Source: Caldimonas mangrovi
GTDB taxonomy: Bacteria; Pseudomonadota; Gammaproteobacteria; Burkholderiales; Burkholderiaceae_C
Direction of reading: 5' to 3'
Length of the DNA: 64,000 bases
NCBI RefSeq assembly: GCF_023721835.1
Contig: NZ_JAMKFE010000011.1
Location: forward strand, 1-64,000
Below the pieces are notes generated by a model that was not told the DNA's origin, did no database searches, and saw nothing but the letters and a program-made list of their open reading frames with translations. The translations under genes were made by a program, and so were the position numbers. Positions 1-64,000 of the stretch are shown piece after piece (the first letter of the stretch is position 1; each line of letters opens with the position of its first letter).

Positions 1-732
1 GAGAAGCTGTCGCAGGTGGTGGCGGAGGTCAACGGCGGAGCGGAAGCGCTGGCGGGGGCGTCGGAAGAGGTGAGCGCGACGGCGCAGGCGCTGTCGCAGG
101 CGGCCAGCGAACAGGCCGCGAGCGTGGAGGAGACCAGCGCGTCGATGGAGCAGATGACGGCATCGATCTCGCAGAACACGGAGAACGCGCGGGTGACCGA
201 CGGGATGGCGACGAAAGCCGCGACGGATGCAGCAGAAGGCGGCGAAGCGGTGAAGGCGACCGTGTCGGCGATGAAGCAGATCGCCCAGAAGATCGGCATC
301 ATCGACGACATCGCGTACCAGACCAACCTGCTGGCGTTGAACGCGGCGATCGAGGCAGCGCGCGCGGGAGAGCACGGCAAGGGGTTTGCGGTGGTCGCAG
401 CAGAGGTGCGCAAGCTGGCCGAGCGCAGCCAGGTGGCGGCGCAGGAGATCGGCACCGTGGCGAGCTCCAGCGTGGAGCTGGCCGAGCGGGCCGGCAAACT
501 GCTGGGCGAGATGGTTCCGAGCATCAAGAAGACGTCGGACCTGGTGCAGGAGATCTCGGCGGCATCGCAGGAACAGTCGTCAGGGGTGAACCAGATCAGC
601 TCCGCGGTGACGCAGCTGAGCCAGACGACGCAGCAGAACGCGTCGAGCTCGGAGGAGTTGGCGGCCACGGCCGAAGAGATGAGCGGCCAGGCCGAGCAAC
701 TGCAGCGCACCATGTCGTTCTTCAAGCTCGAA
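1..732 (+). repeat. Exact direct repeat, copy 1 (receptor signalling domain)
   Basis: This block matches 2604-3335 base for base with a constant offset of 2603. It starts before the window, so the true length is at least 732 bp. The match stops abruptly just after the codons for FKLE, where the two receptor tails diverge. Identity including synonymous positions points to recent duplication or gene conversion. Confidence 0.93.
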
Positions 733-888
733 CACATCGCGGCGGCCGAGCCTGCATCGCCGGCACCGGCACGCCGCGCGGTTGCCGGGGCGAAGGCAGT
801 TGCACGGCCTCGCAGGGAGGTTCGCATGCCCGTGATTCATGCACCGGTCGTCGACGTGCTCGATGAAACCGAGTTCGCCCGTTTCTGA
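1..888 (+). CDS. Methyl-accepting chemotaxis protein, 5'-truncated by window edge
   Basis: The reading frame is open from base 1, so only the C-terminal 295 residues are present; the apparent GTG start at 16 is internal. They form the cytoplasmic coiled-coil signalling domain, with the highly conserved hairpin tip ([20 protein letters not shown]) that contacts CheA and CheW. Bases 1-732 are identical to the same region of the receptor at 1587-3482; only the last 50 residues or so differ. The protein ends EFARF, which fits the x-[aromatic]-x-x-[aromatic] pentapeptide that tethers CheR and CheB. The gene sits directly upstream of cheW and probably shares its operon. Ligand domain and membrane segments lie outside the window. 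Confidence 0.95.
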
Positions 889-908
889 TCCGGCACAAAG
901 GGGTCATC

Positions 909-1487
909 ATGAACACGACTGCTCTTCAGCAGCCCACGAAGCGCCAGCGGACGGAGGCGCTCCAAGCCAGCGTTCAGAGCGCGCAGTATCTGACGTTCAT
1001 GCTTGCCGGCGAAACCTTCGCCGTCGGCATCCTGGCCGTCAAGGAGATCATCGAGTACCGGGGGCTGACCGAGGTCCCGATGATGCCGGTGCACGTGCGC
1101 GGTGTGATCAATCTTCGCGGTGCCGTGGTGCCGGTGATGGACCTGCTGATGAGGTTCGGCCGCGCCCCGAGCCCAGTGGGAAAACGCACCTGCATCGTCA
1201 TCCTGGAGATCGAATCCGAGCAGGAACGGCAGGTCATCGGTGTCGTGGTGGACGCGGTCAACGAGGTGCTGGACATCGGCGCTTCGGAGATCGAGCCTCC
1301 GCCGGCGTTCGGCGCACGCATACGCAGCGACTTCATCGAAGGCATGGGCAAGGTCCGTGACAAGTTCGTGATCCTGCTCGACGTGAACCAGATGCTGTCC
1401 GTCGGCGAGGCCGCGCAGATGACGCGGCAGGCCGAGTCTGCATCCAGCGGTCCGGAGACGAGCGGACGTGCGCTGACCGGCGAGTGA
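909..1487 (+). CDS. cheW: Chemotaxis coupling protein CheW
   Basis: A 192-residue CheW-domain protein, slightly longer than the usual 150-170 because of a 28-residue N-terminal and a polar C-terminal extension. CheW is a soluble scaffold that joins chemoreceptors to the kinase CheA. Characteristic stretches are YLTFMLAGETFAVGILAVKEI near residue 28, the PVHVRGVINLRGAVVPVMDL receptor/kinase-binding segment near 60, and GVVVDAVNEVL near 110. The ATG at 909 follows an AAAGGGG Shine-Dalgarno sequence. It lies between two receptor genes (20 bp after the first, 99 bp before the second), consistent with one chemotaxis operon. No cheA is in the window. Confidence 0.95.
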   Translation: MNTTALQQPTKRQRTEALQASVQSAQYLTFMLAGETFAVGILAVKEIIEYRGLTEVPMMPVHVRGVINLRGAVVPVMDLLMRFGRAPSPVGKRTCIVILEIESEQERQVIGVVVDAVNEVLDIGASEIEPPPAFGARIRSDFIEGMGKVRDKFVILLDVNQMLSVGEAAQMTRQAESASSGPETSGRALTGE

Positions 1488-1586
1488 TCGGCGAGTAAAT
1501 CGAGCCGGCTGCCCGAGGCCACCGGCGTATCTCAAGACGAATCCGCGTAGCGCCCGCCACCAGGAGCAGCGGATCAAGGAAAAATC

Positions 1587-3482
1587 ATGTTCAGGAATCT
1601 CCAGATCGGGGTCAAGCTCGGCATCGCATTCGCATTGCTGACGCTGTTGTCGGTGATGTTGGGAGCGACAGCGACGTTTCAGACGCGCCACATGGAAGTG
1701 TCATGGGCGGGCTTCGAGCAGCAGACGCTCGCGAAGCGCAACGCCGCGGTGCAAGGCAGCGAGAATCTCGCAAGCGGCGTACAGAACTTCAAGAACTTCA
1801 TCCTGCGCGGCGGCGACTATGCGAAGCGTTTCGACGCCGACATGGACGCGATCGACCAGCAGGCCAAGATCTACGGCGAGATTGCAGAACTGCGCGCAGA
1901 AGAAAAGGAGCTCATGCAGCAAGTGTTGGCCGGCACGGCGAGCTACCGCAAGGACATGGAGACGCTGGTCACCCTGCGTGCCACCACCGGGAATCCGCTC
2001 GAACTCGACAAGGCCGTCAAGGGAGCGGACAAGCCGATCGCCCAGGCGCTGGACAAGCTGCTGAAGCTGACGGACGAATCGATCGCCAAGGCGGGAGCCG
2101 AGATGAGAGCGGCCAGCGCCCGCGCCCAGATGACAGTCGTCCTGGCGCTGATCGTCATCGTGCTGGTCTCCATCGTCAGCGGCGCGGCCATCACGCTGAG
2201 CATCACCCGTCCTCTGCGGCAGGCTGTCGCCGTGTCGTCTTCCCTGGCCGCCGGTGATCTCGACGTCCGCATCGACGTGCGGTCGCGCGACGAGACCGGT
2301 CGGCTGCTGGAGGCAATGAACCACATGGTCGGCAAGCTGCGCCAACTGGTCGAGGGCCAGCAAGGACTGGTTGCCGCCGCCAATCGAGGCTCGTTCGAGG
2401 CGCGCATCGACCCGCAGGGGCTGCAGGGCTTCCAAAAGGAGATGGCCGAGTCGCTGAACCAGCTGATGCACACCACCGGTGAAAGCGTCAGCGACGTCGT
2501 GAACGTCATGGAATCGATGGCGCAGGGAGACCTCACCAGGAGGATAGAGCGCGAGTACCAAGGCACTTTCGGCGACATGAAGGGCTACGTCAACAAGACG
2601 GTGGAGAAGCTGTCGCAGGTGGTGGCGGAGGTCAACGGCGGAGCGGAAGCGCTGGCGGGGGCGTCGGAAGAGGTGAGCGCGACGGCGCAGGCGCTGTCGC
2701 AGGCGGCCAGCGAACAGGCCGCGAGCGTGGAGGAGACCAGCGCGTCGATGGAGCAGATGACGGCATCGATCTCGCAGAACACGGAGAACGCGCGGGTGAC
2801 CGACGGGATGGCGACGAAAGCCGCGACGGATGCAGCAGAAGGCGGCGAAGCGGTGAAGGCGACCGTGTCGGCGATGAAGCAGATCGCCCAGAAGATCGGC
2901 ATCATCGACGACATCGCGTACCAGACCAACCTGCTGGCGTTGAACGCGGCGATCGAGGCAGCGCGCGCGGGAGAGCACGGCAAGGGGTTTGCGGTGGTCG
3001 CAGCAGAGGTGCGCAAGCTGGCCGAGCGCAGCCAGGTGGCGGCGCAGGAGATCGGCACCGTGGCGAGCTCCAGCGTGGAGCTGGCCGAGCGGGCCGGCAA
3101 ACTGCTGGGCGAGATGGTTCCGAGCATCAAGAAGACGTCGGACCTGGTGCAGGAGATCTCGGCGGCATCGCAGGAACAGTCGTCAGGGGTGAACCAGATC
3201 AGCTCCGCGGTGACGCAGCTGAGCCAGACGACGCAGCAGAACGCGTCGAGCTCGGAGGAGTTGGCGGCCACGGCCGAAGAGATGAGCGGCCAGGCCGAGC
3301 AACTGCAGCGCACCATGTCGTTCTTCAAGCTCGAAGCTTGGGCCGTCGCGGCTCCGGGCAAGCGCCTTGCAGCCGCGCCGACTGTGGCCGTGAAGTCGGC
3401 CGCCAACAAGCGCCGACCCGCCGTCGGTACCGCCCTCGCGGAAGCGCAGTTCACTTCGGAAGCAGACTTCGTTCGCTTCTGA
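1587..3482 (+). CDS. Methyl-accepting chemotaxis protein, 4HB-type sensor, double HAMP
   Basis: A full-length 631-residue inner-membrane chemoreceptor. An N-terminal membrane segment (about 12-31) and a second (about 182-204) bracket a mainly helical periplasmic region of about 150 residues, the size of a four-helix-bundle sensor. HAMP follows at about 205-258, then a second HAMP-like stretch (about 270-340), then the methylation helices and hairpin tip. Residues from about 340 to 583 are encoded by DNA identical to the preceding receptor. The C-terminus DFVRF fits the CheR/CheB docking pentapeptide. The ligand cannot be inferred. The gene lies 99 bp after cheW and 62 bp before cheR. Confidence 0.95.
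2604..3335 (+). repeat. Exact direct repeat, copy 2 (receptor signalling domain)
   Basis: Second copy of the block at 1-732, identical over all 732 bases that can be compared. It covers the end of the HAMP linker, the methylation helices and the signalling hairpin. The upstream sensor and downstream tail of this receptor are outside the repeat. Confidence 0.93.
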
Positions 3483-3544
3483 GGCCGCGACGTCCTTCCG
3501 AGCGACGGCACGCCTGCCGCACTTCCTTTCGGGGCTCAGCCGAC

Positions 3545-4351
3545 ATGAGTTTCATCGCCATCGACGACAGAGAATTCCTGCAGTTCCAGCGCTTCATTTA
3601 CGACCGGGCCGGCATCACGCTGTCGTCGACGAAGAAGGCGCTGGTATCCGGCCGACTGGCCAAGCGCGTGCGGCAGCTGCAGCTCGACAGCTACGCCGAT
3701 TACCTGGAGCTGCTGGCGAGCGGGCAGGCCCAGGCCGAGGTGCAGACGGCCATCGACCTGTTGACGACGAACGAGACCTACTTCTTCCGCGAGAGCAAGC
3801 ATTTCGAGTTCTTGCGTGAACTGTGCCAGGCACGCGCGCCGAACTCCGAGCCCATGCGCGTGTGGAGCGCCGCGTGCTCGACGGGCGAGGAGCCGTACAG
3901 CATCGCGATGGTGCTCGCTGACCTGATGAGCCGCGAGCGCTGGGAGGTGCTGAGCACTGACATCAGCAGCCGCGTGCTGGAACGGGCGCGCGTCGGACAC
4001 TATCCGATGGAGCGCGCGCGCGACATCCCAGCGGACTACCTCAAGCGCTTCTGTCTGAAGGGCATCAAGGGGCAGGAGGGAACGCTGCTCGTTGAAAGGG
4101 CGTTGCGACAGCGGGTGCAGTTCATGCATGCCAACCTCAACGAGCAACTGCCGCAGATCGGCATGTTTGACGTGGTCTTCCTGCGCAACGTGATGATCTA
4201 TTTCAGCGGCGACACCAAGCGGCAGGTGGTGTCTCGCGTCGTGTCGCAGCTGAAGCGAGGCGGACATCTTTTCATCGGGCATTCTGAAAGCCTTCACGAC
4301 ATCAACAGCGACGTGCAGCAGATCCGCCCGGCCGTCTACCGCAAGCCATGA
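3545..4351 (+). CDS. cheR: Chemotaxis protein methyltransferase CheR
   Basis: A 268-residue S-adenosylmethionine-dependent enzyme that methylates glutamates of chemoreceptors during adaptation. The N-terminal helical domain runs to about residue 75; the catalytic domain carries [10 protein letters not shown], the SAM-binding motif [14 protein letters not shown], and LRNVMIYF, all diagnostic of CheR. I chose the ATG at 3545 because the open frame upstream of it overlaps the receptor gene and has no CheR-like sequence. The stop codon overlaps the cheB start as ATGA, so the two adaptation enzymes are probably translationally coupled. Both neighbouring receptors carry the tethering pentapeptide this enzyme would bind. 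Confidence 0.96.
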
Positions 4352-5433
4352 GTTCCATCAAGGTTCTCGTGGTCGACGACTCGGCCGTCATGCGGCAGGT
4401 CGTCTCGGGCTTGCTGCAGGAATGCCCCGGCATCGAGGTCATTGCCGCCTGCGCCGACCCCCTGCTCGCTCAGGAGCGCATGCGTCAGCAGTGGCCGGAC
4501 GTCATCGTGCTGGACGTCGAGATGCCACGTATGGACGGCATCACGTTCCTGCGCAAGATCATGGAGGAGCGGCCCACACCGGTCGTCATCTGCTCTACGC
4601 TCACCGAGAAAGGCGCGAAGACCACGATGGAGGCGCTTGCCGCCGGTGCGGTGGCGGTCGTCACCAAGCCGAAGCTCGGCCTGAAGCAGTTCCTGCACGA
4701 ATCGGCCGATGAACTCGTCTCCACGGTGCGAGCCGCGGCGAGAACCCACCCCAAGCGCCTGAAACCACGAGCAGAGGCGACGCCGGTGGCACCGAAACAC
4801 ACGGCCGATGCCGTGCTTCCGGCTGCAACGGCGGCGCCCATGATCCAGACGACGGAGCGGGTGGTGGCGATCGGGACGTCGACCGGCGGCACGCAGGCAC
4901 TGGAGGCCGTACTGACCGCCCTACCTCGCCTGTCCCCGGGGCTGGTCATCGTGCAGCACATGCCCGAACGCTTCACCGCGGTATTTGCCGCTCGCCTCGA
5001 CGCGCTGTGCGAGATCCGCGTGAAGGAAGCCAGCAGCAACGACAGGGTGCTGCCCGGGCGGGCCTTGATCGCTCCTGGGGGCAAGCACATGCTGCTGCGG
5101 CGCAGCGGCGCGCAGTATTTCGTCGACGTCGTCGATGGCCCGCTGGTCAATCGCCATCGGCCGTCGGTGGACGTGCTGTTTCGCTCCGCAGCGCGCTGCG
5201 CCGGACCGAATGCGACGGGGATCATCATGACCGGGATGGGCGACGACGGCGCGGCAGGTTTGCTGGAGATGCGCAATGTCGGTGCCCATACGGTGGCGCA
5301 GGACGAGCAGAGCTGTGTCGTCTTCGGGATGCCGAAGGAGGCCATCAAGCGCGGCGGCGTTCAGAAGGTGGTCAGCCTCGACGCCATCCCGGCAGAGATC
5401 GCCTCGCACCCGCCGCTGCAGCACCGGAGCTGA
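4348..5433 (+). CDS. cheB: Chemotaxis response regulator / protein-glutamate methylesterase CheB
   Basis: A 361-residue two-domain enzyme that removes methyl groups from receptors when phosphorylated by CheA. The receiver domain (1-110) has the acidic pair D10/D11 and the phospho-acceptor D56 in VLDVEMP. The methylesterase domain (about 170-355) has the catalytic triad Ser178 (IGTSTGG), His204 (VQHMPERF) and Asp300 (TGMGDDG). The start overlaps the cheR stop by four bases. It is the last gene of the operon; a decayed methyltransferase fragment in the opposite direction begins about 20 bp downstream. No cheD is present between cheR and cheB. Confidence 0.96.
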
Positions 5434-5454
5434 GGTTCACGACGCGACGTCGAG

Positions 5455-5883
5455 CAAGCAGCAGTTGCCTCAAACCAGATTCGGTCCACCGGTGATAGTC
5501 GTGGGGGCCGACGTGAACCCGCAACAGCAAGGGTGTGGCGATGAGGGCATGACCGCCCGGTTCGAGCATCTCTCGCATGCACCGGACGGCCTCGACCGGC
5601 TCGGGCACATGCTCAAGCACCTGATCGGCGATCAGATGTCGAACGGCTTCGGCAGCACGTCCCGGCAGATATCGAACTCGGGATATTCCACCGCGGTGCA
5701 GCTTGCAGACGGGAGGCGTTTCCATGCCTGGTTCCAGCCAGGCGACACTTCCAGCACATCGCCGATGCGGCCGCGTGACCCCAGGAATGGGTGGAACGAG
5801 TCGATTTGGCGCATTCGCAGCCAATGGCGATCGTCATAGCCGACTTGCTTCAACCATCCCTTGATACGTCGTAGTCCTCGCAT
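5455..5883 (-). pseudogene. SAM-dependent methyltransferase remnant (frameshifted, 3'-truncated)
   Basis: The minus strand opens at ATG 5883 behind a GGAG sequence. The first frame encodes IGDVLEVSPGWNQAW and YPEFDICRDVLPKPFD, then stops near 5632. A second frame resumes at once with LIADQVLEHVPEPVEAV and later HDYHRWTESGLRQLL. Together these read as one class-I methyltransferase (an LEISPG-type SAM site, then ADQVLEHV), so one base has been lost near 5633. After RQLL the similarity ends about 20 bp short of the cheB stop, so the C-terminus is also missing. A sequencing error could explain the frameshift but not the truncation. Confidence 0.72.
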
Positions 5884-6667
5884 TGCGCTCCGTCAGCGGT
5901 AGATTCGAAACGCGCTTCAAGATATTGGCCGAAGGCCCAAGCCGCCGCCGCTGGCAAGGAGTCGGATCACGGGGATGGCTCGCGACAGCGATCGTGAGCC
6001 AAATCATCCCCTGGCGATCGCCCAACGCTGAATGGCCAGCATCCGGCCGCTGGTGTACTGAGCGGCCACGAGCAGGAACGTGACGCTGCTCGACCCCACG
6101 ACGACAATCTTGCCCCAGGCTTCGTCGAGCGAGCACATGCGGCCTTCCACGTCATGCACCTGGAAGGCGAGTCCAGGGCGTGGGTCACCAAACTCAAGGA
6201 GCACGGGTGCGCCCGAGATTTCTCCCGATAGGGCCAAGCCGTTGCGCGGCGCGCTCAATGCAAGCGCAGCGCTGGGCGCGACCCGATACAAGAGCGGGTG
6301 TTTCAGCAGATCGTGAATGGAGCGCCGCGAGCCGCCGCCGTGCCGGTGGGGCCGGCCCGGGCGACTTGACCGAGCAACCCTTGGCAGCCGGTGTGCCCAG
6401 CGGAGATCCGTGGAGTCCGCTCGCATGCTCCCTCGTCAAGCGCCCTTCCAGAACCGGACCCTCAACGGTGAAGGCGCTGCTTCCGGCACGTTCATTGCTG
6501 CGAAAGAACTCACGACACCACGGATCTGCGATCCCGCCGCCCCTCAAGTTCGCGACGGCAGCGCCGCACATCGTTCGATGGGCCCGAACCGGGCTTCCCT
6601 GCTGGGTGTCGCGAACGCCGCGCCACATTCAGCCTTCGATCGGTCCATACAACCGCCATTGACCCTC
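5884..6667. other. Stretch without a recognisable intact gene
   Basis: About 780 bp between the methyltransferase remnant and the next gene. Several short frames are open on both strands. One on the minus strand (about 6004-6310) has a protein-like, hydrophobic composition but matches nothing I recognise. The frame of the next gene is open up to 6317, but that part is rich in Arg and Pro and looks non-coding. It is probably decayed sequence plus the promoter of the downstream gene. Confidence 0.5.
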
Positions 6668-8563
6668 ATGCATGTCGGATTGCTCCGCAGCGCTGCAGCC
6701 AGACCGCACGTGTTGGAACGCTTGTGGCCGCTGCTGGTCGCCAGTCTGACAGCGGTCGTGTTGTTCACCTGCCAGCACTTGTACTTCGAGCTTCAATCGG
6801 CACGCGAGGATGCGGCCGATGACGCAGCCTCCATACTGGCCCTGGTGCACCACGTCGACGAGGGGCATTGGCCGGGCGCGACGGTCGTTGACGTACTGCG
6901 CGAAGCGTCGGCAGGGTTCGACCGGGTGATGTCCGCGACTTACTGCCACAGCGCGCACTGCCTGTCCGAATCCCGTGGATCCGCCCCCGATTGCGAAAGC
7001 GGCCGGGACTGGTTGTCGGTGTGCGTGACCGCGGCTGACGACAAATCGACGGCCTCGCTCACCGTTCGGTACTCCTTGGTGGAGGTCTATCTCGAGGCGT
7101 TGCGGGCCATCGCCTTCTTCGTCCTGGTGCTGCTGATCGCGGCTGCGACACAAGCGACCGCCTCGCGACGGCTTCGCGCTCGTCTGTCGAGCGCGGAGAC
7201 GGACCTCCGGCGGGCCGCCACACTCGACGCACTCACCCACCTGCTGAATCGCTCGGCCTTCGAGATGGCGGTGCGCGCCGTGAACGACCGGGCGTCCGCC
7301 GATGCGCGCAGCTGGACCTTGATGTATTTGGATCTCGACGGATTCAAGGACATCAACGATCACCACGGCCACACCGTGGGTGACGTCGTGCTGAAAGAAG
7401 TGGCCGACCGGCTGCGCAGCGCAGTTCCCGATTCGGCGCTTTTGGGTCGGTTCGGCGGAGACAAGTTCGCGCTCGCGCTCTGCGCAAGCACCGATCGGCC
7501 GGCCATTGAGCGACAAGCGCAACGGCTGATGGAAATCGTGTCGCGACCGATCGATCTCGAAACCGGTTCGGTGTCGATGGGCCTGAGCATCGGCGTTGCC
7601 GAATCGATCACTGCAGAGCAGCCGTTTGGAGAGGCGTTGCGCCGCGCCGATCTGGCGCTGTACGAGGCGAAGCACGCCGGGCGGGGTCGTCTGCGGTACT
7701 TCGACCAGGCGATGTCGCGGCACGCGAGTGATCGCTACGAGTTGCTTGACGCCTTGAAGGCCGCGATCGAGCGCAAGCAGTTCTTCCTGGAGTACCAGCC
7801 GCAAGTGGATGTCGATGGCCAACTGCGCGGCGTCGAAGCGTTGGCGCGCTGGCGACACCCGACCCGCGGGATGATCCGGCCCGACCTGTTCATCGCCGCC
7901 GCCGAACAATCAGGATGGATGGGCCCGTTGGGTCTGCTGCTGCTCGAACTCGCCTGCACCGACCTGCAAGCCTGCCGGGGCAGCGGCACGTGCATTCCCT
8001 ACGTCAGCGTCAACATATCCCCCAAGCAACTGGCCGACCCGAGCTTCGTGAGTGTGCTGTGCAACGTGGTGGAACGGCACGGCCTCACATCCCGGGATGT
8101 CGAACTCGAAGTCACCGAAGGATCGCTCATGGATGCGGCCACCAGCGAAGACGCGGTCCGGCGGTTGGCGGCCCTCGGTTTCCGTATCGCCATCGATGAT
8201 TTCGGAACCGGTTACTCCTCCCTGAGTCGCCTGCACCGGCTTCCCGTCCACAAGCTGAAGATCGACCGGGCCTTCGTCGGGCAACTCGAGGGAGACCGCG
8301 TCGGCACGTCGATCGTGGAATCGATACTCGCGCTCGCCGATCGCCTGGGCCTCAAGACCGTCGCCGAGGGGGTCGAGACGCGCGAACAATCTCTGTGGCT
8401 GAAGGAGGCCGGCTGCACCCTGATACAGGGCTACTACTACGCGCGGCCGATGGCGCGAGAACGGCTGATCGACTGGATCCAAGACCGACGATTCGCTCGC
8501 GGCGACGATGCTCCTGCACCCGTGTGGTCCGAGACCTTGCCCGGCGAGGCCATGAAGCGATAG
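6668..8563 (+). CDS. c-di-GMP phosphodiesterase with degenerate GGDEF and intact EAL domain
   Basis: A 631-residue membrane signalling protein. An N-terminal membrane helix (about 18-38) and a second (about 140-160) enclose a small periplasmic domain with several cysteines. The GGDEF domain has FGGDKF in place of GG[DE]EF, so cyclase activity is doubtful. The EAL domain keeps VEALARW, EVTEGSL, IDDFGTGYSSL, KIDRAFV and AEGVET, the metal- and substrate-binding set of active phosphodiesterases. The inferred role is therefore c-di-GMP breakdown, with the GGDEF perhaps sensing GTP. The ATG at 6668 was chosen because the first membrane helix follows closely; an in-frame ATG at 6578 is possible. It converges with the receptor at 8681. 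Confidence 0.88.
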   Translation: MHVGLLRSAAARPHVLERLWPLLVASLTAVVLFTCQHLYFELQSAREDAADDAASILALVHHVDEGHWPGATVVDVLREASAGFDRVMSATYCHSAHCLSESRGSAPDCESGRDWLSVCVTAADDKSTASLTVRYSLVEVYLEALRAIAFFVLVLLIAAATQATASRRLRARLSSAETDLRRAATLDALTHLLNRSAFEMAVRAVNDRASADARSWTLMYLDLDGFKDINDHHGHTVGDVVLKEVADRLRSAVPDSALLGRFGGDKFALALCASTDRPAIERQAQRLMEIVSRPIDLETGSVSMGLSIGVAESITAEQPFGEALRRADLALYEAKHAGRGRLRYFDQAMSRHASDRYELLDALKAAIERKQFFLEYQPQVDVDGQLRGVEALARWRHPTRGMIRPDLFIAAAEQSGWMGPLGLLLLELACTDLQACRGSGTCIPYVSVNISPKQLADPSFVSVLCNVVERHGLTSRDVELEVTEGSLMDAATSEDAVRRLAALGFRIAIDDFGTGYSSLSRLHRLPVHKLKIDRAFVGQLEGDRVGTSIVESILALADRLGLKTVAEGVETREQSLWLKEAGCTLIQGYYYARPMARERLIDWIQDRRFARGDDAPAPVWSETLPGEAMKR

Positions 8564-8680
8564 CCGAGGATCATCACGTGCCGCAGATACCGGCGGCACG
8601 GCTGCCTCTCACGTCGGAGGCCGATGAGCGGAGAACGCCGTCGCAGGGACGACCGGCGGTAGCAGCGCAGGCGTGCCTCG

Positions 8681-10237
8681 TCAGGCGGTCACTTTGAATG
8701 TCCCGACCGAGTGCGCCAACCGGTGTGCCTGATCCTTCAAACTCTCCGCAGCCGCGGCCGACTCCTCCACCAGCGCCGCGTTCTGCTGTGTCATGCGGTC
8801 CAGTTCGGCCACGGCCTGAAACACCTGCTCGATACCCTGATCCTGCTGCACCGCCGACGCGCTGATCTCGGCAATGATGTCGGACACGCGCCGGACCGAG
8901 GAGACGATGTCGTTCATGGTGGTTCCCGCGCGCTCCACCAGTTGGGCGCCGGAGCCGACCTTCTCGACCGAAGCGCCGATCAACTGCTTGATCTCCTTGG
9001 CGGCCTGCGCGGAGCGCTGCGCCAGATTGCGCACCTCGCCCGCCACCACGGCAAAGCCGCGCCCTTGCTCGCCGGCGCGGGCCGCCTCGACAGCCGCGTT
9101 GAGTGCCAGGATGTTGGTCTGGAAAGCAATGCCGTCGATGACGCCGATGATGTCGGCGATCTTTCTCGACGCCTCGTGAATGTCACCCATCGTGCTCACC
9201 ACCTGCGCGACGACTGCGCCCCCCTGAGACGCGATGTCGCAAGCCGACGCGGCCATCTGGTTGGCTTGACGGGCGGAATCGGCAGACTGCTTGACGGTGT
9301 GCGTGAGCTGCTGCATCGAAGAGGCGGTCTGCTGAAGGCTGCCGGCGGCCTGTTCGGTGCGACCTGACAGATCCAGGTTGCCGCTGGCGATCTCGGCCGA
9401 TGCAGTCGAGATGCTGTCGCTCGCGAGGCGCACGTCGGAGACGATCTTGGCCAGGCTGTGTCGGGTCAGCTGCACAGCCGCTATCAGGCGACCGATCTCG
9501 TCGTGTCCCCCTTGGGCATCGACGTCCTCGTTCAATCGACCCTCGGCGATCGCCTGCAAGGCGTGCTGTGCTGCCTCGAGCCGGCGTTGCACAGTGCGGG
9601 CCAGAAGGTGCGTGCACAGGAGCACGGTCACTCCGACCGCCAGGCCGATGCCCAGGCAGACGGTGGCGAACTGCAGCGCGGCACGTCGCACCTCGTCGAC
9701 GTACACGCCCGAGCCAAGCACCCAGCCCCACGGCTTGAACCCGACCACATACGAGCGCTTGGGCTCGGGATACTGGTGGCCGGGTTTCGGCCACAGGTAG
9801 TCGACGTAGCCTGCGCCCGCGCGTTCCACGGTACGAACAAACTCCACGAACAGCTTCTTGCCGTCCGGATCCGCCATGCCGCTGAGGTCCTGCCCGTCGA
9901 GTTCCGGCTTGATCGGATGGGCAACCATGCGCGGCGTCATGTCGTTGATCCAGATGTATTCCTTGCCCTCGTAGCGGATCGCCTTGATCTCGGCGACAGC
10001 CTTGGCCTGTGCGTCGGAAGCGGAAAGCCTCCCTCCGCGCTCGTCGTCGTGATATCGCTGGGCGATGGCCACGGCCTGCTGCACGACCGAGCGCGTCGTC
10101 GCCAGACGGTATTCGACGATCTCGTGATAGTAGGTCCAGCCGGTATAGGCGGCCAGAGCCAAGACCGCGAGCGTCACGCCGATGGCGAGCAGACGCAGCT
10201 TGAGAGCCAGAGACCAGCGATGGAAACGAGACAGCAC
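8681..10237 (-). CDS. Methyl-accepting chemotaxis protein with single Cache sensor
   Basis: About 518 residues. A membrane helix (about 15-33) is followed by a periplasmic single Cache domain (about 40-185) recognisable from [27 protein letters not shown] and [13 protein letters not shown] second helix, a HAMP domain and the signalling domain follow, with the conserved tip [20 protein letters not shown]. Such Cache receptors often bind small organic acids, but the ligand is not predictable here. It lacks a C-terminal pentapeptide (ends KVTA). The GTG at 10237 is preferred because AGAGGTG lies six bases upstream; a GTG at 10246 is too close to that site, and longer upstream frames look non-coding. 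Confidence 0.93.
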
Positions 10238-10630
10238 TTTGTTCACCTCTGGATTGCCCGCGCAGCGGGGTGATAGCGATGGTGGTCGCCGCACCCGCCC
10301 CGGGGGGCGGAACGACAGCGTGGTGTAGCGTTGTCGGCGTGGAACAACGCAGACTTGAGGACACAATTCACGCGCGACCTGCACTGCCGTCCCGATGGGT
10401 TGCCGCATTCCGTTGGGCCGGCAGGACCTCTCACTCCATGACCGGCACGCTCCTCCCCCGGATCGCGAGCCGCGAAGTCTGCGAGGGACGACCGCTTTCA
10501 TTCCCGTTGCGCCAGGGCCTGTTTCATTCCGGCCGGATGCGTTTGAATCAAACGCACGCCCCGTGCATTTCTCACGCCTTGCACGTCCCCCGCCCCTACA
10601 AAACGCACGGCAGGAGCCGAAGGCGCAAGC

Positions 10631-11800
10631 ATGCCCGTGCTCGATCCTTTCACGATCGGAGTCGTCTCCGTCCTGTTTGCCACCGCCTTCTCCGTCAGCC
10701 TGCTCATCAGTCGGATCAGTCTCGGTGCCTCGGCGATTGGCATGCGAACGTGGCTGCTGGGCGATGCCGCACTCATAGTTTCGCGATACCCGACACTGGC
10801 GGAACTGCAACCGGCCATGCTCCCCGCGTCGGTCGACGCGATGCTGCTGACCAACGTCTGCGTCGCCGCGGGTGCCGCCTGGCATTGGCTGGCACTGCGG
10901 CGTCACGTGTCGCCTCATCCGAAGGTCGGCACGGGGCTGGCAGGAGGCCTGGCCGTCGGCTTGCTGATCGCCCTGCTCAGTGCCCTGCTCTTCGACAGCG
11001 CGGTGGATCGGCAACGCCTGTTCCACGCCGTCATGGTCGTGCTGTTCGCCGTGAAGCTCAAGATCACATGGCCGCATGCGCGCCGTCTGTGGGGAGCACG
11101 GGCGCTCACGTTGGCGTTCGCATGGGCTCTCCTGGCGAATCTGGTCATGCTTGGCACAGCATCGGACCACAAGGCCGGAGGGCATCAGTGGGCCACCATG
11201 TACTTGCTGATGGGCACGATCATGACGCTGCTCGCGGCCATGGCGTTCCTGCTGTGGCTGCAACAGGAGGCCGCCGAAAGTCTGGCCCACCGCGCAAGCA
11301 CGGACGCACTGACCGGTGCACTCAACCGACATGGCGTCCTCCCTCGCCTCACTGCCGAACTGCGTCGGGCCAGCCGCAGCGGACGCCCGGTGTCCATAGC
11401 GCTGTGCGATCTCGATCATTTCAAGAAGGTCAACGACAGCCATGGTCACGCCGTCGGGGATCAGGTGCTGAAACGGTTTGCCGAGTTGTCGGTCCACATC
11501 CTGCGCACGAGCGACCTTGTCGCCCGCTGGGGCGGCGAGGAGTTTCTCCTGGTGCTACCCGACACCGGCGGCTCCGACGCCCTGATCGCGCTCGAGCGCC
11601 TTCGCAACGCACAGGCTGCCGCCACCGACGATTTGCCGATGGTCACCTTGAGTGCCGGGATCGCCACCGCCCAAGGCCGGCCGGAGGTCTACCAGATGGA
11701 CGGCCTGCTGCAGCGCGCCGACGAGCAGCTCTATCGAGCGAAAAGCACCCGGAACTCGGTGCGGTTCGAGCCGATCGGGGCAGAACCTGCTACGGCCTGA
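10631..11800 (+). CDS. Membrane diguanylate cyclase (GGEEF)
   Basis: A 389-residue protein with about six hydrophobic helices in residues 1-215, an integral-membrane sensor region of unknown type, followed by a C-terminal GGDEF domain (about 220-385). The active-site motif is intact ([12 protein letters not shown]), and an RxxD inhibitory site (RTSD) sits five residues before it, so product feedback inhibition is expected. It makes c-di-GMP from two GTP. ATG 10631 follows a GAAGG sequence. The gene stands alone between the divergent Cache receptor and the DUF2141 gene. Confidence 0.92.
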
Positions 11801-12110
11801 ACACCTCGATCGCGCCGCCCGAAAAGGTATTGTCCTGACCGCCAGGCAGCCACTTCCACGCACGGAACGCGCGGCCCCGGACCTCCCGGAGGCTCATCGA
11901 TTCGACGGGCCGCAGCGTTGTAAGCGCGATCAATGACCCTTGGCAGCCCGCGGCCGCTTGCATGACCGACGCAGCGGCCGGCCGGCGTGCCGGGTCGATG
12001 ACTGCAACGTTTCGTCGCAGATCAGCCATCAGGCTCCGGGCCGCATCGTCGACACTTTCGTCGTTGCTCGGGCCTGTCTGCGGCAACACACGCCTACGCA
12101 GGAGCCTCCC
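11801..12110. other. Intergenic region, 310 bp
   Basis: No convincing gene. The minus strand reads a protein-like tail (REVRGRAFRAWKWLPGG and following, ending at 11790) that could be the last piece of a lost gene, but I do not recognise the family. The region should hold the promoter of the DUF2141 / carotenoid oxygenase pair; no clear -35/-10 pair was identified. Confidence 0.4.
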
Positions 12111-12539
12111 ATGCCCCAACGACTGATTGCCGCCTGTTTGCTGGCGGGCATCCTGGAAGCCATTCCAGGCTCGGCAGCCGCCCTTGATCTTGCCATCGAG
12201 GTGACGAACCCCAAGCTCACCAGCGGAACGCTCTACACCGCTCTGTACAACTCGGCCGACGGGTGGATGAGCACGGCGCAAGCCATGCGCACGCAAAAGG
12301 TGGGTGTGCAGACCGACAGGACGGTGGTGCACTACCGGGACTTGCCGCCCGGCCGCTATGCGCTGTCGATCTACCACGACGAGAACGACAACGGCCGGCT
12401 CGATACCAACGTGCTCGGCATACCGCGCGAGCGAACCGGCTTCAGCTCGAATGTGCGCGGGCGTATGGGCCCTCCGAGCTTCGAGGACGCAGCGGTGAAG
12501 CTCGAGCAGGACACCACGCTGACCGTGAATCTCCATTGA
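12111..12539 (+). CDS. DUF2141 family secreted protein
   Basis: A 142-residue protein with a Sec signal peptide (cleavage expected after about residue 24, SAAALD) and a compact beta-rich domain. DUF2141 signatures are visible: VTNPKLTSGTLYTALYN, YRDLPPGRYALSIYHDENDNGRLDTN and GIPRERTGFSSN. The biochemical function is unknown. ATG 12111 follows a CAGGAG ribosome-binding site; the frame upstream of it is not coding. The stop is 12 bp before the carotenoid oxygenase start, so the two genes are almost certainly co-transcribed. Confidence 0.88.
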   Translation: MPQRLIAACLLAGILEAIPGSAAALDLAIEVTNPKLTSGTLYTALYNSADGWMSTAQAMRTQKVGVQTDRTVVHYRDLPPGRYALSIYHDENDNGRLDTNVLGIPRERTGFSSNVRGRMGPPSFEDAAVKLEQDTTLTVNLH

Positions 12540-12551
12540 GGAGCCCGCGCC

Positions 12552-14081
12552 ATGGACCGCCGTCACTTTCTGCAAGGACTGTGGGGGGCCGCCGCCGGCT
12601 GGAGCGCGGGTGCGCGCGCCTCCGACTGCAGCCCGGACGATTGGGCCTGGGCGTTTGCGGCAAAGGCACAGCAGCATCCCCGCCTGGAGGGATTTCGTGG
12701 CCTCAGCCACGACGTACCGCTGGTTCGCATGGCGTTGAGCGGGCGGCTTCCGAAGGGCCTGGCCGGGGCCTTCTATCGCAATGGGCCGGCGCGACACGAG
12801 TTGGGCGGCTACCGCTATCACCATCTCTTCGACGGCGACGGCATGGTGCAGAAGTACCAGATCGACGAGCACGGCATCACGCACTTCGGGCGCTTCGTCC
12901 GCACTGAAAAGTTTCTCGCCGACACCGAGGCGGGCCGCCCGGTCCGGGGCGCTTTCGGCACTCCGCTGGGTTGCCTTCAGCCCGTCGGTTCTCCCGACGG
13001 CGTCAACACCGCGAACATCAGTGTGATTCATCACGGTGGTGAACTGATGGCGTTGTGGGAAGGCGGGTCGGCCACCGTGCTCGACGCGCAGTCACTGGAG
13101 ACGCGGGGCGTCAAGACATGGAGCGAAGAGTTCACGGCCATGCCGTTCTCTGCGCATCCGAAGGTGGAGCCCGACGGCACGCTGTGGAACTTCGGCGTCG
13201 CGGGCTCGCACGGGGTGCTCGCGATCTATCGGATCTCGGCTGCCGGTCAGTTGCAGCAGGCACAGATCATCGAGGTGCCCCGCATCGCGATGATGCACGA
13301 CTTCGCGATCACCGAGCGCCACCTGGTGTTCGTTCTGCCGCCGTTTCTGTTCGACGCGGAACGTCGCCGTTCGGGTCACACCTTCCTGGACAGTCACGTC
13401 TGGCACCCCCGTCAGGCGATGCGGGTGCTGGTGTTGGACAAGAACGACCTGTCACGGCAACGCTGGTTCGAGTTGCCGACGGGTTTCGTGTTTCACCTCG
13501 GCAACGCCTGGGAAGACCGACAAGGGCGCAAGATCCATTTCGACCTTGCCCGGTTTGCCGATCCTTCGCTCGCGCAGCAGGAACTTCACCGGCTGATGCG
13601 CGGCGAAAAGGTCGCTGGCGCCCCGCCGGAACTCGCGACGGTCGAACTCGATCTCGGCAGCGGCCGCGCCACACAAAGGCTGTTGCCGTACACGGCCGAC
13701 TTTCCGCGCATCGATCCCCGGCGGGTCGGGCGAAGACACCGCGACCTCTTCTGCGCCCTGCGCAGCCATGCCAACGCCGCGCCGTGGTTCGACGGCGTGA
13801 TCCGCGTCAACACCGAGAGCGGGTCCGCCGACCGCTTTGTCTATCCCGAAGGGCACATGGTGGAGGAACACGTCTTCGTGCCGTCGCCACAGGCGAAAGG
13901 AGAAGGACAGGGCTGGCTGGTGGGCACCGCGCTCGACTGGCGGCGACACACCATGGTCTTTTCGGTCTTCGACGCACAGCGCTTGGCAGCGGGGCCGATG
14001 GCGCAGGCCTCGATGCCGCGCACCATGCCGCTGGGCCTGCATGCGACGTTCGTGCCTGCTCGCTCCGGCCAGTCCTCCTGA
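12552..14081 (+). CDS. Carotenoid oxygenase (RPE65/CCD family), Tat-exported
   Basis: A 509-residue non-haem Fe(II) dioxygenase of the carotenoid/stilbene cleavage family. Family blocks appear in order: GAFYRNGPA, HHLFDGDGMV, SAHPKVEPDG, MMHDFAITERHLVF, HLGNAWED and EEHVFVP. The iron-binding histidines expected in the second to last blocks are present, and the C-terminal fourth histidine is probably the one in GLHATF. The N-terminus reads MDRRHFLQGLWGAAAG, a twin-arginine signal, so the enzyme is predicted to be exported folded. The substrate (carotenoid, stilbene or lignin-derived aromatic) cannot be told. No carotenoid biosynthesis gene is nearby. Confidence 0.92.
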   Translation: MDRRHFLQGLWGAAAGWSAGARASDCSPDDWAWAFAAKAQQHPRLEGFRGLSHDVPLVRMALSGRLPKGLAGAFYRNGPARHELGGYRYHHLFDGDGMVQKYQIDEHGITHFGRFVRTEKFLADTEAGRPVRGAFGTPLGCLQPVGSPDGVNTANISVIHHGGELMALWEGGSATVLDAQSLETRGVKTWSEEFTAMPFSAHPKVEPDGTLWNFGVAGSHGVLAIYRISAAGQLQQAQIIEVPRIAMMHDFAITERHLVFVLPPFLFDAERRRSGHTFLDSHVWHPRQAMRVLVLDKNDLSRQRWFELPTGFVFHLGNAWEDRQGRKIHFDLARFADPSLAQQELHRLMRGEKVAGAPPELATVELDLGSGRATQRLLPYTADFPRIDPRRVGRRHRDLFCALRSHANAAPWFDGVIRVNTESGSADRFVYPEGHMVEEHVFVPSPQAKGEGQGWLVGTALDWRRHTMVFSVFDAQRLAAGPMAQASMPRTMPLGLHATFVPARSGQSS

Positions 14082-14303
14082 GTCTCCCCGATGTGCGCGG
14101 GTCAGCAGGCGAAAAGCGCTTGCCTGCTTGCGTCGAAGCCGAGTTGCCGAGTTCCCTCGTATGGGGCGGTTGCCCGCGCACACCTTGCCCGGTATACCTA
14201 TGCTCGTTCATGACCTGTTGCCGCCGTCCGGTGCTGCATGCAGGTTGCGACGCCCCGGGCAGGCGGCGGAAAGCTCGCCCAACGACCTCGGAGGGATCTC
14301 CCG

Positions 14304-16193
14304 GTGTACATCTCCAACACGGATCTGCTGCCACCGCTGTTCGACCGGGTCCTCGCCTACTTCGACGTCAAGCGATCGGGCCATCTGCTGCGGGAAGACA
14401 TCGTCAAGGGGCTCGAGAACGGCATCATCAACGCTGCTGCCGCTCACGTCCGCGCCCAGGTCGAAAGGCCCGTTCAGCCTGGCACTGCACGAACCGTCGA
14501 GCCCGGCATGGGCCTGGGCATTGCTCCGCCCGTGGCCCCCGGCGTGAGCATGACCTTGACCACCTCGGATCGCCTGTCGGGGGCCGACATCTCCCGCGCC
14601 GCATTGGTCCAGCAACTCCAGGCCCACACCGACCTCGACGCCGCGCTGATCGAGATCGCCCTGTTGCTGGTCGAGGCGCAGATCGACCTGCGCCTGAAAG
14701 GCGGGGTCGCCTTCAAGATTTCAGGCATCGAGTTCTCACGGCCGAACACCGAGCGGCCGGGCGCCGAGCTGCCGCCCGACACCGCGATGTGGTGCCGGTC
14801 CGTCCTCGCGCCAGCGCTGCAAAGCGCCACGGAAGACAGGCCCTCGGTCTGGACAGCGTTCGGCAAACGCAGGCCGGCCGGCATCCGCGTGTTGATCGAT
14901 ACCCTCCAGCTCAGCGGCACGCTGCGCGACGCAGTGCCCTACGAGATCAGGGTCGATCGACACCTGGTCGAGCCGCTGCTGGCGGAACCGCGCAGCGATC
15001 AACGCATACGGTTGCTGCATATCTCGGATCTTCACTTGGCGGCCGATCTCTCGGAGCCGGGCAGAAAGCTCGCCAGGCCGGTGCTGGCGCCGACCCACAG
15101 CTTCGACACCGCGCGGTTCGTGGCCTCGGCGGTGTCGTCGCTGCAGCCGCGCTACGACGCCGTGGTCGCAACGGGGGACCTGACCACCGACGGTGCCCGG
15201 GAGTCGTTCGAGACCGTGCTGCAGTATGTTCAAAGCGGCTCGATCACCGGCGCGAACCCGATGCGAATCGCCGCCTACGGGCTGAACGCGTCCAGGTCGC
15301 AGCGCATCTTGCTGCCGGGCAACCACGACCGGTATGCAGGCGCGACGGTCACCGGCCAACGACTGGACCTGACCTGCGAAGAGGTGCTCGGCACGCCGCG
15401 CGGGTACCCCTACCTGCTCGGCTACCGCCCGCATGGCCGCGAGGCCGATTCGCTGACCTTGCTCTTCCTGGTGTTCGATTCCAGCCTGCAGGCAGGACGC
15501 GGATCCGGGCTCAGCCCGGCGGACTGGGCACGCGCGCTGGCAAAGGGAGAAATCCGCGACGCCGAACTGCTGCAGGCACGCAAACTGATCGAAAACAAGG
15601 CAGCACAGCCGAGGGTCGAGCGTATCGGTGGCGGCTTCATCGATTTCAACCCCGGCAAGACGCTGCGCATCGCCCTGCTGCATCATCATCCGGTGACCAA
15701 GTACGCGAAGCCGGCCACGCCCGGCGACTCCTCGACGTTCTTCGGGTGGATGAAAGAGAAGCTCGTCAAACCCGTACAAGACTACCAAGGCCAGCAGGTC
15801 GCCGAAAACATGGCGATGGAGAACTCGGACGCCTTCCTGAGGTGCTGCTTCGACTGCGGCATACAGCTGGTCCTGTTCGGACACCAGCACGACCCTTACC
15901 AGCGGCTCATCCTCGACAAGGTCACGCCTGCCGCCGCGTCGCCGTTCGGCCCCGGGGCCGGGTACATGCGTGCATTCTGCTGTCCCACCACGCTCCAGTA
16001 CGACGCCCCTGCGAACGGCTTCTACGTCTTCGACTTCGAGTCGGAAACGCGCGTCGAGTGGTCGATGCACGGCAACCAGCGTGTTGACGGGCAGCCCGCC
16101 GCGCCGATGAAGCTGTTGCAGCGGAAATCGTTCGATTTGAGCGTGCCGCCTTCCGCCGAAGAGCTCGAAGAATGCTACGCCCTCGAGCACTGA
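14304..16193 (+). CDS. Calcineurin-like metallophosphoesterase with large N-terminal extension
   Basis: A 629-residue protein. From about residue 240 it is a metallophosphoesterase with all metal-binding blocks: ISDLHL, ATGDLTTDG, LPGNHDR, LLHHHPVT and FGHQHDP. The first 230 residues match no domain I recognise. They contain FDVKRSGHLLREDIVKGLENGI and a region of alternating short strands. No signal peptide is seen, so it is probably cytoplasmic. The GTG at 14304 is preferred because GGAGGGA lies eight bases upstream; an ATG at 14238 lacks a ribosome-binding site. The gene stands 222 bp after the carotenoid oxygenase and may be separate from it. Confidence 0.87.
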   Translation: MYISNTDLLPPLFDRVLAYFDVKRSGHLLREDIVKGLENGIINAAAAHVRAQVERPVQPGTARTVEPGMGLGIAPPVAPGVSMTLTTSDRLSGADISRAALVQQLQAHTDLDAALIEIALLLVEAQIDLRLKGGVAFKISGIEFSRPNTERPGAELPPDTAMWCRSVLAPALQSATEDRPSVWTAFGKRRPAGIRVLIDTLQLSGTLRDAVPYEIRVDRHLVEPLLAEPRSDQRIRLLHISDLHLAADLSEPGRKLARPVLAPTHSFDTARFVASAVSSLQPRYDAVVATGDLTTDGARESFETVLQYVQSGSITGANPMRIAAYGLNASRSQRILLPGNHDRYAGATVTGQRLDLTCEEVLGTPRGYPYLLGYRPHGREADSLTLLFLVFDSSLQAGRGSGLSPADWARALAKGEIRDAELLQARKLIENKAAQPRVERIGGGFIDFNPGKTLRIALLHHHPVTKYAKPATPGDSSTFFGWMKEKLVKPVQDYQGQQVAENMAMENSDAFLRCCFDCGIQLVLFGHQHDPYQRLILDKVTPAAASPFGPGAGYMRAFCCPTTLQYDAPANGFYVFDFESETRVEWSMHGNQRVDGQPAAPMKLLQRKSFDLSVPPSAEELEECYALEH

Positions 16194-16223
16194 GTGCCGG
16201 CGACGCCCGGCACCGGCACTTCG

Positions 16224-17120
16224 TCAGAACAGCGCTCCCGCAGAGAAGTCGGCCGCGTGCGCCGTCAGCTGCTTCATCGCGGCGACCAGCGGCCGTGTGT
16301 CGTCGCGACGCCACTGGAACGAATACTGCAGCGGCGCCAGGTCCGGATCGCACCTGAGCTGCCGCAGCAACCCGCGCCGCTGCAGGGCCTGCGCCCAGCC
16401 TTGCGGCAACAGCCCCACCCCCACGCCTTCGACCAGCATGCCGGCCACGGCCCCCCAGTGGTTGCAGGTGATGCGCTGAGCCGCTTCCGCCCGCTGCGTG
16501 TCCAGCCAATCCCCGACGATGCGGGTGCTGCCCGCACCGGCAGGCAGCGTCACCAGCGACCATCGGGCCAGCAGCGCCGGTGTCAGGCGGCGCGCGCGGC
16601 CGACGACGGCGGTGGCGCCGCACCAGACGAACCTCGCCTGCGCAATGGGCTGCGACGCGACGGTGCTGCGCGACGACCGTCCCGCGATGACGGCGAAATC
16701 CAGCTCGCCGGCTTCGACCCGCTGCTCGAGGATTTCACCGTAGTTCACGTACGGCTCGACGGCCAGCGCGGGGTGCTCCTGCTGCATGCGCCTCACGAGC
16801 CGGGGCAGCCAGGTCAACGCGGTCAACTCCCCCACGCCGAAGCGGCAGGTGCCACGCAAGCCGGTCCGATGCCCGACGTCCAGCCGCAGCTGGTCGGCGG
16901 CCGACAGCAGTTCGCGCACCCGAGGCACGAGACGGCTGCCCGCCTCGGTCAGCACGGCCCGGTGCCCGGTACGGTCGAACAGCTGCTCGCCCAGCGACTC
17001 CTCGAGTTCGCCGATCCGCTTGGACAACGAAGACAGCGAAAGATGCACCCGCTGCGCCGCCACCGCAAAGCTCGCGCAGGTGGCTGCCCAGTAGAAGGCC
17101 TCCAGTTGCTTCAGCGTCAT
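16224..17120 (-). CDS. LysR-family transcriptional regulator
   Basis: A 298-residue LysR regulator. The N-terminal winged helix-turn-helix (LKQLEAFYWAATCASFAVAA, then LSSLSKRIGELEESLGEQLF) occupies residues 1-65 and is followed by the two-lobed inducer-binding domain. It is divergently arranged to the FMN-dependent hydroxy-acid dehydrogenase gene at 17219, which is its likely target. The 98-bp intergenic region contains a 9-bp inverted repeat suited to a LysR operator. Its inducer is unknown but could be the 2-hydroxy acid handled by the neighbouring enzyme. Confidence 0.93.
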   Translation of the reverse strand: MTLKQLEAFYWAATCASFAVAAQRVHLSLSSLSKRIGELEESLGEQLFDRTGHRAVLTEAGSRLVPRVRELLSAADQLRLDVGHRTGLRGTCRFGVGELTALTWLPRLVRRMQQEHPALAVEPYVNYGEILEQRVEAGELDFAVIAGRSSRSTVASQPIAQARFVWCGATAVVGRARRLTPALLARWSLVTLPAGAGSTRIVGDWLDTQRAEAAQRITCNHWGAVAGMLVEGVGVGLLPQGWAQALQRRGLLRQLRCDPDLAPLQYSFQWRRDDTRPLVAAMKQLTAHAADFSAGALF

Positions 17121-17128
17121 GTTCTAAA

Positions 17129-17162
17129 AAAGCGAATTTGCTTGGTGAAATATATTCGCTTT
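17129..17162. promoter_or_regulatory. Candidate LysR operator: 9-bp inverted repeat
   Basis: AAAGCGAAT (17129-17137) and ATTCGCTTT (17154-17162) form a perfect inverted repeat with a 16-bp spacer, in an AT-rich island between divergent LysR and dehydrogenase genes. The left arm begins 9 bp upstream of the lysR start codon. The position fits an autoregulatory and activator site. Confidence 0.55.
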
Positions 17163-17218
17163 CAATGGATATGACGTGGGCATAGATTGGGCGCATCCCA
17201 CCACAGCGCTTTCCATCC

Positions 17219-18445
17219 ATGCCCCTCGCCGCCGCTTCCGACAAGCTCCCGTCCCTCGCCCGCAACCTGTTTCGGCCCGCTTCAAGGCGGCCGCCTCGGA
17301 CGCTCCGGCACATCCTTGCCCTCGACGACTTCGAGCACTGCGCGCGGCGACGGCTGCCGCGGCCTCTGTTCGGTTATGTCAGCGGCGCGGCCGAAACCCA
17401 TCTGTCGCTGAAGGACAACCGAGAAGCGTTCGGAACCTACGCCTTCAAGCCGCACGTCCTGGTCGACGTGTCCCGACGCGACCAACAGACGACGCTGTTC
17501 GGCCGGGCCTACGCGTCGCCGTTCGGCATCGCACCGATGGGGCTGGCGGCCCTGTCGGCCTACCGCGGTGACCTGGCTCTGGCCCGGGCTGCGCACGCTG
17601 CAAACATCCCGATGGTGCTGAGCGGCTCGTCGCTGATCCGACTCGAGGACGTCATCGAGGCGGCACCCGACGCCTGGTTCCAGGCCTACCTGCCGGGAGA
17701 CCAGCGACGCATCGACGCGCTGCTGGACCGGGTGGCCGGCGCAGGCTACCGGACGCTGGTCCTCACGGTCGACATCCCGGTGGCCGGCAATCGCGAGAAC
17801 AACGTGCGCAGCGGCTTCTCGACGCCGCTGCGGCCGTCGCTGCGGCTGGCATGGGAAGGCCTGACCCACCCGCGCTGGCTGTTCGGCACCTTCGCCCGCA
17901 CGCTGCTGCGCCACGGCATGCCGCATTTCGAGAACTCCTACGCCGAGCGCGGGGCGCCGATCCTGTCGTCGAGCGTGCTGCGTGACTTCTCCGGGCGGGA
18001 CCATCTGGACTGGGTCCACTTCGATCACATCAGGCGCCGCTGGCGTGGCGCGCTGGTCGTCAAGGGCATCCTGAGCGGCCGCGACGCCGCCATCGCGCGG
18101 GAGCGCGGCGCCGACGGCGTGATCGTCTCCAACCACGCGGGCCGGCAACTTGACGGCGCTGCAGCGCCGCTGCGGGTGCTGCCCGAGATCGTTGCCGCCT
18201 GCGGCGGCATGCCGGTGCTGATGGACAGCGGCGTGCGGCGCGGCACCGACGTGCTGAAAGCGCTTGCGCTCGGCGCCGCGTTCGTGTTCGTGGGCCGCCC
18301 CTTCACCTATGCCGCTGCCATCGCGGGCCAGGCGGGCGTGGCCCATGCGATCGCATTGCTGCAGGCCGAGATCGACCGCAACACGGCGCTGCTCGGCCTG
18401 CGCCACTGCACCGACATCACCCCCGAGTTCCTGCTGCGCCGCTGA
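17219..18445 (+). CDS. FMN-dependent alpha-hydroxy-acid dehydrogenase (L-lactate dehydrogenase-like)
   Basis: A 408-residue TIM-barrel flavoprotein that oxidises a 2-hydroxy acid to the 2-keto acid. Family marks are PFGIAPMGLAAL near residue 100, WFQAYLP, LVLTVDIPVAGNRENNVR, VVKGILSGRDA and the active-site block SNHAGRQLDG with catalytic His and substrate-binding Arg, then MDSGVRRGTDVLKALALGA for FMN phosphate. It resembles LldD and mandelate dehydrogenase; the substrate cannot be chosen from sequence alone. The N-terminal 40 residues are longer than in LldD. It is divergent from the LysR gene and followed by a broken gene fragment. Confidence 0.92.
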   Translation: MPLAAASDKLPSLARNLFRPASRRPPRTLRHILALDDFEHCARRRLPRPLFGYVSGAAETHLSLKDNREAFGTYAFKPHVLVDVSRRDQQTTLFGRAYASPFGIAPMGLAALSAYRGDLALARAAHAANIPMVLSGSSLIRLEDVIEAAPDAWFQAYLPGDQRRIDALLDRVAGAGYRTLVLTVDIPVAGNRENNVRSGFSTPLRPSLRLAWEGLTHPRWLFGTFARTLLRHGMPHFENSYAERGAPILSSSVLRDFSGRDHLDWVHFDHIRRRWRGALVVKGILSGRDAAIARERGADGVIVSNHAGRQLDGAAAPLRVLPEIVAACGGMPVLMDSGVRRGTDVLKALALGAAFVFVGRPFTYAAAIAGQAGVAHAIALLQAEIDRNTALLGLRHCTDITPEFLLRR

Positions 18446-18488
18446 AGGCATCGCGCTTTTTCATCCCACAACGTCGCAGACCTATCGG

Positions 18489-18585
18489 GTGAAACGCGCC
18501 ACCTTCCTCCAGTTCATCGCCGGCGCCGCCTGCGCCACCGCCCTGCCGCCGCTGCACGCGCAGTCTGACCCGAGCAGGTGCTGGT
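18489..18585 (+). pseudogene. 5' fragment of an exported binding-protein gene
   Basis: Starting at GTG 18489, the frame encodes a typical signal peptide (KRATFLQFIAGAACATA, then LPPLHAQSDPS). After about 30 residues the sequence turns into non-coding-like codons that run into the 3' end of the opposite gene. Such a signal peptide plus QSDP start is common for periplasmic substrate-binding proteins, and it follows the dehydrogenase by 43 bp. The rest of the gene appears to have been deleted, with the junction near 18580. Confidence 0.5.
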
Positions 18586-18693
18586 CGAGGGCTGGCGCCT
18601 GCGCTGAGCTGAACAACGCCCTCGTGCCCCGAGCGCCGCCAACATGCGCATCGGTGACACGCGAGGCGGGGGCCCATGCCCGGAGCGGCGGGC
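18586..18693. other. Junction region without a gene
   Basis: About 110 bp between the broken signal-peptide fragment and the stop of the minus-strand hydrolase. No terminator-like hairpin with a T-run and no repeat of a mobile element was seen. Confidence 0.4.
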
Positions 18694-19584
18694 CTACCGC
18701 GCAAAGAAGCGCAGAAGGTCTTGCGCCGTCTCGCGTGGGTTCTCTTCCGGGAAGAAGTGCCCGCCTGGCATGGCCACGCCGCTGACCTCGTCCGCCCACC
18801 CCTTCCACACGCCGACCGGTCCGCCTTGGCCTTCGTACCAGGTCGCAAGGCCTCCCTTCGAGCTCCACAGTGCCAGCAGCGGGCTTCCGATCTTCCTGCC
18901 CTCTTTCCGGTCGTCCTCGTCGTGCAGACGATCGAGCGTGGCCGCGGCCCGGTATTCCTCGCAGATGGCATGAACACGCGCAGGGTCCCGAAGCGCGTCG
19001 ACATAGGCGGACCGCACCTCGTGCGGAAACGTCGCGACAGGCGTTCCCCAATGGGTCAGCGCGTTGCCCACGACGGCCTCGGGTGCCCCGGACAACAGCT
19101 GCTCTGGCAACGGCCACGGTTGGGCCAGCAGGCTCCAGGGCCAGAAGGCCAGGGCCATGTCAGCATGGGCGTGATGCCAGGCGGTGGACGTCGGCACGAC
19201 ATCGAGCACCGCGACACGGACGACATGCCGTGGCTGGTCGAGCGCCATCCGGTAGGCCACCCGCCCCCCGCGATCATGCCCGGCGACCAGGAAGCGCTCA
19301 TGGCCCAGCCGGTGCATCGCTCTCACCATGTCGAGCGCCATCGCCCGCTTGCTGTAGCGCGCATGATCGGCGTCGGATTCCGGGCACCCGCTCTGTCCGT
19401 AGCCGGGCAGGTCGGCGCACACCACGGCGAAGCGGTGCGCGAGGACCGGAGCGACGTCACGCCACATCAGGTGGGACTGCGGGAAGCCGTGCAGCAGCAG
19501 CAGCGCAGGCCCTTCTCCTTTGCAACACGCGAAGATCGATGTTGTGCCGACGTCGATCATCCGTGTCTCGAAGCCACTGAACAT
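18694..19584 (-). CDS. Alpha/beta hydrolase, haloacetate-dehalogenase / epoxide-hydrolase-like
   Basis: A 296-residue alpha/beta-fold hydrolase. It shows the oxyanion-hole motif LLHGFPQSHLMW, the nucleophile elbow GHDRGGRVAYRMAL with catalytic Asp, and a catalytic His in PGGHFFPEE near the C-terminus, as in fluoroacetate dehalogenases and related hydrolases. The cap region WSLLAQPWPLPE closely resembles that group, but the halide-binding His that normally precedes the Trp is replaced by Pro (FWPWS). The substrate is therefore probably not fluoroacetate. ATG 19584 follows GGAGG. It lies 83 bp downstream of the aspartoacylase-like gene on the same strand and may belong to that operon. Confidence 0.87.
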   Translation of the reverse strand: MFSGFETRMIDVGTTSIFACCKGEGPALLLLHGFPQSHLMWRDVAPVLAHRFAVVCADLPGYGQSGCPESDADHARYSKRAMALDMVRAMHRLGHERFLVAGHDRGGRVAYRMALDQPRHVVRVAVLDVVPTSTAWHHAHADMALAFWPWSLLAQPWPLPEQLLSGAPEAVVGNALTHWGTPVATFPHEVRSAYVDALRDPARVHAICEEYRAAATLDRLHDEDDRKEGRKIGSPLLALWSSKGGLATWYEGQGGPVGVWKGWADEVSGVAMPGGHFFPEENPRETAQDLLRFFAR

Positions 19585-19667
19585 TGCACCTCCGCGGGGC
19601 GTCAGGGATGCAGATCGGCGTGCAACTTGCGTACCGGCATCACCTCTTGCCCCGCCGGTCCACTGCG

Positions 19668-20624
19668 TCAGGGAAACGGCGACGACCGCGCCAGCCGCAC
19701 CACGGTGACACCGGGTCGCAATTGCCGCAACGACGGCATGACCAGTGTGCAATGCTGGTACGGCGTGCGCACCGGACGGTCGTCGTCGTACGCGAGGATC
19801 GCGCCCGCGCGCTCGAAGGTTTCCAGGCCGGTGTAGCTGCCGGCGAACCTGAAGTTCATGCTGCGGGCAACGATTGCGTGCGTGACTTCAAGCAGCGTGC
19901 GCTGCGGTGGCACCGGCTTCAGCCAGGCCGCCGGCACCCGCTCGGGCACGACCACGCCAGACGCCACCAGGAACCGCGCCGCCATGTCGAGCGCCACTGC
20001 GTCGGCCGCCGGATCGAAGTGGTAGCCCGCTTCGAGCAGCAGCGCCATGGCGCCCTCGCGTCCGTCGGGCGCGAACTGCCCGTAGTCGCGCAAGCGGCAG
20101 CCGTCTGCATGCCCGGCATCCACCACGACGTGCTGCGGCGTGCCGAGCCGGCGAGCGAGCTGAAGATGGCGGGGGCTGGGCCCCGACAGCAGCAGCGGCC
20201 GGCTCGGCTCGTGCATCGAATGCAGGTCCAGCAGCCAGTCGGCGTCGCGCACGAAGGGCAGCAGTTCGAGCGCTCGCAGCCGCTCGCTGCTGGCCGGCAT
20301 GCTCAGGGCCTCGTCGGTCCAGACCCGGTTCATGTCCTCCTCGACGTAGCGGGAGGCGTGCGGCGTGGCGGCGTCGAAGCGATCGAAGGCCCTCAGGTTG
20401 CACAGTGCCAAGGTCAGCACGCCGTGCGTCGGCCGCACCCCGGCGTCGAGCAATGCAGCGATGGCGCTCGCGCCGCTGAACTCGTTGCCGTGCATCAACG
20501 CGGTGATCAGCACGCGCCGGCCCGGCGTGCCGGCATCGAAGCGCCAGACCCCTTCAACCCCCGTATTGCCTTCCCGGTAGCGCGCGATATCGGGCGCCTT
20601 CGGCATGTCGAGCGTCGTTGTCAT
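19668..20624 (-). CDS. Succinylglutamate desuccinylase / aspartoacylase family zinc hydrolase
   Basis: A 318-residue M14-like zinc amidohydrolase. Zinc ligands are visible as His45 and Glu48 in MHGNEFSG and His135 in DLHSMHEP; EEDMNRVW (from about 95) and LLLEAGYHFD supply substrate-binding and catalytic residues. The family cleaves N-acyl amino acids or related amides. Its ATG overlaps the stop of the upstream Bug receptor gene as ATGA, so the hydrolase and the receptor are translationally coupled and probably act on the same imported compound. It is not the classical AstE of arginine catabolism by context. Confidence 0.88.
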   Translation of the reverse strand: MTTTLDMPKAPDIARYREGNTGVEGVWRFDAGTPGRRVLITALMHGNEFSGASAIAALLDAGVRPTHGVLTLALCNLRAFDRFDAATPHASRYVEEDMNRVWTDEALSMPASSERLRALELLPFVRDADWLLDLHSMHEPSRPLLLSGPSPRHLQLARRLGTPQHVVVDAGHADGCRLRDYGQFAPDGREGAMALLLEAGYHFDPAADAVALDMAARFLVASGVVVPERVPAAWLKPVPPQRTLLEVTHAIVARSMNFRFAGSYTGLETFERAGAILAYDDDRPVRTPYQHCTLVMPSLRQLRPGVTVVRLARSSPFP

Positions 20625-21598
20625 TCGGTGATGCGGGCAAAGTCGACGATGTCGGTGTACTTGTCGATCTCTTTCTTGAGAAAGGGCGCGAATTCAAGGT
20701 TCGGGGTCAGGGTCAGGCCGGCCGCCTGCAGCTTGGCGCTCACCTCCGGCTCGCCGACCACCGCCTTGAGTTCGGCACGCAGCTGGTCGATCACCGGTTG
20801 CGGCGTGCCGGCGGGCGCCAGCACCCCGAACCACAAGGTGAGGTCCATGCCACGCAGCTTCGGGTGTTCGGCCAGGGACGGAACGTCGGGCGCGACGGGC
20901 ACGCGCTTGGCCGACGTCAGGCCGATCGCCTTCATGCGACCGTCCTTGATATAGGGCAAGGCACTGGACAGCACGAACACGCTGAAGTCGATCTGCCCGC
21001 CCAGCACGTCGGTCGCCATCGACGCCGCCCCCCGGTAGGGCACGTGCACCATCGACACCCCGGCCTTCTGCTTGACCATTTCTCCGGCCAGGTGCAGCGG
21101 CGTGCCGACACCGGCGCTCGCGTACATCGTCTGGTCGGGGTGAGCGGAAACGTGTCGAAGGAACTGGTCCGTATTGGAGATCGGCAGCTTCGAGCCGGCC
21201 ACCAGCACCATCGGCTGGGTACCGACCAGGCCGATCGGCGTGAAGTTGCGGATCGGGTGGTAGGTCAGCTTCTTGTTCGTGAGGTGGTTGATGCCGACTT
21301 CGCTCGGCGAGCCGACCAGCAGGGTGTATCCGTCGGGTTGTGCCCCGGCCACCTTGGCGGCCGCGATGGTGCCCCCGGCGCCCGCGGCGTTCTCGACGAT
21401 CACCGGTTGGCCGAGCCGCTTGGACAGCGACGGCGCGATGGCACGTCCCACCAGGTCGACGCTGCCCCCGGCCTGGTAGCCGACCATCAGCGTCACCGGC
21501 TTGTCGGGATAGCGGCCGGATTGGGCCGCCCCGGTGGCGGGCAGCAGCGCCAGCGCAGCGAGCGGGGCCAGAAATGCAGCACGGATCTTGAGGGACAT
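20621..21598 (-). CDS. Bug/TctC-family periplasmic solute receptor (copy 1)
   Basis: A 325-residue tripartite-tricarboxylate-transporter binding protein. After a signal peptide (to about residue 26, TGAAQS) comes the family start YPDKPVTLMVGYQAGGSVDLVGR, then ENAAGAGGTIAAAKVA, HVPYRGAASMATDVLGGQID and a typical C-terminal helix. Bug proteins bind carboxylates or amides. No TctA/TctB membrane subunits lie in the window, so this is an orphan receptor. It is divergent from the LysR gene at 21755 and overlaps the downstream hydrolase start by four bases. Confidence 0.94.
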   Translation of the reverse strand: MSLKIRAAFLAPLAALALLPATGAAQSGRYPDKPVTLMVGYQAGGSVDLVGRAIAPSLSKRLGQPVIVENAAGAGGTIAAAKVAGAQPDGYTLLVGSPSEVGINHLTNKKLTYHPIRNFTPIGLVGTQPMVLVAGSKLPISNTDQFLRHVSAHPDQTMYASAGVGTPLHLAGEMVKQKAGVSMVHVPYRGAASMATDVLGGQIDFSVFVLSSALPYIKDGRMKAIGLTSAKRVPVAPDVPSLAEHPKLRGMDLTLWFGVLAPAGTPQPVIDQLRAELKAVVGEPEVSAKLQAAGLTLTPNLEFAPFLKKEIDKYTDIVDFARITE

Positions 21599-21659
21599 GC
21601 GACTCTCCGTTGGAATGATGGCACCAGTGTTCCTTCAATGGGCGGCGCTCCTGTGCTCT

Positions 21660-21688
21660 GTCGGCACGCGCTCGTGCCTTGTCGGCAC
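21660..21688. promoter_or_regulatory. Candidate LysR operator: direct and inverted GGCAC repeats
   Basis: GTCGGCAC occurs at 21660-21667 and again at 21681-21688, 21 bp apart (two helical turns). Between them lies CGTGCC (21673-21678), which forms a perfect 6-bp palindrome with GGCACG at 21663-21668. The site is between the divergent Bug receptor and LysR genes. GC-rich sequence makes chance occurrence possible. Confidence 0.35.
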
Positions 21689-21754
21689 ATCGACGGAACC
21701 GGCATCCGGGCAAGAACCGATTCCATGCAGGCGAGCCGCTCTCCACAATCTGCC

Positions 21755-22648
21755 ATGGACCTGAAACTGCTCGAAGACCTGGCTGCGTTGGCAAGGGAGC
21801 GCAGCTTTGTCCGCGCAGCCGAGGCCCGGCACGTCACGCATCCTGCCTTCGGCAGACGCATCCGGGCGCTGGAATCCTGGGCCGGCGCGGTGCTGGTCGA
21901 CCGCGGCCGCAGCCCGGTGCAGCTGACCGAGGCCGGGCTGGCCCTGCTGCAGCAGGCGCAGGCGCTGGTGGAAGGCCTCGCGCAGGCGCGCGAGCAGTTG
22001 CGCAGCCATCACGGTTCCATCGGGGGACCGGTCCTGCGCATCGGCGCTGGCCGCACCTTGGCCCGTACGATCGTCGCCGACTGGTTGACCCGGCTGGCGC
22101 GCCCGCGCCAACCCCTGCACGAGCAACGGGTGGAAGTGCACACGCGGTCGATGACCGAGGTGGTGACCCTGCTGGAACGTGGCGACGTCGACCTCGTATG
22201 CTGCTACGAGCATCCGGCGACGTCCGTGCGCCTGAGCAACCAGCGGTTCAGGCACCTGACGATGGCCCAGGACAAGCTGGTGCCGGTTTCGCGCACCAAC
22301 GGCAAGGGCCAGCCGATGCACAGCCTGGCCACCGGGCCGCTGATTTCGTACGCAGCCTCGCTTTCGCTGGGTGCGCTGGTACTCGACCACATACGCCAGA
22401 GCGTGCCCGGCGCCGGTGCCCGAACGCGTTATGTCTGCGACTCTGCCGACGCCATCCAGGAGTTCGTGCTGAAGGGCCTCGGCGTCGCCTGGTTGCCGTG
22501 GTCGATGGTGGCCTCCGACTGCCGCAGCGGCATCCTGGCGCCGCTGGGCAATCGCAGCGACGAGGTGCACTTCCAGGTGCGCCTGTACCGGCCGCGCCTG
22601 CGGCAGTCACCGCTGCTCGAACAGGTGTGGGACGCCACCGATCAATGA
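21755..22648 (+). CDS. LysR-family transcriptional regulator
   Basis: A 297-residue LysR protein. The DNA-binding domain reads MDLKLLEDLAALARERSF with the recognition helix around HVTHPAFGRRIRALESW; the remainder is the effector-binding domain. It is divergent from the Bug receptor/hydrolase operon, its probable target. ATG 21755 is chosen because LysR proteins begin a few residues before this motif; an in-frame ATG at 21725 is possible. Its 3' end overlaps the stop of the convergent second Bug receptor gene by 7 bp. Confidence 0.93.
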   Translation: MDLKLLEDLAALARERSFVRAAEARHVTHPAFGRRIRALESWAGAVLVDRGRSPVQLTEAGLALLQQAQALVEGLAQAREQLRSHHGSIGGPVLRIGAGRTLARTIVADWLTRLARPRQPLHEQRVEVHTRSMTEVVTLLERGDVDLVCCYEHPATSVRLSNQRFRHLTMAQDKLVPVSRTNGKGQPMHSLATGPLISYAASLSLGALVLDHIRQSVPGAGARTRYVCDSADAIQEFVLKGLGVAWLPWSMVASDCRSGILAPLGNRSDEVHFQVRLYRPRLRQSPLLEQVWDATDQ

Positions 22649-23652
22649 AGCGGTGCAGCACCCATCCCGGCCCGTTCGACGGTTTCGGCGAACTTGTGCA
22701 GTTCGGTCCGAAGAAAGCCGGCGAAGTCCGCGTTCTCCATCAGTGACAGCCCGTCTGCTTCCAGGGCCGACCGCAGCTCCGGCTGCCGCAACGCCTCGCG
22801 CAGTTCCGTGCGCAGACGCTCGGCGACTGCCGGGGGCAGCCTGGCCGGCCCGAACAGACCGAACCACACGCCGACGTCCAGGCCGCGCAGGCGCGGATGC
22901 GCCCCGAGCACCGGGAGATCCCTCGCGGCTGCAGATCCGGACGCCTGGGTGAGCCCCAGCACCCGCAGCTTCCCGTCACGCACGTGGGGCATCGCGCTCG
23001 ACAGCACCATCACGGCAAACTCGGTGCGGCCGCTGAGCAGGTCCGGCAGCATCAGCCCGGCACCGCGGTAGGGCACGTGCTCCATCGGCGCGCCCGACAA
23101 GCGCTTGATCGTCTCGCCCGCCAAATGCAGCGGGGTGCCGTGACCCGCTGTGCCGTAGCGTGCCTGCCGTTTGTGCGACGTCGCATATGCGAGGAAGCCA
23201 TCGAGGTTGCGCACGGAGGAGGCGCCGCTCGCCACCAGCACGAGCGGCTGGCTGCCGACGGCACCGATCGGTGTCAGGTCCTTCAACGGATCGAACCGCC
23301 CGCGACGGTCCAGCAGGTGGTTGATGCCGATCTCGGCGGGCGAGCCCAGCAGCAGCGTGTGTCCGTCCGGCGCCGCCAGCGCGACGGTGACCGCGGCGAT
23401 GGAGCCGCTGGCGCCTGCCAGGTTCTCGACCGATACCGGCTGCCCCAGCCGGCGCGACAGCACGGGCGCAACGCGGCGGGCCACGAGGTCGACGCTTCCA
23501 CCGGCGGCATAGCCCACCACAAGCTTGATCGGCCCGGCCGGAAACGCCGCAGGCTGCGCAGCGACCGGCCGGTGCCCGAACGCCAGCGTCAGCAGCACCA
23601 CCAGCCCCAGCCAGAGCCGCGAACCCGCGCCAAGAAAAATGTCCTGCTTCAT
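22642..23652 (-). CDS. Bug/TctC-family periplasmic solute receptor (copy 2)
   Basis: A 336-residue orphan Bug receptor closely similar in blocks to the one at 20621: signal peptide ending near AAQPAAFP, then IKLVVGYAAGGSVDLVAR, ENLAGASGSIAAVTVA, GSPAEIGINHLL and HVPYRGAGLMLPDLLSG. ATG 23652 follows GGAGGA at a good distance. It is the last gene of a minus-strand row (porin, Bug copy 3, Liv-type binding protein, this gene) and lies 96 bp after the Liv-type gene. Confidence 0.93.
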   Translation of the reverse strand: MKQDIFLGAGSRLWLGLVVLLTLAFGHRPVAAQPAAFPAGPIKLVVGYAAGGSVDLVARRVAPVLSRRLGQPVSVENLAGASGSIAAVTVALAAPDGHTLLLGSPAEIGINHLLDRRGRFDPLKDLTPIGAVGSQPLVLVASGASSVRNLDGFLAYATSHKRQARYGTAGHGTPLHLAGETIKRLSGAPMEHVPYRGAGLMLPDLLSGRTEFAVMVLSSAMPHVRDGKLRVLGLTQASGSAAARDLPVLGAHPRLRGLDVGVWFGLFGPARLPPAVAERLRTELREALRQPELRSALEADGLSLMENADFAGFLRTELHKFAETVERAGMGAAPLH

Positions 23653-23748
23653 GCATTCCTCCGGTCGACAGCAGCAGTGTGGCCACCGCACGGCGCGCCG
23701 GCGTTGCCAGGCCTGCACTGCCACGTGCCGATGAAGCACGGGCCCCGG

Positions 23749-24897
23749 CTACCTGCGGTACCTGCCGTCGTCGGTCAGCATGCTCAACTCGACATAGGCC
23801 GACCCGGTGCGGCGGCCTGGCCCGTAGCCGACTTCGATGCCGCCCAGGTCGTGCCGCCGCAGCGATTCCAAGGCCTGCACGAAGCCTTCACGCGTCAGTG
23901 CGGACCCTGCCCGTTTCAAACCCTCGACGAGCACCTTGGCCGAGAGGTAGGCCTCCATCGCGGCATAGGACACGTCCGCTTCGGGCCGGCCGGCCAGCAG
24001 TCGCCGCAGTTCCCGGCTCGCAGCAGTGCTGTGGTTGCCGGGCGGCGGCGTCACCTGGCTGACGATGACGCCACGCGCATGAACCCCCAGTTCACGGGCG
24101 AAGCCGGCCGACGAGTTGTTCGACAGCGTCATGAAGACGGCCGACACACCCGAGGCACGCGCTGCGGCAATGAACTCGGCGACGCGCCTGGAGGAGCCGA
24201 TGCACACCACGGCGTGGGGACGTGCATCCGCCAGAGCCCGTGCCTGCTGCGAAAAGTCGGTCTCTGCCGCCGCGAAGCTGCCCTCGTACACCGACGTGAC
24301 TGCGGTCTGCCGCACGCCTTCCCGATAGCCCTCGGCACCGTCGCGGCCGAATGCATCGTCCACGTGGACCAGTGCGACGCGCTGCTGGCTCACGAGCGCG
24401 AAATGCCGCAGCGCGGCGATCACCTCGTCGCGGTAGCGGGCACGGACGTTGAAGACGTAACGATTGGCGGGATCGTGGAAGACGCTGGCGCCGCTGTTGG
24501 GCGCGACGAACGGAATCCTGCCCGCGCTCGCATGGGCCATGGCCATGCTGCTGCCGGTGGTGCCGCCGAACAGGAACAGCGCGAATGGCCGCTGCTGGGC
24601 CAGGATGCGGCGCAACGCGTCTTCGGTGCGCAAGTCCTCGTTCGCCGTCTGCAGCGCGATGCGCCGGCCATGGATGCCGCCGCCGGCGTTGATCGCTTCG
24701 AAGTAGGCGCGCAGCGCTGCTTCCTGCTCGCGCCCCTTGGCCCCGGCGGGGCCTTCGAGCGCGATCACCCGGCTGATCGTGATCGCGTCGGCCGTGATGC
24801 CGTCGTCGGCGGCCCGCAGCCAGTCCGGCCACGCTCCCGCTCCCGCGCACAACGACCGCAGCAGCACCCGCCGCCGCAAGCTGCAGTCTCGCCCCAT
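23749..24897 (-). CDS. ABC transporter substrate-binding protein, branched-chain amino acid (Liv) type
   Basis: A 382-residue periplasmic binding protein of the LivK/type-I fold. Visible blocks are ITISRVIALEGPAGAKG, EAINAGGGIHGRRIAL, TTGSSMAMAHASAGRIPFVAPN, VALVHVDDAFGRDGAEGY and EAYLSAKVLVEGLKRAG. The N-terminus SLRRRVLLRSLCAG may be a Tat-like signal. ATG 24897 follows GAGGAG. No Liv permease or ATPase genes are nearby, so it is an orphan. Ligands of such orphans are often aromatic or small organic acids; none can be assigned here. Confidence 0.9.
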   Translation of the reverse strand: MGRDCSLRRRVLLRSLCAGAGAWPDWLRAADDGITADAITISRVIALEGPAGAKGREQEAALRAYFEAINAGGGIHGRRIALQTANEDLRTEDALRRILAQQRPFALFLFGGTTGSSMAMAHASAGRIPFVAPNSGASVFHDPANRYVFNVRARYRDEVIAALRHFALVSQQRVALVHVDDAFGRDGAEGYREGVRQTAVTSVYEGSFAAAETDFSQQARALADARPHAVVCIGSSRRVAEFIAAARASGVSAVFMTLSNNSSAGFARELGVHARGVIVSQVTPPPGNHSTAASRELRRLLAGRPEADVSYAAMEAYLSAKVLVEGLKRAGSALTREGFVQALESLRRHDLGGIEVGYGPGRRTGSAYVELSMLTDDGRYRR

Positions 24898-25034
24898 GAC
24901 GGTCTCCTCGCAAAGAAAAATCCGGCCCCGGATACCGCCCGCGCGGCCCGCCTTCCCCCTGCCTGGCGGACGATGCCCGGTGCGTGCTGCCACCGAAGCC
25001 GGTCAAACGCGACGTCAAACCGGCAACGGGCCGG

Positions 25035-26003
25035 TCATTCGAGCGAGATCCTGGCCGCCTCGACGATGTCGCGGTACACCTCGGCCTGCGGCTTGATGAA
25101 GGCCGACAGGCCCTTGCCACCCAGCGGCGCCACGGTGAAGCCCGAATCGGCGAGCTTCTTGCGCAACTCGGGCTCCTCGAGTGCGGCCAGCAGCGCCTTT
25201 TCATAAGCGGCGACCACTGCGGCCGGCGTGCCGGCCTTGGCGAACAGGCCCTGCCAAAGCGGAAGCGACACGCCGTTGAAGCCCTCCTCGTCGCCGATGC
25301 GCTTGACGCTCGACAACGCCGGCTCGCGCGTCGCGTCGGACACCGACAACGCCTTGATGCGGCCGTCCTTGAGGTGCGGCATCGCGGTCGACAGCACGAG
25401 CACGGCGGCATCGACCTGCTGGCCGATCAGGTCGTTGGCGATATGGGCACCGCCACGATAGGGCACGTGCACCATCGAGACCCTGGCCTGCTTGCTGATC
25501 AGCGCCGCATAGAAGTGCTGCATGGTGCCGATGCCCGGTGTCGCGTAGGTCAGGTGGCTGCCCTCCTTGCGCGCGGCCGCGATCAGGTCGGACAGGGTCG
25601 AATACCGGGAGCTTGCCGGCACCGCGATGACCATCGGCACGGTGGTCAGCCGGCCGAGCGGCACGAAATCCCTCTCCCAGCTGTGCTTGACCTTGGAGTT
25701 CACCATCGGGATCACCACGGTGTCGGTGCCGCCCATGTAGATCGCGCTGCCGTCGGCCGATGCGTTGAGCACGCGCTGCACGGCGAGCATGCCGCTGGCG
25801 CCGGCCACGTTCTCGATGATGACCTGGCGCCCCAGCCGCTTGCCCATTTCGGGAGCGACGACACGTGCGACGAGATCGGCGCTGCCGCCCGCCGAGTAGC
25901 CGACGATCAGGGAGATCGGCTTGTCGCTCTGCGCCTGCACGGGTTGGAGGCCGGCCAGGCCCAGCGCGACGATGCCGACTGCTGCGAGGACTATGCGTTT
26001 CAT
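25035..26003 (-). CDS. Bug/TctC-family periplasmic solute receptor (copy 3)
   Basis: A 322-residue orphan Bug receptor with a clean signal peptide (cleavage after QPVQA), the SLIVGYSAGGSADLVAR start block, ENVAGASGMLAVQRVL and HVPYRGGAHIANDLIGQQVD. It diverges more from copies 1 and 2 (IYMGGTDTVVIP where they have LLVGSPSEVGIN), suggesting a different ligand. A GAAGGGAG site precedes ATG 26003. It lies 11 bp after the porin gene, so porin and receptor probably form an outer-membrane plus periplasm uptake pair. Confidence 0.93.
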   Translation of the reverse strand: MKRIVLAAVGIVALGLAGLQPVQAQSDKPISLIVGYSAGGSADLVARVVAPEMGKRLGRQVIIENVAGASGMLAVQRVLNASADGSAIYMGGTDTVVIPMVNSKVKHSWERDFVPLGRLTTVPMVIAVPASSRYSTLSDLIAAARKEGSHLTYATPGIGTMQHFYAALISKQARVSMVHVPYRGGAHIANDLIGQQVDAAVLVLSTAMPHLKDGRIKALSVSDATREPALSSVKRIGDEEGFNGVSLPLWQGLFAKAGTPAAVVAAYEKALLAALEEPELRKKLADSGFTVAPLGGKGLSAFIKPQAEVYRDIVEAARISLE

Positions 26004-26014
26004 CGTTGCTCCCT

Positions 26015-27046
26015 TCAGAAGGTGTGCTTGAAGCCGGTGTCGAAGGCGGTCGTGCGGGTGTCGCCGTCACGTTTGGCCGATCCGACGTTGAAGTAGAGCA
26101 AGCTGCGCTTGCTCAAGGTGTACTCGGTGCCGGCGCCGAGCATCCACGCGTCGAGGTCGCTCTCGGGGCGGTGCGCGCCGTAGGACGCATACACGCGGCC
26201 ATACGAGACCGGCACGCGGGCCGACAGGCTGAACGACGTGGCGTCGCCATTCACGCCACCCTTGGCCCGGGCGTAGTTGAAGGTCGGGAACACAACGCCG
26301 AAATCGTAGCCACCGGCGAGGATCATCAGGTTGTTGTCGGCGTCCAGCCGGTCGAAGGCAGCCCCGGCCCAGATCGGGCCCTGCTTGAACTGCAGGTTGC
26401 CCGAAGTGTTGCGCCGGCGCTGGCCCTCGCCCAGCGCGGTGGCCAGCTCGAAGCTCACGCCGCCGAATGCGGGCGACTTGTAGCCGACGGAATTGGACCA
26501 GCGCAGGTTGGACGCCTCGATCGACGACGGCACTGCGGTGTAGCCGGCATAGGTGTAGGCAGAACCGAGCTGGCTGACATAGCTCCAGGAGGTGGGATCG
26601 GCGAACAGCGGCACCCAGTACGCCGCCGAGTATTCGCGGCCGGCATACAGCTCGCCCCACTTGTCGCTGCCGAGGGCCACCACCGAGCGACCGAGCCAGA
26701 AGACACCCGCGTTGCTCGACGTGCCGGTATCGGCCGCGAAGCGATGCTCGAACTGGAAGCGGGCGTAGCCGCCGTTGCCCAGGTCTTCCCGGCCTCGAAA
26801 TCCGAGCCGCGACGTGTTGCCGGCCTTGACGATCCACTGGTCAGGGGTACTGCGTCCCGGCAGCATCGCGCCGGGCGTCGTGCCGTCGTTCGCCCGGGTG
26901 ATGCCCTGGTCGATGATTCCGTAGATCGTCACGGTCGATTGCGCGCTGGCCCCCGCGGCGCCGAGCAGGGCGGCCAGGGCACAGGCGGCAGGCAGGGGGC
27001 AGCGGGGCACACCGACGGCGTGCGTCCGGGAGGCGGATGTCTTCAC
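26015..27046 (-). CDS. Gram-negative general porin (Burkholderiales OmpC-like)
   Basis: A 343-residue outer-membrane beta-barrel of the 16-strand type. After a long signal peptide the mature part begins QSTVTIYGIIDQGIT and continues with NTSRLGFRGREDLGNGGYARFQ, typical of Burkholderiales porins; it ends in GFKHTF with the C-terminal Phe needed for barrel assembly. The GTG at 27046 is preferred because AGGAGA lies six bases upstream; a GTG at 27067 is upstream of that site. It is divergent from the lyase gene at 27200 and leads the row containing Bug copy 3. Confidence 0.92.
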   Translation of the reverse strand: MKTSASRTHAVGVPRCPLPAACALAALLGAAGASAQSTVTIYGIIDQGITRANDGTTPGAMLPGRSTPDQWIVKAGNTSRLGFRGREDLGNGGYARFQFEHRFAADTGTSSNAGVFWLGRSVVALGSDKWGELYAGREYSAAYWVPLFADPTSWSYVSQLGSAYTYAGYTAVPSSIEASNLRWSNSVGYKSPAFGGVSFELATALGEGQRRRNTSGNLQFKQGPIWAGAAFDRLDADNNLMILAGGYDFGVVFPTFNYARAKGGVNGDATSFSLSARVPVSYGRVYASYGAHRPESDLDAWMLGAGTEYTLSKRSLLYFNVGSAKRDGDTRTTAFDTGFKHTF

Positions 27047-27109
27047 GGGATGTCTCCTGTTGTTCACGCTGGAATGCGGTCAGCGCACATGCAGTGTATT
27101 TGTGTTTCG

Positions 27110-27130
27110 TGTATTGTGTCAATGTATTGT
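27110..27130 (+). promoter_or_regulatory. Paired TGTATTGT boxes in porin/lyase divergent promoter
   Basis: TGTATTGT occurs at 27110-27117 and 27123-27130, 13 bp apart, inside an AT-rich patch of the 153-bp region between the porin and the lyase. A third TGTATTGT, on the other strand, lies just upstream of the GntR-type regulator at 29690-29697. The shared word suggests sites for that regulator. Confidence 0.45.
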
Positions 27131-27199
27131 ATTGATCCAATTACAGCACGGCCACTCACGTGGTAATACGCTCAAACGCTCAACACACACCGTATTTGT

Positions 27200-28549
27200 A
27201 TGCACACCGGAATGTTCGACTCCTTCGTGACCCGCCATTGGTTCCATGCGGAGGCCAAACGCCTCTGGAGCGACGAGGCCACCCTGCAGGCATGGCTCGA
27301 CGTGGAAGCCGCCCTTGCCCAGGCTCAGGCCGGCCTGGGACTGATTCCTGCCGAGGCAGCGGCGACGATTGCGGCCCATGCCGACGCCCGGCTGTTCGAC
27401 ACCGAGCGGCTGGCCGAGGAGATCGCATTCGCACAACACCCGCTGGTGCCGGTGCTGCATCGCTTCGAGGAGCTTTGCGGCGAGCCTGCCGCCGGATACC
27501 TCCACTGGGGCGCGACGACGCAGAACATCTTCGACACTGCCAGCGCGCTGCAAATGACCGCGACGCATGCGGTGATCGCCCGGCATCTCGAGCAGGCCAT
27601 CGATGCGCTATCGCGCCTGGCCCTCGAGCACCGTGTCACCGCTCAGGCCGGGCGCACGCACGGCCAACACGCGTTGCCGATGACGTTCGGCTTCAAGGTG
27701 AGCGGCTGGATCGACGAACTGGACCGTGAGCGCACGCGGCTCGACGAACGACTCGCCGGCGCCTTCCCGGCATGCATGGGCGGCGCCATCGGCACTTTTG
27801 CGGCAATGGGACCTGCCGGCCGCGAGGTGGAGCGGCAGCTCGCGGCACTGCTAGGGCTGCGTCCAGCCGGGCTGCCGATGCGCTCCTCGTATGACCGCGC
27901 GAGCGACTACATCGCCGCGCTGGGCCTGCTCGCCGGGACAGCGCAGAAGATCGCACAGGACGTGGTGTTCATGCAGCGCACCGAGATTGGCGAGGCAGCC
28001 GAGTCTTTTCACGTCGGCAAGGTCGGCAGCTCGACCATGGCGCACAAGCGCAACCCGTCGACCGCATTGCTGCTGGCCAGCCTTGCGCGCATGCTGCGCG
28101 CCCGCGTGCCGGCCGCACTCGAAGCCATGGTGCGCATGGACGAAGGCGACTCGTCCGCCACCAACGTCACCGACACGCTGCTGCCGGAAGCGGCGATCAT
28201 CGCCGCCTCGGTCGCACAGACGCTGCAGCGGCTCGCGCAAGGGCTGGTCGTCGATCCTCAAGCGATGCAGCGCAACCTCACGTGCACGCAGGGTCTGATC
28301 GCTTCGGAAGCAGTGATGATGCGCCTCACGCCCCTGATCGGCCGGCACATGGCCCATCGCGTGCTGTACGACGCTGCGCAGCGGGCTCGATCAGAGTGCG
28401 TGCCGTTCCTGACAGCGATCGTGGAGCATCCGCTGCTGCAGGGCCTGGAACTGCCGCCGACGCTGGCGCAGGCACTCGAGCCGAGCCGCTACGTCGGTGG
28501 CTCGGCAAGCCTCACCGACGAGACCGTGGCACGCGTGCAGAGGCGCTGA
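27200..28549 (+). CDS. Fumarase/aspartase-superfamily lyase (adenylosuccinate lyase / PcaB-like)
   Basis: A 449-residue homotetrameric-type lyase. The three conserved regions are present: TTQNIFDTASAL near residue 115, GRTHGQHALPMTFG near 155, and the superfamily signature GSSTMAHKRNP near 275, whose loop carries the catalytic serine. Overall length and pattern are nearest to 3-carboxy-cis,cis-muconate cycloisomerase and relatives that eliminate from or isomerise carboxylated substrates. With the adjacent porin, Bug receptors and regulator, a role in breakdown of an imported carboxylate is likely. True adenylosuccinate lyase is less probable in this setting. The start may be ATG 27200 or 27209. 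Confidence 0.88.
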   Translation: MHTGMFDSFVTRHWFHAEAKRLWSDEATLQAWLDVEAALAQAQAGLGLIPAEAAATIAAHADARLFDTERLAEEIAFAQHPLVPVLHRFEELCGEPAAGYLHWGATTQNIFDTASALQMTATHAVIARHLEQAIDALSRLALEHRVTAQAGRTHGQHALPMTFGFKVSGWIDELDRERTRLDERLAGAFPACMGGAIGTFAAMGPAGREVERQLAALLGLRPAGLPMRSSYDRASDYIAALGLLAGTAQKIAQDVVFMQRTEIGEAAESFHVGKVGSSTMAHKRNPSTALLLASLARMLRARVPAALEAMVRMDEGDSSATNVTDTLLPEAAIIAASVAQTLQRLAQGLVVDPQAMQRNLTCTQGLIASEAVMMRLTPLIGRHMAHRVLYDAAQRARSECVPFLTAIVEHPLLQGLELPPTLAQALEPSRYVGGSASLTDETVARVQRR

Positions 28550-28570
28550 TGTGCTGCATCGCGCCTGAGC

Positions 28571-29683
28571 TCACCTGCGGGACGGCGGCACCACCGACGC
28601 CCCGGACAGGCGGCGAACCGGCGTGAACCGCACCCCGTACGGCGCCGAGGGCTCGGCCCAGCGCTCCTGGATCGCCTGGTACAGCATCTCCACCTGGTCG
28701 GCGACGCTGCATCCGACGACATCGAAGAAGCCGGCATGCTCGTTGTGCAGGTCGGTGCGCCCGAGCAGCACCACACTGAGTGCACCCGGGACCGTGATGC
28801 CGGCATCGGCCAGCAAGCTGCGGAATGCCGCACCGTCCTCGATCCCCCAGGCGACCAGCGCGCTGATCGGCAGCCGTCCGGCCGCATCGGCCATGGCCTT
28901 CAGCTGGTTCACGAGCGTCTCGGCATAGCGTTCGTCCGGCATCAGGGGAACGCTGATGTCGTGCAGCGTGACGTCGGCCAGCGACTCGCGCAAATGTTGG
29001 AAGCGCCTGCGGCCCAGTTGGGTGGCGAGAAAAGGCTGGGCCGTGCTCGCATAGGCGATGCTTCGATGCCCCGCTCGCTGCAACGTCGCCACCGCCTGGG
29101 CCAGAGGTTCGCCCCATTCGGTGCCCACCGCCTCCACATCGGCTCCCACCAGGGCGGCGCCATCGACGGCGAGCACCCGGCACTTGTCGCGCAGGGGCGC
29201 GAGCAGATCGATCGGCAGGGTGCGATAAGTGGATTGCACGACGCAGGCGTCGAAGGATGGCAAGGCCTTCAACACCGTACGCGCATGCTCCGAATCGGTG
29301 TACGACACCTCCAGCACCGGGTGTCCTTCGGACGCGAAGCGGCGGTGCAGGCCTTCGACCAGCACCCGTCCGCGCGCGATGCTGATCGAGCGGCGCAACA
29401 GCAGCACCGACCGGGTGGCCGCCGCTCGAGGGAGTGGCTCGGCACCATGGGCGGTCTCGTCGGGCGACGTGGCGCGCCCTTCTCCCCGGAAGTAGGTGCC
29501 GCGCCCGACCTGCGATTCGATCAGCCCCCGGGTCTTCAGATCGTGGAACGCACGCTGCACGAGCACCTGAGAAGCGCCGAAGCGCCGCATCAGCTCGCGG
29601 ATCGGGGGAAGCCGGTCCCCCGGGCGGGCCTCGCCGGCCAGCGCCTCGAGAAAGCGGCCTAACTCTTGTTCTGGACTTTGCAT
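28571..29683 (-). CDS. GntR-family regulator with LacI/periplasmic-binding-type sensor domain
   Basis: A 370-residue regulator. Residues 1-70 form a GntR winged helix (GDRLPPIRELMRRFGASQVLVQRAFHDL, cut here for brevity to its ends GDRLPPIREL and VQRAFHDL, then GLIESQVGRGTYF). The rest resembles a LacI/ribose-binding sensor (VLVEGLHRRF, HRSIAYAS, VSVVLLGRTDLHN-like blocks). This pairing is found in a minority of GntR proteins such as AraR-type regulators. ATG 29683 was chosen since the winged helix begins at once. It converges with the lyase gene and has a TGTATTGT box 7 bp before its start, suggesting autoregulation. Confidence 0.88.
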   Translation of the reverse strand: MQSPEQELGRFLEALAGEARPGDRLPPIRELMRRFGASQVLVQRAFHDLKTRGLIESQVGRGTYFRGEGRATSPDETAHGAEPLPRAAATRSVLLLRRSISIARGRVLVEGLHRRFASEGHPVLEVSYTDSEHARTVLKALPSFDACVVQSTYRTLPIDLLAPLRDKCRVLAVDGAALVGADVEAVGTEWGEPLAQAVATLQRAGHRSIAYASTAQPFLATQLGRRRFQHLRESLADVTLHDISVPLMPDERYAETLVNQLKAMADAAGRLPISALVAWGIEDGAAFRSLLADAGITVPGALSVVLLGRTDLHNEHAGFFDVVGCSVADQVEMLYQAIQERWAEPSAPYGVRFTPVRRLSGASVVPPSRR

Positions 29684-29689
29684 CGCAAA

Positions 29690-29697
29690 ACAATACA
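29690..29697 (-). promoter_or_regulatory. TGTATTGT box upstream of GntR-type regulator
   Basis: The octamer occurs on the minus strand directly before the regulator start and matches the two boxes at 27110-27130. It overlaps where the ribosome-binding site would be, so occupancy would repress the gene. Confidence 0.4.
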
Positions 29698-29867
29698 ACA
29701 CATTCGCAATATCGATGCACTTGAGCACCGCTGCCTCGATGTATCGGCATCTCGCCTGCGGCCGTGGCAGCGAGGTGCCGGGAACACACGTTGCCTCAGG
29801 GCTGCGTGTGCCGGTCCCGCGCTCCGGTCGATCGACTCGGGCGGCATCAGGCGCGAAAGGAGCCAGC

Positions 29868-31256
29868 ATGCGCAAGTGCCTCGGTATCGTGTTGTCCGTC
29901 AGCATGGCCGTCCTGGCCGTGCGCGGCAGCGCCGACCCGCTGCCCGCCGACGCCACCTACCGGCCGCTGCCGACCCTGCCGTTCTCTGCCGTAAAAGCTG
30001 CAGACGAAGCGCAAAAAGCGGCCGTGATGGCACGCCAGAAGGCGCTGCTGAACACACGCTACGACCTGTCGAACCGGCCGATCCCCGGCGTCATGATGTC
30101 GGGCGGGCGCAAACCTGTACAAGGCGGTGTGCGTGTCAAGCTGCCGGCGGGCGCCACCTGGGAATCGCTGTCGCAGATGAGCCCCCGGGAAATCAAGGAG
30201 AAGGGCTTGCTGCCGCAAGGCTTCCAGCCGCTGCCGCACGTGAAGCAGGCCAGCGGCGGACAGGTCTTCCCACAGCTGCAGATCGACGAGATCGACCGGC
30301 AGGAACAGCGCGACCTGCGCCGTTTCGACGTCGACTTCGACCTGCCCGACCACCTGACGCCCGAGTTCCCGGCGCCGATCTTCCTGACCACGCACCCGCA
30401 CCTGGGCGACGTTTCGCGCGGGCAACTGCTGACCCTGACCAACTTCTACGAGATCCTCAACGGCATCGTCACGCCGGTGCAGATGGAAGGCATGCGCTTG
30501 CTGCTGACGCCCTTTCCGCAGGAAGAGTTCAATCAGACCGAGGACCGCAAGGTGGCGCTGCCCAGTCGCGGCGTGTCGTGCATGGACTGCCATGCCAACT
30601 TCCACAGCAACGCGGCTTTCCACCTGACGCCGGACATCCGTCCGCAGGCCTCGCGCTTCCGGCTCGACAGCACCAGCCTGCGCGGCATGTTCAACCAGCA
30701 GATCCACGGCTCCAAGCGGTCGCTGCGCTCGATCGAGGACTTCACCGAATTCGAGCAGCGCACCGCCTACTTCAACGGCGACCACGTCAGCGCCACGCGC
30801 AAGGGCGCCCACCTGCCCGATCGCACCAACCAGGTCGCGATGATGGCGCAGATGCAGAACATCATCGACTTTCCGCCCGCGCCCAAGCTCGAGGTGTTCG
30901 GCCGGCTCGATCCGGCCCGCGCCACGCCCCAGGAACTGGCCGGCGAGCGCCTGTTCCACGGCAAGGCGAGATGCGCCGAGTGCCACGTGCCGGCCAAGGG
31001 CTTCCTCGACCACCAGATGCACGACCTGAAGCTGGAACGCTTTTACCGCAGCGTCAGCGTCAACGATTTCGTGCCGCTGCCCGATGGCCCCATCAAGACC
31101 TTCACGCTGCGAGGCATCAAGGATTCCCCTCCCTACATGCACGACGGTCGACTGCTGACGCTGGCCGACACCGTCGAGTTCTTCAACCTCGTGCTCGGGC
31201 TCAAGCTGACCCAGCCCGAGAAAGAGGCGCTCACGAGCTACATGCTCGCGCTGTAA
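29868..31256 (+). CDS. Di-haem cytochrome c, cytochrome c peroxidase-like
   Basis: A 462-residue exported protein with a signal peptide (about 1-22, ending GSADP) and two haem c motifs, CMDCH (near residue 243) and CAECH (near 370), plus late GIKDSPPYMHDGRLLTLADTV, a block typical of bacterial cytochrome c peroxidase/MauG-type proteins. The spacing between haem motifs is compatible with that family, but the N-terminal 200 residues are longer than in classical peroxidases. It should act in the periplasm, perhaps in peroxide reduction or oxidative protein or metabolite chemistry. ATG 29868 follows AAAGGAG. It is followed closely by the DUF4142 gene. Confidence 0.85.
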   Translation: MRKCLGIVLSVSMAVLAVRGSADPLPADATYRPLPTLPFSAVKAADEAQKAAVMARQKALLNTRYDLSNRPIPGVMMSGGRKPVQGGVRVKLPAGATWESLSQMSPREIKEKGLLPQGFQPLPHVKQASGGQVFPQLQIDEIDRQEQRDLRRFDVDFDLPDHLTPEFPAPIFLTTHPHLGDVSRGQLLTLTNFYEILNGIVTPVQMEGMRLLLTPFPQEEFNQTEDRKVALPSRGVSCMDCHANFHSNAAFHLTPDIRPQASRFRLDSTSLRGMFNQQIHGSKRSLRSIEDFTEFEQRTAYFNGDHVSATRKGAHLPDRTNQVAMMAQMQNIIDFPPAPKLEVFGRLDPARATPQELAGERLFHGKARCAECHVPAKGFLDHQMHDLKLERFYRSVSVNDFVPLPDGPIKTFTLRGIKDSPPYMHDGRLLTLADTVEFFNLVLGLKLTQPEKEALTSYMLAL

Positions 31257-31279
31257 TGCCAACGACACCGGAGCGAACG

Positions 31280-31861
31280 ATGTCACCCACGCGGCACTTC
31301 ATTGCAACCGTCGCCACGGCCACGCTGCTGGCACCTGTCGCGGCGCCGGCACAGCAAGGCAACCCGGCCGGCAGCACGCCATCCAGCCAGGCGCGCGCGC
31401 CGGCGCAGGCACCGAACCCGCAGGACCGCCTGTTCGTCACGCTGACCGGGCAGAGCGGCCTGGCAGAAGTGCAACTCGCCCGGCTGGCGCAGGACAAGGG
31501 CCGCAGCGACGCCGTCAAGCGATTCGCGCGCCGCATGCAGGAAGACCACGACCAGGCGAACCAGCAGTTGGCCGCCGCCGCCCGGCAAGCCGGCCTGACA
31601 CCCCCCGCGCAGCCCTCTCAGGCGCATCAGGCGGAGTACGAACGGCTGGCGCGCCTGGACGGAGCCGCTTTCGACGCGGCCTACCTGCGCGGTCAGCTCG
31701 TCGAACACCAGAAGGCCGCGCAGGTGCTGCAGTGGGAGATGAACTCGGGCCACTTCCAGCCGCTGCAGCAGTTCTCGGCCACGACGCTGCCGGCGGTGCT
31801 CGACCACCTGCACGACGTGCAGCAACTGCTGGGCGAAGTGACCGGCGCGGCCGTGCGGTAG
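31280..31861 (+). CDS. DUF4142 family exported protein
   Basis: A 193-residue protein with a signal peptide (TLLAPVAAPAQQ) and a four-helix, ferritin-like DUF4142 domain: LTGQSGLAEVQLARLAQ, VKRFARRMQEDHDQANQQL and FDAAYLRGQLVEHQKA. The function of the family is unknown; an envelope or metal/stress role is often proposed. ATG 31280 has GGAG six bases upstream; another in-frame ATG at 31256 shares its A with the preceding TAA stop. Either way it is coupled to the di-haem cytochrome gene. Confidence 0.85.
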   Translation: MSPTRHFIATVATATLLAPVAAPAQQGNPAGSTPSSQARAPAQAPNPQDRLFVTLTGQSGLAEVQLARLAQDKGRSDAVKRFARRMQEDHDQANQQLAAAARQAGLTPPAQPSQAHQAEYERLARLDGAAFDAAYLRGQLVEHQKAAQVLQWEMNSGHFQPLQQFSATTLPAVLDHLHDVQQLLGEVTGAAVR

Positions 31862-31878
31862 CGGGCACCACCGACGCG

Positions 31879-32424
31879 TCACGGCGCCTCGTTGCGGATC
31901 GAGAAATCCACCTCGGTTTGCGCCGGATCGCGCGCGCCGAGCGCCTGGTAGTTGATCAGCAGCGTTCCCCACAGCCAGTGGTGCAGCGTCTGCGCCGTCG
32001 CATCGGCATCGAAGGACAGCACCATCTCGCGCGCGTCGGTCGGCCCCAGCCACAGCGGCAGGCCGATCGTCTTGCGCTCGGCCTGCTCGTCGAAACCGAT
32101 CGGCTTGCCGCCAGCGTCCCAGCAGGCCAGCGGCACGTCCTTGGGCCGCTCGAGCCTCAGGCCGAGCACATACACGCCGTGCGAGGTGACGTTGGTCAGG
32201 CGCACCAGCACACGGTGCTGCGCGCCGACCCGGCCGCTGCGCAGCACCTGGGCCGGCAACACGACCTTGCCCTTCAACAGCGGCGCCACAAGGCTCAGCA
32301 CGTCGGCGGCCGACTTGCCCGCCGATGCGGCGGCGGCGGCGAGCGCCGCGTATTCCATCACCGCCTGCGGGCGGCTCGTGCTCTGGCCGCGCGCGCGTGC
32401 GGACGGCGTCGTTCTGCTGGCCAT
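31879..32424 (-). CDS. Hypothetical protein, beta-rich C-terminus
   Basis: 181 residues, not recognised. The first 40 residues are polar and basic; a short Ala-rich helix (EYAALAAAAASAGKSAADV) follows; the C-terminal 110 residues alternate hydrophobic and polar positions like a beta-sandwich (VLVRLTNVTSHGVYVLGLRL, LGPTDAREMVLSF). ATG 32424 follows AGGAGAG. It lies 57 bp downstream of the transglutaminase gene on the same strand, and so may be co-transcribed. No signal peptide is visible. Confidence 0.7.
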   Translation of the reverse strand: MASRTTPSARARGQSTSRPQAVMEYAALAAAAASAGKSAADVLSLVAPLLKGKVVLPAQVLRSGRVGAQHRVLVRLTNVTSHGVYVLGLRLERPKDVPLACWDAGGKPIGFDEQAERKTIGLPLWLGPTDAREMVLSFDADATAQTLHHWLWGTLLINYQALGARDPAQTEVDFSIRNEAP

Positions 32425-32481
32425 CGGTGGCTCTCTCCTGTGTGCGATGCGCGAAGCGTTCACTGTAGTACGGCGCGTCCT

Positions 32482-33372
32482 TCAGGCCGCCGTTTCCAGC
32501 GGCCACACGCTGACCTTCACCTCGAGCCGCTGTTCGCCGCCGCCCAGGATCACACCGCGCAGCGGTGCAACGTCGGAAAAGTCGCCGCCCCACGCGAGCG
32601 TGACGTAGCGCATGTCGGCGAGGCAGTCGTTGGTGGGATCGAACTCCACCCAGCCGTGCTGCGGAGAATGGGTCGCGACCCACGCGTGCGTCGCGTCGGC
32701 TCCGACCAGCCGCGACTGGCCGGGCGGTGGGTCGGTCAGCAGGTAGCCTGAAACATAGCGCGCAGGCAGCCCGTGCGTGCGCAGGCAGGTGATCATCAGG
32801 TGCGCGAAGTCCTGGCACACGCCGCGGCGTTCGTCCAGCACGGTGTCGACCGGCGTGCTGACGGTCGTCGCCCCCGGTTCGAACTCGAACTCGGTGTGTA
32901 TGCGGTGCCGCAGGTCCTGCACGGCTTCGAACCAGTCACGCCCGGGCAGCAGGCTGCGTGCGGCGTAGTCGAAGGCAGCTTGTGACCAGGGCAGGTAGGC
33001 GGTGGTCTCGCGCGCCAAGGCGAGGGCCAGGTCGTGGGCGGCGCTGGGGCGTGCCAGCCCGTCGCGCACCTCCTGCCATGCTTCGTGCTCGCGCGGGCTC
33101 CACGCGGGCCGTGCGTCGAGTTCGACTTCGCAGGCCATGCGTGCGCTCAGGCTGTCGTGGGCCCGATGCAGCGCGAAGCTCGTCACGGTGTTGCCGAAAC
33201 TGTCGACGCGCACGTCGGTCTCGTCGGGACGCGGGTCGAGTTCCAGGGTGTGCCAGGCCGTGCGCTGCCACGGCAGCCGCCGCGGCGTCAGCCGCGCCAG
33301 CTGCCAGGCGTCGGAAGCCGGCGCCGCGTACTCGTAGCGCGTGTCGTGTTCGATGCGGTAGCGTGCGGTCAC
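32482..33372 (-). CDS. Transglutaminase-like cysteine protease family protein
   Basis: A 296-residue protein with the bacterial transglutaminase N-terminal beta region (YRIEHDTRYEYAAPASDAW) and a papain-like transglutaminase core. The catalytic triad is visible: Cys in RRGVCQDFAH, His in DATHAWVAT and Asp in VEFDPTND. Its GTG start overlaps the stop of the ATP-grasp/alpha-E gene by four bases. This trio is a widespread cluster in which ATP-grasp, alpha-E and transglutaminase proteins are thought to build or cleave a peptide-like product; the true substrate is unknown. Confidence 0.92.
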   Translation of the reverse strand: MTARYRIEHDTRYEYAAPASDAWQLARLTPRRLPWQRTAWHTLELDPRPDETDVRVDSFGNTVTSFALHRAHDSLSARMACEVELDARPAWSPREHEAWQEVRDGLARPSAAHDLALALARETTAYLPWSQAAFDYAARSLLPGRDWFEAVQDLRHRIHTEFEFEPGATTVSTPVDTVLDERRGVCQDFAHLMITCLRTHGLPARYVSGYLLTDPPPGQSRLVGADATHAWVATHSPQHGWVEFDPTNDCLADMRYVTLAWGGDFSDVAPLRGVILGGGEQRLEVKVSVWPLETAA

Positions 33373-35813
33373 GTGCTCACCCGGGTCTGGCTGCGCTGGG
33401 CATGCGTGAAGAAGGTGTGCGTGACCGCCTCGGAGACGCGATAGGCGCTCTCGCGCACGTCCGCCAGCAAGGTCTGCAGGGCCGTGTTCTCGGGCGACAG
33501 ATCTTCCGGTGCGAGGCGCGCGAGCGCCTCAGCGGAACCGGCGAGCAGCGTGCTGGCAAAGCCGCCGTGCAGCGACTCGACCTTCTGCACCATCTGCAGC
33601 AGGCCCGGCAGCTGAAAGCCGATCGAGCGCGTATGGGTGTCGTCGCGCACCAGCAGGTCGAGCACCGGCAGCCATTCGGGCGCGACCATGTAGCGCGAGC
33701 GATAGGTGACGGTCGAATCGCACAGGTCGAGCAGCCAGTCGAGGCCGCTGCCGTGGCCCGCCTCCATCGCGCTCTGGATCGACAAGGCCAGGAAGTCGAG
33801 GCGTTCGATACGCCGGCCGATCGACATGAAGCGCCAATCGGTGCCGCGCGTCATGCCGTCGAGCGCGAAGCCCGACAAGGTGACGAGCGTGGTCACCGCG
33901 CGGTCGAGCCAGTTCAGCGCGGCCGGCAGCGAGGCGCGGCGGGTCAGCACCGGGTCCTGCACCAGCTGGTTCAGGGTGCGCCAGTTGTCGATCGACAGCC
34001 GGTCGCGGAGGCTGAAAGCCGCACGGCCCATCTGCCGCAGCACGGCGCCCAGCCCCTGGTCGGGCTGCGTGGCTGCCGACAACAATTCCGCCACCGGGTC
34101 GCCCTCGCCATCGATCAGATTCCATTCGCGCGCGAGGGCCAACGCCGGCAGGCTGCCCTCGTCGAGTTCTTCGGTTTCCGCGACGCAGCGTGCGAGCGCG
34201 ACACGCAGCAGGCGCGCGGCGCACTCGCTGCGCTCGGCGTAACGGCCATACCAGAACAGGTTCTCGGCCACACGCGACGACAGGTGGGCCCGCGGCGCCT
34301 TCAGGTCGGCCGGCGTGATCGTCGTGCGCAGCAGCGACAGCGAACTGCTCGCCGGCCCGTCGGACAGCACCCAGGCGTCCTTCGAGCCACCGCCTCGCTG
34401 CATCGAAATCACGTCGGCTTCGGGCGCGCTGCCCATGCGCGTGAGACCGCCTGGCATCACCGCATAGCCGCTGCCGGTGGCCACCGCGAACGCGCGCAGT
34501 CCCACCGCACGCGCCGAAAGATGCCTGGGCCGTTGCCGGTCGAGCACCGGCGCCTGCGACAGGCGCACCCACTCCTGCGCGACATAGCGGTGCGGCTGCA
34601 GCCGCACGCGCTCGTGCAGCGCGTCGCGCGCCGCCGGTGACAGCCGCCGGCCGAACAACACCTCGCTGCCGGCCGCGCGGTCGGTCGGCTTGATGATCAG
34701 GTCATCCAGGCGGCGCCAGGCGTCTTCCAGTGCGGCCGGCTCGCCGAGCCACCAGGTGGCCACCGAGGGCAGCAGCAGCGGCTCGCCGAGCAGCCGCTCG
34801 CACAGCGCCGGCAGGTAGCCGAGCAAGGCACCCGACTCGAGCACGCCCGAGCCCAGGCTGTTGGCCAGCAGCACCGTGCCGCGGCGTGCGCAGTCGGCCA
34901 GACCGGCAATGCCGAGCGCAGAGTCGGCACGCAGTTCCAGCGGGTCGCAGTAGTCGTCGTCCTGGCGTCGCACGATCGCATGCACGCGCTGCAGACCGGC
35001 CACCGTCTTCAGCCATACGCGCCCCTCGCGCACGGTCAGGTCGCTGCCTTCGACCAGCACGAAGCCGAGATAGCGCGCGATCAGCGCGTGCTCGAAGTAG
35101 GTCTCGTTGTATGGGCCCGGCGTCAGCAACACGGTCATCTGCGGCCCGTCGCCACGCGGTGCGAGCTGCGCGATCGATTCGCGCAGCGACGCGAAGAAAG
35201 GCGCCTGGTGCTCGATGTTGAGCTCGCGGAACATCTCGGGGAACATGCGCGAGACGACGAGCCGGTTTTCCAAGGCGTAGCCGGCCCCCGAAGGCGCCTG
35301 CGTGCGATCGGAGAAGACCCACCAGCGGCCGTCCGGCGAGCGCGCCAGATCGGCCGCGTACTGGAACAGGTGCACGCCACCGGGCGGGCGGATGTCCTTG
35401 GCCGGGTGCAGGTAGCCACGATGGCCGAACACCAGCGACGGCGGAATCAGGCCCTGGGTCAGCAGTGTCTGCGCGCCGTAGATGTCGGCCAGCACCGCGT
35501 TCAGCAACCGCGCACGTTGCGCGACGCCGGCTTCGACCTGGGCCCAGTCTTCGGGCGCGATCAGCAGCGGGATCGGGTCGACCTCCCACGGCCGGTCGGC
35601 GCCGCGCGGATCGGCATAGACGTTATAGGTGACGCCGTTCTCGCGCACCTCGCGCTCGACCAGCGCCATGCGCTCGGCCAGCTGAGCCGGCTCGCTGGCC
35701 GCCAGCGCCTGCATGAAGCGGCACCAGTGCGGACGCAGTTCGCCGGGCGCGGCGAGCATTTCGTCGTGGCGCTGCGGGCACAGGCGATAGCCTTCGAGCA
35801 AGGGATCAGACAT
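33369..35813 (-). CDS. Circularly permuted ATP-grasp protein fused to alpha-E domain
   Basis: An 814-residue fusion. The first 480 or so residues are a circularly permuted ATP-grasp type-2 domain (YNVYADPRGADRPWEVDPIP, RGYLHPAKDI, LTPGPYNETYFEHALIARYLG, LLANSLGSGVLES); the rest is an alpha-helical alpha-E domain (RVAENLFWYGRYAERSE). In many genomes these are two separate genes. ATP-grasp enzymes form amide bonds using ATP, so a peptide-ligase role is inferred. ATG 35813 starts the domain directly (MSDPLLEGYRL); longer frames upstream enter the DUF2126 remnant. It overlaps the downstream transglutaminase start. Confidence 0.93.
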   Translation of the reverse strand: MSDPLLEGYRLCPQRHDEMLAAPGELRPHWCRFMQALAASEPAQLAERMALVEREVRENGVTYNVYADPRGADRPWEVDPIPLLIAPEDWAQVEAGVAQRARLLNAVLADIYGAQTLLTQGLIPPSLVFGHRGYLHPAKDIRPPGGVHLFQYAADLARSPDGRWWVFSDRTQAPSGAGYALENRLVVSRMFPEMFRELNIEHQAPFFASLRESIAQLAPRGDGPQMTVLLTPGPYNETYFEHALIARYLGFVLVEGSDLTVREGRVWLKTVAGLQRVHAIVRRQDDDYCDPLELRADSALGIAGLADCARRGTVLLANSLGSGVLESGALLGYLPALCERLLGEPLLLPSVATWWLGEPAALEDAWRRLDDLIIKPTDRAAGSEVLFGRRLSPAARDALHERVRLQPHRYVAQEWVRLSQAPVLDRQRPRHLSARAVGLRAFAVATGSGYAVMPGGLTRMGSAPEADVISMQRGGGSKDAWVLSDGPASSSLSLLRTTITPADLKAPRAHLSSRVAENLFWYGRYAERSECAARLLRVALARCVAETEELDEGSLPALALAREWNLIDGEGDPVAELLSAATQPDQGLGAVLRQMGRAAFSLRDRLSIDNWRTLNQLVQDPVLTRRASLPAALNWLDRAVTTLVTLSGFALDGMTRGTDWRFMSIGRRIERLDFLALSIQSAMEAGHGSGLDWLLDLCDSTVTYRSRYMVAPEWLPVLDLLVRDDTHTRSIGFQLPGLLQMVQKVESLHGGFASTLLAGSAEALARLAPEDLSPENTALQTLLADVRESAYRVSEAVTHTFFTHAQRSQTRVST

Positions 35814-35850
35814 GCGGGCAGTCTGCCATGGCACCAGCCGGCGCAGCGGT

Positions 35851-36100
35851 TCAGGCGGCTGCCCGGCGCAAGTCGAGCGCGATCGGGAAATCCGGTTCGC
35901 GCGCCTCCGGTCGCACAGCCACCGCACCCGGCGTATGGCCGAGCCGGCCGCCCCTCATCGCCCATGATGTGCCAGGGTTCAAGCGCGAGCCGCAATTCGA
36001 CCTCGACACCGCGTGACGCGAAGTCGCCGAGCCGCGGAAAACGGAACTCGCGGTGCGGCGCCAACCATTCGAGCTCCACCGGGTAGCGGAAGGCGGGTCC
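35851..36100 (-). pseudogene. DUF2126 C-terminal remnant (5' part deleted)
   Basis: Minus-strand residues PVELEWLAPHREFRFPRLGD and VELRLALEPWHIMGDE match the extreme C-terminus of the large DUF2126 protein (normally about 1100 residues) that usually precedes ATP-grasp/alpha-E/transglutaminase genes. All upstream sequence is missing: homology starts near 36100. A change of frame near 35960 seems needed to continue into REPDFPIALDLRRAAA and the stop at 35851. The stop lies 37 bp before the ATP-grasp start, as expected for the original operon order. Confidence 0.62.
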
Positions 36101-36129
36101 TGTTCGGAACACCCGACGCCAGCACCCAG

Positions 36130-36530
36130 CCCTTGTACCGTCGCTGTGGCAATTTCAGATCGCCGGCCGGCTGCAACTGGCGGCTCGAAGCCGACGAGCA
36201 CGACCAGGGTGGACAGCCCCTGTGCATCTCATGCCGGCTGAATCGCACCATCCCCGACCAGTCCGTGGTCGAGAACCAGCCGCTGTGGGGGGTGCATTGA
36301 AGCCGCAACCGCCGGCCGGTCTCGCGACTGTGGCGACCGGGGGAGCCGCGGCTCCCCGCTTTCTCTCGATCGTCAATGCATGGATGGAGCTGACCGGTGT
36401 GCTGAACGAACTCTCGTGCAGCATGGGCCAGCCCGACTTCTACCCCTTCGCGCTGTCGGCGCGAGCCGTCAGCAAGCTGCACTTCGTGCACATGGTGGTG
36501 GCGCAGAAGGAAAGGGCGGCGGCGGGGTGA
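36130..36530 (+). pseudogene. Zinc-binding metallopeptidase (DUF2248-type) remnant
   Basis: Two pieces of one family lie on the plus strand in different frames. 36133-36300 encodes YRRCGNFRSPAGCNW and LCISCRLNRTIPDQS, the cysteine-rich N-terminal part. 36360-36530 encodes NAWMELTGVLNELSCSMGQP and DFYPFALSARAVSKL, the C-terminal part. The catalytic centre with its HExxH motif, which should lie between, is absent, as is the first zinc ribbon. The remnant abuts the DUF2126 remnant, and both have lost their 5' parts. Confidence 0.65.
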
Positions 36531-36583
36531 GCGTCGCCTCGACGGAAAAACACCGGCACAGGCCTATGCTTCCCTGGAGCGTA

Positions 36584-37465
36584 TCAAGCAGCGAGCGGCT
36601 GGCGAACACAGAAGGCTACGCTGGTCTGCGGCCGAGGCTCCCGGACGCAAAACGCCACTGTCTTTTTCATCTGCTGAGGCCCGCGGACACAGAACGCGGT
36701 CGACTTTTCAGCCTGCTCGGGCCTGCGCACGCAGAATGCCGCCGATTTCTGAGTCTGGACCGGCTTGCGTACACAGAACGCAGTTTTCTTCACTGCTTGG
36801 TCGGGCTTGCGTACACAAAAGGCCGCCGACTTCTCCGCTCGCACGGGCTCGCGCACGCAGAAGGCCGCACTCTCCTGCTCGGGCTCGCGCACGCAGAAGG
36901 CCGCACTCTCCTGCTCGGGCTTGCGCACGCAGAATGCAGCTGATTTCTTGGCCTGCTCAGGCTTGCGTACACAGAACGCCGCGCCGCTGGGCACAGATTG
37001 CGGCTGCCCCACGCAGAACGCAGCAGATACCTGCCTCTGCTGCGGCTCGCGCACGCAGAATGCCGCATCATCGGGCAGTTCTTCACCGAACTCAGCCAGG
37101 TACAACTCGTCCATTGCGGCGCCCGCATCGGCATGCGCCTGCTGGTCGGCCTCGTCATCTTGCAGTCCAACGTACGGATAGTGATGGACGAACTCGCCAA
37201 AGACCCGCTGGCAATCCGCGGCGTACTTGCGCGTGTCAAGAATGTGGGCATGCCAGAAGGTGTCGATGTCGCGCGTCGGCGCAATCGCCCGCTCCGGATA
37301 CTTGGCCATCAACGCCAGGAAGCGCTTGTAACCCACCTCGATGCGCTCCGCGTGCTCCCGGCTCCAGCGGTACTCGTCCTTCTCGCATGTCAGCTTGAAC
37401 TTGATGGGTTCAAGATCCAGCCCCTCGATCCCGGCCAAGATGTGGTCCAGGGTATGTTGTTGCAT
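36584..37465 (-). CDS. GRDP-like domain protein with twelve AFCVRxP cysteine repeats
   Basis: 293 residues. Residues 1-132 resemble the bacterial glycine-rich-domain-protein-like (GRDP/DUF1399-type) domain: FLALMAKYPERAIAPTRDID, then FWHAHILDTRKYAADC and HHYPYVG. Residues 133-293 consist entirely of twelve imperfect repeats of 12-15 residues with consensus [ST]-A-A-F-C-V-R-[KE]-P-x-Q-x-x-K, each holding one cysteine. Phe-Cys-Val is invariant, and Arg and Pro nearly so (one Gly replaces Arg in copy 2). No signal peptide or membrane segment is seen. The function is unknown; a multi-core modified-peptide precursor, a metal binder or a disulfide-rich tail are possibilities. No recognisable peptide-modifying enzyme is adjacent. 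Confidence 0.8.
   Translation of the reverse strand: MQQHTLDHILAGIEGLDLEPIKFKLTCEKDEYRWSREHAERIEVGYKRFLALMAKYPERAIAPTRDIDTFWHAHILDTRKYAADCQRVFGEFVHHYPYVGLQDDEADQQAHADAGAAMDELYLAEFGEELPDDAAFCVREPQQRQVSAAFCVGQPQSVPSGAAFCVRKPEQAKKSAAFCVRKPEQESAAFCVREPEQESAAFCVREPVRAEKSAAFCVRKPDQAVKKTAFCVRKPVQTQKSAAFCVRRPEQAEKSTAFCVRGPQQMKKTVAFCVREPRPQTSVAFCVRQPLAA
36587..37069 (-). repeat. Tandem repeats encoding AFCVRxP units (12 copies)
   Basis: Twelve in-frame units of 36-45 bp fill the 3' half of the gene. Two neighbouring units are identical over 36 bp (36845-36880 and 36881-36916), while others differ by point changes and by 3-9 bp length steps that keep the frame. This pattern shows expansion by slippage or unequal crossing-over with selection on the coded peptide. 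Confidence 0.9.
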
Positions 37466-37487
37466 GTGTCAACTCCAGCGTAGATGA

Positions 37488-37521
37488 ACAAAATAAAACC
37501 GGGAGACGGTGACCCTCCCGG
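37488..37521 (-). terminator. Rho-independent terminator
   Basis: On the minus strand, a perfect 7-bp stem (CCGGGAG / CTCCCGG, arms at 37499-37505 and 37515-37521, 9-base loop) is followed by TTTTATTTTG. It lies 28 bp past the stop of the CHASE-GGDEF-EAL gene at 37549 and separates it from the repeat-protein gene. Confidence 0.8.
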
Positions 37522-37548
37522 CAGCACAAGGCCCGGTGCAACGGCCCG

Positions 37549-40500
37549 TCAGGCCGCCACTGACGGGCCCATCAGGTTGCGCAAATCGACCGCCAGGAAA
37601 CGGCTGATCTCCTCGGCGGCAATCGGTTTGCTCAAGTAGTAGCCTTGGATCTCGTCGCACGCGTTCGAGCGCAGGTAGGCCAGCTGTTCAACGGTTTCCA
37701 CCCCTTCGGCCACCACTTTCATGCGCAGCCGATGCGCCAACCCGATGATGCCGGCCGTCAGCGAGGCCGCGTCCTCGTCACCCGGAAGATCCTTGATGAA
37801 GGAGCGGTCGATCTTGAGAACGCTCAACGGAAAGCGCTGCAGATAGGACAGCGACGAATAGCCCGTGCCGAAATCGTCGATGGCGAGCGACACGCCGAGT
37901 TGCCGCAGCTCCTGCAGCAGCGCGGCGGCCCGGTTCGGGTTGTGCATGACGCCGCTCTCGGTGATCTCCAGCTCGAGCAACGACGCATCGAGCTTGGCAT
38001 CGGCCAAGACCTGGGCCACCTCGCTGGCCAGTTGCGGTCTGTTCAGCTGCCGCGGTGACAGGTTGACGCTCACTTGCACCGGATGGCCTTCGTCGCGCCA
38101 GCGGCACGCGTCCCGGCACGCCACTTCGAGCGCCCAGCGGCCGAACTGCTCGATCAGGCCGATGTCCTCGGCCATGGGAATGAATTGCGCCGGCGACACC
38201 AGGCCGAGGACCGGATGGCGCCAGCGCATCAGCGCCTCGACGCCCGTGACCTGCCGGGTGCGCAGGTCGAGCTTGGGCTGGTACTGCAGGAACAGCTCGT
38301 TGCGCTCCAGCGCACGCCGGAGGTAGCTCTGCAGTTCGAGCTGCTCCTGCCCGTGCGCATTCATCTGCGCCGAATAGAAGTGATAGGTGCTGCGGCCCTT
38401 CTCCTTGGCGCGATACATTGCGGTGTCCGCGTTCATCAGCAGCGTCTCGACGTCCTGGCCGTCCTCGGGATAGACGCTGATACCGATGCTGGCAGTGGCC
38501 GACAGCTCGCGGCCGTTGACCTCGAAGGGCTCGCTGCATCGCGAGAGCAGTTTCATCACCGGCGTGACGGCATCCGCCCCTTCGTGCAGGTCTTCCAGCA
38601 CGACCACGAACTCGTCGCCGCCGAAACGCGCCACGGTGTCGGTCTCGCGCACGCATTCGTTCAGCCGCTGGGCGCAGTTCTGCAGGAGTGCATCGCCGGC
38701 GCTGTGGCCCAGGCTGTCGTTGATGAACTTGAAGCGGTCGAGGTCGAGGAACAGCACCGCCAGCCGCTGCTCGTGGCGCTCGGCCCGCTTGATCGCATGC
38801 GCCAGCCGCTCGTGCAGCAACGGCCGGTTCGCCAGACCGGTCAACGTGTCATGGCTCGCCAGGTGACGCAAGGCCTGCTCGGCCTGCTTGCGCTGCAGGT
38901 ACTGGCCCAGCTGGCTGGCGATCGACTGCATGAAGCCGACCATGTCGCGGTCGACGGCGACCGGCTGGCGACTGAAGAACTCCAGCGCCGCCACGGTTTG
39001 GCCCGCGATCACCGGCACCGTCAGCGCGGTATGAAAGCCCGCCTGCCGCGCGAGATCGTCCGGAACGTGCGCTGACACCGAGACGGGCACCGCACGCCAC
39101 AAGGTATTGCCGGACGACCATGCCGCAGACAGGTTGGTGCCAGCCGCATCGCCGCTCCACGGACGCACGGCCTGCACGAAGCCTGCCGCCGCCGCATTGC
39201 CGTCCGCAGCCCAGTTGGTGGCGCAACGCACGACCCCGTCAGCGCCGGCGGTCCAGCAGATGCCGGCGTCCCAGCCGAGCAGCTCGCCGGCACAGGCCAG
39301 CACGTGAGACATCGCAGTGTCGATCTCGATGTCCCCTCCCAGCTGGCGGGCGATGCCGTGTGCGACCTCGAGTCTCAGCGCAGCCCTCTTGCGCGAGGTT
39401 TCGTCCCGCACCGTGCCCTGCACGGTGGTCTTGCCGCCTTCGCTGACACGCTGCAGCGCGACGCTGACCCAGAGTTCAGTGCCGTTGGCGAGCATCAGCC
39501 GATGCTCCTTCTCGACCCGGATGCCGGTGCGCCCCGCACCGACGATCGCCTCACGAACCTCGCTGCGCTGCCCGTCCGGCACCAAAGCCAGCAGTTGCGT
39601 GAGCGTCGGCAGCCGATCGGTCAGCGCGAAGCCGTAGATGCGGCGGGCTTCCGGCGAACACTCCAGCATCCCGGTGTCGAGGTCGAGTACCCAGCTGCCC
39701 ACCTTCGCGAGGCTTTGCGCTTCGGCGAGCCGACGCTCGCCCGCGCGCAGGCTGTGGGTCATCACGTGCGCGATGCCGACGGCGCGTCGTTGGGACGTCA
39801 GAAGCGAGAACAGAACACCGGCCAGCAGAACACTGATGGCACCGCCCCCTAACAGGACGATCACCGGCAGCGCACGATCCAGCTGCGAAATCCACTGCGT
39901 GTCAGGAACGGAGGACTCCACGAGGAAGACCCGCCCGCCCAGCGCGAACGACTGCACTTGACTGAAATGCCCCTTGCGGGCGGGCTGTGCAGCCACAGAA
40001 GCTCTTTCCGTTGGAATCCCCCCCCTGGGATCTTTCGTGTCGAACAGGAGCTTCTCTGAAATCGTCGACGCCGCAATCCGTTCTGGAAGCGACTGATCGC
40101 TCTGGGGCCCGCCGTCATACAGCCGCAAATGCAGCCCTTCAATCTTTTCGTCCTGCAAGCCAGTGAAAACCGCCTCGATCCGCATGCCAGCGCCGACCGA
40201 TCCCAGGTAGGCCGCACGCCGCTCCTCGACGGTCTGGACCGGCTGCCCAGCCTTGTAGATTGGCAGGCGCACGGCAAGGCCCACGTAGGCGTCGGGACCT
40301 TTGACTTGAACTGCCTTTCCAGACGAGGTCAACGCGCCGCTGTCACGGGTGGCATGAAGAATTGCCAATGCGCCCGGTACGGCGCCGAGGTCTTTGCCAA
40401 GCAGCAGTTCGTTGCCTTCGAGCGGCTCAATAAATGCGAGCGGATGGTGCTCGGCTCGGCTTCCCGGCGGCGCAATCAGGAACTTCGCGCGAAGGCCCAT

Positions 40501-40974
40501 GTCCAGCGCCAGATCCTCACGCACCAGCTTCTCGAATTCCGACTTTTCTTGCCCGCTCACGTACGGCGCGAAGTTGAGCGCCTGAAAGCCCGGAAACTTT
40601 TGCTTCAACTCCAGAGCCTGCGCATAGCGACGAAAGTCTTCACGCGACACTTCCCCGGTGCTGAACAGCGCCCGCAAACCATAGAGCACCTCGACATAGC
40701 CGGTGATGCGTCGCTCGACCTCGGCGGCCGCACGGGTGGCGACTGCGTCGAAGCGCAGCTTGGCCGCGCGCTCGGTTTCCTGGCGGGCCCAATGAGCGGC
40801 CATGGCAGACAAGGCCAGGCCCACAGCCAGTGCCAGCAAAGGAAGACCGACATGCGCCCACCGCGAGCGCGGCCATGCGGTCGCCGCACGCATCAGCCGC
40901 CGGGGCACGCTCGGCCCACGTCGCAGCAAGCCGCCACCCGCGTGCGCATCTTCACCGTCACTTGCTGTCTTCAT
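37549..40974 (-). CDS. CHASE-PAS-GAF-GGDEF-EAL membrane c-di-GMP signalling protein
   Basis: About 1141 residues. A membrane helix (about 40-60), a periplasmic CHASE sensor (about 75-340) and a second helix (about 360-380) are followed by PAS (about 410-520), a GAF-like region (about 530-690), GGDEF (about 700-860) and EAL (about 875-1125). GGDEF is intact (RFGGDEFVVVL) with an RETD inhibitory site; EAL is intact (VEALMRW, EITESGV, IDDFGTGYSSL, KIDRSFI). It could make or degrade c-di-GMP; the EAL activity is usually dominant in such pairs. CHASE domains sense small external molecules. ATG 40974 follows AAGGGG. A terminator follows. Confidence 0.92.
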   Translation of the reverse strand: MKTASDGEDAHAGGGLLRRGPSVPRRLMRAATAWPRSRWAHVGLPLLALAVGLALSAMAAHWARQETERAAKLRFDAVATRAAAEVERRITGYVEVLYGLRALFSTGEVSREDFRRYAQALELKQKFPGFQALNFAPYVSGQEKSEFEKLVREDLALDMGLRAKFLIAPPGSRAEHHPLAFIEPLEGNELLLGKDLGAVPGALAILHATRDSGALTSSGKAVQVKGPDAYVGLAVRLPIYKAGQPVQTVEERRAAYLGSVGAGMRIEAVFTGLQDEKIEGLHLRLYDGGPQSDQSLPERIAASTISEKLLFDTKDPRGGIPTERASVAAQPARKGHFSQVQSFALGGRVFLVESSVPDTQWISQLDRALPVIVLLGGGAISVLLAGVLFSLLTSQRRAVGIAHVMTHSLRAGERRLAEAQSLAKVGSWVLDLDTGMLECSPEARRIYGFALTDRLPTLTQLLALVPDGQRSEVREAIVGAGRTGIRVEKEHRLMLANGTELWVSVALQRVSEGGKTTVQGTVRDETSRKRAALRLEVAHGIARQLGGDIEIDTAMSHVLACAGELLGWDAGICWTAGADGVVRCATNWAADGNAAAAGFVQAVRPWSGDAAGTNLSAAWSSGNTLWRAVPVSVSAHVPDDLARQAGFHTALTVPVIAGQTVAALEFFSRQPVAVDRDMVGFMQSIASQLGQYLQRKQAEQALRHLASHDTLTGLANRPLLHERLAHAIKRAERHEQRLAVLFLDLDRFKFINDSLGHSAGDALLQNCAQRLNECVRETDTVARFGGDEFVVVLEDLHEGADAVTPVMKLLSRCSEPFEVNGRELSATASIGISVYPEDGQDVETLLMNADTAMYRAKEKGRSTYHFYSAQMNAHGQEQLELQSYLRRALERNELFLQYQPKLDLRTRQVTGVEALMRWRHPVLGLVSPAQFIPMAEDIGLIEQFGRWALEVACRDACRWRDEGHPVQVSVNLSPRQLNRPQLASEVAQVLADAKLDASLLELEITESGVMHNPNRAAALLQELRQLGVSLAIDDFGTGYSSLSYLQRFPLSVLKIDRSFIKDLPGDEDAASLTAGIIGLAHRLRMKVVAEGVETVEQLAYLRSNACDEIQGYYLSKPIAAEEISRFLAVDLRNLMGPSVAA

Positions 40975-41351
40975 GTCACCCCTTGCTGCCCTTGCCGACG
41001 ACCTTTCCGCTGCGATCTGCCACATGCGGCGGCCGGCGGATTCGGTCCGGGCGCTCGAACATCACGGGTTTGCCCCTATGACCGACTGCCATGAAATGTA
41101 AGAACAGCGGCTTGAACGGTCTGTAAGGCGTTCTCCAACACGCTTGTGAGGCAGCCTCCGCATTCCCCGTAGGAAAGCCCGGAGCCGGCATGCTGCGAAG
41201 CCAGTTCCGGCACCGGGAACCCGGTACTAATTCACGCGACAACGGTCTGGGTTTGTCCCAGGCCTGTCGAGCGCCTCGGCAGCAAGCTGCTTCTCAACCG
41301 GGACCCGCTACGCTTGCGGTTGCAGCGCACTGCATTGGCGCCGCAGTCGAC

Positions 41352-41837
41352 ATGCGTTCAGACCCCCTGCCTCTCCTGCACGGTGCGCCAGCCAGCCGCT
41401 GGGTGCCCGGCGTGCTCGTGCTCGCCCCGGACACCACGGCGCAGCAATTCGCCGCCCGGGCCTGCCGCCATTTCGAGCCGCATGCGCACGTGCAAGCGTG
41501 CGCCCACCTCGCTGACGCTTTCCGCCGCATCGTCGCCGGCACACCTGACCTGCTGTTGCTCGACCCCGCACTGGCCGGAGAGCAACTGGCGGCGCTCTTG
41601 CAGCACGCGCGCCGCTTCCGTCCCGCGCTCACGATCGCACTGATCGGCGCAACGCCGCCTCGTGTGTCCACACCGAGGGCAGCAGAGCGCCCCGACGCAT
41701 GCCTCGAATGGGCCGAGCTGACGCCATGGCTCGCCCAGGTGCTCCCGCGCTTGCGCTGCCGTGCACAACTTGAAGCACTGCAGGTCGGCGCTTTCGGCGA
41801 CACGACAAAACCGGCCGATCTGGTGCCCGCGGCCTGA
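41352..41837 (+). CDS. Small receiver-like hypothetical protein
   Basis: 161 residues from ATG 41352; the frame is open further upstream to 41190, so the start is uncertain. The core VPGVLVLAPDTTAQQFAARA, DAFRRIVAGTPDLLLLDPAL and FRPALTIALIGATP follows the beta-alpha rhythm of a response-regulator receiver, with an Asp in LLLLDPAL where the phospho-acceptor would be. The paired acidic residues of true receivers are not evident, so it may be a pseudo-receiver. It lies between two c-di-GMP genes and ends 3 bp before the stop of the convergent gene. Confidence 0.5.
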   Translation: MRSDPLPLLHGAPASRWVPGVLVLAPDTTAQQFAARACRHFEPHAHVQACAHLADAFRRIVAGTPDLLLLDPALAGEQLAALLQHARRFRPALTIALIGATPPRVSTPRAAERPDACLEWAELTPWLAQVLPRLRCRAQLEALQVGAFGDTTKPADLVPAA

Positions 41838-41840
41838 AAC

Positions 41841-44800
41841 TCAGCCGGCCGCCGGGCCGCCGGGCACCTGGGCGTGAATCAACGCCTCGAAGTCCTGTGC
41901 CGTCATCGGCCGTCCGAGGTAGTAGCCCTGTGCCTCGTGACAGCCGTGTGCGCGCAGGAAGTCGAGCTGCTCGCTCGTCTCGACGCCCTCGGCAACGAGG
42001 CCGACCTGCAGCGTGTGCGCCATGGCGATCAGCGCAGCGGCCAACCGCGCGTCGCTGGCCGAGGACGGCACCGCACTGAGGAACACCCGGTCGATCTTGA
42101 ACTTGTCGACCGGCAGCTCCCGCAGGTAGGACATGCTGGAATAGCCGACGCCGAAGTCGTCGATCGCGATGCTGATGCCCAAAGCGCGCAGGCGCGACAG
42201 CACCTCGGCGGTGGACAGCGTGTCGCGCACGATCGCGCTCTCGGTGATCTCCAGCTCCAGCCGGGACGGTGCCAGGCCGCTCGCCTGCAGCGCGTGCGAG
42301 ATATGGTCGACGAGGTGGCCGGCCTCCAGCTGGCGCGGCGACAGGTTGACCGCGACGCGCAGCGGAACGCCCGTGCGCGTCTCCCACTCGCTGGCCTGCT
42401 CGCAGGCCTCGCGCAGCACCCAGGCTCCGATCGCGACGATCAGGCCCGTATCTTCGGCCAGGGGAATGAAATCGGCCGGCGACACCATGCCTTGCACCGG
42501 TCGGCACCAGCGCAGCAAGGCTTCCGCCCCCACCAGCCGGCCGGTGGCGACCTCGAACTGAGGCTGGTAGAACACCCGCATCTCATTGCGCTCCAGCGCC
42601 TCGTGCAGGTCGTTCTCCATGCGCAGCCGTTCGGCCGAATCGCGCGTCATGCTCTCGTCGAACATGCGCATCGAATTGCGCCCTTGTGCCTTGGCGTGGT
42701 ACATGGCCGCGTCGGCTGCGCGCATCAGCGTGACCGGGTCGTCGCCCGCCTGCGGGAAGGTGGCGACGCCGATGCTCGGCGTCACGCGCAGCTCGTAGGT
42801 GCCGACCTGCATCGGTTCGCCGAGCGCGGCAATCATCTTGCGCGCGACGAGCTCGCAGTCGTCGACATGCGCCACCTTGGGCAGCAGCACGACGAACTCG
42901 TCGCCGCCCATGCGCGCCACCGTGTCGGAAGCGCGCACCGCCGCGCGCAGCCGCTCGGCGACGATTTTCAGGATCGAGTCGCCGACGTGATGGCCGAGCG
43001 AGTCATTGATGTTCTTGAACCGGTCGAGGTCGATGAACATCAACGCCATGCAATCGTCCTCGCGTTTGGCACGCACCAGCGCGGCGCCGAGCCGCTCCTG
43101 CAGCAGCGCGCGGTTGGGCAGCGAGGTCAATGCGTCGTGGTGTGCCATGTGCCGGATGTGTTCCTCGGCGCGCTTGCGCTCGGTCACGTCGTAGGCGATC
43201 CCCATGTAGCCGACCGGCTCGCCGGCGTCGTTGACCATCGTGTTGACGACCAGCACCACCGGCACGCGCCGGCCGTCCTTGCGGATGTAGGTCCACTCAC
43301 GTTCGTCGGGCCTGCCACGGCGAGCACGCGCCACCAGTGCGTCGAAGCCCGGCAGCACGTTCTCGCCGAGCTCCGCGGTCAGTTGCGTCGCGCGCAGCGA
43401 CAGCTCCTGGCGGTCGTGGAAGATTTCCGGCGTCTGCCGGCCGACGAGTTCGTCCGGGCTGTAGCCCAGCAGCATTTCGGCGGCCGGGTTCAGAGCCTGG
43501 ATCACGCCGCGCAGATCGCTCGCAACGATGGCGAACGGTGCGCTGTCGTAGATGCTGCGACGCACCGCATCGGCACGGCGCAGCTGTCGCTGCGTTTCCT
43601 CGTACGCGAGTTCCGACGCACGGCGTTCGCTCATGTCGCGCAGCATGCCGACGAAGTGGCGCCGGCCGTCGAGCAGCACCTCGTTGACGCCCAGATCGAT
43701 CGGAAACAGGCTGCCATCGCGCCGCATGCCTGTCACCTCACGTCCGGCGCCGAACACCGTGGCTCGCCCGGTGTCCAGGTAGCGCTTCAGGTAGTCGTCG
43801 TGCTGGCGCGCGTCGGGCATCGGCATCAGCATCGAGACGTTGCGGCCGATCATCTCGTCTTCTCGGTAGCCGAACATGCGCTGCGCCGCCGCATTGACGC
43901 CGGTCATGCGGCCGGCAGTATCGATCGTGACGATGCCGTCGACGGTGCTGTCGATCACGTTGCGCAAGCGTGCCTCGCTCTCGCGTGCCTGGCGGCTCAG
44001 GCGCTGGGCCAGTTCCGCCGCGCGGCTGTAGCGGCCGGCGAACACACGCAACGCCGCCCACAATGCCAGGGTGCCGAACAAGCCGCCACCGAGCACCGCG
44101 AGCGCAGAGGGCTGCGCGTGATGCTCGAGCGGCTGCCGCGTCACCGTGAGTTCCCAGATCCGGCCGCCGGCTTGCAACGCCTGCACCCGCTGGTCCCGAG
44201 CGCGGATGTCGCTCGAAGGGATGTAGCCCTCGCGCCACAGTTCGGTAGCATCGAACAGCGGCACCTTCGCCTCCAGCCCCCCCAGGGAGGTCGCGTCGCC
44301 GGTATCCGCCAGATGCACGTGGTAGCGCCGGACATCCTGGTGAGCCAGCGCATAACGCATCAGGTCAGCCGACCGCACCACGACACTGATCTGCCCGAGA
44401 TACGCCGCCCGACGCGCCTGTGCGCTCTCGAGCGGTCGAGCCGAGCGGTAGACCGGGGCCCGGATCACGAAGGCCCGCAGCGGCGGATTGCCCTGTATGA
44501 GCGTCAGAGGCGCCGAAACCGCCGGGCGCCCACTGTCGCGCGCACGTTCCATCGCCTGCCGGCGCACCGCGCCGGCCGCAGTGTCGTGCCCGAGGGCAGC
44601 CTCGTTGCCTTGCGGTGGCTCGTTGTAGAGCACCGGCACGTAGAACTCGCGCATGCCTGCGGGATGCACGCGATAGGTGGCCAGTCCCTCGGCCTGCGTA
44701 CGGAGCTCGAAGGTGTCCTTGCCGGCGCCTGCAACGTAGGGCGCGTACTGCAACGCCTGCAACGCCGGATAGCGTTCGTCCACGCGCAGCGACAAGAAGT

Positions 44801-45128
44801 GGTCCCGGAACTCGGCGCGCGTGACCTCGGTGCTGGCATGGAACACGGCAGCGACGCCGGTGGCGAGATCGATGTACCGCTCCAGCGACTCGCCGATCTG
44901 CCTCAGCAGAGACGACACATGGCCGTCGAACATCTCCTCGTCGTGCTCGCGCAGCCCGGCCGCGCTCAAGTGCCACCCGAACAGGCTCACCACCAGTCCC
45001 AGGACGAGCATCGCATCGGCCAGCCGGCGGTACAGCTTGTGCCGCGAAGCGGGATCCGGGGCGCTCGGGTCGACGAGGCTCTTGCTCACGTGGGCGACGG
45101 TCCATGGACGAAGGTGGCCATGCCGCAT
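41841..45128 (-). CDS. CHASE-PAS-PAS-GGDEF-EAL membrane c-di-GMP signalling protein
   Basis: About 1095 residues: membrane helix (about 37-55), CHASE sensor (about 75-290), second helix (about 340-365), PAS with the block [16 protein letters not shown], a second PAS/PAC (SAPFAIVASDLRGVIQALNP), GGDEF ([11 protein letters not shown], with RASD inhibitory site) and EAL ([32 protein letters not shown]). Both catalytic domains look intact. The C-terminal half is very similar to the next protein (45165-47960), so the two genes probably arose by duplication. No ribosome-binding site decides the start; ATG 45128 is the longest choice. Confidence 0.9.
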   Translation of the reverse strand: MRHGHLRPWTVAHVSKSLVDPSAPDPASRHKLYRRLADAMLVLGLVVSLFGWHLSAAGLREHDEEMFDGHVSSLLRQIGESLERYIDLATGVAAVFHASTEVTRAEFRDHFLSLRVDERYPALQALQYAPYVAGAGKDTFELRTQAEGLATYRVHPAGMREFYVPVLYNEPPQGNEAALGHDTAAGAVRRQAMERARDSGRPAVSAPLTLIQGNPPLRAFVIRAPVYRSARPLESAQARRAAYLGQISVVVRSADLMRYALAHQDVRRYHVHLADTGDATSLGGLEAKVPLFDATELWREGYIPSSDIRARDQRVQALQAGGRIWELTVTRQPLEHHAQPSALAVLGGGLFGTLALWAALRVFAGRYSRAAELAQRLSRQARESEARLRNVIDSTVDGIVTIDTAGRMTGVNAAAQRMFGYREDEMIGRNVSMLMPMPDARQHDDYLKRYLDTGRATVFGAGREVTGMRRDGSLFPIDLGVNEVLLDGRRHFVGMLRDMSERRASELAYEETQRQLRRADAVRRSIYDSAPFAIVASDLRGVIQALNPAAEMLLGYSPDELVGRQTPEIFHDRQELSLRATQLTAELGENVLPGFDALVARARRGRPDEREWTYIRKDGRRVPVVLVVNTMVNDAGEPVGYMGIAYDVTERKRAEEHIRHMAHHDALTSLPNRALLQERLGAALVRAKREDDCMALMFIDLDRFKNINDSLGHHVGDSILKIVAERLRAAVRASDTVARMGGDEFVVLLPKVAHVDDCELVARKMIAALGEPMQVGTYELRVTPSIGVATFPQAGDDPVTLMRAADAAMYHAKAQGRNSMRMFDESMTRDSAERLRMENDLHEALERNEMRVFYQPQFEVATGRLVGAEALLRWCRPVQGMVSPADFIPLAEDTGLIVAIGAWVLREACEQASEWETRTGVPLRVAVNLSPRQLEAGHLVDHISHALQASGLAPSRLELEITESAIVRDTLSTAEVLSRLRALGISIAIDDFGVGYSSMSYLRELPVDKFKIDRVFLSAVPSSASDARLAAALIAMAHTLQVGLVAEGVETSEQLDFLRAHGCHEAQGYYLGRPMTAQDFEALIHAQVPGGPAAG

Positions 45129-45164
45129 GCTACCGGCACTGGCGGGCGGCCGGACAGCCCGCCG

Positions 45165-47960
45165 TCAATCGGCCAGCATGGCGAAGTCGGAGTCCTTGCG
45201 GGGCGCCGGCCATCGCTCGACCAGCGCCAGGAATTCGGACGCCGGCATCGGCCGCCCGAGCAGGAATCCCTGCGCTTCGTCGCAGCGCAAGGTCTTGAGC
45301 TGCTCGAGCTGGAACGGGGTTTCCACCCCCTCGGCGACGATGCCGACCTTCAGGCTGTGCGCCATTGCGATCAGCGCACGCACCAGGCGGTCGTCGCTGC
45401 CAGGCCCGTGCAACCGGGCGATGAAGGAGCGGTCGATCTTGAATTTGTCGACCGGCAGCTCCTGCAGATACGACAGGCTGGAATAGCCGACGCCGAAGTC
45501 GTCGATCGCGACGCTGACCCCCAGCGCGCGCAGACGCTGCAGTGTGAAGGCAGCTTGCTGGGTGTCGCGCACGACCGCACCCTCGGTGATCTCGATTTCG
45601 AGCAGCGTGGGCGGCAGCCCGCTGAGTGCGATCGCATCGGCCACCGCATCGACCACGCCGGCAGCTTCCAGTTGCCGCGGCGACAGATTGACCGACACCC
45701 GCACCGGCCACGACAGGTGCGGCTGCCAGGACAGCGCCTGCCTGCAGGCCTCGCCGAGGGCCCAGGTACCGATCGGCACGATCAGTCCAGTTTCCTCGGC
45801 CAGCGGGATGAACTCGGCCGGCGGAACGAGCCGTCCGGCCCGATTCCAGCGTACCAGCGCTTCGGCGCCCACCAGCCGGCCGCTGCGGCAGTCGAACTGC
45901 GGCTGGAAGTACAGCACCAGTTCACCGCGTTCGAGCGCGCGGTGCAGGTCGTTCTCCATCAGCAGGTGGGTCGCGGTGGCCAGGTCGCGCCCGGGCGTGA
46001 ACACCTTGAAGGTGTTGCGGCCGGCCTCCTTTGCGTGGTACATCGCACTGTCGGCATGGCGCATCAGATGCATGGGGTCGCTGCCCGACTCCGGGCCGGC
46101 CGCGATGCCGATGCTGGCCGTCACGCGCAGCTCGTGGGCATCGACGACCATCGGCGGCGTCATCGCCACGAGGATCTTGTGTGCCACGAGTTCGCAGTCG
46201 AGCGGACTCGCAATATGCGGCAGCAGCACCACGAACTCGTCGCCGCCCATGCGAGCCACCGTGTCGCTGTGCCGCACCGAAGCGCGCAGCCGCTGCGCCA
46301 CTTCGCACAGCACGCGGTCGCCGATGTGGTGTCCCAGCGAATCGTTGATGTTCTTGAAGCGGTCGAGGTCGATGAACAACAGCGCCATCGACTCGCCGGT
46401 CCGGCGCGCCCGCTCCATCGCGGCACCGAGCCGGTCCTCGATCAGCACCCGGTTGGGCAGCCCGGTGAGTGCATCGTGGTGGGCCATGTGGCGGATGCGC
46501 TCCTCGGCGCGGCGGCGCTCGGACACGTCGCGCACGATGCCGACGAACTGGTGCTCCTCGTCCAGCCACATCTCGTTGAAGGCCACGTCGACCGGGAACT
46601 CGCTGCCGTCGCCGCGCCGGCCCAGGGTCTCGCGGGCGGTGGCGCCGAGCGCCACGCTGAAAGAGCCCTGGATGAAGTCCCCGATCGGCCGACCGATCAT
46701 CTGCACCTCGTCCAGCCCGAACATCCGGTGCGCGGCCGTATTGGCGCTCGTGACCACACCGGCCGAATCCAGGGTGACGATGCCGTCGACCGTGCTGTCG
46801 ATCACCGTCTTCAGTCGCGACGCGTTCTCGCGCGCTTCGCGTCCGAAGCGGCGCGCGATCTGGGTCGCGCGCTCGTATCGCGCGGCAAAGCTCAACAGTG
46901 CCGCAAAGCACGCCAGCGACGCCAGCGTACCGCCGGCCAGCACCCCCAGCGGATAGGGCTGCCGCCAGAACACGACGGGCTGGCGTGCCACCTGCACGCT
47001 CCACAGCCTTCCTGCCACGACCATCGCATGCTCTCGCAGGTCCGACGGGGTGGGCCGGAACGCCCCTTCTTTCGGGGCGCTGTCGTACAGCAGCAGATTG
47101 CCCGCGTCTGCCTGCGCCTCGGCGGGTGCGATGTCCTCCACGCGCACCCGGTAGCCCCTCAAGGATTCCGGCAGCACGTCGGACATCACGTTGACTGCGC
47201 GAAACACACCCGAGATCTGCCCGACATACGCAGCCCGCCGCTGCTGGATCGTGTCGCTCGGCATGTCGGAGCGGTAGACCGGCAGGCGCAACACGATGCC
47301 GGTGTCCCCTTGCAGCAAGATCACCGGCCTGGACGCGAGCGGCTCGCCGCTGTCACGCGCTCGCTCGACCACGTCGCCGTGCAGCGGGCTGCCGAGGCTG
47401 TCGAAGCCCATCGCGACCTCGTTGCCGGCCAGCGGCTCGCAATACGCCACCGGCAAGTACTCGGGCCGATCGCCGGGCGGATGGACTCCGAAGTCCGGAT
47501 AACCCGCGGGGCGCAGGCTGCGGTCTTCGCGCATCTGCCGCTCGAAATCCGCCTTCCCGGCATGCGCGATGCGCGGCGAATACTGCACGGCCAGGACCCC
47601 GGGGTAGCGCGACTCGGCCGTCATCGCGACGAAGTGCTGGTGGAATTCGCTGCGCGAGACGTCCTGGCTTGAACGGAACAGGCTCTGGAAGCTCACCAGC
47701 AAGTCGGTGTAGCGGCTGAAACGATCGTCGATCACGACGGCGGTGCGCAACGAGAATTCGTCCAGCCGGGCATCGGCCTGCTGACGCAGTTGCTCGGTCG
47801 ACAACCGCCACAAGAACAGCGTCGCGGCCAGGCCGGCGCACAGCACGGCCCAGGCCAGCGCCTTGTAGGCGTGGCCGCGGCGAGGCAGTTGCTCCAGTGA
47901 ACCGTCCAAGTGCCACCCTTTCATTGCGCCCGCGGCCCAGCCGCCGTCCGGGCACGACAC
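45165..47960 (-). CDS. CHASE-PAS-GGDEF-EAL membrane c-di-GMP signalling protein
   Basis: About 931 residues: membrane helix (about 33-50), CHASE sensor (about 75-290), second helix (about 330-355), one PAS ([16 protein letters not shown] and following), GGDEF ([11 protein letters not shown]) and EAL ([32 protein letters not shown]). Here the residues five before GGDEF read RHSD, still an RxxD inhibitory site. It is 36 bp upstream of the gene ending at 45128 and in the same direction, so they may be co-transcribed. The start is GTG 47960 or ATG 47924; neither has a clear ribosome-binding site. Confidence 0.9.
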
Positions 47961-48018
47961 ATTCTCGTTCTATCGGCGAACGGACGCGGAAGTTGAGGGT
48001 GGGATGGGGAGATCAGCG

Positions 48019-49689
48019 TCAGCGCTGCCCGCGCATCGCCCGCGACAGCAGCAGCACCGGCAGCAGCCCGACCAGCACGATGGCCAGCGACGGCAACGCC
48101 GCTTCGCCGAGCCGCTCGTCCTTCGCGAGCTGGTAGGCCACGACGGCCAGCGTGTCGCTGTTGAAGGGCCGCAGCACGTAGGTGGCGGGCAGTTCCTTCA
48201 TCACGTCGACGAAGACCAGCAGCGCTGCCGCCAGCATCGAGCGCCTGAGCAACGGCAAGTGCACGGTGCCGAGCAGCTTCCAGCGGGGCGCACCGAGCAT
48301 GCGCGCCGACTCGTCCAGCGTGGCCGGGATGCGGGCATACCCGGCCTCCACCGATTGCAGCGCGACCGCGGAGAAGCGCACCAAGTAGGCATACATCAGG
48401 CCGAACACCGTGCCGGTCACCAGCGCCGCCGCACCGCTGCCCGGCCACAGCGTCTGCAGCCAGCCGGCCGGCAGCAGGATGCCGACCGCGATCACCGCGC
48501 CCGGCACGGCATAGCCGAGCGAGGCGACGCGCGCAGCGAAGCGCAGCCCCGGGCGCGGCTTCAGCCGCAACGCGAAGGCCAGTACCAGCGCCAGCACCGC
48601 GGCGAGCAGCGCGGCCAGGCCGGCCAGCTTGAAGCTCGTCCAAGCCCACTGAGCAAAGCGGCCCCATGGCACGCCGAACTCCGAATGCTGCGCCTCGGCC
48701 CAAAGCAGGTGCAGCAGCACCCCCACCGGCAGCACAAAGCCGAGGAGCACCGGCAAACCGCAAATCGCCCACGCCAGCCAACGGTGGCCGCCCCGCAGCT
48801 GCGTGGGCCGGGCCTCCTGGCTGGCGCTGCCGCCGCTGCGCCCGGTCGAGAAGCGCAGCCGCCGCTGCGCACGGTGCTCGAACCACAGCAGCAGCGCCAC
48901 GGCCCCAAGCAGCACGGTGGCCAGCTGTGCCGCCGCCAGCCGGTCGTCCATCGACAGCCAGGCCTTGTAGATGCCTGTGGTGAAGGTGGTCAGGCCGAAA
49001 TAGGAACCGACGCCGTAGTCGGCCAGCGTCTCCATCAAGGCCAGCGCCACGCCCGCGGCCACCGCCGGGCGTGCCAGCGGCAGCGCCACCTGACGCACCC
49101 GCCGCCCCGTGCCGGCGCCAAGCAGACGTGCGGCCTCCATCAGGTGCACACCACGTTCGCTGAGTGCCGCGCGCGCCAACAGGTAGACATAGGGATAGAG
49201 ACAGAAGATGAACATCGGCACCGCGCCGCCGAGACTGCGCACGTCCGGCAGCAGCGCGCCCTGGGCACCCGTCAGCGCGCGCAGCGTCGATTGCAGCGGG
49301 CCGCTGTACTGAAGGAAGTCAGTGTAGGCATACGCCATCACGTAGGCCGGCATCGCCAGCGGCAGCAACAGTGCCCACTCGAAAACGCGCCGGCCGGGAA
49401 AGTCGAACAGGGTCACCGCGGCCGCCGTGACACCGCCGACCGCAGCGACGCCGAGGGCGACGAAGGCCGACAGCAGGAAGGACGTCCAGGCATAACCCGG
49501 CAGCACGGTCGACAGCTGATGCGCCAGTACCGCGTAGCTGTCCGCATTGAGCACGGCCCACGATCCGAGCACGCCGAGTACAGGCAAAGCGAGCAGCAGG
49601 GTCAGGACGGTGATCAGGCGCATCGGGACAGCAGCGAGCGGCCCGCCAACATGGCGCAGAGGCAGGATGCTCTTTTTGAGGGAAATCAA
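48019..49689 (-). CDS. Iron(III)-type ABC transporter permease, two-domain (FbpB-like)
   Basis: A polytopic protein of up to 556 residues with about twelve hydrophobic helices and two binding-protein-dependent permease domains, as in FbpB/SfuB/ThiP. The EAA-type cytoplasmic loops are visible as MEAARLLGAGTGRRVRQVAL (about 185) and DESARMLGAPRWKLLGTVHL (about 475). It would pass a substrate, most often Fe(III), across the inner membrane. The longest frame begins at TTG 49689; ATG 49623 (MRLITVLTLLL) is an alternative. It is divergent from the ATPase gene. No periplasmic binding-protein gene is adjacent. Confidence 0.9.
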   Translation of the reverse strand: MISLKKSILPLRHVGGPLAAVPMRLITVLTLLLALPVLGVLGSWAVLNADSYAVLAHQLSTVLPGYAWTSFLLSAFVALGVAAVGGVTAAAVTLFDFPGRRVFEWALLLPLAMPAYVMAYAYTDFLQYSGPLQSTLRALTGAQGALLPDVRSLGGAVPMFIFCLYPYVYLLARAALSERGVHLMEAARLLGAGTGRRVRQVALPLARPAVAAGVALALMETLADYGVGSYFGLTTFTTGIYKAWLSMDDRLAAAQLATVLLGAVALLLWFEHRAQRRLRFSTGRSGGSASQEARPTQLRGGHRWLAWAICGLPVLLGFVLPVGVLLHLLWAEAQHSEFGVPWGRFAQWAWTSFKLAGLAALLAAVLALVLAFALRLKPRPGLRFAARVASLGYAVPGAVIAVGILLPAGWLQTLWPGSGAAALVTGTVFGLMYAYLVRFSAVALQSVEAGYARIPATLDESARMLGAPRWKLLGTVHLPLLRRSMLAAALLVFVDVMKELPATYVLRPFNSDTLAVVAYQLAKDERLGEAALPSLAIVLVGLLPVLLLSRAMRGQR

Positions 49690-49725
49690 GACAAATCTAA
49701 ATGAGAAAAGTAATCATTTGTCTTG
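49687..49725. promoter_or_regulatory. Candidate operator: 10-bp perfect inverted repeat
   Basis: CAAGACAAAT (49687-49696) and ATTTGTCTTG (49716-49725) flank a 19-bp AT-rich core that itself contains AAATGA...TCATTT (49699-49704 and 49714-49719). It lies between the divergent permease and ATPase genes. The inner part resembles a Fur box in composition but does not match it closely. Confidence 0.5.
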
Positions 49726-49757
49726 GGCTCTATGATAGAGGGCTTTTCTGTTTCTCC

Positions 49758-50861
49758 ATGTTCCTCGAGCTCGACCACGTCACGATCCGCTATCCCGGCA
49801 GCCAGTCCGTGCACCCGGCCGTCGACCACGTCTCGCTGACGCTGCAGCCAGGAGACATCGGTGTGCTGATCGGACCGTCCGGCTGCGGCAAGACATCCTT
49901 GCTGCGTGCCATTGCGGGGTTGGAACATATCCACGCCGGACGGGTGGGGATCGCCGGGCAGGCCCTGAGCGACGCGTCCCAGCCGGGCCGGCCGGTGCAC
50001 GTGCCACCGGAGCGCCGGCAGATCGGCATGGTGTTCCAGGACTACGCGCTGTTCCCCCACCTGAACGTGCACGACAACGTCGCGTTCGGGCTGCCGAAGC
50101 TGGCTCGCGCCGAGCGGGTCCAGCGGGTGGCGCAGATGCTGGAACTGGTCGGTCTGGGGGGCCTGGAGCAGCGCTTGCCGCACCAGTTGTCGGGCGGCCA
50201 GCAGCAACGCATCGCCCTCGCCCGGGCGCTGGCGCCGCAGCCGCGCCTGCTGCTGCTGGACGAGCCGTTCTCCAATCTCGATGTCGAGCTGCGCGAACGA
50301 CTGGCCCATGAGGTCCGCACGATTCTCAAGCAAGCGGCCACCACGGCGCTGTTCGTCACCCACGACCAGATGGAGGCCTTCGCGGTCGGCGACGCGATCG
50401 GCGTCATGCACCGGGGCCGGCTGGAGCAATGGGACAACGCCTACCATCTCTATCACCGCCCGGCCACCCGCTTCGTCGCCGATTTCATCGGGCACGGCGT
50501 GTTCACTCCGGCACAGATCGTCGCGACGCCCGCGGGTCCGGTGGTGCGGACGCCGCTGGGCGATCTGAACGACATCGAGGAATGCCCGCTGCCGAGCGCC
50601 TATCCGGATGGCGAATGCGAAGTGCTGTTACGGGCCGACGACATCGTTCACGACGACGCCAGCCCGGTCAAAGCCCGCATCGAGCGCAAGGCCTTCCGCG
50701 GCTCCGAGTTCCTCTACACGCTCAGGCTCGCGTCCGGCCAGCAGGTGCTGGCCCACGTGCCGTCACATCACGACCATGCCTTGGGCGAGTGGATCGGCAT
50801 CCGGCCCGAAGTGGACCACGTTGTGACATTTCCCCGCGAAACTGCCGTGAGTCGCACCTAA
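49758..50861 (+). CDS. Iron(III)-type ABC transporter ATP-binding protein (FbpC-like)
   Basis: A 367-residue ATPase with Walker A GPSGCGKTS, Q-loop VFQDYALFPHL, signature LSGGQQQR, Walker B LLLLDEPFSNLD and switch VTHDQ. The C-terminal 130 residues form the regulatory extension of the FbpC/PotA group. It powers uptake with the divergent permease. ATG 49758 is chosen because the ABC domain begins at once; it lacks a strong ribosome-binding site. An upstream ATG at 49701 lies inside the inverted repeat and is unlikely. Confidence 0.92.
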   Translation: MFLELDHVTIRYPGSQSVHPAVDHVSLTLQPGDIGVLIGPSGCGKTSLLRAIAGLEHIHAGRVGIAGQALSDASQPGRPVHVPPERRQIGMVFQDYALFPHLNVHDNVAFGLPKLARAERVQRVAQMLELVGLGGLEQRLPHQLSGGQQQRIALARALAPQPRLLLLDEPFSNLDVELRERLAHEVRTILKQAATTALFVTHDQMEAFAVGDAIGVMHRGRLEQWDNAYHLYHRPATRFVADFIGHGVFTPAQIVATPAGPVVRTPLGDLNDIEECPLPSAYPDGECEVLLRADDIVHDDASPVKARIERKAFRGSEFLYTLRLASGQQVLAHVPSHHDHALGEWIGIRPEVDHVVTFPRETAVSRT

Positions 50862-50989
50862 ACTGGCCGTGGATGAGGGGAACTCCCTGCAACTTTCTGG
50901 CCATTTGACGCATCGAAGCAGCTGGCCGCCGGCCTATACTCGATTCCACCTCCCTTGAACAAGAGGGCTAGCGAAAGGACTGCGCGCAC

Positions 50990-52444
50990 ATGGGTGCCAA
51001 ATTGAAGATTGCTGGATGGATCTCGCTCGGAGCGGTCGCGGGCGCGTTGACCACCATGCAACTGCAGGCTACCGCGAGGAATGGCCTCGCCCCCCTGCCG
51101 CTGGAAGAACTCCAGCAACTGGCCGCGGTCTTCGGCATGGTCAAGTCGGACTACGTCGAGCCGGTCGATGAGAAGAAGCTGATCACCGACGCGATCGGCG
51201 GCATGGTGTCGGGGCTCGACCCGCACTCGCAATACTTCGACAAGAAGTCTTTCAAGGAATTCCGCGAAGGCACGACCGGGCGTTTCGTCGGCGTGGGCAT
51301 CGAGATCGGCATGGAAGACGGGCTGGTCAAGATCGTCTCGCCGATCGAAGGCTCGCCGGCCTTCCGCGCCGGCCTGAAGAGCGGCGACATGATCACCAAG
51401 ATCGACGACACGGCAGTCAAGGGCCTGACGATCGACCAAGCCGTCAAGCGCATGCGCGGCGAGCCGAACACCAAGGTTTTGCTGACCATCTTTCGCAAGG
51501 CCGAGAGCCGCACCTTCCCGGTGACGATCACGCGCGAGGAAATCCGGGTACAGAGCGTGCGCTCGAAGATGGTCGAGCCCGGCTACGCGTGGCTGCGCGT
51601 CAGCCAGTTCCAGGACCGCACGGTCGAGGACTTCTCGCGCAAGCTCGAGGAAATCTACAAGCAGCAGCCCGACCTGAAAGGCATCGTGCTGGACCTGCGC
51701 AACGACCCGGGCGGCCTGCTCGAAGGCGCAGTCGCGGTCGCGGCGGCCTTCCTGCCGAAGGATGTAACCGTCGTATCGACCAACGGCCAGATCGCCGAGT
51801 CGAAGGCCGTCTTCAAGGCCAGCCCCGAGTACTACATGCGCCGGGGCGGCGGCGACCCGCTGAAGCGGCTGCCGGAAGCATTGAAGACCGTGCCGCTGGT
51901 GGTGCTGGTCAACGAAGGCTCCGCTTCGGCCAGCGAGATCGTCGCGGGTGCACTGCAAGACCACAAGCGCGCCGTGATCATGGGTTCGCAGACCTTCGGC
52001 AAGGGCTCGGTCCAGACGGTGCGTCAGCTGACGCCCGACACCGCGCTGAAGCTGACGACCGCCCGCTACTACACGCCGAGCGGGCGCTCCATCCAGGCGC
52101 GGGGCATTGTGCCGGACGTGATGCTCGACGAGACCGCCGAGGGCAACATCTATTCGGCGCTGCGCATGCGCGAGGCCGACCTGCAGAAGCACCTGATGAA
52201 CGGCGACGAGAAAAACGACAAGGACCCGACGCGCGAAAAGGCGCGCGAAGAGGCCCTGAAGCGTCTCGAGGAAGAAGCCGCCAAGCAGCAGAGCAAGGCC
52301 AACACGCCGCCGAAGCCGCTGCCCGAGTTCGGCAGCACCGAGGACTTCCAGCTGCAGCAGGCGCTGAACCGCTTGAAGGGCAAGCCGGTGCTGGTGTCGA
52401 AGACAGCTGTCGAGCGCAAGGTCGACGAGACGCAAGCGAACTGA
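50990..52444 (+). CDS. S41 family carboxyl-terminal processing protease (CtpA/CtpB-like)
   Basis: A 484-residue periplasmic serine protease with an N-terminal signal/anchor, a PDZ domain (about 90-175) and the S41 catalytic domain. By position relative to known tail-specific proteases, the nucleophile is Ser313 in GSASASE and the general base Lys338 in QTFGKGS, 25 residues apart as expected. It trims or degrades proteins from their C-termini in the envelope. The C-terminal tail is charged and coiled-coil-like (EKAREEALKRLEEEAAKQQ). AAGGA precedes ATG 50990. A strong terminator follows, so it is probably a single-gene unit. Confidence 0.95.
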   Translation: MGAKLKIAGWISLGAVAGALTTMQLQATARNGLAPLPLEELQQLAAVFGMVKSDYVEPVDEKKLITDAIGGMVSGLDPHSQYFDKKSFKEFREGTTGRFVGVGIEIGMEDGLVKIVSPIEGSPAFRAGLKSGDMITKIDDTAVKGLTIDQAVKRMRGEPNTKVLLTIFRKAESRTFPVTITREEIRVQSVRSKMVEPGYAWLRVSQFQDRTVEDFSRKLEEIYKQQPDLKGIVLDLRNDPGGLLEGAVAVAAAFLPKDVTVVSTNGQIAESKAVFKASPEYYMRRGGGDPLKRLPEALKTVPLVVLVNEGSASASEIVAGALQDHKRAVIMGSQTFGKGSVQTVRQLTPDTALKLTTARYYTPSGRSIQARGIVPDVMLDETAEGNIYSALRMREADLQKHLMNGDEKNDKDPTREKAREEALKRLEEEAAKQQSKANTPPKPLPEFGSTEDFQLQQALNRLKGKPVLVSKTAVERKVDETQAN

Positions 52445-52463
52445 ACCCCGCTCGGCCCTGCAC

Positions 52464-52488
52464 AAACGCCCGCTTCATGCGGGCGTTT
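52464..52488 (+). terminator. Rho-independent-type terminator hairpin
   Basis: AAACGCCCGC, loop TTCAT, GCGGGCGTTT: a perfect 10-bp stem at 52464-52473 and 52479-52488, 20 bp after the protease stop. It ends in GTTTGCT rather than a long T-run, but the A/T-flanked GC stem is typical of terminators in GC-rich genomes. Confidence 0.8.
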
Positions 52489-52537
52489 GCTCTTGCGCCC
52501 GACCATCCCTCGGCCGCGAATTGAGTATGCTGGCGCG

Positions 52538-53290
52538 ATGAACGACGACCAGCTTCTGCGCTACAGCCGGCACCTGCTGCTCGATGAACTCGGGGTCGAG
52601 GGGCAGGAGCGCATCCTCGCCGGGCACGCGCTCGTGATCGGCGCCGGCGGGCTCGGCTCCCCGGTGGCCTTCTACCTCGGCACGGCCGGGGTCGGCCGCA
52701 TCACCATCGTCGACAACGACGAGGTCGACCTGACCAATCTGCAGCGGCAGATCATCCACGACATGTCGCGCATCGGCACGCCGAAGGCGCAGTCGGCCGG
52801 CGCCTCCATTGCAGGCATCAATCCCGAAGTCCACGTGCGCGCCCTGGTGCGCCGCGCCGACGCGGCGCTGCTCGACGAACTGGTGGCCGAAGCCGACGTG
52901 GTACTGGACTGCAGCGACAATTTCTCGACCCGCCAGGCCGTCAACCTCGCCTGCGTGCGGCAGCGCAAGCCGCTGGTCAGCGGCGCGGCGATCCGCTTCG
53001 ACGGGCAGGTCTCGGTCTACGACGTGCGCCGCGTCGATGCGCCCTGCTACGCCTGCGTGTTCCCGCCCGACCAGCAGTTCGACGAAGTGCGCTGCGCGAC
53101 GATGGGCGTGTTCGCGCCACTGGTGGGCATCATCGGCACGGTACAGGCCGGCGAGGCCCTCAAGCTGCTCGCCGGCATCGGCACCTCGCTGGCGGGCCGG
53201 CTGCAGATGCTGGATGCACGCTCGATGGAATGGAGCGAGATCCGGGTGCCCCGGCATGCCGGCTGCTCGGTGTGTTCGAGCCTGCGCTGA
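52538..53290 (+). CDS. ThiF/MoeB/HesA-family ubiquitin-like-protein adenylyltransferase
   Basis: A 250-residue E1-like enzyme that adenylates the C-terminal glycine of a small sulfur carrier (ThiS/MoaD type). It has the ATP-binding GAGGLGSP, NLQRQIIH, CSDNFSTR and the zinc ligands CYAC and CSVC. The conserved Cys of MoeB appears in VRCATMGVFAPLVG. The family is used for thiamine thiazole or molybdopterin synthesis; no other gene of either pathway is here, so MoeB and ThiF cannot be separated. ATG 52538 gives the canonical start MNDDQLLRYSRHL. Confidence 0.92.
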   Translation: MNDDQLLRYSRHLLLDELGVEGQERILAGHALVIGAGGLGSPVAFYLGTAGVGRITIVDNDEVDLTNLQRQIIHDMSRIGTPKAQSAGASIAGINPEVHVRALVRRADAALLDELVAEADVVLDCSDNFSTRQAVNLACVRQRKPLVSGAAIRFDGQVSVYDVRRVDAPCYACVFPPDQQFDEVRCATMGVFAPLVGIIGTVQAGEALKLLAGIGTSLAGRLQMLDARSMEWSEIRVPRHAGCSVCSSLR

Positions 53291-53380
53291 CGCCCGCCCC
53301 TGCTGCCGTCACATCGGGAATCGGCCCCGGCGCGCGCCTGGGCTAAGCTGGCGCCTCGTGAACATCAAACGGTGCAACCC

Positions 53381-54283
53381 ATGAACAACAAGCGTCAGAC
53401 ACTGACCGCACGCAATTTTCCGTCGGCACAAGAGGATGCTGCTGCCGCGACCGCGCTGCCCCGGTACGGTGGCCCGGAAAGTGCCTATCGCCTCGCCTTC
53501 AGCGACGACGAGTTCCTGCTGCGCGACGAGCTGCGCCCGGTGCGCATGCAGCTCGAGCTGCTGAAACCGGAGCTGGTGCAGCGCGAGCACGAGATCGAAT
53601 CGACCGTCGTGATCTTCGGCAGCGCCCGCATTCCACCCGCCGAGGTGGCGCAGGAGCTGCTCGCCGAGGCGCAGAAGTCGAACAACCCCGTGTTGGTTCG
53701 CCATGCCGAGGCACGCCTGCGCATGTCCCGCTACTACGAGGAAGCGCGCCGCTTCGCAGCGCTGGTGACCGAAGCGTCGAAGCGGCTGGACCCGCCGATC
53801 TACGTCTGCACCGGCGGCGGGCCCGGCATCATGGAAGCCGGCAACCGCGGCGCCTTCGAGTCGGGCGGCAAGAGCGTCGGCCTGAACATCGTGCTGCCGC
53901 ACGAGCAGGAGCCCAATCCCTACATCACGCCGGAGCTGTGCTTCCTGTTCCACTACTTCGGCCTGCGCAAGATGCACTTCCTGATGCGGGCGATCGCGCT
54001 GGTGTGCTTTCCCGGCGGCTTCGGCACGATGGACGAGCTGTTCGAGGTGATGACGCTGGTGCAAACCGGCAAATCGCGCAAGCGCCCGATCCTGCTGTTC
54101 GGCCGCGACTTCTGGACCCGCGTGATCAACTTCGAAACGCTGATCGAAGCCGGCATGATTTCGCCCGAAGACGTCGAGCTGTTCCAGTACGTGGAAACGG
54201 CCGAGGAAGCCTGGGAAGCGATCTGCTCGGCGTACTCGCTCGACGCACCGCCGACGGCCACCGGCGCATTCGCGGACGACTGA
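53381..54283 (+). CDS. LOG family protein (TIGR00730-type nucleotide phosphoribohydrolase-like)
   Basis: A 300-residue member of the LOG family, once called lysine decarboxylases. It has the phosphate-binding GGGPGIMEAGNRGA (about 153) and the signature PGGFGTMDELFE (about 215) that hydrolyses the N-glycosidic bond of (cytokinin) nucleoside monophosphates. The N-terminal 75 residues extend beyond the roughly 190-residue core. Its bacterial role is usually nucleotide turnover. It starts 90 bp after the ThiF-like gene and is followed after 17 bp by the arginase gene. Confidence 0.9.
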   Translation: MNNKRQTLTARNFPSAQEDAAAATALPRYGGPESAYRLAFSDDEFLLRDELRPVRMQLELLKPELVQREHEIESTVVIFGSARIPPAEVAQELLAEAQKSNNPVLVRHAEARLRMSRYYEEARRFAALVTEASKRLDPPIYVCTGGGPGIMEAGNRGAFESGGKSVGLNIVLPHEQEPNPYITPELCFLFHYFGLRKMHFLMRAIALVCFPGGFGTMDELFEVMTLVQTGKSRKRPILLFGRDFWTRVINFETLIEAGMISPEDVELFQYVETAEEAWEAICSAYSLDAPPTATGAFADD

Positions 54284-54300
54284 ACCCGAGGAGCCAGACC

Positions 54301-55215
54301 ATGCCCACACCCGTCAGCCTGATCGGCGCGCCCACCGATGTCGGTGCCGGCGCCCGCGGCGTCTCGATGGGCCCGGAGGCGCTGCGCGTCGCCGGCCTGC
54401 AGCCGATGCTCGAGGGCCTCGACTGCACCGTACTCGACCGCGGCAACCTGGCCGGCCCGCCGAACCCATGGCAGCCGCCGGTCGAGGGCTACCGCCACCT
54501 GAGCGAAGTGGCCGCCTGGAACACTGCCGTGCACGAAGCGGTGTACACGGAGCTGCAGCAAGGGCGGCTGCCGATCCTGCTCGGCGGCGACCACTGCCTC
54601 GGCATCGGCTCGATCAGCGCGGTCGCGCGCCATTGCCGCGAGCGCGGCAAGAAGCTGCGCGTGCTGTGGCTCGATGCGCACGCCGACTTCAATACCAGCC
54701 TGATGACACCGAGCGGCAACATCCATGGCATGCCGGTCGCCTGCCTGTGCGGCCACGGGCCCGAGCCGCTGGTCGGCATCGGCGGCCACGTGCCGGCCAT
54801 CCTGCCCGGCATGGTGCGCCAGATCGGCATCCGCAGTGTCGACGAGGGCGAGAAGCGCTTCGTGCACGAGATGGGGCTCGAAGTCTTCGACATGCGCTAC
54901 ATCGACGAGATGGGCATGCGCCACACGATGGAACTTGCACTCGCGATGCTGGACAGCAACACGCACCTGCACGTGAGCTTCGACGTCGACTTCCTCGACC
55001 CTGACGTCGCGCCCGGCGTCGGCACCACCGTGCGCGGCGGGCCGACCTATCGCGAAGCTCAGCTGTGCATGGAGATGATTGCCGACTGTGGCCGCATGGC
55101 CTCGCTCGACGTGATGGAGCTGAACCCGGCGCTCGACGTGCGCAACCAGACAGCCGAGATCGCGGTCGACCTGATCGCCAGCCTGTTCGGCAAGTCGACG
55201 CTGATGCGCCGGTGA
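54301..55215 (+). CDS. rocF: Arginase
   Basis: A 304-residue ureohydrolase that converts arginine to ornithine and urea. Binuclear manganese sites are visible in GGDHCLGIGS (about 95-104), WLDAHADFNT (about 123) and SFDVDFLDPDVAPG (about 227), and SGNIHGMP (about 140) is the substrate loop typical of arginase rather than agmatinase. GAGGAG precedes ATG 54301. The stop overlaps the GTG of the TonB-dependent receptor gene as GTGA. No amino-acid permease is adjacent. Confidence 0.93.
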   Translation: MPTPVSLIGAPTDVGAGARGVSMGPEALRVAGLQPMLEGLDCTVLDRGNLAGPPNPWQPPVEGYRHLSEVAAWNTAVHEAVYTELQQGRLPILLGGDHCLGIGSISAVARHCRERGKKLRVLWLDAHADFNTSLMTPSGNIHGMPVACLCGHGPEPLVGIGGHVPAILPGMVRQIGIRSVDEGEKRFVHEMGLEVFDMRYIDEMGMRHTMELALAMLDSNTHLHVSFDVDFLDPDVAPGVGTTVRGGPTYREAQLCMEMIADCGRMASLDVMELNPALDVRNQTAEIAVDLIASLFGKSTLMRR

Positions 55216-57380
55216 CAGCCGAGCCCCGCGCGCTTCACGCGCCCCTCGCCTGCACATCGCACCGGCGGGTCGCCTGCCGGGCGCTCTCGGTCGCCGGGAT
55301 CGCGATCTGCTCCCCCGCCCTTGCACAGGACGGCCCAGCGGTGTCCGCCACGCCGTTGGAGCCGATCGTCGTGACCGGGTCGGTCACCGAGCTGCGCATG
55401 TTCGACGCGCCGTACGCCATCGGTGTCGTCGACCGCGACGCGCTGCGTGCGGGGGGCCTCCAGGTCAACCTGTCCGAGGCGCTCGGCGCCGTGCCCGGGC
55501 TGTCGGTGCTGAATCGCAGCAACTACGCACAAGACCTGCAGATGAGTTCGCGCGGCTACGGTGCGCGAGCCGGCTTCGGCGTGCGCGGCCTGCGGCTGTA
55601 CACCGACGGCATCCCGGCGACGATGCCGGACGGCTCCGGCCAGGTGACTCACTTCGACCTCGCCGGGGCGCAGCGCATCGAGGTGCTGCGCGGCCCCTTC
55701 TCAGCGTTGTACGGCAACAGCTCCGGCGGCGTCATCGCGCTCGTCAGCGCGCCGGTGACCGAGCGGCATGCCCGCATCGGCGTCGATGTCGGCAGTCACG
55801 GCACACGGCAGGTGCGGGGCAGCTACGAGGCGCCGCTGAACGAGCACTGGGACGTGCGCGCCGGCGTGTCGGCCTTCGAGACCGACGGCTTCCGCCCGCA
55901 CGGCAGCGCGCAGCGGCTGCTGGGCAACGTGCGGCTCGGCTGGCGCGACGGTGCCGACTCCGTCGTGATCCACGCCCACGCACTGCACCAGCCGGCCGAC
56001 GACCCGCTCGGGCTGAGCCGCGAGCAGTACGACGCCGACCCGTTGCAGACCACGTCGCAGGCGAGCGAATTCGACACGCGCAAGACCGCGTCCCAGCAGC
56101 AGCTCGGCGCCCAGTGGAAGCGCCGACACGACCGCGGCGCGCTGAGCGAGACGGCACTGACCGGCTACATCGGCCGCCGTGACGTCAAGCAATGGCTCGC
56201 GGTGCCGCCCGGCGCACAGGCCAACCCCGGGCACGGCGGCGGCGTGATCGACCTCGAGCGCGGCTACCACGGTGCCGACGCGCGCGCGGTGTGGCAGTGG
56301 CGCCGGGTGCGCTGGGTCGCGGGCGCGGCCTACGAACGCCAGCAAGACCGCCGCCGCGGCTACGAGAACTTCCGCGGCCCAGAAACCGATCGCGACCTCG
56401 GCGTCACCGGCGACCTGCGTCGAAACGAGGTCAACTTCGCCGACACCACCGACGCCTACACGCAGGCCGAGATCGAACTCGGCGAGCGGCTCGTCGCGAC
56501 GTTCGGGGTGCGCAGCGGCCGGGTGCGGCTGCGCTCGCGCGACCGCTATCTGGACAACGGCGACGACAGCGACAGTGCCGCCTTCCGCTACACCAACCCG
56601 GTGGCCGGGCTGCTGTGGCGCGCCACGCCTCAGTTGAACCTGTATGCCAGCGCCGGCCGCGGCTTCGAGTCGCCGACCTTGAACGAGTTGGCCTACCGCG
56701 CCGACGGCAGCAGCGGCTTCAACGGCGGGCTGCAACCGCAGCGCAGCCGGCAGCTGGAACTGGGCGCGAAATGGCGCGCCCCCGATGGCCGGGCGGCCGT
56801 GGACCTCGCCGTGTTCCGCGCCGAGACTCGCGATGAGCTCGCCGTGCGCAGCAACGCCGGCGGACGCGCCAGTTTCGCGAACGTCGGTCGAACCGTGCGG
56901 CAGGGGGCGGAACTGGGATTGCAGTGGCAGTGGCAACGAACCTGGCATACGCGCGTGGCGATGACCTGGCTCGACGCCACCTATCGTGACGGCTTTCTCG
57001 CCTGCGCCGGCACGCCCTGCAACGAGCCCAGCGTCCCGGTCGAGGCCGGCAACCGGATCGCCGGCACCACACCGCGCAGCGCCTTCGCCGACCTGGCATG
57101 GCGGCCCGCACAGGGGCGCGAACTCGCCGTCGAATGGCGCGCACAGGCCGGCACCGCGGTCAACGACGTCAACAGCGACTTCGCCGGCGGCTACGGCCTG
57201 CTCGCGCTGCGCGGCCGCTGGCGCTTCGGCCACGAGAACGGGCCTGAGCTGTTCGCGCGGATCGACAACCTGTTCGACCGGCGTTATGTGGGCAGCGTGA
57301 TCGTCAACGAGGGCAACGGGCGCTACTTCGAGCCCGGCGCGCCGCGCACGTGGACATTCGGTCTCAGCTGGCCGCTGTAG
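55212..57380 (+). CDS. TonB-dependent outer-membrane receptor
   Basis: A 722-residue receptor. After a signal peptide (to about ICSPALAQ) comes a TonB-box-like PLEPIVVTGS, the plug domain (NLSEALGAVPGLSVLNR, then IEVLRGPFSALYGNSSGGVI) and a 22-strand-type barrel ending in TWTFGLSW-PL; the final residue is Leu rather than the usual Phe. The ligand may be a siderophore or another metal complex. GTG 55212 overlaps the arginase stop, so both are probably translated from one transcript. Its 3' end overlaps the convergent nuclease gene by 17 bp. Confidence 0.9.
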   Translation: MTAEPRALHAPLACTSHRRVACRALSVAGIAICSPALAQDGPAVSATPLEPIVVTGSVTELRMFDAPYAIGVVDRDALRAGGLQVNLSEALGAVPGLSVLNRSNYAQDLQMSSRGYGARAGFGVRGLRLYTDGIPATMPDGSGQVTHFDLAGAQRIEVLRGPFSALYGNSSGGVIALVSAPVTERHARIGVDVGSHGTRQVRGSYEAPLNEHWDVRAGVSAFETDGFRPHGSAQRLLGNVRLGWRDGADSVVIHAHALHQPADDPLGLSREQYDADPLQTTSQASEFDTRKTASQQQLGAQWKRRHDRGALSETALTGYIGRRDVKQWLAVPPGAQANPGHGGGVIDLERGYHGADARAVWQWRRVRWVAGAAYERQQDRRRGYENFRGPETDRDLGVTGDLRRNEVNFADTTDAYTQAEIELGERLVATFGVRSGRVRLRSRDRYLDNGDDSDSAAFRYTNPVAGLLWRATPQLNLYASAGRGFESPTLNELAYRADGSSGFNGGLQPQRSRQLELGAKWRAPDGRAAVDLAVFRAETRDELAVRSNAGGRASFANVGRTVRQGAELGLQWQWQRTWHTRVAMTWLDATYRDGFLACAGTPCNEPSVPVEAGNRIAGTTPRSAFADLAWRPAQGRELAVEWRAQAGTAVNDVNSDFAGGYGLLALRGRWRFGHENGPELFARIDNLFDRRYVGSVIVNEGNGRYFEPGAPRTWTFGLSWPL

Positions 57381-57879
57381 CGGCCGGCCTGCAGGGGCCG
57401 TGCCAGCGGCGGAACACCTGCGGCTGCATCGGGTCGGGCTGCGAGAACAGGCCCCGGTGCCGAACGCGCGCTTCACGCTCCTGGCGTGCATAGGGTCCGT
57501 CGCTGCGCCGGAAGCGGTAGCTCCAGGCATGACCTTCGCTCACCATCCACGCGGACACGTCGTCGCCGTCCAGCCACAGGCTGCCGAGCCAGCGACGGTA
57601 GGCGTCCTGCGCGCGCAGCACCACCTGTACCTTGCGACCGAGCACCCGCCCCGTCAACGCCTGGGCGGACTGCGACCCCCAGGGCTGGCAACGCTCGGGG
57701 GCGTCGATGCCTTCAAGCCGCAGCTTGACCGGCTTGCTCGCCGGCTCCTCGCCTTCGATGCGCAGCCACAGCGTGTCGCCGTCGCTGACGCGCGTCACCG
57801 TTCCTTCGAGCCGCTGCCCGTCGGCGTGTGCCAGAGCGCAGGCACACGCCATGGCGAGCGCAAGGCTCAGGCCCCTCAT
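57364..57879 (-). CDS. Secreted thermonuclease-like nuclease (SNase domain)
   Basis: A 171-residue protein with a Sec signal peptide ([19 protein letters not shown]) and a staphylococcal-nuclease fold: GTVTRVSDGDTLWLRI, then VKLRLEGIDAPE with the calcium and catalytic residues, and EGHAWSYRF later. It should cut DNA or RNA in the periplasm or outside the cell. ATG 57879 overlaps the stop of the DUF1232 gene as ATGA, so it is the third gene of a tightly coupled trio with the helicase and DUF1232 genes. Confidence 0.88.
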   Translation of the reverse strand: MRGLSLALAMACACALAHADGQRLEGTVTRVSDGDTLWLRIEGEEPASKPVKLRLEGIDAPERCQPWGSQSAQALTGRVLGRKVQVVLRAQDAYRRWLGSLWLDGDDVSAWMVSEGHAWSYRFRRSDGPYARQEREARVRHRGLFSQPDPMQPQVFRRWHGPCRPAATAAS

Positions 57880-58268
57880 GCGCCGGCCCGGGTCACCAGC
57901 CACCAGATGAACCAGCCGAGCAGGACAGCCCAGAACAGCGCGACGAACACCGCCCCCCAGACCAGCCTCGGCAGCTTCTCGCGCGAGACTTCCGCCTCGC
58001 GCAGCAGTTGCTGCCACAGCGGCTTGGGCGTCAGCTTCACCACCGCCGCGACCCCGAGCGGGATCAGGATCAGGTCGTCGAGCTGGCCGAGCACCGGAAT
58101 GAAGTCGGGAATCAGGTCGATCGGGCTCACCGCATACGCCAGCACGACGATCGCCGTGATCTTCGCCGCACGCGGCGTGCGCGGGTCGCGGAACAGCTTC
58201 CACAGAGCGATCAGGTAGGTGGCGAGGCGCGCAGTGTTGGCGGCGCGCACCAGCTTGGTCAGTTTCAT
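57876..58268 (-). CDS. DUF1232 (YkvA-like) membrane protein
   Basis: A 130-residue inner-membrane protein with the DUF1232 core [22 protein letters not shown] and two to three hydrophobic helices, the last at about 103-125. The function of the family is unknown. Both ends overlap neighbours by four bases: its ATG overlaps the helicase stop, and its stop overlaps the nuclease ATG. Confidence 0.88.
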
Positions 58269-60721
58269 GGCGTCTTCTGCAGGGTTTTCTCGGCATCCCG
58301 CAGGATGCGGTCGAGGCGGTCGGCCAGCTTCTCGGTCGTCAGCTGCTCGCGGAAGCGCTCCACCATCAGCGGCAGCGACATCGGGCTGGGGTGCTTGAGC
58401 ACCACCTCGTCGATGCGCTTGGCACCCATGGCCTTCAGCGTGGCACGCAGCCGGCGAATGTCGAGCTCCTGGCTCAGCACTTCGCGCTCGGCCTGCGCGA
58501 GCAGCAGGTTGCCTGCATCGTACTTGCGAAACACCTCGTAGAAGAGCGAGCTGGAGGCCTGCAACTGCTTCATGCTCTTGGGCGCTCCGGGATAGCCGGT
58601 GAACACCAGCCCGGCCACACGGGCAATCTCTCGAAAGCGCCGCTGCGACAGCTCCGACGAATTGAGGCTGGCGAGCACGTCTTCCAGCAGGTGCTCGGTC
58701 GAGAACGCACTGCCGTCCAATACGCTGCTCACGTCGACGGGCAAGGCGCTGAGCAGTTCCAGTCCGTAATCGTTGAACGACAGGCTGAAGGTGTTGGGCC
58801 GGTCTTTCGCGAGCCGCCATGCCAGCAAGCTGGCGAGCCCCATGTGCACGTAGCGGCCGGCGAACGGGTAGAGATAGAGATGGTGTCCTTCGCGCGACAC
58901 ATGGCGCTCGATCAGCAACGTCTGCGGCGTCGGCAGGTGCGACAAGCGCTGCTGCGTCACCAGCATCGGCTCGGCCGCCTGCAGCTCGGGCTCGAAAAAG
59001 TCGCCTTGCTCCACGCCGCGCAGCACCTCCAGCATCATGTCTGCCATCTCGTTGGACAGCGGCATCTTGCCGCCGTTCCAGCGCGGCACCGCACCCCGCT
59101 TGCGCTCGGCCTTCCTCACATAGGCCACCAGGTCCTGCACGCGCACGAACTCCAGGAGCCGACCGCCGAACAGGAAGCAGTCGCCTTTCTTCAGGCGCGC
59201 GATGAAGCTCTCCTCGATCGTGCCGATCTTGCCGCCGCTCATGTATTTCACCTGCATCGTCGCGTCGCCGACGATGGTGCCGACCTGCAGCTTGTGCCGA
59301 CGCGCGATGCCACGGTCCGGGACGCGGTAGACCCCATCGACGAGTTGCACCCGGTGGTATTCGGGATACGCGTGCAGGCTCTCGCCGCCGCGCTCGACGA
59401 AATTCAGCGCCCATCGCCATTCCGCGGGCGTCAGATCGCGATACGCGTAGGCGCTGCGCACCTCGTCGTACAGTTCGTCGCTCGTGAAGCCGCCGCCGAG
59501 CGCGATCGTCACGAGGTGCTGCACCAGCACATCGAGCGGCTTGTCGGGCGACTCGCGCTTCTCGACCCGCGTCGCTTGCGCAGCCCGTCGTGCAGCGACG
59601 GCTTCCACCAGTTCCATCGTGTGCGTCGGCACCAGCGTCACGCGGCTCGGTCGCCCGGGCGCATGACCGCTGCGACCGGCCCGCTGCAGCAGCCGCGCGA
59701 CGCCCTTGGCCGAGCCGATCTGCAGCACCCGTTCGACCGGCAGGAAGTCGACGCCGAGGTCGAGCGACGAGGTCGCGACCACCGCCTTCAGCCGCCCTTC
59801 TTTCAGCCCCAGCTCCACCCATTCGCGCACGTCCTTGTCCAGCGAGCCATGATGCAGCGCGACGACGCCTGCCCAATCGGGGCGTGCCGCGAGCAGCATC
59901 TGGTACCAGAGCTCCGCTTGCGAACGCGTGTTCGTGAACACCAGCGTCGTCGCCGAGCGGTCGATCTCGTCGATGACCGGCTGCTGCATCTGCTGGCCCA
60001 GGTGCCCGGCCCACGAGAACCGCCCCGGGTCGCGCGGGATCAGCGTGTCGATCAGCAGCGACTTGTCGATGCGGCCCTGCACCAGCGCGCCGTGCGCGCC
60101 CCCGAGCAACACGTCCATCGCCTGCATCAGGTTGCCGAGCGTTGCGCTGAGGCCCCAGGCGATCAGTTGCGGGTTGAAGCGGCGCAGGCGCGCCAACGCC
60201 AGCTGCACTTGCACGCCGCGCTTGTTGCCGAGCAGCTCGTGCCACTCGTCGACGATCACGGTGTGCACCTGGGCCAGCTCCTCGCGCGCGCGGTCGCGGG
60301 TCAGCATCAGGCTCAGCGACTCCGGGGTCGTGACCAGTGCCGTCGGCCAGCGGCGGTCCTGCCGCGCGCGTTCGGCCGACGGCGTGTCGCCGGTGCGCAG
60401 GCCCACGGTCCAATGCGGCGCCAGCTCGGGCAGCGGCGCCTGCAGTGCCCGGGTGCTGTCGGCCGCCAACGCCCGCATCGGTGTGATCCACAGCACCTGC
60501 AGCGGTGCGCTGCCACGGCTCGGCGCGTTCAGCTTCTGCCCGCGCAGCAGGGCGCCCAGCCAGACAGCGTAGGTCTTGCCCGAGCCGGTGGTGGCGTGCA
60601 ACAGGCCGCTGCGGCCCGCCAGCATCGCCTGCCAGACCTCGTGCTGAAAGCCGAAGGCCTGCCAGCCGCGGGTGGCAAACCAGGCGTCGGCCGGAGTGAG
60701 CGGGCTGTCCATGCCCGCCAT
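58265..60721 (-). CDS. Lhr-like DEXH-box DNA helicase (ligase-associated type)
   Basis: An 818-residue superfamily-2 helicase. Motif I is [10 protein letters not shown], motif II DEWH, motif III SATLGN, motif [17 protein letters not shown]; the C-terminal half carries the Lhr-type winged-helix and accessory region. The pattern fits the ligase-associated DEXH helicase group implicated in DNA repair. Members usually sit beside an ATP-dependent DNA ligase, exonuclease and phosphoesterase gene; here none is adjacent. The start is ATG 60721 or 60712. Confidence 0.9.
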
Positions 60722-60764
60722 TATTCCGGGGCCCGGAGCCGACGTGCCCGCGCAGCCTGCTTCT

Positions 60765-61592
60765 TCATGCCGTGATGATCCAGCCTTCGAGCGGGTCGGC
60801 GTCGAGAGGCTTGCCCCAGTTCGGCTGCCCGGTGGCCCAGGCGGCCTGCATCATGCACAACACCGCATCCAGGCTGTCCGCCATCGGGTCGGCCGCCAGA
60901 AGGTCGCGCTGGGCATGCGTGATGCGCAAGCGCAAGCCCAGCCGGGTGCGGCCCTGCTCCAGCGCTTCGAGCATGTCCTTGCGGGCGATCAACCGCTCGG
61001 GCGTCTGTCTGGCACGCTCGTCGGCCTTGTAGCTGCGCGAGCCGATCAGCTCGCGCGCCAGCAACCCGGGGTAGCCTTCGAGCGCCACGCGACTGCCGTC
61101 GCCGTCGAGCAGCCCGGGAAGGTGGACACCCGCCTCGATCAGTCGGGGCACGCCCGCGTGCAACATGAACGCCACCGGCGGGTTCACCCATTTCATCGAC
61201 GGCGACGATCCGGCCGGCGCATCGCAGGCCCGGTGCGCGAACTTGCCACCGGCAGGCCGTGCCGCGCAGAAGGCCGCGAAGGTGTCGCGAACCGTCTCGC
61301 GCGACAGCGACGCGTAGTGGCGAATCAACGGCAGCCATTCGGTGGGCCAGCCGAGGTGCTCGACGAGTTCACGCGGCAGGCCGAACGGAAAATCGAACGC
61401 GCCGACCCAAGGCCCCGGTGTCGCCAGCCAGTGCGCGAAGGCTTCGTCGCCGGGCAGTTGGTTCAGCGCCTTCAGCTGCACCACATCACCGCTGCGCTGG
61501 CCGCGCGCAACGGTGATCGGCTTGCGCGGCGTCGGGCGGCTCGTGAAATCGACGCCGATCACGGCCGGGTCGGGAGCGGACCAGACATCCAT
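60765..61592 (-). CDS. DUF429 family protein
   Basis: A 275-residue predicted RNase-H-like nuclease-fold protein of unknown function (DUF429). It begins with an acidic strand ([13 protein letters not shown]) and has [14 protein letters not shown] and [15 protein letters not shown]; the spaced acidic residues suit a metal-dependent nuclease-like site. ATG 61592 lies 12 bp from the start of the divergent DUF748 gene. It is upstream of the helicase on the same strand with a 43-bp gap. Confidence 0.82.
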
Positions 61593-61603
61593 CGCGCCAT
61601 TGT

Positions 61604-62794
61604 GTGATGAATGGCTACCCTGGGCGCACACCCGTCATGCTCATCCTGCAAAATCCTGTCCATCCTGCTGTCTTTCGCGCATTGGCCTTGGAACCTCACC
61701 TCCCCGTCCCGTCGAAGCTCCGCACGCGGCGCATCGCCGTCACCGTGTCGGTCGTGCTGCTGGCGCTCGTGCTCCTCGGCGCCGTCGGCTTTCGCGTCGC
61801 GGTGCGCGAACTGCAGCAGCAGATCGAAGCCGCGCTCGGTCCGCGCAGCCAGGTGGGCAGCCTGCGCGTCACGTGGGCCGGCGTCGAGGCACGGGATGTG
61901 CGCGTGCGCGGCGACCGCTCGCAACGCTGGCCGGCCGAGGACGAACTGCGCGCAGAGCGGGTGCTGGTGGTGCCGGACCTGCTCGGGCTGTTGAGCGCCG
62001 ACGTGCGCATCCGCCAGGTGGTGATCGAAGGTGGCTACGTCGCGATGCAGCGCACCCGCGACGGCCGGCTCAGGGTGCTGCCGGCGTTGACCGAAGACCG
62101 ACCGGGCACCGGCAAGAAGACCGGCGCCGCACCGATGCGGCCGGTGTCGATCGGCAACATCGAACTGCATGACGGCACGCTCGAGTTCTTCGACGCTTCG
62201 GTGCGCCGTCCGGCGCTGAAGCTGCGCCTGGAGCAATTGCACGCGCAGGTCGGCCCGCTCGACTTGCCGACGCTCGACAGCGCCACCAGCGTCCAACTCG
62301 ACGGCGTGCTGAAAGGCGTGCACCGCGACGGTCGCCTCCGCATCGGCGGCGACCTGACGATCGCGACGCAGGACGCCGACATCGAAGCCCGTTTCAACGG
62401 CGTCGACCTGGTGGCGCTGCAGCCCTACCTGATCAAGGTGTCGGAAGCCGGCGTGCGGCGCGGCACGATGGACCTGCGCATCGACGCCACCGTGAAGGAC
62501 AAGCGGCTGCATGCGCCGGGGCATCTGGTGCTGATCGACCTGCAGCTCGAAAGCGCGGGCGTGCTCGGCACCTTTGCCGGCGTGCCGCGCCAGGCGGTGA
62601 TCGCGGCCATGAGCAAGGACCAGCGGCTGGAGCTGGATTTCACGCTGGAAGGCCGGCTGGACGACCCGAAGTTCTCGCTCAACGAGAACCTGGCGATGCA
62701 GGTCGCCTCGGGCCTGGCGAATGCGCTGGGCGTCAGCGTCGGCGGCGTCGTCGAAGGCGTCGGCAACGTCGTCAAGGGCCTGTTCGGCCGCTGA
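61604..62794 (+). CDS. DUF748 (AsmA-like) envelope protein
   Basis: Up to 396 residues. One N-terminal membrane helix (IAVTVSVVLLALVLLGAVGF, about residue 44-63) precedes a periplasmic repeat region of beta-rich AsmA/DUF748 type (VRIRQVVIEGGYVAMQR, GNIELHDGTLEFFDASVR, GTMDLRIDATVKDKR). Such proteins are linked to lipid transport or outer-membrane maintenance. The start could also be ATG 61637; ATG 61604 is the longest. It converges with the BLUF gene, 16 bp between stops. Confidence 0.85.
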   Translation: MMNGYPGRTPVMLILQNPVHPAVFRALALEPHLPVPSKLRTRRIAVTVSVVLLALVLLGAVGFRVAVRELQQQIEAALGPRSQVGSLRVTWAGVEARDVRVRGDRSQRWPAEDELRAERVLVVPDLLGLLSADVRIRQVVIEGGYVAMQRTRDGRLRVLPALTEDRPGTGKKTGAAPMRPVSIGNIELHDGTLEFFDASVRRPALKLRLEQLHAQVGPLDLPTLDSATSVQLDGVLKGVHRDGRLRIGGDLTIATQDADIEARFNGVDLVALQPYLIKVSEAGVRRGTMDLRIDATVKDKRLHAPGHLVLIDLQLESAGVLGTFAGVPRQAVIAAMSKDQRLELDFTLEGRLDDPKFSLNENLAMQVASGLANALGVSVGGVVEGVGNVVKGLFGR

Positions 62795-62810
62795 GCGCCG
62801 GGGGCGCCGC

Positions 62811-63236
62811 CTACGTGCGGCAGATGATCGACGCGGTGGCGATCAGCTCGTCGAGCAGTGCCATCGACGCCTTGCCGGACACCCGGTACGGGTCCAGCAC
62901 CGGCTTCTCGGAGTACTTCAGCAGCAGCGAGGGGTTGGTCTTGGACAGGTTCACCTGCCCCATCGTCCAGCCGGCGAAGCGCCGCTCGGCAATCTCCTCG
63001 TAATGCAGGATGACCACGTCGCGGTGGCGCTCGTCGCAGACGATCTCCTTGTACAGCGTGTTGACGGCCTCGCGGCCGCCCTCGAGCACCTGCATGAAGA
63101 TGTCGCCGCCGTGGCACAGGATGCCGGTGATCCCGAGCGCCGGGTTGCGGGCGCGCGACTGCGTCAGGATCTGTTCGATCACTTCCTGGCTCACCGGCTG
63201 GGCAGCGCGGCTGGCATAGAGCAAGCGGATCAGCAT
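62811..63236 (-). CDS. BLUF-domain blue-light sensor
   Basis: A 141-residue stand-alone BLUF (FAD-binding blue-light) protein. The photocycle residues are Tyr7 (LLYAS), Asn31 (ARNPALGITG) and Gln49 (FMQVLEG), with spacings 24 and 18 as in AppA and PixD. GWTMG near residue 90 carries the conserved Trp and Met. There is no attached output domain, so it must act by protein contact. It lies 10 bp downstream of folE and is almost surely co-transcribed with it. Confidence 0.92.
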   Translation of the reverse strand: MLIRLLYASRAAQPVSQEVIEQILTQSRARNPALGITGILCHGGDIFMQVLEGGREAVNTLYKEIVCDERHRDVVILHYEEIAERRFAGWTMGQVNLSKTNPSLLLKYSEKPVLDPYRVSGKASMALLDELIATASIICRT

Positions 63237-63246
63237 GGCATTCGAC

Positions 63247-63966
63247 TCACTTCCGGTGGTTCAGCAGGGACAGGAATTCGCGTCGCAGCGACGAGTCCTT
63301 CAGGAAGGAACCTCGCATCACGCTGTTGACCATCTTCGAGTCCATGTCTTTGACGCCGCGCCACTGCATGCAGAAGTGGTCGGCCTCCATGACGATTGCC
63401 AGGCCGTCCGGCTGCATCTTCTCCTGCAGCAGGTCGGCCACCTGGGTCACCGCTTCTTCCTGGATTTGCGGGCGGCTCATGATCCACTCCGCCAGGCGCG
63501 CGTACTTCGACAGCCCGATCAGGTTGGAGTGCTCGTTCGGCATCACGCCGATCCACAGCTTGCCGAGGATGGGGCAGAAGTGGTGCGAGCACGCACTGCG
63601 CACGGTGACCGGGCCGACGATCATCAGTTCGTTGAGCCGCTCGACGTTCGGGAACTCGGTGACGGTGGGAATCTTCGCGTAGCGGCCCTTGAACACTTCC
63701 TGCAGGTACATTTTCGCGACGCGGCGCGCGGTGTCCTGCGTGTTGTGGTCGCTCTCGGTGTCGATGACCAGGCTTTCGAGCACGCCGGTCATGCGCTGCT
63801 GTACCTCGTCGAGCAGCGCTTCCAGCTCGCCCGGCTCGATGAAGTCGGCGATGTTGTCGTTGGCATGGAAACGCTGCTTCGCGGCCAGGATGCGCTCGCG
63901 GATGCGCTGGGACACCGGCACGCCCTCGTCGTGCGGTGCGGTGCTCACGGGGGAGACGGCTTTCAT
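63247..63966 (-). CDS. folE: GTP cyclohydrolase I
   Basis: A 239-residue type-I enzyme that makes dihydroneopterin triphosphate, the first step of folate/tetrahydropterin synthesis. The zinc and active-site block VRSACSHHFCPILG is intact, with KYPP-equivalent region DTARRVAKMYLQEVF and QIQEEAVTQVADLLQ near the C-terminus. ATG 63966 (MKAVSPVS) is preferred to the ATG at 63996, which has no coding-like sequence before it. It forms an operon with the BLUF sensor gene. Confidence 0.94.
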   Translation of the reverse strand: MKAVSPVSTAPHDEGVPVSQRIRERILAAKQRFHANDNIADFIEPGELEALLDEVQQRMTGVLESLVIDTESDHNTQDTARRVAKMYLQEVFKGRYAKIPTVTEFPNVERLNELMIVGPVTVRSACSHHFCPILGKLWIGVMPNEHSNLIGLSKYARLAEWIMSRPQIQEEAVTQVADLLQEKMQPDGLAIVMEADHFCMQWRGVKDMDSKMVNSVMRGSFLKDSSLRREFLSLLNHRK

Positions 63967-64000
63967 GGCGTGCACTGCTTGTGGTATGCCGGGCATGCTA

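Follow-up and report, generated by a model that had tools for sequence, protein, structure and literature searches.

Analysing a stretch of 64,000 nucleotides from Caldimonas mangrovi (contig NZ_JAMKFE010000011.1, positions 1 to 64,000; the window), we found a gene which encodes a GRDP-like domain followed by twelve Cys-containing core units, which belongs to a family of fused multi-core proteins and which lies directly behind the gene of a CHASE-domain sensor. We read it, with a confidence close to but not quite reaching an even chance, as a RiPP-like precursor, whose GRDP domain would be a maturation or recognition factor in an organisation like that of the BURP-domain cyclases. The following features of the window are of importance here:

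36584 to 37465, minus strand: fused protein of GRDP-like domain and twelve cores, 293 aa, ATG start
36596 to 37063, minus strand: twelve AFCV-R-x-P core units (residues 135-290), a tail without confident predicted structure
37070 to 37465, minus strand: GRDP-like domain (about residues 1-132), from a Pfam match and an AlphaFold model
37244 to 37255, minus strand: W71-H72-A73-H74 motif, part of a residue set invariant in three alignments
37498 to 37522, minus strand: hairpin with T-run, resembling a terminator, in the gap from sensor to core gene; a possible attenuator
37549 to 41025, minus strand: CHASE-PAS-GAF-GGDEF-EAL sensor of 1158 aa, the upstream partner, separated from the core gene by 83 nt
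40090 to 40653, minus strand: CHASE domain of this sensor, from a domain scan

Within the tail, Ala, Phe, Cys, Val and Pro are each present in 12 of 12 units and Arg in 11 of 12 (Gly in the remaining one), the units follow each other at a spacing of 12-14 residues, and all 12 Cys of the tail are located inside a core. Differences between the core codons are almost all synonymous: in a comparison of all twelve units, pS is 0.70 and pN 0.013 for the columns of the core (A, F, C, V, R, P), whereas five flank columns of the same units gave 0.59 and 0.46, respectively. Since Tandem Repeats Finder detected 2.5 copies only in the window DNA, and since pN is so much lower in core than in flank, the array is kept at the level of the protein; purifying selection acts on the core, and the frame at 36584-37465 of the minus strand is the one kept. 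A wrong frame or a chance repeat is ruled out by pS and pN together with the homologues described below, and a recent tandem array in the window by the low copy number in the DNA; some relatives do look recently expanded, for example L024 with 19 near-identical units. Twelve consecutive Cys units in this exact reading frame, and selection on the core itself, had been proposed in a sequence-only reading of the stretch, and both proposals are confirmed, while the Val after Cys, described there as invariant, is so in all twelve units of the window protein but gives way to Ala, Ser, Gly, Met, Ile, Phe or Thr in relatives.

The search for homologues took in the genome itself and 60 relatives, genome sets from the family (399), the phylum (398) and the order (399), and plasmid records; a protein was counted as fused when at least 2 cores were present. 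A GRDP-like N-terminus combined with repeats, the search suggested in the earlier reading, indeed defines a family, whose copy number and neighbours could be compared: 23 fused proteins from 22 genomes or records, the related genomes in these counts not being independent. All stem from the window's own order, the Burkholderiales (records with a name are from Variovorax and Cupriavidus), and one of them, G136, is counted with 2 cores only, as undetermined residues cut its sequence short. Any match at E ≤1e-3 was present in 83 of the 399 genomes of the family sample, whose 12 best E-values (8.5e-199 to 2e-43) all belong to fused proteins. Throughout the 23 fused proteins, 193 of 196 tail Cys follow an aromatic residue (W 72, Y 61, F 60) and 189 of 196 have Ala at position -2; the background, taken from other open reading frames of the same loci, is an aromatic residue before 124 of 1462 Cys. 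The Cys usually are 11-14 residues apart, with 12-19 of them in the tails of some proteins. Residues following the Cys are near-uniform inside each protein and vary from species to species; the window cores read AFCVREP or AFCVRKP, those of relatives AYCMREP (19 times), AYCFREP, AYCIREP, AWCAVEP, AFCSIEP, AWCSVEP, AWCGVEP, AFCAGPH, AFCGIVK and others. Six core strings were also looked up in the papers available to the search, and none of them occurs there.

The core also exists singly. Four paralogues, the closest ones within the genus (42-52% identity; in the own genome at C6:116357, and in G002, G003 and G006), each end in one aromatic-Cys core, the set comprising GYCY, AWCG, AFCG and AYCM; the comparison of cores covers these four, while three more distant GRDP matches of the genus (L021-L023) have 31-35% identity. 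Every one of these single-core loci holds a gene from one histidine-kinase cluster, whose member in L029 contains dCache, HAMP, HisKA, HATPase and receiver domains according to a domain scan, and a gene similar to it is also found 3' of the fused gene in G008.

Elsewhere, domain and peptide are encoded by separate genes. On a plasmid of Stanieria cyanosphaera, a tail-less GRDP of 135 aa is followed by an ORF of 43 aa containing AAFCF and AGFCF, and this in turn by a methyltransferase. In Halomonas and two Pseudomonas plasmids, a peptide of 42-44 aa with the end HCQGGG[S/G]W precedes the GRDP, which is followed by a protein of 438-442 aa (multi-TM by reading in the two that were read, with a MatE match below the cut-off in Halomonas). 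Eight Pseudomonas plasmid records contain the HCQGGG peptide, and it is these eight that have a GRDP match; G1081 contains a decayed version with the peptide end HCQGDGNW. In Halomonas (L081:2981-6700), the peptide, GRDP and multi-TM genes adjoin an acyl-homoserine-lactone synthase and a LuxR regulator. In the class sample, 16 of 369 genomes match the split-type profile, corresponding to 15 loci outside the own genome. Seven of these 15 (L157, L158, L159, L160, L163, L164, L167) encode, on the upstream side, one of a set of homologous peptides with the core C-[SN]-G-x-C; at one (L166) this core is spread over two frames, two have another tiny Cys ORF (L153, and L165, where the GRDP match contains a stop), four bear Cys in the GRDP tail itself (L154, L155, L161, L162), and one (L168) has neither Cys peptide nor Cys tail. 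The seven upstream peptides align, with F26, C46, G48 and C50 invariant (first-row numbering). As a control, the C-[SN]-G-x-C pattern, which was picked after seeing the peptides, was found 5' of 2 of 636 other genes, and for low-GC loci taken alone 5' of 2 of 78; a less strict test, requiring 2 Cys in a small ORF on the 5' side, was discarded as unspecific, being positive at 270 of 636 control genes.

The next gene in L157, L158 and L166 resembles an ABC ATPase by reading, and in Azospirillum ramasamyi a methyltransferase gene and a TauD-like gene come after a Cys-tailed GRDP. No convincing peptide gene was seen in the loci of the plasmid homologues L079 (Maritalea, with a GRDP and a multi-TM protein), L084 (with one Cys near the end, lacking a preceding aromatic residue), L085 and L086. 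The split peptides mostly are not of the aromatic-Cys type, and scans with Pfam and NCBIfam models returned no match for the small peptides P0005, P0008 and P0011. Repeat-less homologues, regarded in the earlier reading as speaking against it, therefore do exist and are many, but most of those inspected hold Cys in the tail or in an adjacent ORF, L168, L079 and L086 being exceptions; the GRDP domain is fused to or lies beside a Cys core in many, not all, loci.

The resemblance of the N-terminal part to the GRDP-like family, already noticed from the sequence, is supported by Pfam PF07173, which matches the window protein with 28.5 bits (cut-off 22.7) over profile positions 101-143 of 143 only, that is, the last third of the profile. 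AlphaFold models the domain (residues 1-133) confidently as all-helical with six helices (pLDDT 90.4, pTM 0.85), the folded part extending over about residues 1-130, and the repeat tail with low confidence. Fold searches of the PDB yielded no match below E 1.6 for the full length and none below E 2.1 for the domain alone, and a profile search of PDB sequences none below E 0.15; two viral structure models match at E ≤0.001, a Harvfovirus GRDP-like protein (1.2e-4) and an uncharacterised Gaeavirus protein (2.0e-4). D68, W71, H72, H74, D77, T78, Y81, D84, H95 and P97 are invariant in three alignments (A1, A2, A3), and judged from this conservation the W-H-A-H set possibly is a putative metal or active site. 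Split-type GRDPs of the class sample have Y, F, N or H in place of D77 and retain the W-H-x-H motif, so that in the wider set D77 is unconserved. The domain could also be a chaperone or scaffold instead of an enzyme. The papers found on the family (PF07173/DUF1399, the same domain family by profile) are mostly on plants, and in the extracts consulted none of them ties GRDP-like proteins to peptide cores; a search for such a link likewise found none. Beyond the proteins discussed so far, GRDP proteins whose tails are rich in Cys, Gly and His or in Ser, for example CGGGGCGGS, were seen in a phage record and in viral contigs (L087-L093, L095), and a separate GRDP subfamily (L045, L046, L142, L155, L161, L162) has a CPNCGRR tail with the look of a half zinc ribbon.

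With regard to the gene neighbourhood, the earlier reading overlooked the CHASE-domain sensor directly 5' of the core gene. A CHASE-domain gene is found immediately 5' and on the same strand in 17 of 22 fused loci, combined with GGDEF-EAL in 13 (the window, L024, L025, L026, L060-L065, L075-L077; the CHASE part in L026 rests on a genus-wide CHASE orthologue search) and with a HisKA_3 histidine kinase in four (L124, which has two fused genes, the second directly after the first, and L148-L150). What these genes share is the sensing part, as CHASE is retained with different output domains. In two further loci (L066, L069) the upstream gene is cut by the contig end, its visible part falling into the EAL gene cluster; the remaining three (L027, L067, L068) are without a CHASE gene; here the upstream neighbour has the opposite orientation, and the EAL cluster has no member in the locus. 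Among nine genomes of the genus, a close CHASE orthologue (E ≤3e-80) occurs in four, exactly those with an adjoining fused gene. The own genome contains 5 CHASE genes in all, and three of its five CHASE domains are clustered at window positions 37549-47960 (minus strand).

Between the window sensor and the core gene no sigma-70-like promoter was found, and the hairpin located there was rejected as a family feature, occurring in 2 of 17 loci only. No exporter was noticed directly beside the fused genes, whose neighbours were BLAST-clustered and partly annotated; an MFS-like gene lies about 2 kb off in the L124 and L149 loci, with unrelated genes between. Transglutaminase, Alpha-E and ATP-grasp genes located downstream were considered as maturation genes and discarded, as no homologue clusters with them in related loci. 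At 36013-36530 of the plus strand, the window contains decayed-looking gene fragments, whose counterpart of 392-404 aa with a Cys-rich start is intact 3' of the core gene in G003 (L026, as the next gene) and in G006 (L024, one gene further).

Since fused, split and single-core forms all exist, a precursor with a dedicated maturation or recognition factor is the simplest account, and since separate GRDP proteins are also encoded next to peptide ORFs, the GRDP domain is the candidate for this factor. A conserved leader or recognition part together with a conserved core, by which a RiPP precursor is recognised, is what the sequence of the window protein offers. Each A-aromatic-Cys-x unit would then represent one core peptide; the GRDP-like domain would recognise the cores and probably modify them at or near the Cys by means of its conserved His and Asp residues, in cis when fused and in trans when domain and peptide are encoded by separate genes; the units would subsequently be excised, to be active outside the cytoplasm, and the recurrent upstream CHASE sensor would either control production or sense the product. 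The idea of a ribosomally made, modified peptide thus gains comparative support from the multi-core relatives, single-core paralogues and split forms, whereas the GRDP domain, treated there as a leader, is itself a candidate maturation factor. Phe, however, is barred from the usual oxidative crosslinks, which counts against the maturation reading.

Several known systems show a comparable architecture. Burpitide cyclases have fused and split pathways, conserved histidines and repeated cores (PMC12186524); as in the window family, a His-bearing domain is either fused to the cores or split from the precursor, and the cores contain aromatic residues, while the window protein has no BURP domain (Pfam reports GRDP-like only), is bacterial and carries a Cys in every core. 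In borosins, an enzyme domain is fused to its own C-terminal core and acts on it (PMC7878506), a likeness in which the activity of the window protein is putative; the window protein differs by lacking a methyltransferase domain and by its many Cys cores. The multi-core microviridin precursor AMdnA (PMC5934393) also contains several cores in one bacterial polypeptide, but its product is made by a separate ATP-grasp ligase; the window has a circularly permuted ATP-grasp gene about 650 nt downstream, with no clustering homologue in related loci.

Two other explanations of the tail have to be weighed, both of which we consider doubtful. The tail could be cytosolic and buffer metals or thiols, its Cys binding Cu, Zn or another thiophile or serving as a redox buffer under regulation by the sensor; the 12-19 Cys of some tails, the conserved His of the GRDP domain and the Cys/His/Gly-rich tails of phage and other GRDP proteins would fit such a role. 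However, the Cys of the fused family usually are 11-14 residues apart and form neither CxxC nor CxC, and the window protein, with one Cys per 12-14 residues, differs from metallothionein-like proteins in the same respect. We know of no metal-site rule placing an aromatic residue before nearly every Cys. Buffering also fits poorly with the tiny separate Cys peptides, some of which lie beside transporter-like genes, and the metal-binding or crosslinking tail, offered as an alternative in the earlier reading, becomes less likely because single-core paralogues exist. Equally in doubt is an array of docking motifs, in which A-aromatic-Cys-x would bind the sensor or the GRDP domain and form a multivalent scaffold, no chemistry being involved. 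Repeats predicted to be structure-less, conserved short cores with variable linkers and the close gene pairing with a signalling protein are in line with this explanation, but the Cys is kept in the cores and docking motifs rarely need Cys, the core sequence shifts between species in step within one protein, and some peptides are encoded by small ORFs of their own next to GRDP genes.

That the cores are instead modified by an unlinked known RiPP enzyme of the MNIO type (PF05114), with the GRDP domain as leader only, is very unlikely: MNIO is encoded by all 17 fused-core genomes tested (of 19) and by none of the 4 genomes of the genus that lack the fused gene, but it is widespread in the family as a whole (192 of 309 genomes), and six MNIO genes, inspected in five genomes, have varied surroundings at a distance from the core gene. 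In the genus set (G000-G008) matches occur in 5 of 5 genomes with a fused core gene and 0 of 4 without, the one in G003 being partial only (8e-37); this is suggestive within the genus, but the co-occurrence is confounded by the family baseline, and with the varied settings in view MNIO was set aside. In the genomes whose positions were compared, no MNIO gene was found in the same cluster as the precursor; in L174, a bufferin-like small Cys protein adjoins the MNIO gene, by reading. YcaO, occurring in 7 of 17 fused-core genomes only (0 of 4 same-genus others), is therefore not required. No known RiPP enzyme was noticed next to the fused genes, and the earlier statement that no modifying enzyme is adjacent stands for known enzyme families, but not for the GRDP domain, itself a candidate maturation factor.

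In its boldest form, the precursor reading would make the GRDP-like domain the founder of a new peptide maturase class that acts on Cys cores and modifies itself when fused, with the product as an extracellular signal for the neighbouring CHASE sensor, a combination which we regard as rather improbable. A small peptide is on record as ligand of a CHASE receptor, namely SDF-2 for Dictyostelium DhkA, one of the few cases in which CHASE ligands were known as of 2007 (PMC1863423). The fused and split pairing of domain and Cys peptide suggests an unrecognised way to make small peptides. If true, the precursor reading would provide a function for a domain of plants, giant viruses, phages and bacteria, would add a RiPP-like class whose peptides are unrecognised by the Pfam and NCBIfam models scanned, and would put forward candidate peptides as ligands of orphan CHASE receptors in bacteria.
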